Shown one piece after another: positions 1 to 32,106 of a DNA stretch of 32,106 nt; within the stretch, counting starts at the first letter, position 1; every line of letters starts with the position of its first letter. This stretch comes from Alphaproteobacteria bacterium (lineage in GTDB: Bacteria > Pseudomonadota > Alphaproteobacteria > UBA11136). Under the pieces are notes generated by a model. That model saw only the letters and a list, made by a program, of their open reading frames with translations. It searched no databases and was not told the DNA's origin. The position numbers were made by a program, and so were the translations under genes. The stretch spans positions 24,615 through 56,720 of the forward strand of contig JASLYJ010000009.1 in NCBI GenBank assembly GCA_030739855.1, read 5' to 3'.

Positions 1-182
1 CCACAGATGTTACGGGGACCATTGAACTGCCCAAGGACACAGAAATGGTTATGCCTGGTGACAATGTGACCATAACTGTGGAACTCATCGTTCCTATCGC
101 TATGGATAAAGGCCTGCGTTTCGCCGTTCGCGAAGGTGGACGTACTGTGGGCTCCGGCGTCGTCGCAGATATCATCGAGTAA
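1..182 (+). CDS. tuf: Elongation factor Tu, C-terminal fragment (5' end outside window)
   Basis: This is the last 59 codons of EF-Tu, the GTPase that brings aminoacyl-tRNA to the ribosomal A site. The reading frame enters at base 3 and ends in TAA. What is visible is the C-terminal beta-barrel (domain 3), including the typical stretch 'MVMPGDNV' and the end '[16 protein letters not shown]'. The GTPase domain lies outside the window. It sits 33 bases before rpsJ, which is the usual join between the str operon and the S10 operon in alphaproteobacteria, so the copy is probably the str-operon one. Whether a second tuf copy exists cannot be told from here. Confidence 0.97.
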
Positions 183-215
183 GGCTGAACAGAGAGATTG
201 TAAGGAACCGGATTA

Positions 216-524
216 ATGGAAAGCCAGAACATCCGCATACGGCTTAAAGCATTCGATCACCGCGTACTCGACATCTCGACTGTGGAGATTGTGAACACCG
301 CCAAGCGGACCGGTGCTCAAGTGCGGGGACCGATTCCGCTACCGACACGCATAGAAAAGTTCACAGTCCTGCGTTCGCCCCATATCGACAAGAAATCACG
401 TGAACAGTTTGAGATTCGCACTCACAAACGGCTTCTCGACATTATCGATCCGACACCACAGACCGTTGACGCACTGATGAAACTCGACCTCGCCTCTGGC
501 GTGGATGTGGAAATCAAGCTTTAA
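216..524 (+). CDS. rpsJ: 30S ribosomal protein S10
   Basis: S10 binds the 3' domain of 16S rRNA in the 30S head and, in well-studied bacteria, also works with NusB in antitermination. The 102-residue product has the family's normal length. It begins '[16 protein letters not shown]' and carries the long loop with '[27 protein letters not shown]' features (residues about 38-64) that are nearly invariant in S10. The ATG follows an AAGGA ribosome-binding site. It is the first gene of the S10 cluster, with only an 11-base gap before rplC, so co-transcription with the genes downstream is expected. Confidence 0.98.
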
Positions 525-535
525 GGGGGGCTGAC

Positions 536-1387
536 ATGCGTTCAGGACTTATCGTACGTAAACTGGGTATGTCACGCGTCTTTGATTCTGGTGTTCATGT
601 GCCTGTCACCGTGCTCCAAGTAGATGATTGCCAGGTGGTGTCCGTCTGCACGGAAGAAAAGAATGGCTATTCGGCGGTTCAGGTTGGTGCGGGAACAGCC
701 AAGGTCAAGAACGTAGGCAAGGCTATGCGCGGTCATTATGCCAAGGCCAAGGTGACGCCTAAACACCGGCTGGTTGAGTTCCGTGTTGGCCCCGACGCTC
801 TTCTCGACGTAGGGACGGCGTTTTCTGCCGACTACTTCACCCCTGGCCAGTATGTTGACGTCCGCGGAGTTTCTATTGGTAAGGGTTTTGCCGGCAGTAT
901 GAAACGCCACAATTTTGCTGGTTTGCGCGCTAGCCACGGCGTTTCTGTCTCCCACCGTGCCCATGGTTCTACTGGCCAGTGCCAGGATCCGGGCCGTGTG
1001 TTCAAAGGGAAGAAGATGGCCGGTCACATGGGTGCAAAACAAGTCACGGTACAGAACCTGAAAGTGGTGGCTACCGATGCCGGGCGCGGCCTGATTATGG
1101 TCAAGGGCGCAGTTCCCGGCGCCAAGAGCGGCTATCTGAAGATCTTTGATGCTGAAAAGAAGCCGACTTTTGACCCCGAGGTGGCGGCGAAAAAGGCCGA
1201 AGAGGTGATCGAGGACCAGGGCCCCACCAAAAAAGAACTGGCTCAACAGGCCAAGGCCAAAATCAAAGCTGAAGAAGAATCTACCAAGGATGCCTCTGAG
1301 GACGAAGCCCCAGAAAAAGCCGCTCCTGAGAATACGGCCGAAGAACCCAAAGAAGGTGAGTCCGAAAACAAGGACGAAAACGAATGA
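536..1387 (+). CDS. rplC: 50S ribosomal protein L3 with long charged C-terminal tail
   Basis: L3 is an early 50S assembly protein whose extension reaches the peptidyl-transferase centre. Residues 1 to about 206 match the usual protein, including the '[19 protein letters not shown]' type segment and the '[15 protein letters not shown]' loop where a glutamine can be methylated in E. coli. The core ends at 'GYLKIFDA'. Residues about 207-283 form an added tail, first Lys/Ala-rich and then strongly acidic (Glu/Asp/Lys/Pro). Enterobacterial L3 is about 209 residues. Tails on L3 are known in alphaproteobacteria, but this one is long. The start has a strong G-rich Shine-Dalgarno, and the stop overlaps rplD by four bases (ATGA). 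Confidence 0.97.
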
Positions 1388-2004
1388 AAGTTTCGGTGAA
1401 AAATCTCGACAACAAAGATGTGGGTAACATCGATCTCGACAATGCCGTGTTTGGCGTCGAGTTCCGTTCCGATATCCTCTCCCGCATGGTCAACTGGCAG
1501 CTCGCCAAGCGGCGCGCCGGCACCCATAAGACCCGTGGTATCAGTGAAATCCGTGGCACCACGGCTAAGCCATGGCGTCAAAAGGGGAGCGGGCGCGCCC
1601 GTTCAGGAAGCATCCGTTCCCCCCAGTTCCGTGGTGGTGCGGTGATTTTTGGTCCGATGGTACGTTGCCATAACCATAAACTACCCAAGAAGGTGCGCAA
1701 GCTAGCCATGAAGACGGCCCTGTCGGCGAAGCAGGCCGAGGGCAAGCTGATAGTTCTAGATTCCACCAAGTTAGCCAAGCCTAAGACCTCGGATCTCATC
1801 AAGCATCTCACAAAGTTTGGTCTCGGCAGAGCTCTTGTTATTGACGGGGTGGAAGTGAATGAGAATTTCAGCCGTGCGGCGGCCAATCTCCGGGGCATTG
1901 ACGTGCTCCCTCACCAGGGTATCAACGTCTACGACATCCTGCGCTGCGACACACTGGTTCTGACCAGGGACGCGGTGAGCTATCTCCAGGAGCGCCTGAA
2001 ATGA
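1384..2004 (+). CDS. rplD: 50S ribosomal protein L4
   Basis: L4 lines the constriction of the nascent-peptide exit tunnel. The 206-residue protein has the extended tunnel loop at about residues 40-90, with the basic '[19 protein letters not shown]' type sequence that is the family's signature. The C-terminal globular part ends '[13 protein letters not shown]'. The gene is coupled to rplC by an ATGA overlap and to rplW by another four-base overlap, implying translational coupling. In E. coli L4 also represses its own operon; nothing in this sequence lets me say whether that holds here. Confidence 0.97.
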
Positions 2005-2315
2005 GCCGCGCTGTCAAAACCGTGAGCCGCGAGCGTATGTACAACATCGTGCGCCGCCCTGTGATTACCGAAAAAGCGACACGGGGCTCAGAGCACAACC
2101 AGGTCACGTTCGAGGTTGCGCTGGACGCATCTAAGCCAGAAATCAGACAGGCTGTGGAAAACTTGTTTGACGTCAAAGTGACAAGCGTCAATACCCTGCG
2201 CGTGAAGGGCAAGGAAAAGCGCTTCAAGGGGCGTCTTGGGCGCCGTAGTGACTACAAGAAAGCAATCGTGACGCTGGGCGAGGGTCAGCACATCGATGTA
2301 ACTGCCGGGGTCTAA
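2001..2315 (+). CDS. rplW: 50S ribosomal protein L23
   Basis: L23 sits at the tunnel exit and is the docking site for trigger factor and the signal recognition particle. The 104-residue product carries '[18 protein letters not shown]' near residues 14-31 and the family's '[17 protein letters not shown]' loop, followed by the basic '[15 protein letters not shown]' segment and a C-terminal beta strand. Its start overlaps the stop of rplD (ATGA), and rplB begins three bases after its stop. The initial '[13 protein letters not shown]' leaves a second possible Met at residue 13, but the overlap with rplD supports the longer form. Confidence 0.96.
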
Positions 2316-2318
2316 GAC

Positions 2319-3143
2319 ATGGCGCTGAAAACACATAAACCGACAACGCCGTCACGGCGCGGACTGGTCCTGGTGGACCGCTCCCGCCTGTGGAAGGGCA
2401 GGCCTGAGAAGACTCTCATTGAAGGCAAGTCGCAAAAGGGTGGGCGCAACAATACCGGACGCATCACCATGCGGCACAAGGGCGGCGGGCACAAACGCAT
2501 CTATCGCCGCATTGACTTTAAACGCGCCAAGCTCGACGTGCCAGCCACGGTGGAGCGGATCGAATACGATCCCAACCGCACCGCCTATATCGCCCTCATC
2601 ATATATGACGACGGTGAAAAGGCCTATATCCTCGCACCGCAAAGGCTGGAGCCCGGCGACAAGGTGGTTGCCTCCGATAAGGCTGATGTCAAGCCGGGAA
2701 ATGCCATGCCCATGAAAAATATTCCCGTTGGTACCATTATTCATAATGTTGAGATGAAACCGGGTAGGGGTGGCCAGATCGCCCGTTCGGCTGGCACCTA
2801 TGTCCAACTGGTGGGGCGTGATGCTGGCTATGCCCAGCTCAAACTAATGTCAGGGGAAATGCGTCGTGTACGAGCCGAATGCATGGCTACCATCGGTGCC
2901 ATTTCAAACTCCGATCAGAAGAACATCAATCTCGGCAAGGCCGGGCGTAACCGTTGGCTGGGCCGTCGCCCGACGGTGCGTGGTGTAGCCATGAATCCCA
3001 TCGATCATCCCCATGGCGGTGGCGAAGGTCGCACGTCCGGTGGCCGACATCCTGTAACACCCTGGGGAAAGCCCACCAAGGGCAAGAAAACCCGTGGCAA
3101 CAAGGCAACGGATAAATATATCGTCCGTCGTCGCCGCAAGTAG
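2319..3143 (+). CDS. rplB: 50S ribosomal protein L2
   Basis: L2 bridges the subunits and is needed for subunit joining and for peptidyl-transferase activity. The product is 274 residues, the standard length. The N-terminal OB-fold and the SH3-like domain are intact. Near the C-terminus the motif '[19 protein letters not shown]' includes His230, the counterpart of the E. coli His229 long discussed for catalysis. The C-terminal tail ends in basic residues. It starts three bases after rplW and is followed 17 bases later by rpsS, so it is an internal gene of the S10 operon. Confidence 0.98.
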
Positions 3144-3160
3144 CGTAGGAGAGAGAACCC

Positions 3161-3460
3161 TTGTCTCGTTCCGTTTGGAAAGGTCCTTTTGTTGATGGCT
3201 ATCTCCTGAAGAAAGCCGAGGCCGCCCATAGCTCAGGCCGCAAGGAGGTTATCAAAACGTGGTCACGCCGGTCTACTATCCTGCCACAGTTCGTAGGACT
3301 GACCTTTGGTGTCTACAACGGCCGCAAATTCATTCCTGTCCTGGTGTCGGAAAATATGGTGGGTCATAAATTCGGGGAATTTGCCCCTACCCGAACCTAT
3401 TACGGCCATCAGGCTGATAGAAAAGCGACGAGAGATCCAATTATCGAGGTTAAGAAATAG
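3161..3460 (+). CDS. rpsS: 30S ribosomal protein S19 (TTG start)
   Basis: S19 forms a complex with S13 in the 30S head and contacts the A-site tRNA. The 99-residue product matches the family throughout: '[17 protein letters not shown]' at the start, '[15 protein letters not shown]' in the middle, and '[16 protein letters not shown]' near the end. Initiation is at TTG, placed seven bases after an AGGAGAGA Shine-Dalgarno. No ATG or GTG upstream fits the known N-terminus, so the rare start is well supported by homology. It is followed by rplV two bases after the stop. Confidence 0.96.
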
Positions 3461-3462
3461 GC

Positions 3463-3843
3463 ATGGGTAAGAAAGCAGCCACGCGTCGCTACGCGGATAA
3501 CGAGGCCATGGCTATGGCCAAGGCCTTGCGCACCAGCCCCCAGAAGCTCAATCTGGTGGTAGGGCTAATCCGTGGTCGCGACGTGGGTTCCGCTATGATG
3601 CATCTGAACTTCTGCCGTCGCCGCATCGCCGGTGAGGTGCGCAAGGTTTTGGAATCAGCTATCGCCAATGCGGAGAATAATCATCAACTCGATGTGGATC
3701 GGCTCTATGTGAGAGAGGCTACGGTGGGCCGCAGCTTCGTCATGCGACGCTGGCGTGCCCGCGCCCGTGGCCGGGTGGCGCACATTAGGAAACCGTTCAG
3801 CCGACTGACCATTGTGGTCCGTGAGAAAGAGGAGAGCGCCTAA
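3463..3843 (+). CDS. rplV: 50S ribosomal protein L22
   Basis: L22 spans the 50S and its beta-hairpin forms part of the exit-tunnel constriction opposite L4. The 126-residue protein has the conserved core '[20 protein letters not shown]' (about residues 20-39), the '[16 protein letters not shown]' helix, and the hairpin around '[24 protein letters not shown]' positions. The gene's TAA overlaps the start of rpsC by one base (TAATG), a typical coupling. No macrolide-type deletion or insertion is evident in the hairpin, as far as this can be judged by eye. Confidence 0.97.
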
Positions 3844-4520
3844 TGGGTCAGAAGGTCAATCCCATCAGCTTTCGGTTGGGAATCAACCGCACCTGGGATT
3901 CCCGCTGGTATGCCGAGAATCAGTATGGCGACCTCTTGCAGGAGGATCTGCGCTTGCGCGCTTATCTAGAAAAACGCTTGGCCCAGGCCAGCGTCTCACG
4001 CATCGTCATCGAAAGGCCCGCCAAGCGCGCCCGCATTAGCATCCACACGGCACGCCCTGGCGTGGTAATCGGCAGGAAAGGTGCTGAAATCGAACAACTG
4101 CGCCGGGATATTGCCAAGATGACAAGCGACGAGGTGCACCTCAACATCATCGAGATTCGCAAGCCGGAAATCGACGCCAAGCTCATTGCCGATAATATTG
4201 CTCAACAGCTGGTGCGTCGCATTGCTTTTCGCCGTGCTATGAAACGCGCCGTGCAGTCAGCTATGCGTCTTGGCGCGGAAGGTATTCGTATCAATGTTGG
4301 AGGTCGCCTCGGCGGTAACGAAATCGCCAGAATGGAATGGTATCGTGAGGGCCGTGTGCCGCTGCATACCCTGCGCGCTGACATCGATTACGGTACTTCC
4401 ACGGCATTCACCACCTATGGCACCTGCGGTATCAAGGTCTGGGTGTTCAAGGGTGAGATTCTCGAATACGACCCCATGGCCCAGAGCAAGCGGGCAGATG
4501 AAGAATTACTCGGTCGCTAG
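3843..4520 (+). CDS. rpsC: 30S ribosomal protein S3
   Basis: S3 lies at the mRNA entry channel and contributes to helicase activity on structured mRNA. The 225-residue product starts '[20 protein letters not shown]', which is the family signature. It contains a type II KH domain with the GxxG loop 'GRKG' near residue 78, and the C-terminal domain with '[25 protein letters not shown]'. The start overlaps the rplV stop by one base. The next gene, rplP, begins 14 bases later after a GGGGAAGG ribosome-binding site. Confidence 0.98.
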
Positions 4521-4534
4521 GGGGAAGGCAACAG

Positions 4535-4954
4535 ATGCTCAGTCCGAAACGAACAAAATTCCGCAAGGCCCACAAGGGCCGCATTCACGGCACAGCCAAG
4601 GGTGGCACCCAACTCAACTTCGGTAAATATGGGCTGAAAGCCATGTCTCCAGCACGTATTACTGCGCGCCAGATTGAGGCTGCACGTCGTGCCATGACTC
4701 GCCATATGCAGCGCACCGGCCGCGTGTGGATCCGTATTTTCCCAAACGTACCGGTGTCTACCAAGCCGGCCGAAGTGCGCCAGGGTAAGGGCAAGGGGAC
4801 ACCAGAATACTGGGCTTGTCGTGTGGCACCAGGACGCATTCTATTTGAGGCAGACGGTGTATCGCGCGATCTCGCAGAGAGTGCTTTTGCACTGGCTGCG
4901 GCCAAGCTTCCCATCTCCACCCGTTTCGTTACCCGTTTGGGAGAGGGGGACTAG
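4535..4954 (+). CDS. rplP: 50S ribosomal protein L16
   Basis: L16 organises the A-site region of the 50S and helps position tRNA acceptor arms. The 139-residue protein begins '[16 protein letters not shown]', as nearly all L16 proteins do. It includes the '[20 protein letters not shown]' helix, the '[19 protein letters not shown]' strand and the glycine/lysine loop '[14 protein letters not shown]' facing the peptidyl-transferase centre. Spacing to rpmC is three bases. All expected segments are present and the length is normal. Confidence 0.97.
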
Positions 4955-4957
4955 ATC

Positions 4958-5167
4958 ATGTCCGTTGCAGATTATCGTGCCATGAGCACAGACGAACTTG
5001 GAGCTAAGCTTGTAGAACTGAAAAAGGAATCGTTCAATCTGCGTTTCCAGGCGGCCGGTGGCCAGCTGGAGAACACTTCGCGGGTGCGCGTGGTGCGGCG
5101 CGATATTGCACGAATCAAAACAGTGTTGGGCGAGGTCCAGCGCACTGCCACACAGGAGAAGAAGTAA
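4958..5167 (+). CDS. rpmC: 50S ribosomal protein L29
   Basis: L29 is a small two-helix protein next to L23 at the tunnel exit. The 69-residue product contains the family's '[40 protein letters not shown]' pattern across residues about 17-58, with both helices predicted from the charge pattern. Its TAA overlaps the ATG of rpsQ by one base. A second in-frame ATG lies nine codons in, at 'MSTDELGAK', so the mature start could be shorter. The first ATG, three bases after rplP, is kept because it fits the tight packing. Confidence 0.94.
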
Positions 5168-5424
5168 TGTCAAAGCGTGTTCTACAGGGAACTGTGGTTA
5201 GTGACGGCGGAGACAAGACCGTGGTGGTGCGCGTGGAGCGGCGTTTCATGCATCCCCTCTACAAGAAATACATCACCAAATCGAAGAAATACGCTGCCCA
5301 TGATGAGGCCAACGCTTGTAAGACCGGTGACAACGTGAAGATCAGAGAATGTCGTCCCATTTCCAAGCACAAGTGTTGGGAGGTTCTGGGCGCGGCGGTG
5401 GAAGGAGCTGGAGCAAAGGAATAA
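5167..5424 (+). CDS. rpsQ: 30S ribosomal protein S17
   Basis: S17 is a primary 16S rRNA-binding protein of the 30S body with an OB fold. The 85-residue protein has the diagnostic '[24 protein letters not shown]' start, '[20 protein letters not shown]' in the middle, and '[20 protein letters not shown]' towards the end. These are the standard family blocks in the right order. It starts inside the rpmC stop (TAATG) and is followed three bases later by rplN. A short Ala/Gly/Glu tail at the C-terminus is unremarkable. Confidence 0.97.
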
Positions 5425-5427
5425 ATC

Positions 5428-5796
5428 ATGATCCAGATGCAAACAAATCTGGAGGTTGCTGACAACTCCGGTGCCCGCAAGGTGCAGTGTATCAAGGTGC
5501 TGGGTGGGTCCAAGCGCAGGACCGCGTCGCTGGGCGACATTATCGTGGTCACTGTGAAGGAAGTAATCCCACGTGGCCGCGTCAAGAAAGGTGAGATTCA
5601 CCGGGCCGTGATCGTGCGTACCGCCAAGGGCGTGAAACGTCCCGACGGTTCGGTAATCCGTTTCGACCACAATGCGGCGGTGCTTATCGATTCCCAGGGA
5701 GAGCCTGTGGGCACGCGTATCTTTGGTCCCGTTACTCGCGAACTGCGTGCCAAAAGATTCATGAAAATCATTTCCCTTGCCCCGGAGGTTTTATGA
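5428..5796 (+). CDS. rplN: 50S ribosomal protein L14
   Basis: L14 contacts L19 and helix 44 of 16S rRNA to form an intersubunit bridge, and is the target of the silencing factor RsfS. The 122-residue length is exactly that of the family. It reads '[24 protein letters not shown]' at the start, carries '[21 protein letters not shown]' and '[23 protein letters not shown]' at the end. The stop overlaps rplX by four bases (ATGA). It is the first gene of what is called the spc cluster in E. coli, but no separate promoter is visible before it. Confidence 0.98.
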
Positions 5797-6125
5797 TGTC
5801 CAAGGCAGGGAAAATAAAGATCAAAAAAGGTGACGAAGTGGTGGTTATCGTTGGCCGTGACAGGGGCAAGAAGGGCAATGTGCTGCGCGTCATCCCTTCC
5901 GAGAGGCGTCTCATCGTTCAGGGTATCAACATGGTCAAGCATCATACTCGCGCCTCGGCAGCTTCGACTGCTGGTATCGTCGATAAGGAGTCGCCGATCC
6001 ATGTCTCCAACGTGGCCGTGGTTGACCCCAAAACCGGAAAGTCCAGCCGTGTTGGCATCAAGACCATCAAGGACGGTACTAGGATGCGCTATGCCCGGGC
6101 TTCTGGTGAGATTATCGATGGATAA
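5793..6125 (+). CDS. rplX: 50S ribosomal protein L24
   Basis: L24 starts 50S assembly and lies near the tunnel exit. The 110-residue protein carries a KOW motif at about residues 8-35 ('[24 protein letters not shown]') and the family segment '[12 protein letters not shown]'. Two adjacent ATG codons could start it. The first overlaps the rplN stop as ATGA; the second lies at a more usual distance (about 7 bases) from the GGAGG at 5784-5788. The two proteins differ by one Met. The 3' end overlaps rplE by eight bases. Confidence 0.96.
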
Positions 6126-6684
6126 GCGTGAAATGACCCGTCTACAGGATCACTACGAGAACGTACTGAAAGCAGAACTGATCTCCCAGTTCGGCTACAA
6201 GAACGCCATGGGGTCGCCGCGTCTTGAGAAGATCGTTGTCAATATGGGCGTGGGCGAGGCCACCGATGATTCTAAAAAGATTGAAACCTCCGTCGCCGAC
6301 ATGACTCTGATTACTGGGCAGAAGCCCATTGTCACCAAGGCCAAGCGTTCGGTAGCCAACTTCAAGACGCGCGAAGGGATGAGTATTGGCTGCAAGGTGA
6401 CTCTGCGCCGTGGCCGTATGTATGAATTTCTTGACCGCCTTATCAACATCGCTCTGCCGCGGGTTCGCGATTTCCGCGGTGTTTCCGACAGAAGCTTCGA
6501 CGGACGTGGTAATTACGCGTTGGGCCTGAAGGAACAGATCGTTTTTCCGGAAATCGATTACGACAAGGTAGACAAGATCAGGGGGCTCGACGTGGTGATT
6601 GTTACTACCGCTAAGACCGACGAGGAGGCTCGGGCGCTCCTTAAGGGGTTCAACATGCCATTTCAATCTAGGGACGAGGAGTAG
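6118..6684 (+). CDS. rplE: 50S ribosomal protein L5
   Basis: L5 binds 5S rRNA and forms part of the central protuberance, bridging to S13. From the ATG that overlaps the end of rplX the product is 188 residues. It contains '[23 protein letters not shown]', '[35 protein letters not shown]' blocks and the strongly conserved '[30 protein letters not shown]'. The open frame runs further upstream through rplX, but nothing there resembles L5. A start five codons later (ATG before '[10 protein letters not shown]') is also possible and would give 183 residues, closer to the 179 of E. coli. Confidence 0.95.
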
Positions 6685-6690
6685 AAACTT

Positions 6691-6996
6691 ATGGCGAAAC
6701 GAAGCGCTATTGAGCGAGGCAAAAAGTGCGAACGTTTGGCAAAGAAATTCGCCACTCGGAGAGCGCACCTAAAAGCAATGGCTAGAGACGAGTCCTTGGC
6801 CCCTGAGGAACGCTTTAACGCCCGGCTTAAACTGGCGGAACTCCCCCGTAGTTCGTCGCCAGTGCGGCAGCGTAACCGCTGCACACTGACGGGGCGTTCC
6901 CGCGGTGTCTACCGCAAATTCAAGCTTTCACGAATTTCCCTGCGCGATCTGGCTTCCACCGGCCAGATACCGGGCATGGTCAAGTCGAGTTGGTAA
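6691..6996 (+). CDS. rpsN: 30S ribosomal protein S14 (zinc-independent type)
   Basis: S14 is a late-binding protein of the 30S head. The 101-residue product is the long form that lacks the two CxxC zinc-binding pairs. It begins '[20 protein letters not shown]' and ends with '[20 protein letters not shown]' and '[16 protein letters not shown]', as in other proteobacterial S14 proteins. It starts six bases after rplE and is separated by 13 bases from rpsH. The lack of cysteine pairs shows that this copy does not need zinc. Whether a second zinc-binding copy exists elsewhere cannot be seen. Confidence 0.97.
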
Positions 6997-7009
6997 GGGA
7001 GAAGACGAT

Positions 7010-7411
7010 ATGACAATGTCAGATCCTTTAGCGGATTTAATGACACGCATCAGAAATGGTCAGCAGGCGCACAAGTTAACAATCCTAAGCCCAGTGTCGA
7101 AGCTGCGCGGCAATGTTCTTGAGGTGCTTAAAAATGAAGGTTATATCCGCGGTTACGAAACCCGCGAAGATAGCGAGTCCGAGAAGAAATCCTTCCACAT
7201 TGAGCTTAAATACTATGATGGCAAACCAGTGATTCACGAAATATCGCGGATTTCACGTCCCGGGCGTCGGGTCTATTCGAAAATCAAAGATTTACCCAGC
7301 TACTATGGAGGGCTTGGGATTGCTATTCTTTCCACGCCTCGTGGTGTGATGTCGGATGAACAAGCGCGCCAGGCCAACGTTGGTGGTGAAATTCTGTGCC
7401 GAGTATTTTAG
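7010..7411 (+). CDS. rpsH: 30S ribosomal protein S8
   Basis: S8 binds the central domain of 16S rRNA and, in E. coli, represses the spc operon. The start chosen is the ATG after a GGGAGA site; the frame is open further upstream but has no S8 similarity. The resulting protein is 133 residues, the normal size. It reads 'MSDPLADLMTRIRNGQ' near the start, 'KNEGYIRGYE' in the middle, and 'RISRPGRRVYSKIKDLPS' and 'GIAILSTPRGVMSDEQAR' towards the C-terminus, the latter being the rRNA-binding block. The next gene, rplF, begins ten bases later. Confidence 0.96.
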   Translation: MTMSDPLADLMTRIRNGQQAHKLTILSPVSKLRGNVLEVLKNEGYIRGYETREDSESEKKSFHIELKYYDGKPVIHEISRISRPGRRVYSKIKDLPSYYGGLGIAILSTPRGVMSDEQARQANVGGEILCRVF

Positions 7412-7421
7412 AGGTGAAGCC

Positions 7422-7955
7422 ATGTCACGAGTAGGAATGAATCCGGTCCCCGTTCCTGATGGGGTAAGCGTGAATATCGCCAATGGCGAGATCACGGCCA
7501 AGGGTAAACTTGGCGAGCTTTCCTACCGATTCATCAAGGACGTGGACGTGGCTATGGAAGATGGCCTTATCACGGTTACGCCAAAGAGCGAATCGAAGCG
7601 GACACTCACCATGTGGGGCACCACAAGAAGCCGGATTTTCAATCTGGTTAAGGGCGTGGATGAGGGCTTTTCGGTCAATCTGGAGATAATCGGTGTTGGC
7701 TACCGCGCAGCAGTGGAAGGCAAGAATCTAGTCCTCCAGCTAGGCTATAGCCACAACATTGACTTTCCCATTCCAGAGGGCATCACCATCAAATGCCCTA
7801 AACCCGTTGAAATAGCGGTGTCTGGCACCGACAAGCAACAAGTGGGTCAGGTGGCGGCGAACATACGCTCCTTCCGCAAGCCGGAACCCTATAAGGGCAA
7901 GGGTATCAAATATGTGGATGAGTATATCATGCGCAAGGAAGGTAAGAAAAAATAG
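7422..7955 (+). CDS. rplF: 50S ribosomal protein L6
   Basis: L6 binds near the sarcin-ricin loop, where elongation factors act. Beginning at the ATG behind a GAGGTGAAG site, the product is 177 residues, the standard length. The two repeated alpha/beta domains are present. Diagnostic segments are 'SRVGMNPVPVPDGVSV' at the N-terminus, 'GVGYRAAVEGKNLVLQLGYSH' at mid-protein, and 'VGQVAANIRSFRKPEPYKGKGI' near the end. An upstream in-frame extension overlapping rpsH was rejected because it is outside the family alignment. It lies nine bases before rplR. Confidence 0.96.
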   Translation: MSRVGMNPVPVPDGVSVNIANGEITAKGKLGELSYRFIKDVDVAMEDGLITVTPKSESKRTLTMWGTTRSRIFNLVKGVDEGFSVNLEIIGVGYRAAVEGKNLVLQLGYSHNIDFPIPEGITIKCPKPVEIAVSGTDKQQVGQVAANIRSFRKPEPYKGKGIKYVDEYIMRKEGKKK

Positions 7956-7964
7956 GATCATAAT

Positions 7965-8327
7965 ATGCTAACCTCAAAAGAACTTTTCACCCGCCGAAAA
8001 AAACGCACGCGGACTAATATTGTCAAATCTTCCGGCGGGAGACCGCGCCTTTCCGTCTTTCGCTCGGGAAAGCATATCTATGCCCAGGTGATTGACGACG
8101 AAAAGGGTGCGACCTTGGCCACGGCTTCCTCTGTAGACAAGTCCCTGCGCGGGAAGCTGAAGAAAGGTGGAAATTCCGGCGCCGCCAAGGCCGTGGGCGA
8201 GCTGGTGGCGGAACGCGCTCTTGCTGCGGGCGTCTCCGAAGTAATTTTCGACCGTGGCGGTTACCATTATCATGGAAGGGTCAAGGCTCTTGCGGATTCT
8301 GCCCGCAAAGGCGGCCTTTCATTTTAG
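7965..8327 (+). CDS. rplR: 50S ribosomal protein L18
   Basis: L18 binds 5S rRNA together with L5. The 120-residue protein has the basic N-terminus '[25 protein letters not shown]' (residues about 11-35), '[20 protein letters not shown]' and the terminal '[28 protein letters not shown]', all typical of bacterial L18. Spacing is nine bases from rplF and 11 bases to rpsE. The Shine-Dalgarno is weak (AGGATCATA region), in line with reinitiation from rplF. Confidence 0.96.
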
Positions 8328-8338
8328 GTAGATCAAAG

Positions 8339-8950
8339 ATGGTAGATTTGAAGGAAAACAAACTTAATAAGAGCCCCCGCCAGCACAGGAGAAACACCTC
8401 TCATGGTGAGCGTGAAGAAAGCGAATTCATTGAGAAACTGGTGAGTCTCAACCGTGTTGCCAAGGTGGTCAAAGGTGGCCGCCGCTTCGCCTTTGGTGCT
8501 CTGGTTGTGGTGGGCGATGGCGATGGCCGTGTTGGTTTCGGCTCAGGCAAGGCGCGTGAGGTACCGGAGGCCATTCGCAAAGCCACCGAGGAAGCCAAGG
8601 GTGCCATGGTCCGCATTTCCATACGTGAAAGTCGCACCCTGCATCACGACATCAGTGGCCACCACGACGCTGGCCGGGTTTACATACGCACCGCGCCACC
8701 GGGCACGGGAATCATCGCCGGAGGTCCTATGCGCGCCGTGTTCGAAGCGCTGGGTTTGCGCGACGTGGTGGCTAAGTCTATGGGATCATCTAATCCATAC
8801 AACATAGTAAGAGCTACTTTTGATGGCCTGTCACGGATTCTTTCTCCCCGTGCCGTGGCTTCTAAGCGTGGTAAGAAAGTGAGAAAAATCGTCAGCCGCC
8901 GTAAATCTGGTGAGGATTCTGCTGAGGTGTCTAACGGAATTCAGGAATAG
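8339..8950 (+). CDS. rpsE: 30S ribosomal protein S5
   Basis: S5 lies near the mRNA entry channel and the decoding centre and affects fidelity. The 203-residue product has a basic, low-complexity N-terminus of about 30 residues, then the double-stranded RNA-binding-like domain with '[20 protein letters not shown]' and '[21 protein letters not shown]'. The C-terminal domain has '[43 protein letters not shown]' features. The end, about 35 residues, is a basic tail followed by acidic residues, longer than in E. coli (167 residues in total). It is followed five bases later by rpmD. Confidence 0.97.
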
Positions 8951-8955
8951 ACGTT

Positions 8956-9150
8956 ATGGCCGACAAGAAACCAGGAACTCTCAGAGTGACTCAGATCGGT
9001 AGCCCTATCGGCCACCCCAAGGACCTGCGTGCAACCCTGATCGGGATGGGCCTGAACAAGATGAACCGCACCCGTGAACTGGAAGACACCCCCGCTGTGC
9101 GCGGTATGATCGAAAAAGTGCACCACTTGGTGAGTGTGAAAATGTCCTAG
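8956..9150 (+). CDS. rpmD: 50S ribosomal protein L30
   Basis: L30 is a small 50S protein found in many but not all bacteria. The 64-residue product has the family pattern '[20 protein letters not shown]' and '[21 protein letters not shown]', with a closing 'VHHLVSVK'. It lies between rpsE and rplO, its standard place. After its stop there is a 56-base gap before rplO, one of the longest in this operon. No terminator or promoter of note is visible in that gap. Confidence 0.95.
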
Positions 9151-9206
9151 GTCCTGCGTCACGGGACGGCGTGGATAAACAGGTTTTGGTGAGAAACTGG
9201 TTGATC

Positions 9207-9929
9207 ATGAAACTGAATAAAATAAAAGACAATCCGGGCGCGCGCCGCTCCGCCACGCGGGTCGGGCGGGGTCCAGGTTCCGGCAAGGGAAGGACCTGCG
9301 GTAGCGGTATGAAGGGCCAAAAGTCCCGTTCCGGTGTTGCTCTTAAGGGTTTCGAGGGCGGCCAGATGCCCCTGCACCGTCGTTTGCCCAAGCACGGTTT
9401 CACCAACATCTTCCGCAAACGCTACCAGGAAGTGACAATTGCCCGCTTACAACAGGCCATTGACTCTGGAAAGATCGACCCCAAAAAGGAGATCATGGCG
9501 GAGACGTTTAGGGATTCTGGCGTGGTGCGACGTTTACGTGACGGCGTACGACTTCTTGGCGGCGGCGAATTGAAGGCCAAGGTCACGGTCCATGTGGCTG
9601 GAGCCACAAAGGGTGCAGTGGCAGCGGTGGAAAAAGCTGGTGGCAAGGTTGTGGTCGTTGTCCAGTCTCGATCAGAGGATGCGGAAGCTAAGGCTGCTAA
9701 GACGGCCGCGAAGAAGGCCGCGAAGAAGGCCGCGAAGAAGGCCGCGAAGGACACCAAGGCACCCGGCAAGAAAAAGGCATCCAAGGAAAGCAAAGATGCT
9801 GGCGATGAAAAGCTGGCTGAGAAAAAGCCCCAGCCCGGGGCAGAAGCTGAATCTCCCCTCGAGTCGAAAGCCTTGCCTGCTCCTGAAGAGGTTTCTGAGG
9901 CGTCTGACGGTAGTAGTGGCGAGAGCTGA
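9207..9929 (+). CDS. rplO: 50S ribosomal protein L15 with long Lys/Ala-rich C-terminal tail
   Basis: L15 is a late-assembly 50S protein. Residues 1 to about 150 are the normal protein: '[22 protein letters not shown]' at the start, '[40 protein letters not shown]' features, and a C-terminal beta sheet. A GTG 12 codons upstream could extend it, but family alignment favours this ATG. From about residue 155 to 240 there is an added tail, first Lys/Ala repeats coded by tandem 12-base units and then a Lys/Glu/Pro/Ser-rich end. The usual length is about 145-160 residues. The stop overlaps secY by one base. Confidence 0.95.
9705..9749 (+). repeat. Tandem 12-base repeat inside rplO (Ala-Ala-Lys-Lys units)
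   Basis: The unit gccgcgaagaag occurs three times in exact tandem, followed by a partial fourth unit of nine bases. It codes for Ala-Ala-Lys-Lys repeats in the tail of L15. The repeats stay in frame because the unit is a multiple of three. Exact identity between units suggests recent slippage expansion, so copy number may vary between strains. Confidence 0.95.
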
Positions 9930-11272
9930 TGGCTTCGGTCGCCGAACAACTGGCTGCCAATATCAATTTTGGCGCCTTTGCCAAAGCAACGGAACTGAAA
10001 AAGCGCATCTGGTTTACTTTAGGCGCGCTGATTGTCTACCGTCTCGGCACCTATATTCCTACGCCCGGCATTGATCCTGAGGCTTTGAAAGAGATCTTTT
10101 CCCAGCAGGCCGGGGGTATTCTCGGAATGTTCGATATGTTCGCCGGCGGCGCATTGAGCCGGATGACCATCTTTGCCCTCAACATCATGCCCTATATTTC
10201 AGCCTCCATCATCATGCAACTGATGACTGCTGTGTCACCACAACTCGATGCCCTGAAAAAAGAGGGTGAGATAGGGCGCAAGAAAATCAATCAATATACC
10301 CGCTATGGCACGGTTTTCCTTGCTGCAATACAGGCTTATGGTATTGCTGTAGGACTTGAAGGGATGAGTGGAGCCTCCGGCTCAGCCGTTCTCGAATCCG
10401 GTTATTTCTTCCGTCTAACTACGGTCATCACGCTGGTGGGTGGCACCATCTTCCTCATGTGGCTAGGTGAACAGATCACCCAGCGTGGCATCGGCAACGG
10501 CATTTCACTTATCATCTTTGCCGGCATCGTCGCCAACCTTCCCACGGCGCTAGCCAGCACTCTGGAGCTGGGCCGTACAGGGGCTATTTCTACCCTTCTT
10601 ATCCTCGTGTTAATAGTTCTCGTGGCAGTCGTTATCGCCTTTATTGTTTTCATTGAACGTTCACAGCGGCGCATTGTGGTTCAGTATCCGAAACGCCAGG
10701 TGGGCAATAAAATGCTCGGTGGCGAGAGCACTCATCTCCCCCTAAAGCTCAACGTTTCTGGTGTAATACCCCCCATCTTCGCTAGCTCCCTGCTATTGCT
10801 TCCTATGACTGTGGCTGGGTTTAGCGCGGGGCAGGGGCCGGAATGGCTGACCACCTTTATGGCCTTTCTCGGCCGTGGTCAGCCGCTCTACATGTTTATT
10901 TACATCTCCCTCATCGTGTTTTTTGCCTTCTTTTATACGGCCATAGTCTTCAACCCCGTCGACACAGCCGACAATCTGAAGCGCAACGGCGGCTTTGTCC
11001 CCGGAATCCGTCCAGGTAAGAACACGGCGGATTATCTTGATTACGTCTTGACTAGACTCACTGTCGTTGGTGCCGCCTATCTAGCGACCGTTTGTATCCT
11101 TCCGGAGCTTCTGATCTCGCAATATTCCGTGCCCTTCTATTTCGGTGGCACCAGTCTCCTCATCGTCGTCACCGTCACCATGGATACGGTAACGCAAATA
11201 CAGTCCCATCTTCTGGCCCATCAGTACGAGGGCCTGATAAAGAATGCAAAATTACGGCAAAGACGGCGATGA
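9929..11272 (+). CDS. secY: Protein translocase subunit SecY
   Basis: SecY is the channel of the SecYEG translocon in the inner membrane, moving unfolded proteins outwards and inserting membrane proteins. The 447-residue length is typical and ten hydrophobic segments can be traced, starting at about residue 27. Family blocks include 'RLGTYIPTPGIDPEAL', 'GGALSRMTIFALNIMPYISASIIMQL', 'ITQRGIGNGISLIIFAGIV' and 'QRRIVVQYPKRQVG', the last being a cytosolic loop that contacts SecA or the ribosome. The start overlaps the rplO stop (TGATG) and the stop overlaps adk (ATGA), so it is translated as part of the ribosomal-protein operon. Confidence 0.98.
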   Translation: MASVAEQLAANINFGAFAKATELKKRIWFTLGALIVYRLGTYIPTPGIDPEALKEIFSQQAGGILGMFDMFAGGALSRMTIFALNIMPYISASIIMQLMTAVSPQLDALKKEGEIGRKKINQYTRYGTVFLAAIQAYGIAVGLEGMSGASGSAVLESGYFFRLTTVITLVGGTIFLMWLGEQITQRGIGNGISLIIFAGIVANLPTALASTLELGRTGAISTLLILVLIVLVAVVIAFIVFIERSQRRIVVQYPKRQVGNKMLGGESTHLPLKLNVSGVIPPIFASSLLLLPMTVAGFSAGQGPEWLTTFMAFLGRGQPLYMFIYISLIVFFAFFYTAIVFNPVDTADNLKRNGGFVPGIRPGKNTADYLDYVLTRLTVVGAAYLATVCILPELLISQYSVPFYFGGTSLLIVVTVTMDTVTQIQSHLLAHQYEGLIKNAKLRQRRR

Positions 11273-11928
11273 ACCTGACTGTCCTTGGGCCGCCTGGTGC
11301 CGGCAAGGGCACACAGGCACAACGGATCAAAAAATCGTACGGTTTGGTGCAGCTCTCCACCGGTGACATGCTCCGGGACGCGGCTGCCTCGAAGACCAAG
11401 ATTGGGAGGCAGGTCGGGCAACTTATCGATGCCGGGGAACTGGTTTCTGATTCCATTATGATTGAAATGATTTCAGAGCGAATCAGCCATGATGATTGCG
11501 CCAAAGGATTTATTCTCGATGGATTCCCCCGTACTAACTGTCAGGCCGTGGCGTTGGATATGATGCTTGAAGAAAAGGGTATGAAGCTGGACTACGTGAT
11601 AGAAATCAGCATCGATGATGAGATAATCGTCGAGCGCATCATTGGCCGTCTCAACTGTGTCAAATGCGGTGCTGGCTACCACGATAAGTTCCATCCTCCT
11701 GCTGTCGAAGAGGTTTGCGACGACTGTGGCGGCACCGAGTTTGTCCGCCGCGCTGACGATAATGAAAAAGTTGTTCGCACCCGGCTTCAGGCTTATCATG
11801 CCCAGACCGCGCCCATACTGCCCTATTATCGGGAAAGAAACCGCCTGCGGCAGGTGGACGGTATGGCCTCTATCGACGAAGTGGAAAAACAGATAGCTGC
11901 GATTCTCGACGGAAGCAGAACGGCATGA
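11269..11928 (+). CDS. adk: Adenylate kinase (zinc-binding long form)
   Basis: Adenylate kinase converts ATP + AMP to 2 ADP in the cytoplasm. From the ATG overlapping the secY stop the protein is 219 residues. The P-loop 'GPPGAGKGT' is at residues 7-15, the AMP-binding 'STGDMLR' and 'GFPRT' blocks follow. The LID domain has four cysteines (130, 133, 150, 153) arranged as CxxC-x16-CxxC, the structural zinc site of the long bacterial form. The frame is open upstream within secY but without similarity. Its place between secY and rpsM is characteristic of alphaproteobacteria. It ends the long cluster, and a promoter begins directly after it. Confidence 0.97.
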   Translation: MNLTVLGPPGAGKGTQAQRIKKSYGLVQLSTGDMLRDAAASKTKIGRQVGQLIDAGELVSDSIMIEMISERISHDDCAKGFILDGFPRTNCQAVALDMMLEEKGMKLDYVIEISIDDEIIVERIIGRLNCVKCGAGYHDKFHPPAVEEVCDDCGGTEFVRRADDNEKVVRTRLQAYHAQTAPILPYYRERNRLRQVDGMASIDEVEKQIAAILDGSRTA

Positions 11929-11937
11929 TTTGGCGCA

Positions 11938-11965
11938 TTGACTTGCGGGGCAACTGCCCTATAAT
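11938..11965 (+). promoter_or_regulatory. Sigma-70 promoter of the alpha operon
   Basis: A TTGACT -35 box, a 16-base spacer and a perfect TATAAT -10 box lie 10 bases after the adk stop codon. Transcription would begin near 11972, giving a leader of about 65 bases before rpsM. It is the best promoter match I saw in the window. It would let rpsM, rpsK, rpoA and rplQ be transcribed independently of the long upstream operon. Confidence 0.75.
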
Positions 11966-12037
11966 CGCCGCCTCCCGCTTCCTTGGGGCGGTTTGCGGCG
12001 TGTTCCGAACATGCAGAGACTATTGAGGAGCTGAGAC

Positions 12038-12415
12038 GTGGCCCGTATTGCTGGCGTCAACATCCCTACCGGTAAGCGCGTGGAAGTTGCGTTGACCTAC
12101 ATTCACGGAATTGGCCGTACTAAAGCAGCCGAAATCATTAAAAAGGCCGGGGTTCCTTATGATCGCCGTGTCAACCAGTTGACCGACGACGAAGTGATCC
12201 ATATCCGCGAGACCATCGACAAAGAATATATAGTCGAAGGAGACCTGCGGCGTGAGGTGGCCATGAACATCAAAAGGCTGATGGACCTTGGCTGCTACAA
12301 AGGTTTGCGCCACCGCAAAAGCCTCCCCGTGCGCGGCCAGAGGACTCACACCAATGCCCGCACTCGTAAGGGTAAGGCGCGTCCCATTGCCGGCAAGAAA
12401 AAAGCGGTGGTTTAG
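12038..12415 (+). CDS. rpsM: 30S ribosomal protein S13 (GTG start)
   Basis: S13 sits in the 30S head, touches the P-site tRNA and bridges to L5. The 125-residue protein reads '[26 protein letters not shown]' in several blocks at the start and has the conserved '[30 protein letters not shown]' type end with a basic Lys-rich tail. Translation starts at GTG after a GAGGAG Shine-Dalgarno. It is the first gene downstream of the promoter after adk, and lies nine bases before rpsK. The E. coli neighbours infA and rpmJ are absent here. Confidence 0.97.
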
Positions 12416-12424
12416 AGAACTATC

Positions 12425-12811
12425 ATGGCAACACCAACCCGCGTGCGCCGCCGCGAGCGCAAGAACATTATTTCCGGCGTTGCACATGTAAACGCTACCT
12501 TCAACAACACCATCATTACCATTACTGATGCTCAAGGAAACACGGTTGCATGGTCGTCGGCCGGATCCCAAGGATTCAAGGGTTCGCGCAAGTCTACGCC
12601 TTATGCAGCACAGCTTGCCGCCGAAAATGCCGGAAAAAAGGCCCAGGAACACGGCGTGCAGACCTTGGAGGTTATGGTCAAAGGGCCGGGATCGGGCCGT
12701 GAATCAGCGCTTCGCGCATTGAGTTCCATTGGCTTTTCCATCACCTCAATAAAGGATGTAACGCCCATCCCCCATAACGGTTGCCGTCCGCCTAAACGTC
12801 GCAGGGTATAA
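12425..12811 (+). CDS. rpsK: 30S ribosomal protein S11
   Basis: S11 lies on the 30S platform by the mRNA exit. The 128-residue length is standard. Its blocks are '[34 protein letters not shown]', '[22 protein letters not shown]', '[17 protein letters not shown]' and the closing '[15 protein letters not shown]', which is near-invariant. It starts nine bases after rpsM. In E. coli rpsD follows, but here the next gene is rpoA after about 100 bases, as in other alphaproteobacteria. Confidence 0.97.
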
Positions 12812-12913
12812 GACTAGGGGCGTTCCCGGATACGCCTAAAAACTTGTTTTGCCGGCCTTATCCGCTGGCCATGAAATTGAAGCTGAACCTTTCATACGAG
12901 AGAGGCCGTTACC

Positions 12914-13930
12914 GTGATTCAGAAAAACTGGCAAGAACTTATCAGGCCGAATAGGCTGGATGTAGAGTCCAGCATTGATTCCACTCACGAGGCGACTATC
13001 ATTGCCCAACCTCTGGAACGTGGATTTGGATTAACCTTGGGTAATGCGCTGCGGCGTGTTCTTCTGTCGTCACTTCATGGTGCGGCGGTGACGTCGGTGC
13101 AGATCAACAGCGTTCTTCATGAATTTTCTACCATTCCTGGTGTTATCGAGGATGTTACCGATATCGTCCTAAACATCAAATCTCTGGCTCTGCGCATGCA
13201 CGGAGAAGGGCCAAAACACTTGCATCTGAAGGCTAAGGGTGCTTGTGAGCTGAAGGCCTCCATGATCGAGACCGGCCATGACGTGGATATTCTCAATCCC
13301 GATCTTCTCATTTGTACTCTTGATAAGAAAGCCACGATCGATATGGAATTAACTGTGTCCCATGGCAAGGGCTACGTGCCGGCGGTGCAGAACCGCCCCG
13401 AGGATTCTCCCATCGGCCTTATCCCCGTGGATTCCCTATTCAGTCCTGTGCGCAAGGTCTCCTACAGAGTAGAAAACGCCCGTGTGGGACAGGTTACGGA
13501 CTACGATAAACTATCGCTGTATGTGGAAACCAACGGTGCTATTACGCCCGACGATGCCGTGGCCTTGGCGGCGCGCATTTTGCAGGACCAACTCCAACTC
13601 TTCATCAATTTTGAGGACCCGCGGATGGCTGCTGTGGAGGAGAAAGACGCCGAGCCGGGGTTCAACAAGAACCTTCTGCGCAAGGTGGACGAACTAGAAC
13701 TCTCCGTGCGTTCGGCAAACTGCTTAAAGAACGACAACATCGTCTACATCGGTGACCTAGTGCAGAAGAGCGAATCTGACATGCTACGCACCCCCAACTT
13801 CGGGCGTAAGTCCTTGAATGAGATCAAGGATGTCCTTACCGTCATGGATCTTCAACTGGGAATGGAACTTGCTGACTGGCCGCCAGAAAACATTGAGGAG
13901 CTGGCCAAGAAACTGGAGGAGCCTTTCTAG
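12914..13930 (+). CDS. rpoA: DNA-directed RNA polymerase subunit alpha (GTG start)
   Basis: The alpha subunit nucleates RNA polymerase assembly and its C-terminal domain contacts UP elements and activators. The protein is 338 residues. The N-terminal domain (about 1-235) contains '[27 protein letters not shown]', the dimerisation signature. The C-terminal domain (about 255-325) shows '[14 protein letters not shown]' and '[29 protein letters not shown]', the helix-hairpin-helix region. Initiation is at GTG following GAGAGG. The 102-base gap after rpsK holds no clear promoter or hairpin. Confidence 0.98.
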
Positions 13931-14053
13931 ACTCTGGAATTCTGGGGCCATGAGGGCCTCGACCTGCCGTACCCAGTCCATTTTCGGCTGCGGCGGCGGG
14001 GAAACACCACAGGCTTCGTGCGCGAGGCCATGAACGGATAAAGGAGAGACATC

Positions 14054-14503
14054 ATGCGTCACGGTCTTAGCGGTCGTAAACTCAACCGCACCACCAGCCA
14101 TCGCAAGGCTATGTTTGCTAACATGGCGGCATCGCTGATCGCCCATGAGCAGATCAAGACCACCCTACCCAAGGCCAAGGAACTGCGGCCCATTGTTGAA
14201 AAACTTATTACCCTGGGAAAGCGCGGTAACCTCCATGCTCGGCGCCAAGCTCTCTCCACTCTGCGTGACACCAAAGTAGTAGATAAGCTGTTCACCGCCA
14301 TCGCTGAGCGCTACACCGAACGCCCTGGTGGTTATACTCGTGTGCTGCGCGCCGGATTCCGTTATGGCGACTCCGCGCCTATGGCCTATATCGAACTGGT
14401 TGACAGAGACCCCGAGATCAAGGGCGCCGAAGACAAGGCGCGCGCCGCCGAACAGGCGGCCGCCGAAGGCGAGACCGCGCCGCCGCCAGCCGAAGAGGTA
14501 TAG
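14054..14503 (+). CDS. rplQ: 50S ribosomal protein L17
   Basis: L17 lies near the tunnel exit. The product is 149 residues. Residues 1-120 are the family core, '[25 protein letters not shown]', '[25 protein letters not shown]' and '[27 protein letters not shown]' blocks. The last 25 or so residues are an Ala/Glu/Pro-rich acidic tail, a milder version of the tails on L3 and L15. The ATG follows AAGGAGAG. It is the last gene of the alpha operon and is followed by an intrinsic terminator. Confidence 0.97.
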
Positions 14504-14540
14504 CTCGCGGGGCCTGTGCGCCGTCTCCATATGTTGTGTG

Positions 14541-14583
14541 AAAGAGGTGGCCCTGACCCGTTCTGGGGCTGCCTCTTTTTTTT
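14541..14583 (+). terminator. Rho-independent terminator after rplQ
   Basis: AAAGAGG at 14541-14547 pairs with CCTCTTT at 14572-14578, and the stem goes on inward through two G-T pairs to a GCCC/GGGC section, about 13 base pairs in all, with a loop of about a dozen bases. The 3' arm runs straight into an unbroken T tract ending at 14583. It separates the ribosomal operon from htrA. Confidence 0.88.
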
Positions 14584-14634
14584 AAAGAAGTATAGAATAT
14601 TGTCCCTGCTGGAAACGGCGACCCGGAGACGATA

Positions 14635-16125
14635 ATGGGCTGGACCAAATCCTGCAAGATATTGATAAAAGGTGTTTTCTGTTCCCTGCTACTGCCAAGG
14701 CTGCTGGCTGCGGTTCTGTGCGCGCCAGCCGCACTGGCGGCGGGATGGGATGATCCCGATGCCCCTGCATCGCAATCCCCAGCGCGGGTTGTTCCCCGCA
14801 GTGGAGAGCAGACGCGTCTCTCCTTTGCGCCACTGGTCAAGGCCGCCACGCCCACCGTGGTCAACATCTATACCAGCAAGGTAGTGGCCCAACAGGGGCT
14901 CTCGCCGCTCTTCAATGATCCCATCTTCCGCCGTTTTTTCGGCAAGAATTTTCCCATTCCAGGTGCCCGGCGCGAGCGTATCCAGAATTCCCTGGGCTCC
15001 GGCGTGCTTGTGTCCGGTGACGGGCTTATCGTCACCAGCCACCACATCATTCAAGGCAGCGATCAGATCAAGGTGGTGCTGGCCGATAACCGGGAATTTG
15101 CGGCAAAAATCATCAGCCGCGACAAACGCACCGATCTCGCCGTGCTGCGCATAGATAACGGGGGTCAGGCTTTCGCTTCCCTGTCTCTGGGTGATTCTGA
15201 TGAGCTCGAAGTGGGCGACCTGGTGCTGGCCATCGGCAATCCCTTCGGCGTCGGCCAGACCGTCACCAGCGGCATCGTCTCGGCCCTGGCCCGCACCACC
15301 GGCGGCATCAGTGACTACCAGTTTTTCATCCAAACTGACGCCGCTATCAATCCCGGTAACTCGGGCGGTGCGCTGGTGGATATGAAGGGCCGTCTGGTGG
15401 GTATCAATACTGCTATTTTCTCCAAGAGCGGCGGTTCCCACGGTATCGGCTTCGCCATTCCCGTCAACATGGTTAAGGCGGTGATCCATGGTGCCAAAAC
15501 CGGCGGACCAATCGTCCGCCCCTGGTTCGGCGCCTCAGGCCAGGGAGTCACCTCGGACATCGCTGCCTCTTTTGGTCTCGCCCGTCCCGCAGGCGTACTC
15601 ATCAATGCCGTGCGCAAAGACAGCCCGGCCTATCGCTCTGGGATTGTCGTGGGCGACGTGGTGACCAGCGTCGACGGCAGGGAAGTGGGCAACGTGGAAT
15701 CTCTGCGCTTCCGCCTGGCCACCCTCTCGGTAGGAGGAGAGGCCGTATTCGGACTTGTACGCAAAGGAAAGACCCTGCAGGTGACTCTAGCCCTCGAAGC
15801 ACCTCCTGAGAAACCGCTACGCAATGTCACCATCCTTACCGGTGCCCATCCCCTAAATGGGGCGGAAGTAGGAAACCTTTCCCCCGCCTTCAACAACGAG
15901 CTCGGCCTCGATGAATTAGCAGAAGGCGTGATTGTTCTCAATATTCAGCGTGGAACCCCGTCCCATCGCTTCAATTTTCAGTTCGGCGACATCATCATGC
16001 GTGTCACAGGCGCTAAAGTAGAGTCCGTCGCCCACCTTCGTAAACTTCTCAACGCGCCGATAACCAGCTTGAAAATCGCCGTCCTGCGCAAGGGCAAGGT
16101 TCTGACCCGGGAATTCAGACAATGA
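14635..16125 (+). CDS. htrA: Periplasmic Do/HtrA-family serine endoprotease with two PDZ domains
   Basis: DegP/HtrA proteases degrade or hold misfolded proteins in the periplasm. The 496-residue protein has a signal peptide (cleavage likely after 'ALA' near residue 35). The trypsin-like domain has a full triad: His137 in 'TSHHII', Asp167 in 'RTDLAVLRI' and Ser243 in 'GNSGGAL'. Two PDZ domains follow, about residues 285-385 and 400-490. The second is less typical in sequence. The ATG is preceded by CCGGAG. A possible -10 (TAGAAT, 14593-14598) lies upstream without a clear -35. The stop overlaps rarA (ATGA). Housekeeping use cannot be told from stress use by sequence alone. Confidence 0.95.
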   Translation: MGWTKSCKILIKGVFCSLLLPRLLAAVLCAPAALAAGWDDPDAPASQSPARVVPRSGEQTRLSFAPLVKAATPTVVNIYTSKVVAQQGLSPLFNDPIFRRFFGKNFPIPGARRERIQNSLGSGVLVSGDGLIVTSHHIIQGSDQIKVVLADNREFAAKIISRDKRTDLAVLRIDNGGQAFASLSLGDSDELEVGDLVLAIGNPFGVGQTVTSGIVSALARTTGGISDYQFFIQTDAAINPGNSGGALVDMKGRLVGINTAIFSKSGGSHGIGFAIPVNMVKAVIHGAKTGGPIVRPWFGASGQGVTSDIAASFGLARPAGVLINAVRKDSPAYRSGIVVGDVVTSVDGREVGNVESLRFRLATLSVGGEAVFGLVRKGKTLQVTLALEAPPEKPLRNVTILTGAHPLNGAEVGNLSPAFNNELGLDELAEGVIVLNIQRGTPSHRFNFQFGDIIMRVTGAKVESVAHLRKLLNAPITSLKIAVLRKGKVLTREFRQ

Positions 16126-17441
16126 ACACTCTGTTCGAATCCCAGGTGCCGCGTCCGCTGGCCGACCGCCTGCGGCCAGAAAGCCTGGACCGGGTAGTGG
16201 GCCAGGACCACCTGCTCGACGCCGACGGTCCCATCGGGCGCATGGCCGCTTCCGGGCGCATGGCCTCGGTCATCCTGTGGGGGCCGCCGGGCTCCGGCAA
16301 AACCACCATTGCACGGCTTCTGGCCGAGGTCAGCGACCTCCATTTCGAGCCCATGTCGGCGGTGTTTTCCGGCGTCGCCGATCTGCGCAAGATCTTCGAC
16401 CAGGCCGCAAAGCGCCGCGACGCGGGGTACGGCACGTTGTTGTTTATTGACGAGGTACATCGTTTCAACTGCGCCCAACAGGACGGTTTCCTGCCCTATG
16501 TGGAAAACGGTACCGTGATTCTGATGGGAGCGACCACGGAAAATCCTTCCTTCGAGTTGAATTCGGCCCTGCTCTCGCGTTGTCAGGTTCTTGTCCTCAA
16601 CCGTCTCGGCGACACCTCGCTGGAACTGCTGCTGGAGCGCGCGGAAGAATTGGAAGGCCGCTCCCTGCCCCTCGACGCCGCCTCCCGCGTTGCCCTGCGT
16701 GCCATGGCCGACGGCGACGGGCGCTATATCCTCAACCTGGCGGAAGAACTCTTCGCCCTACCTCCAGGATCAAACGGCAAGCCGCAGATCCTCGATACGG
16801 CGGCGCTGACGGCGGCGGTACAGCAACGCGCTCCCCTTTACGACAAGTCCCATGAAGGCCATTTCAACCTCATCTCGGCGCTGCACAAGTCCCTGCGCGG
16901 GTCCGACGCTGACGCCGCGCTTTATTGGCTGGCGCGCATGCTGGCCGGTGGGGAGGACCCCCACTATATCGCCCGGCGTCTGGTGCGGTTCGCCTCTGAG
17001 GATGTGGGGCTGGCCGATCCCCAGGCCCTGCCACTGGCGCTGGCAGCTTGGGATTCCTACGACCGTCTTGGCTCGCCCGAGGGCGAACTAGCCTTGGCCC
17101 AATGCGTCATTTATCTCGGTGCCGCACCTAAGTCCAACGCCGCCTATAAGGGCTTCAAGGCGGCCATGAAGGTGGCGCATGAGACCGGCTCGCTGATGCC
17201 GCCAAAGCATATTCTCAACGCCCCCACGTGGTTGATGAAAGATCTCGATTACGGCAAGGATTACACCTATGACCACGACACGCCGGAGGGTTTCTCCGGC
17301 CAGGACTATTTCCCCGACGGCATGGCACGTCAGGAATTCTACCACCCCCGGGACCGAGGGTTTGAACGTGATCTGCACAAACGTCTCGATTACTGGAACG
17401 TCCTGCGCGAACAGGCGAAGAAAGAACAAGAAAAATCATGA
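16122..17441 (+). CDS. rarA: Replication-associated recombination protein RarA (MgsA), AAA+ ATPase
   Basis: RarA is a clamp-loader-like ATPase that acts at stalled replication forks and single-strand DNA ends. The 439-residue protein has the N-terminal 'PLADRLRPESLDRVVGQDHLL' block, Walker A 'GPPGSGKTT' at 54-62, Walker B 'LFIDEVHRF' with Asp110-Glu111, sensor 1 'GATTENPSFELNSALLSR', and the C-terminal tetramerisation part with 'EDVGLADPQALPLALAAWD' and 'LGAAPKSNAAYKGFKAA'. Start and stop each overlap a neighbour by four bases (htrA before, a 23-codon ORF after), so the set is probably one transcript. Confidence 0.97.
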   Translation: MNTLFESQVPRPLADRLRPESLDRVVGQDHLLDADGPIGRMAASGRMASVILWGPPGSGKTTIARLLAEVSDLHFEPMSAVFSGVADLRKIFDQAAKRRDAGYGTLLFIDEVHRFNCAQQDGFLPYVENGTVILMGATTENPSFELNSALLSRCQVLVLNRLGDTSLELLLERAEELEGRSLPLDAASRVALRAMADGDGRYILNLAEELFALPPGSNGKPQILDTAALTAAVQQRAPLYDKSHEGHFNLISALHKSLRGSDADAALYWLARMLAGGEDPHYIARRLVRFASEDVGLADPQALPLALAAWDSYDRLGSPEGELALAQCVIYLGAAPKSNAAYKGFKAAMKVAHETGSLMPPKHILNAPTWLMKDLDYGKDYTYDHDTPEGFSGQDYFPDGMARQEFYHPRDRGFERDLHKRLDYWNVLREQAKKEQEKS

Positions 17442-17509
17442 ACATGATCTTCGCCATCGCCGTGGGCTCGGTAGTATTGGCCGGGGCCGCCCTGCGCGCG
17501 TTGCTGTGA
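17438..17509 (+). CDS. 23-residue hydrophobic ORF between rarA and rluC; possible crcB remnant
   Basis: This ORF starts inside the rarA stop (ATGA) and its own TGA overlaps the GTG of rluC (GTGA), so ribosomes could pass from rarA through it to rluC. The peptide is one hydrophobic segment, 'MNMIFAIAVG' at the start and 'GAALRALL' at the end. Fluoride exporter CrcB begins with the same kind of helix, ending in a G-A-x-L-R motif, and is about 125 residues long. I recall crcB between rarA and rluC in many alphaproteobacteria. My inference is a stump of crcB left after an internal deletion. A true small membrane protein or a mere coupling peptide is also possible. Confidence 0.35.
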   Translation: MNMIFAIAVGSVVLAGAALRALL

Positions 17510-18516
17510 CCGCCCCCCGGATAAGTGTCGCCAAGACGGGCGTACGAACTCTTACCGTCAACGACGGCGAGGATGGGCTGCGCCTCGACCGCTGGTTCCA
17601 CCGCCATTTCCCTGGCCTCTCCCACGGACGCCTCGAAAAACTGCTGCGCACCGGACAGGTGCGCGTGGACGGCGGCCGGGTCAAGGCGGGCGCGCGCCTA
17701 TCTCCGGGCCAGAGCGTGCGGGTGCCGCCGCTCGGCGCTGAGGCTGTGCACCAAAAACCGCCACCGCCGCCGGTGGATAAATTCGAAGCCAAGGAGCTAC
17801 AAACCCTGGTGCTGCACCGCGACCGCCACGTTCTCGCGCTCAACAAGCCACCCGGCCTCGCTGTTCAAGGTGGCAGCAAGGTGGCACGCCACCTTGATAG
17901 CATGCTCGATGCGCTTAAATTTGGCGCAAAGGAACGGCCACGTCTAGTACACCGTCTCGACAGGGATACCTCTGGCGTTTTGCTGCTGGGGCGCAGCGCC
18001 GCAAGTACCGCCAGACTGGCCGCTGCTTTCCGCGGCCACGAGGTGCGCAAGATCTACTGGGCGCTGGTGGTGGGGACGCCGTGCCCTCGTGATGGGCACA
18101 TTGACCTGGCACTGTCAAAACTGCCACATGGCGGTGGTGAGCGTATGAAGGTTGACCCTAAGTCTGGGAAATTGGCTGCCACCCTTTACGCCACTGTGGG
18201 AACGGCAGGACAGCGCGCAGCTTGGTTGGCGCTGATGCCGCTCACCGGACGCACCCATCAGCTGCGGGTTCATATGGCTGAACTGGGAACGCCGATTCAT
18301 GGAGACGGCAAATACGGGGGCCGAGCCGCCTTCCTTGAGAGGGGGAGGATTTCGCATAACCTCCACCTGCACGCTCGCTCCCTCACATTGCCCAATCCTG
18401 CCGGAGGTATGCTCGCCCTTACCGCGTCGCTGCCCTCCCATATAGCACACAACTGGCATCTCTTCGGATTTGACCCCGACGATGACGGAGATCCCTTCGG
18501 GGACGTAGAGGTTTAA
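17506..18516 (+). CDS. rluC: RluC/RluD-type 23S rRNA pseudouridine synthase
   Basis: This enzyme isomerises uridines to pseudouridine in 23S rRNA. Starting at the GTG that overlaps the preceding short ORF, it has 336 residues. An S4 RNA-binding domain spans about 15-80 ('LRLDRWFHRHFPGLSHGRLEKLLRTG'-like blocks). The catalytic domain carries 'LALNKPPGLAVQGG' and the active-site motif 'HRLDRDTSGVLLLGRS' with catalytic Asp152. 'LTGRTHQLRVHMAELG' near residue 245 is the other family hallmark. The open frame extends into rarA but that part has no similarity. Site specificity (RluC or RluD) cannot be fixed by eye. I call it RluC from its neighbours. Confidence 0.9.
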   Translation: MTAPRISVAKTGVRTLTVNDGEDGLRLDRWFHRHFPGLSHGRLEKLLRTGQVRVDGGRVKAGARLSPGQSVRVPPLGAEAVHQKPPPPPVDKFEAKELQTLVLHRDRHVLALNKPPGLAVQGGSKVARHLDSMLDALKFGAKERPRLVHRLDRDTSGVLLLGRSAASTARLAAAFRGHEVRKIYWALVVGTPCPRDGHIDLALSKLPHGGGERMKVDPKSGKLAATLYATVGTAGQRAAWLALMPLTGRTHQLRVHMAELGTPIHGDGKYGGRAAFLERGRISHNLHLHARSLTLPNPAGGMLALTASLPSHIAHNWHLFGFDPDDDGDPFGDVEV

Positions 18517-18540
18517 CCGCACTACATCTTCCCCTCATTT

Positions 18541-19338
18541 CTAGCGTTTCTTCAACCACTCGCGGATAAGTCTACGCGCGTTTTTAAGTTGAGTAGGGGT
18601 CATTTTTTTCTCAATTAAATCTCGATTACTCCTCGCTCCGTAATTCCCCTGCAAGGCAGCAAGATTCAGCCACATATAAGCACGAGTATAATCTTGTGGG
18701 ACTCCCTGTCCTTTCACATGCATCAGACCCAAATTGTACTGGGCAGAGGTATTTCCTTGTTCTGCAGCAAGTTTGTACCATTGGACGGCGACCTTGCTGT
18801 TTTGAGGAACGCCTAGTCCTTTGTCATACATCCGACCAAGAGTGAACTGAGCACTGGTGTGTCCCTGTCCTGCAGCAAGTTTGTACCATGTGACGGCAGT
18901 CTTGTTGTCTTGGGGAACACCTAGTCCGATATTGTACATCCAACCCAGACTGAACTGAGCAAGAGCATGCCCATGTTCTGCAGCAAGGGTAAACCACTTG
19001 CCAGCAGTCTTGCTGTTTTGGGGAACGCCCAGTCCTCTGCTATACATCCGACCTAGATTGTAATGAGCATTGGCATTTCCTTGTTCTGAAGCAAAGGTGA
19101 ACCACTTGAGGGCGGTCTTGTAGTCCTGTGAAACACCAACCCCATCTCTATACATTACACCCAGATTGTACTGGGCATTGACATCTCCCTGTTCTGCAAG
19201 AGGTTTCCACTCCTTCAATGCAGTTGCATAGTCGCCTCGTAAGTAAGCACTAGCCCCATTCTGGAAGTCAGCAGAAGATGCTGGGCTCCCAACCAACGAG
19301 GATAAGAGGAAAAAGAGAAGGGCGAGTGATTGTTTCAT
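18541..19338 (-). CDS. Secreted Sel1-repeat protein
   Basis: The product has 265 residues from the chosen ATG. It begins with a signal peptide ('MKQSLALLFFLLSSLVGSP', cleavage near 'SSA'). Residues about 30-245 are Sel1-like repeats of 36 residues, each an alpha-helix pair with the pattern 'W-x-LAAEQG-x-AQ-x-LG-MY-x-G-GVPQ'. Five full copies are followed by a partial one and a basic C-terminal helix 'NARRLIREWLKKR'. Such repeats act as protein-binding scaffolds, and the partner here is unknown. Longer starts (ATG at 19356, TTG at 19374) are open but would put residues before the signal peptide. None has a good Shine-Dalgarno. The gene looks richer in A+T than its neighbours and faces rluC tail to tail. 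Confidence 0.85.
   Translation of the reverse strand: MKQSLALLFFLLSSLVGSPASSADFQNGASAYLRGDYATALKEWKPLAEQGDVNAQYNLGVMYRDGVGVSQDYKTALKWFTFASEQGNANAHYNLGRMYSRGLGVPQNSKTAGKWFTLAAEHGHALAQFSLGWMYNIGLGVPQDNKTAVTWYKLAAGQGHTSAQFTLGRMYDKGLGVPQNSKVAVQWYKLAAEQGNTSAQYNLGLMHVKGQGVPQDYTRAYMWLNLAALQGNYGARSNRDLIEKKMTPTQLKNARRLIREWLKKR
18763..19220 (-). repeat. 108-base tandem repeats coding for Sel1 units
   Basis: The element tgcagcaag or a close variant recurs at 18763, 18871, 18979, 19087 and 19195, each exactly 108 bases apart, and the sequence between copies is clearly similar at the DNA level. 108 bases is one 36-residue Sel1 unit. The similarity of the middle units suggests growth by recent unit duplication. 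The outer limits are approximate. Confidence 0.8.
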
Positions 19339-19501
19339 AGGTAAAGCGTGACCCATGATGTGACTGGAGGTCAAAGGAAAAGCTCCATTAGCGCCGCTAC
19401 TTATGTGCTTGAGACTTGTCTTTCAGACTGCGGGCTGCTTTGTTGTGGGTCCGAGAATGGGCTGAGTAGGTATAACTAAGATAACGAAAACATCCACAAA
19501 A

Positions 19502-19671
19502 TTTAAAAAAATCCTCATCGCCCATCACAGTGGAATCACCTGCCGCGTCATCCGTACGGATAAGGCCAAGGGCGTCGAAACTGCGGCTGTATAATTCGAG
19601 GCTGGCCCTCCATCGAAGCCGAATCCGGCGACGGGGTAGAGGTATACCAGAGTATCCTCACTTTCGAGTGG
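19502..19671 (+). pseudogene. Decayed biotin carboxylase subunit gene (acetyl/propionyl-CoA carboxylase alpha), both ends kept, middle lost
   Basis: Read from 19502 in one frame, the sequence gives 'FKKILIA', three changed residues, 'GITCRVIRT', then 'KAKGVETAAV' and a stop at 19592-19594. This matches the N-terminus of biotin carboxylase proteins ([23 protein letters not shown] pattern). Just after, in another frame (19600-19668), comes '[20 protein letters not shown]', which resembles the C-terminal end of the biotinyl domain (AGDSVEVDQVLLTFE type). The original stop may be the TGG at 19669. A normal gene is about 2 kb, so some 1.9 kb is missing. The start codon is also lost (AAA in place of ATG). 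The N-terminal match is strong, the C-terminal one fair. I recall acylphosphatase, the next gene, following this carboxylase gene in some relatives. Confidence 0.7.
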
Positions 19672-19690
19672 CTTTCAGGAGGTAAGGAGC

Positions 19691-19981
19691 GTGAGCGAGA
19701 CTCATTACATAACCTTGCGGGTATGCATTACGGGCCGTGTTCAGGGCGTGTGTTACCGTGCTTGGACCGAAGAGCAAGCCACAGCGCTGGGGCTTAACGG
19801 ATGGGTACGCAACCACCATGACGGCAGCGTAGAGGCCATCTTTTCAGGTCTCGAACGCCGAGTTGAGGACATGATCACTGCCTGTTACCAAGGCCCACCG
19901 TCGGCCCAGGTGGATGGTGTTGAACGTCACGCCTTCAGCGAAGAGGTGGCTCCCGGTTTCCACACTATGCCCACAGTATAG
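19691..19981 (+). CDS. acyP: Acylphosphatase (GTG start)
   Basis: Acylphosphatase hydrolyses carboxyl-phosphate bonds such as that of 1,3-bisphosphoglycerate or acetyl phosphate. The 96-residue length is normal. The phosphate-binding loop '[11 protein letters not shown]' (residues 15-25) holds the essential Arg23, and '[13 protein letters not shown]' holds the catalytic Asn41, the same numbering as in the well-studied enzymes. In place of the common Phe before Arg23 there is Tyr. The GTG start lies behind AGGAGG and a second GGAG. It follows the decayed carboxylase gene directly and now probably depends on that gene's old promoter. Confidence 0.93.
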
Positions 19982-20108
19982 AACGGAACGTACGTAGGGA
20001 GTCGCGGGAACATGGCATCTCTTTCCGGGACCTGTAAGGGTTGTCCTCGGCTCGTGATTCTGCTATCCCCGGCACCTCCAGGTGACATTCCTTTCAAGGA
20101 GCTTTCAA

Positions 20109-20196
20109 GCGGTCGTGGCGGAATTGGTAGACGCGCAACGTTGAGGTCGTTGTGGGATAACATCCCGTGGAAGTTCGAGTCTTCTCGACCGCACCA
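20109..20196 (+). tRNA. tRNA-Leu (anticodon GAG), CCA encoded
   Basis: The acceptor stem GCGGTCG pairs perfectly with CGACCGC, followed by A and an encoded CCA. The anticodon stem CAACG/CGTTG closes the loop TTGAGGT, giving anticodon GAG, which reads CUC and CUU leucine codons. A long variable arm (GTGGGATAACATCCCGT region) marks it as a class II tRNA, and the T-arm has GTTCGAGT. The D-arm contains the usual AATTGGTAGAC sequence. Confidence 0.96.
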
Positions 20197-20203
20197 ATCT
20201 TTC

Positions 20204-20232
20204 AAGGCCCGCTATTCTTTTGCGCGGGTTTT
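20204..20232 (+). terminator. Probable terminator after tRNA-Leu
   Basis: CCCGC at 20208-20212 pairs with GCGGG at 20224-20228, and the stem can extend outwards through two G-T and two A-T pairs to 20204 and 20232. The 3' arm ends in TTTT. The T tract is short and part of it lies in the stem, so the call is tentative. It would separate the tRNA from mgtE. Confidence 0.45.
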
Positions 20233-20299
20233 ATCGTATGGAGGGGTTGGAATCAGGGCCTCTCCGCTCTTGAGGATATGAGGCGAAAAGTGCAGCACT

Positions 20300-21691
20300 A
20301 TGACTGAGCGCGAAACCCATAATCCTGACGACACGCTAGACACCGAGGGAATTCCCTGGCTCAAGCCAGAGCTTGTTACCCGCGTGGTAGAGGCGCTGGA
20401 ATCTGGAGATCATTCTTTGGTGCGCTCCCTAGTCTCGCCGTTGGGTAGCGCCGACATAGCCGATCTGTTGGAGCCCCTGCGCGCTGACCAGCGCGAGGTG
20501 CTGGTGGAATTGCTACGCCCCGATTTTGATCCGGAAATCCTAGCAGAGCTTGACGAAACCGTGCGTGAGCAGGTTGTAGAACAAATGGGGGCCGAAGAAG
20601 TGGCCGCCGCCATCACCGAGCTCGATTCTGATGATGCTGTAGAGATTATCGAGGATCTCGAGGAAAAAGTTCAGCAGGAGGTTCTTGAGGAAATCCCTGA
20701 GGAAGACCGCGCCATCCTTGAGGACAGTCTCTCCTATCCAGAGGAAAGCGCCGGGCGTATTATGCAGCGCGAGCTAGTGGCCGTACCCACCCACTGGACG
20801 GTGGGCGAGATAATCGATTTACTGCGTTCCGACGAAGATCTGCCAGACGATTTCTACGACCTCTTCATCGTCGATTCCCGCCATCACCCAGTGGGCAGCG
20901 TACCCTTAAGCCGCGTGCTGCGTTCTAAGCGTGAGGAAACAGTGGAGGAGATCATGGACCCGTCACAGAAAGCGGTCTCCGCGCTCATGGATCAGGAGGA
21001 GGTGGCCTTTCTCTTTCGACGCCATGATCTCATTTCCGCTCCGGTGGTGAATACCGATAACCGTCTTGTGGGCGTCATTACTATTGACGATGTGGTGGAT
21101 GTGATCGACGAAGAGGCGGGAGAGGACATCTTGCGTCTGGGTGGCGTGGCGGAAGAGGATTTCTACGGTGCTGTAGTGAATACTACGCGGCGAAGGTTTA
21201 CATGGTTGTTGGTTAACCTTCTCACCGCCTTTCTCGCTTCTCTGGTGATCTTCCAGTTTGAGGACACCATCGCCAGGTTTGTGGCGCTGGCTGTTCTCAT
21301 GCCCATCGTCGCTTCCATGGGCGGTAATGCGGGCACCCAGACTCTGACGGTGGCTGTGCGCGCTCTGGCCATGAAGGAACTAACTCGCACCAATGCCTTA
21401 CGTGCGGTGGGCAAGGAACTTCTGGTTAACGGCGCCAACGGTGTTTTCTTTGCCGTCATCACCGGCCTGGCTGCAGCTTGGTGGTTCGATGACCCACGCA
21501 TGGGCGCCATCATAGCTGCCGCCATGATCATCAATCTGGTGATCGCCGGATTTGCCGGAACTGCTATCCCCTTGGGACTGACCCGTCTCGGCGTGGATCC
21601 GGCTATCGCCTCTGGTACCTTCGTCACCACCGTCACAGATGTAGTAGGTTTCCTGGCTTTCCTCGGCCTTGCCGCCCTATTCTTAGTCTAG
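20300..21691 (+). CDS. mgtE: Magnesium transporter MgtE
   Basis: MgtE is a dimeric Mg2+ channel of the inner membrane gated by cytosolic Mg2+. The 463-residue protein has an acidic N-terminal superhelical domain (about 1-145), a pair of CBS domains (about 150-270, with 'GSVPLSRVLRS' and 'RLVGVITIDDVVDVIDEEAGED'), a linker helix, and five membrane helices from about 290 to the end. The pore signature 'GGNAGTQTLTVAVRAL' lies near residues 340-355, and the conserved Asp of the last helix is at 447 ('TTVTDVVGF'). All parts are complete. The 5' leader of about 100 bases shows no recognisable M-box riboswitch. It follows tRNA-Leu and faces the hydrolase gene tail to tail. Confidence 0.95.
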   Translation: MTERETHNPDDTLDTEGIPWLKPELVTRVVEALESGDHSLVRSLVSPLGSADIADLLEPLRADQREVLVELLRPDFDPEILAELDETVREQVVEQMGAEEVAAAITELDSDDAVEIIEDLEEKVQQEVLEEIPEEDRAILEDSLSYPEESAGRIMQRELVAVPTHWTVGEIIDLLRSDEDLPDDFYDLFIVDSRHHPVGSVPLSRVLRSKREETVEEIMDPSQKAVSALMDQEEVAFLFRRHDLISAPVVNTDNRLVGVITIDDVVDVIDEEAGEDILRLGGVAEEDFYGAVVNTTRRRFTWLLVNLLTAFLASLVIFQFEDTIARFVALAVLMPIVASMGGNAGTQTLTVAVRALAMKELTRTNALRAVGKELLVNGANGVFFAVITGLAAAWWFDDPRMGAIIAAAMIINLVIAGFAGTAIPLGLTRLGVDPAIASGTFVTTVTDVVGFLAFLGLAALFLV

Positions 21692-21808
21692 GCCCCTAGG
21701 GCATAGGCGGCATGCCTCTGGCCTTCCTCTGACGAGACCACCATATCCACCACCGAACCGATCAGAGCCTTGGGTTTGATTTACAGATTGGCAACGCGCT
21801 CCCCTCGA

Positions 21809-22984
21809 CTATAGGTGAGTATGCGGACCTCCGAACGTGTAGTTTGCTGCTTGTGTCATTTCCAGAAAGACGGGCCAAGTCTGATCGGGATAAAAGCGGT
21901 GCCCGTCCGGCCCGGATACGGCGCGGAGCATCTCTACCGCCCCCAGTATGCCGTAAATGTCTTTGGCGGAGACCACTGTCTCTGCAACGCTGGAAAAAGG
22001 GTAGAGATGATCTCTAACGCCAGAAACCGCTAGCAGTGGACGTGGCGCACAGAGACGTAAAATATCATCATTTTCCAGCCATTTCAGGATTCCCGGAATC
22101 ACAGCGTCGGCACAGCCCCCGCGCTTGCCGATAGTTTTGCGATACGCGCCAATACAGCCACTGGCTATGACGCCACCGATACGGAGGTCAAGCGCCGCTG
22201 CGTAAAGGCCGGTCTCGCCGCCTGCTGAATTGCCCATTACATGGATGTGCGTCGGGTCGAGGCCAAGACCATTCCCCTCGGCCTGCAGCCAGTCAATGAC
22301 GGTGGAAACGTCGGAAACCCGCTCGCCAAGAAGCGTGTGGCCAAGTAGGAGGGCGTGCCTGACGGCGGCGGAACAGGGATGGGCGGCGCACCGGGGAAGC
22401 AATTGCTCCCGCCGCTCGCCGAAACAGGACTGTTCGATACAAACCGCTCCGTAGCCTTGACGCATTGCTTGAAGGGCGTAGTCTGCGCCTACGACAAGTT
22501 TGTTGGGATCGTCTGGCATGCGCTCCTCTGCCCAGGATAAATGGGCACCGGAATTGTGTCCGTGCAGGCATAACATTACCGGTAAGGGGGCATTCCTGGC
22601 GGCTGGCAGGATAACGGTGACGGGAATACTTACGCTTCCAGCGACTAGGTAGTAGCAATGCCCTTTAATCCCGCCGGGAATGTGAACGTCACGCGATTCC
22701 ACCACCAATGGTGGCGTTTGCGTCCTTTCATAACCTAAAAGTTCCGTCAGTTTATCTCGCGCCTTGTTCTGCCACTCCACGGCATCGGCGATCCCTGCCC
22801 GATTCCAAGAAAGGAGCAGAGGTGCTTCTTCATAGGCATTGAGATGGGCGTGGCTGGGGCTGAGGTCCATACCTCCGGGAGGACGTGGATAGGGGTCGAA
22901 GCGGCCGGTGAAGAAAATGGCCCATCGCCGAGCCAACGCCAGACGGTAGGCTTTCATACGCGCGGCTAGAGAGCAACTTATCAT
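21809..22984 (-). CDS. Alpha/beta hydrolase of the dienelactone hydrolase / acetyl-xylan esterase group
   Basis: The protein has 391 residues from the ATG 13 bases after the helicase stop. A longer open frame overlaps the helicase and was rejected. The oxyanion strand 'VMLCLHGHNSG' is near residue 165, the nucleophile elbow 'MGNSAGGETG' places Ser253, and 'SGPDGHRFYP' near the end holds the probable His. An Asp in 'SGVRDHLYP' completes the triad. The fold and N-terminal 'RFDPYPRPPGG' recall the Abhydrolase_7 type family (PF12715), but the substrate is unknown. An alternative start is the ATG at 22957. No good Shine-Dalgarno is seen for either, so translation may depend on reinitiation after the helicase gene. 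Confidence 0.75.
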   Translation of the reverse strand: MISCSLAARMKAYRLALARRWAIFFTGRFDPYPRPPGGMDLSPSHAHLNAYEEAPLLLSWNRAGIADAVEWQNKARDKLTELLGYERTQTPPLVVESRDVHIPGGIKGHCYYLVAGSVSIPVTVILPAARNAPLPVMLCLHGHNSGAHLSWAEERMPDDPNKLVVGADYALQAMRQGYGAVCIEQSCFGERREQLLPRCAAHPCSAAVRHALLLGHTLLGERVSDVSTVIDWLQAEGNGLGLDPTHIHVMGNSAGGETGLYAAALDLRIGGVIASGCIGAYRKTIGKRGGCADAVIPGILKWLENDDILRLCAPRPLLAVSGVRDHLYPFSSVAETVVSAKDIYGILGAVEMLRAVSGPDGHRFYPDQTWPVFLEMTQAANYTFGGPHTHL

Positions 22985-22997
22985 AAGGATCGCTGCG

Positions 22998-24392
22998 TTA
23001 TTTCTTGGGTTTATTCCCGGGAAGAGGGTGCAAAAGAAAAGCAGGTAAGTCCTCGCCCATTCCGATAGGTTCGGCACTTTTCTTCCTAGGGCGTTTGGCT
23101 TCGGATGTAGCCTGGCCTGGAGTATGGGACGTGCTTTTATCCCTTCCACGGGCCGGTTTGTCTTTGTGGCTGGTTCCTCCCCCCTTGTTCGGCTTGCGGG
23201 AACGGGAGCGGCGTCTTGGCTTCTGGCGGGATGGTTCTGCGGCTGCTACCTTTCTCTCCGGAGAGATACTTTTGACCCCAGTGATTGCTATGGAGGCAAT
23301 TTCCTTCCCCAGAAGGCGGACAATGGCATCCATGTATTCTCCGTCTTCTGGGGTTACCAGGGTAAAGGCCCGTCCTTTACGTCCGGCGCGCCCTGTTCTC
23401 CCTATACGATGCACATACTCTTCCGCGTTTGTGGGTACATCGTAATTGAAAACGTGGGAGACATTGGTCACGTCGAGGCCTCGGGAGGCCACGTCGCTGG
23501 CCACTAGAAGAGTGATGTTGTTGTTACGGAAATCTTCTAGGGTTTGCGTGCGTAAATGCTGATCCATATCGCCATGGAGCGGCGAGGCGTGCATACCGTG
23601 ATCGTTCAGGTCCTTCACCAGGGCGGAGATATCCCGCTTGCGATTGCAAAAAATAATGGCCTGTAACACCTCTTCGTTGCTGATCAAAGCGCGTAAGCTA
23701 GCGCGTTTGCTTCGCGAAGACACTGTGGAAACGAAATGGGAAACGGTCACAGCGGCGGTGGCGGGGGGGTCGACGCTGATCTCCTCGGGGTTTGTCAGAA
23801 ACATATCGGCGAGCCTGCGGATTTCAGGTGGCATGGTGGCCGCAAAGAACATGGTCTGGCGGATTTTCGGCAGTAAGGAGACGATGCGCTCCACGTCGGG
23901 GATAAAACCCATATCGAGCATACGGTCAGCCTCATCAATGACCAGAACCTTGACGTCGGAGAGCAGGATGTCTCCGCGCTCAAAAAGGTCAATAAGCCGC
24001 CCCGGCGTGGCAATCAGCACGTCTACCCCGCGCGCTAGGGCGCGCTGCTGGTTGGTGAATGAGGTGCCGCCGATAAGAAGTGCTTTGGTAAGATTGTGGT
24101 TCTTGCCGTAGGTTTCGAAGCTCTCTGAGACTTGGGCTGCCAGTTCGCGTGTAGGTTCTAGGATTAGCGAACGTGGCATGCGGGCTCGCGCTCGGCCTGC
24201 AGCTAATATTTCGATCATGGGCAAGGTAAATCCGGCGGTCTTGCCGGTGCCGGTCTGGGCACAGCCAAGAATATCGCGGCCCTTCAGCGCCACGGGGATG
24301 GCCTTGGCTTGGATCGGGGTGGGCTCGTTATAGCCGGCTTCTTCGATGGCGAGAAGGATGTCGGGGCCAAGCCCCAGTTCAGAAAAACTCAT
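22998..24392 (-). CDS. rhlE: DEAD-box RNA helicase, RhlE-like
   Basis: RhlE-type helicases remodel rRNA and mRNA duplexes. The 464-residue product shows the Q motif 'GYNEPTPIQ' (20-28), motif I 'AQTGTGKT' (45-52), Ia 'PTRELA' (80-85), GG, Ib 'TPGR' (129-132), motif II 'DEAD' (153-156), motif IV 'IIFCN', V 'ASDVASRGLD' and VI 'HRIGRTGRAG'. Motif III, normally SAT, reads AAT at 184-186. The C-terminal 95 residues are a basic disordered tail ending with 'GEDLPAFLLHPLPG', a common alphaproteobacterial ending. The downstream hydrolase gene is likely co-transcribed. A cold-shock or ribosome-assembly role is known for relatives and not shown here. Confidence 0.93.
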   Translation of the reverse strand: MSFSELGLGPDILLAIEEAGYNEPTPIQAKAIPVALKGRDILGCAQTGTGKTAGFTLPMIEILAAGRARARMPRSLILEPTRELAAQVSESFETYGKNHNLTKALLIGGTSFTNQQRALARGVDVLIATPGRLIDLFERGDILLSDVKVLVIDEADRMLDMGFIPDVERIVSLLPKIRQTMFFAATMPPEIRRLADMFLTNPEEISVDPPATAAVTVSHFVSTVSSRSKRASLRALISNEEVLQAIIFCNRKRDISALVKDLNDHGMHASPLHGDMDQHLRTQTLEDFRNNNITLLVASDVASRGLDVTNVSHVFNYDVPTNAEEYVHRIGRTGRAGRKGRAFTLVTPEDGEYMDAIVRLLGKEIASIAITGVKSISPERKVAAAEPSRQKPRRRSRSRKPNKGGGTSHKDKPARGRDKSTSHTPGQATSEAKRPRKKSAEPIGMGEDLPAFLLHPLPGNKPKK

Positions 24393-24656
24393 TTAATTTC
24401 ATCAATCGGGAAGACACAGTACTGTGCCGTAGGAGCATTTTTCTCAGTTTCTTCACTGCGGCTGGTTTGAGAATACGCTGGGGAAAAGCAGAATACGACG
24501 CTGGGGCGGAGTGTAGGTATTAAACGACAGCTGTCAATCGCTTCCGTAGCCATGCAGAAAACGTGGCTCTTGGCGCGCAGCCCGTCATTGGCTACCGTCT
24601 TAGTGACCACCTCCGGTAGGTATGGGTGGACTTGAAAGTAAAAATGGAGGCGTGTG

Positions 24657-25205
24657 GTGTTAATCGAGGTGGAATGTTCTTGTCTTCTAGTCATCGATAT
24701 CCAGAAAAAACTGCTAGAAGTCATACAGGATGGTGATGCCATTCCCCGTAATGCAGGCGTTCTGATGCGTGCTGCCGGACGTCTGGATGTGCCTATCTTG
24801 ACCTCCGAACAGTATCCCCAAGGGCTGGGCGCCACGGTGGATGACATTAAAAAGAATTTCCCGACTACTTCCGATTTAGCTTTGACTAAAATGACGTTTT
24901 CTTGCGTCGCCGATCGAGACTATATGGACCGTTTTCTGTCGTTGAAACGAAAACATGTGGTGATTACCGGAATCGAGGCCCATGTTTGTGTGTTGCAGAC
25001 GGCGCTGCAACTCAACGACAAGGGCTATCACTGTTTCGTGGTAGCTGACGCCGTGGCTTCCCGCACGCCGCAGAATCGCATGCTGGCGTTGGAACGTATG
25101 AGTAACAATGGTTGCGAGATCGTAACCACGGAAATGGTGCTTTTTGAATGGTTGCGCCAAGCCGGCACCGACGAATTCAAGGAGCTGAGCAAACTGGTGA
25201 GTTAA
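24657..25205 (+). CDS. Isochorismatase-family cysteine hydrolase (YcaC-like)
   Basis: The 182-residue protein has the isochorismatase-like fold. The catalytic triad of the cysteine-hydrolase branch is visible: Asp14 in 'LLVIDIQKKL', Lys78 in 'LTKMTFSC' and Cys111 in 'GIEAHVCVLQTALQL'. A non-proline cis bond is expected before Cys111, as in the family. The likely starts are two adjacent GTG codons. I take the second (24657) since it is six bases from GGAGG; the first (24654) adds one residue. Substrate is unknown; relatives act on amides or are of unknown function. The gene diverges from the helicase and converges on parE, with 22 bases between the stop codons. Confidence 0.88.
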   Translation: MLIEVECSCLLVIDIQKKLLEVIQDGDAIPRNAGVLMRAAGRLDVPILTSEQYPQGLGATVDDIKKNFPTTSDLALTKMTFSCVADRDYMDRFLSLKRKHVVITGIEAHVCVLQTALQLNDKGYHCFVVADAVASRTPQNRMLALERMSNNGCEIVTTEMVLFEWLRQAGTDEFKELSKLVS

Positions 25206-25227
25206 GGTATACGGTCTAGGTGAGGAT

Positions 25228-27258
25228 TTAAACGTCAAGATTGGCTGCTAGCCGGGCATTTTCCTGGATGAAGGCTAATCGCGATTCTGGCTTGCGACCC
25301 ATGAGTTTTTCCACCAGGTCGGCGGTCTTCTTCGACTTCCGCTTCTGATTGCGGTCGCTAGGGTCAGGGATAGTGACCTTGATGAGGCTTCGTTCCCCCG
25401 GATCCATAGTGGTTTTCTTCAACTGACGGGCTGGCATCTCGCCAAGCCCTTTGAAGCGGCTGATATCTACCTTACCGCAGCCGGGAAATTCCTTCTTTAG
25501 AAGCTTGTCACGATGAGCGTCGTCGCGGGCATAGGCGCTTTTGTCCCCCCGACTCAGCCGGTAGAGAGGAGGCAGTGCAAGGTAGAGATGGCCGTCAGCA
25601 ATCAGGTCGGGCATTTCGCAGTAGAAAAAGGTCATCAGTAGCGAAGCGATATGGGCACCATCCACATCGGCGTCGGTCATTATGATGACGCGCTCATAGC
25701 GCAGCTTGGCCTCATCATAACCGCTGCCGCTGCCGCATCCTAAGGCCAGCAGCAGGTCGGCGATCTCTTGGTTAGCATGCACCTTGTCGCGGGTGGCGGT
25801 GGCAACGTTTAATATCTTACCGCGCAGTGGTAGCACCGCCTGGGTGTCGCGGGTGCGGGCCTGCTTGGCAGAACCACCGGCGGAATCCCCCTCCACTAGA
25901 AACAGCTCTGTTCCCGCGGCGTCGCGCCGGGTACAGTCGGCAAGCTTACCTGGAAGGCGCAGCTTGCGGGTGGCGGTCTTGCGCAGCATGGCCTTATCTT
26001 GGCGTCGGCGCTGGCGGTCTTCTGTGCGTTCGATAACATGATCCAGCAGCATGATTGCACCTTCCGCGTCTTCGGAAAGCCAGTGCTCGAAATGGTCTTT
26101 CACCGACACCTCGATAAGGCGTGCGGCCTCCGGCATAGAGAGTTTTTCCTTGGTTTGTCCATGGAACTGAGGTTCTGGGATGAACAGCGATAACAGTAGG
26201 CAGGAGCCATCCATGATGTCGTCGGCGGTAATGCGCGCGGCTTTTTTGTTGCCTATGCGCCCGCCATGGGCTTTCAGTCCCTTGATTAGAGCCGTGCGCA
26301 GGCCGGATTCGTGGCTACCCCCTTGGGGCGTGGGCACTGTGTTGCAATAGGAGTTGAGAAAAGCGTGGCCGTTATCCTCGTTTGCCGCCAGCCAATCCAC
26401 AGCCCATTCGACGCGTCCTTGCCGGTCGGGCAGGCCAGCCTCACCGTGAAAAGGAGCGGGCGTCACCGTGATACGGCCCTTGGTAGTGGTGGTGAGGTAA
26501 TCCCTCAGCCCGTCGGGAAAATGCAGCGCTGCTTGGGACGGCACCGCGGCTCCGTTGTCGGCCTTGGCAGTTTCCGTGTCGAGTAGGCTTTTGTCGCAGG
26601 ACCAGTGGATTTCTACCCCACGATAGAGATAGGCCTTTGAGCGGGCCATGCGGTAGAGCCGTTCGACGCGGAACCGGGTCTTTTTGCCGAAGATATCCGG
26701 ATCGGGATGGAAGCACACCCGCGTGCCGCGCCGGTTCTTAGCCGGACCGCATGCTTTCAGTTTTCCCTTGGGCTTGCCGCGGCTGTAATCCTGAGTCCAC
26801 AGCTTTTTATCACGGGCCACCTCCACGGTCAGGGTATCACACAGGGCGTTGACCACCGAGATACCGACGCCGTTGAGCCCGCCTGCCGTGTGGTAGACCT
26901 TGTTGTTGAATTTGCCACCCGCATGCAGCGTAGTAAGAGTTACTTCCAGTGCCGACTTGCTCTTGAATTTGGGATGGGGATCCACGGGGATTCCTCGGCC
27001 ATTATCGGTGACGGTGACGGTGCCATCGGCGGCGAGGTTGATATCAATATGGCTGGCTTGGCCTGCCATCGCCTCATCCATGGCATTATCCAGCACTTCC
27101 GCCGCTAGGTTATGTAGGGCGTTTTCGTCGGTGCCGCCCACATACATGCCCGGCCGCCGACGTACCGGTTCCAGCCCTTCAAGAACCTCGATGTCTTTCG
27201 CAGTATAGGCGGTTTTCCCGACCGCCTTTCGCTCCACAGCCTCGAACAAATCAGCCAT
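25228..27258 (-). CDS. parE: DNA topoisomerase IV subunit B
   Basis: ParE is the ATPase subunit that, with ParC, separates linked daughter chromosomes. The product is 676 residues from the chosen ATG (679 from an ATG nine bases upstream). The GHKL ATPase has 'EVLDNAMDEAMAG', 'DNGRGIPVD' and 'GGLNGVGISVVNAL'. The transducer domain follows, then the TOPRIM domain with 'LVEGDSAGGSAKQARTRDTQ' features and 'DADVDGAHI'. No GyrB-type insertion is present and the N-terminus 'ADLFEAVERK...KDIEVLEGLEPVRRRPGMYVGG' suits ParE. Neither start has a Shine-Dalgarno, and a TATAAT box sits so close that the mRNA may be leaderless from 27258. Confidence 0.94.
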   Translation of the reverse strand: MADLFEAVERKAVGKTAYTAKDIEVLEGLEPVRRRPGMYVGGTDENALHNLAAEVLDNAMDEAMAGQASHIDINLAADGTVTVTDNGRGIPVDPHPKFKSKSALEVTLTTLHAGGKFNNKVYHTAGGLNGVGISVVNALCDTLTVEVARDKKLWTQDYSRGKPKGKLKACGPAKNRRGTRVCFHPDPDIFGKKTRFRVERLYRMARSKAYLYRGVEIHWSCDKSLLDTETAKADNGAAVPSQAALHFPDGLRDYLTTTTKGRITVTPAPFHGEAGLPDRQGRVEWAVDWLAANEDNGHAFLNSYCNTVPTPQGGSHESGLRTALIKGLKAHGGRIGNKKAARITADDIMDGSCLLLSLFIPEPQFHGQTKEKLSMPEAARLIEVSVKDHFEHWLSEDAEGAIMLLDHVIERTEDRQRRRQDKAMLRKTATRKLRLPGKLADCTRRDAAGTELFLVEGDSAGGSAKQARTRDTQAVLPLRGKILNVATATRDKVHANQEIADLLLALGCGSGSGYDEAKLRYERVIIMTDADVDGAHIASLLMTFFYCEMPDLIADGHLYLALPPLYRLSRGDKSAYARDDAHRDKLLKKEFPGCGKVDISRFKGLGEMPARQLKKTTMDPGERSLIKVTIPDPSDRNQKRKSKKTADLVEKLMGRKPESRLAFIQENARLAANLDV

Positions 27259-27265
27259 AGTTGGC

Positions 27266-27295
27266 ATTATAGGAATCGGATTCGTGATGGCGCAA
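27266..27295 (-). promoter_or_regulatory. Candidate parE promoter giving a leaderless transcript
   Basis: On the minus strand TTGCGC (27295-27290) is followed by an 18-base spacer and a perfect TATAAT (27271-27266). Seven bases separate the -10 box from the ATG at 27258, so transcription would start at or next to that codon. The other possible parE start at 27267 overlaps the -10 box and would not be transcribed from here. Confidence 0.5.
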
Positions 27296-27526
27296 GCATC
27301 ATGCTGTGCTTCGCTAAAAGAAAACTGCTATATCTTGTAGAAAACTGCTCTATTTGGTCTTGTCTATGAAGACTCTGTTTTAACGACTTTGAGGGGAAAA
27401 GGGGCGTCTTTGACGCAAGGGCACAACCGTGACGTCTGTTTCCACCAACTTGCGGAGAGGCTGTTAGAAGAGCATATAAGTAACTCCTGCAGAGCTCTCG
27501 CCAGAAGACGAAACCACAGAACAATC

Positions 27527-28219
27527 ATGGCTGAAGCACCCAATACGATGTTTCCTCTGATTCGCCATCTTTCGGTGCGATTGACGCCGTTGCTGGCGCG
27601 GCTTCCTTTTTCTGCGAACCAGATCACCCTAGCTTATTTGCTGCTAGGGTTGGGCTGCGCCTGGGCCGTTATGCATGAGGGTGCTGCTATGGCTGTAACC
27701 AGCGGAGTAATGCTGGTTTTATGTTATCTACTGGACAACTGCGATGGTGAGATCGCGCGTCTGAAGGGACAATGCACTACCCTCGGTGCCTTCTTCGATA
27801 CCTTCGTGGACTGGATTGTACATGCTGCCTTCTTCGCAGCTTTGGGCCTGGGTGCGGCCGCTACCTCTGGAGATGATCTGTGGGTATGGCTGGGAGGCAC
27901 TGCCGCCATGGGAAGCACCATAAACTACGTTATCAGGTTTATGTATGACTGGCGTCTGCATCGGGCGGGGGCAAAGGCTCGAGATTTCGACTGTGATTTC
28001 ACCGGTCGCGCTGTGGCGACACCCTCGCGGCGGCCCGAAGGCTGGCGCCAGTGGGTAGTTTTTTGCTTCCGTGAACTCTGCCGCGCCGATTTCTGCTTCA
28101 TCGTGCTGGGTCTGGCCTTTTTTAACGCGCTGTGGCTGCTCTTACCTCTTTGTGCGGTAGGTGCGCAGGTGTATTGGATGACCCAGCTTGTGCGGGGCGC
28201 TCGAGATTACCATGTTTGA
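27527..28219 (+). CDS. CDP-alcohol phosphatidyltransferase family membrane enzyme
   Basis: These integral membrane enzymes move a phospho-alcohol group from a CDP-linked donor to an acceptor alcohol in phospholipid or related synthesis. The 230-residue product has the full motif D-x2-D-G-x2-A-R-x8-G-x3-D-x3-D, beginning at Asp70 ('DNCDGEIARLKGQ') and closing with 'GAFFDTFVDW'. About six hydrophobic segments are visible. The frame is open for 46 codons further upstream (to 27389), but that part is polar and I see no similarity. No convincing Shine-Dalgarno precedes the chosen ATG. Acceptor is unknown; the protein is not recognisably PgsA or PssA. It stands alone between parE and tRNA-Gln. Confidence 0.82.
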   Translation: MAEAPNTMFPLIRHLSVRLTPLLARLPFSANQITLAYLLLGLGCAWAVMHEGAAMAVTSGVMLVLCYLLDNCDGEIARLKGQCTTLGAFFDTFVDWIVHAAFFAALGLGAAATSGDDLWVWLGGTAAMGSTINYVIRFMYDWRLHRAGAKARDFDCDFTGRAVATPSRRPEGWRQWVVFCFRELCRADFCFIVLGLAFFNALWLLLPLCAVGAQVYWMTQLVRGARDYHV

Positions 28220-28364
28220 GGTTCTACACGCCTTGTGGCTGCTGCTTGGCACAGGAAGTGCGTCTCAAAATTAACATTTTCTACTGTACAGATTCTCAGC
28301 TTTTTAAAATCTGTCTAGCCGTGCGCTAACGCGATATTTTAGAGTGGAAAAATGGCTGGTTAAA

Positions 28365-28439
<75 letters not shown>

Positions 28440-28621
28440 TCACATGAGGTGGCATGTGAGCTTCTATCACAACCATGATCACCAGCGAAGGATAAATGCG
28501 CCTCTTCGAGATGCGAGTAATCTAGTCTAACATGCGCTACTTTGGGGCAAGTGGGAAAGTGGTGGTGGCAGTCAGATCGGGATTACAGAGCACGCGGGGA
28601 CGCGCAGTTGAAAGGCATCGG

Positions 28622-28681
28622 AAACCTGCTTTCGCAGCATTGGGTCTCGGCGCTAATAATTGCTGTTGCGTCGCTGCCGGT
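28622..28681 (+). pseudogene. N-terminal remnant of a Ppx/GppA phosphatase gene
   Basis: In the frame from 28622 the sequence reads 'PAFAALGLGANNCCCVAAGQ'. The Ppx/GppA (exopolyphosphatase/pppGpp phosphatase) N-terminal phosphate-1 motif in alphaproteobacteria has the form YAALDLGTNNCRLLVAR. Thus A-A-L, L-G and N-N-C align, but the key Asp and Thr are replaced (by Gly and Ala). The frame closes at the TGA at 28703-28705, within the first codons of rlmE. A normal gene is about 1 kb or more. I recall ppx/gppA directly before rlmE in many alphaproteobacteria, which supports the reading. The match is short, so this is a reasoned inference. Confidence 0.5.
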
Positions 28682-28701
28682 CAGGCCGTGAGGCCGGGCT
28701 T

Positions 28702-30985
<2,284 letters not shown>

Positions 30986-31057
30986 TCCCGTCTTTTTGCC
31001 TCCATCCGGGGCTGTGCTAGCCCATAGGTGGGCCATGACCACGGGAATGGTCCTTTT

Positions 31058-32106
31058 ATGAGCGAGCGTATTCTCATCCTCGATTTCGGGTCACAGGTGA
31101 CCCAGCTGATCGCCCGGAGGGTACGGGAAAGCGGCGTTTATTGTGAAATCCATCCTTGTACCATTAATGATAAGGCGATCACGGCTTTCAAGCCCGCGGC
31201 GGTGATTCTCTCCGGCGGTCCGTCCTCAGTAACGGAAATACACACGCCCCGCGCCCCGGAATTGGTGTTCACGCTGGGGGTTCCGGTCTTGGGGATTTGC
31301 TACGGTCAGCAGACCATGTGCGCCCAGCTTGGCGGAGGAGTGACAAGCTCTGAGCATCGCGAGTTTGGTCATGCCACGCTGAAGGTGACTGACGACTGCA
31401 TCCTGTTCGAGGGCACTTGGAAAAAGGGCGGGAAAGCACAGGTATGGATGAGCCATGGCGACCACGTGGGGCAGCTTCCTGAAGGATTCCGTGTTGTGGG
31501 AGTCAGCGACGGCGCGCCCTTCGCCGCCATTGCCGATGATGAGCGCCGTTTCTACGGGGTTCAGTTCCATCCCGAGGTGGTGCACACGCCCCACGGTGCG
31601 GCGCTGATTCGGAATTTCACCCATCACGTGGCTGGGTGTTCCGATGAATGGACCATGGCCGCCTTCCGCCACAGCGCTATTGAGCGGGTGTGTCAACAGA
31701 TAGGCGATGGGCGTGTGGTCTGCGGTCTTTCCGGTGGCGTGGACTCTTCCGTGGTTGCGGTTCTGCTGCACGAGGCTATCGGCGACCAACTGACCTGCGT
31801 GTTCGTGGATACTGGGCTCCTTCGCAAAGGCGAAGCCGAACAGGTGGTGGACCTGTTCCGGGACCACTACAATATCCCTCTCGTCCACCGTGACGCCTCA
31901 GATCTATTTCTAGAAAAGCTAGCCGGTATTACCGACCCGGAGGAAAAACGCAAGACTATTGGCGCCATTTTTATCAACGTCTTCGAGGAGGAAGCAAAAA
32001 AAACGGACGCCGAATTTCTGGCCCAGGGCACGCTCTATCCCGATGTGATCGAATCCATCTCTTTTACCGGCGGGCCGTCGGCCACAATCAAATCACACCA
32101 CAATGT
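31058..32106 (+). CDS. guaA: GMP synthase (glutamine-hydrolysing), N-terminal two-thirds (3' end outside window)
   Basis: GMP synthase aminates XMP to GMP using glutamine. About 350 codons are visible and the frame is open at the window edge. The class I glutamine amidotransferase domain (about 1-200) begins '[23 protein letters not shown]' and has Cys81 in 'GICYGQQ' and the His-Glu pair in 'QFHPEVVHT'. The ATP pyrophosphatase domain follows with the PP-loop 'GLSGGVDSS' and '[14 protein letters not shown]'. The usual 'RKTIG-R' block reads '[16 protein letters not shown]', with Ala where Arg is common. No strong Shine-Dalgarno is seen. It lies directly after guaB, so the two steps from IMP to GMP are adjacent. 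Confidence 0.97.

Follow-up and report, generated by a model that had tools for sequence, protein, structure and literature searches.

What gene once filled the short interval in front of an acylphosphatase gene in an alphaproteobacterial genome, and what became of it, is the question raised by this locus. The window, i.e., the whole stretch of DNA analysed, comprises 32,106 nt of Alphaproteobacteria bacterium (UBA11136; assembly GCA_030739855.1, contig JASLYJ010000009.1, positions 24,615 to 56,720 of the forward strand), and its genome (G000) is represented by 1.41 Mb in 109 contigs at 88% completeness. A preliminary description had read positions 19502 to 19671 as the fossil of an acyl-CoA carboxylase gene with both ends kept and the middle deleted, and this reading was borne out by N- and C-terminal matches to the same family, each the best in the window. 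The feature is almost certainly a deletion pseudogene of pccA, which encodes the biotin carboxylase/biotin carrier subunit of propionyl-CoA carboxylase. Matches were assessed against a profile of 661 positions derived from 14 intact pccA genes collected from related alphaproteobacterial genomes, with a profile HMM run on the six frames of 19375-19693 and a position-weight scan of all six frames across the whole window (64,004 positions for the N-terminus and 64,094 for the C-terminus).

The 5' part of the relic (19502..19606, + strand) corresponds to codons 2-36 of pccA and translates as FKKILIAHHSGITCRVIRTDKAKGVETAAV*FEAG. Biotin carboxylase N-terminal homology was evident here by all three approaches: the profile HMM matched profile residues 2-35 with 23.5 bits, the position-weight scan ranked the segment first of 64,004 positions (+42.8 versus -8.8 for second place), and a search of the entire genome with a whole pccA protein matched it with an E value of 6.8e-5 (residues 2-36, 60% identity) across one TAA. 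This in-frame stop lies at 19592-19594, and pccA homology runs 4 codons beyond it. Thus, the earlier assignment of the segment as a biotin carboxylase N-terminus stands, while its extent, previously ended at the stop, needed lengthening.

The 3' part (19609..19668, + strand) represents the final 20 biotinyl-domain codons, read in a frame different from that of the 5' part and aligning with the exact last 20 positions of the profile (642-661 of 661). The identification as a biotinyl-domain C-terminus in another frame had been correct; its boundaries required adjustment, as it begins 14 nt after the first segment's stop rather than within 10 bases of it, is 5 residues longer than the 15 residues first reported, and ends at 19668, not 19671. 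Taken alone, the HMM score of these 20 residues is low (0.3 bits; E = 0.047 for the six-frame stretch 19375-19693), as would be expected if only the 5' piece were a pccA fossil and the 3' match had arisen by chance. Against this, the segment ranked first of 64,094 positions in the position-weight scan (27.7 versus 6.8 for second place); across 20,000 dinucleotide shuffles of 19606-19690, scores peaked at 15.0 and never reached that of the segment. Furthermore, the match falls on precisely the terminal positions, on the right strand and at the expected place before acyP, and 12 of its 20 residues are common to the pccA end of L133 (PARU01000024.1, a metagenome-assembled genome). A chance C-terminus is accordingly very improbable.

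The two HMM matches follow one another on the + strand in pccA order (profile 2-35, then 642-661), and at the deletion junction (19607..19608, + strand) the N-terminal alignment stops, the C-terminal one starts and the frame changes. With only 2 nt separating the segments, an intervening sequence of about 605 codons (1.8 kb) has been lost and the frame is broken. The true breakpoint could lie a few nucleotides to either side and is not fixed to the base, since every intact N-terminal pccA compared came from outside the genus and family. No direct repeats were found at the junction in the present sequence.

Both ends of the remnant have decayed. The start codon position (19499-19501) reads AAA, and upstream of the relic the frame is free of ATG, GTG, and TTG as far back as the preceding stop codon; the original stop has been replaced by TGG directly after 19668, in agreement with the earlier statement that start and stop were both mutated. 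The ANRGE motif reads AHHSG, although NRGE is invariant in the 14 functional genes apart from one E-to-E neighbour change, and just 8 of the 17 invariant residues survive. Over 55 codons, the relic differs from functional genes at 18.3 first and 15.3 second codon positions, compared with 12.7 and 7.7 among functional genes themselves, whereas third positions are equal (33.4 versus 32.2). Raised differences at positions 1 and 2 and not at 3 are what a loss of purifying selection would predict. The locus thus combines disabling mutations with a relaxed substitution pattern, as pseudogenes do, and holds no open frame with the ATP-grasp, BT, and biotinyl domains (AMKM biotin site) of a functional PccA, only the two ends in different frames. 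From its sequence, the relic is predicted to yield no carboxylase subunit.

This decay also bears on whether the genome suffered a deletion at all, as in an assembly of 109 contigs the two ends of an intact pccA might have been brought together by a misjoin or chimera. The substitution pattern argues against a misjoined intact gene, as do the lost start, in-frame TAA, altered ANRGE motif, and lost stop, which together affect both ends. In addition, no further pccA fragment was found anywhere in the assembly, and the flanking genes keep their ancestral order. We consider a misjoin, like a chance C-terminus, highly unlikely, and a genomic deletion in pccA is the reading followed below.

Biotin carboxylase N-termini are found in several enzymes, and it is therefore genomic position that decides which gene was lost. 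In relatives, pccB, pccA, and acyP are contiguous (L045, L048, L052, L054, L057, L058, L135, and L139), and in L133 the order is rarA, rluC, pccB, pccA, acyP, tRNA-Leu(GAG), mgtE, and parE, with two additional genes between rluC and pccB. The window carries the L133 order minus pccB and pccA. Its anchors are an apparently intact acylphosphatase gene, acyP (19691..19981, + strand; PF00708, 80.1 bits), which is pccA's downstream neighbour in relatives, retains the motifs GRVQGVCYR and WVRN, and has R23 and N41 invariant in alignment; a tRNA-Leu (GAG) gene (20109..20196, + strand), the same tRNA that precedes mgtE in relatives; and an mgtE-like gene (20300..21691, + strand) with 89% identity to a same-genus genome and 68% to a same-family genome. 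A contig from a member of the same family (G003, locus L134; JABJES010000124.1) opens in the last 36 pccA codons and continues with acyP, tRNA-Leu, and mgtE. Relatives thus keep pccA before acyP, and the two intact orthologues scanned, those of L045 and L133, both contain a PCC BT domain (PF18140) as well as a biotinyl domain. The acyl-CoA carboxylase proposed earlier could in this way be narrowed to pccA, and the position of the relic is, judged from gene order, ancestral. No pccB remnant was detected upstream of the relic, where a pccB profile gave only scores below zero over 18481-19700. When the region was compared at the DNA level with 40 relatives, useful matches, all short, were confined to the N-terminal piece and acyP; in the literature we found nothing specific on pccA loss or the pccA-acyP gene order.

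A Sel1-repeat protein of 277 aa with five repeats is encoded between rluC and the relic (18541-19374, - strand), and in G002, one of two genomes of the window's own genus considered here (G001 and G002), another Sel1-repeat gene follows pccB (L113, 1020-1826, + strand; 27% identical to that of the window). lipB lies between acyP and tRNA-Leu in G003 and just before tRNA-Leu in G002; in the window, the corresponding gap (19982-20108) measures 127 bp, of which approximately 20027-20108 matches the G002 leader. Searches of the window's genome and of G001 recovered neither LipB (TIGR00214) nor an LplA/LipB catalytic domain (PF21948); for a cell that may require lipoyl enzymes, a missing lipoyl transferase or ligase of this family is odd.

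The location of the 170 bases directly upstream of an apparently intact acyP, whose transcription would now have to start within or before them, suggests that they might have taken on a new role as a small RNA or as a regulatory leader of acyP. Apart from the tRNA, however, there was no Rfam match, the only structure seen was a small imperfect palindrome (19545-19566), and the substitution pattern agrees with release from constraint. Reuse is improbable, if slightly less so than a misjoin or a chance C-terminus, and a pccA pseudogene remains the preferred reading.

The preliminary description had viewed the fossil as a sign of catabolic gene loss, provided that no other copy existed. The genome-wide pccA search revealed no second pccA in the assembly; besides the relic, it matched only AccC, AccB-like, and CarB-like places. 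AccC (G000:C14), just downstream of the AccB-like biotinyl-domain match, shares the biotin carboxylase N-terminal domain with the relic but is intact (449 aa), lacks the PCC-type C-terminal half, and is the sole remaining biotin carboxylase. The two carboxyltransferase matches are both of the short AccA/AccD kind, so that all carboxylase genes found belong to fatty-acid synthesis (AccA, AccC, and AccD). PccB, methylmalonyl-CoA mutase, MeaB, and PrpD of the methylcitrate route were likewise not found in the assembly, although at 88% completeness single absences other than that of pccA are not proof by themselves. Together, these results support the earlier suggestion, with a loss that extends to the route from propionyl-CoA to succinyl-CoA.

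Within the genus, G002 has PccB, the mutase, and MeaB, and G001 has the mutase, MeaB, and a PrpD-family protein; pccA was seen in neither assembly, the pccB and lipB-mgtE contigs of G002 ending nearby. Inside pccB, two G002 contig ends (L112, 4207-4616, and L113, 1-410) share 410 bp with 97% identity, an overlap that resembles an assembly break due to strain variation. Because the G002 contigs break at critical places, the data do not support any particular sequence of losses. Tentatively, and with the odds somewhat against it, the relic may mark a late stage in the stepwise loss, within the genus, of the route from propionyl-CoA to succinyl-CoA, with neighbouring lipB removed in the same region. 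If so, comparison within the genus could reveal in what order pathway genes disappear.

A model for the locus is proposed in which an ancestral rluC-...-pccB-pccA-acyP-tRNA-Leu-mgtE arrangement would have lost pccB entirely and about 1.8 kb of the pccA interior, probably in a single deletion event, so that 35 codons from the 5' end would have come to adjoin 20 codons from the 3' end in a different frame. Free of constraint, what was left would then have decayed, acquiring the mutated start, stop, and invariant residues and the in-frame TAA. Compared with alphaproteobacterial PccA, the relic keeps the first 35 and last 20 residues, the orientation, and the place between the (lost) pccB and acyP, but it lacks about 605 codons, the start, and the stop, and it is frame-broken and non-coding. 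Deletion pseudogenes are familiar in reduced genomes, and with these the relic shares an internal deletion, end fragments, ancestral neighbour order, and the absence of functionally linked genes. It is the same in kind, and the type of event is ordinary; the uncommon feature is the survival of two legible ends within only 170 bases, a lucky late stage.

The relic provides direct sequence evidence that this alphaproteobacterium, whose genome is small, has lost propionyl-CoA carboxylase, beyond mere absence from an incomplete assembly. As a metabolic consequence, propionyl-CoA would no longer be carboxylated to methylmalonyl-CoA, and the known pathway predicts that propionyl-CoA derived from odd-chain fatty acids, valine, isoleucine, and methionine would be unusable by this route. 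For the study of pathway erosion, the relic offers an intermediate stage.
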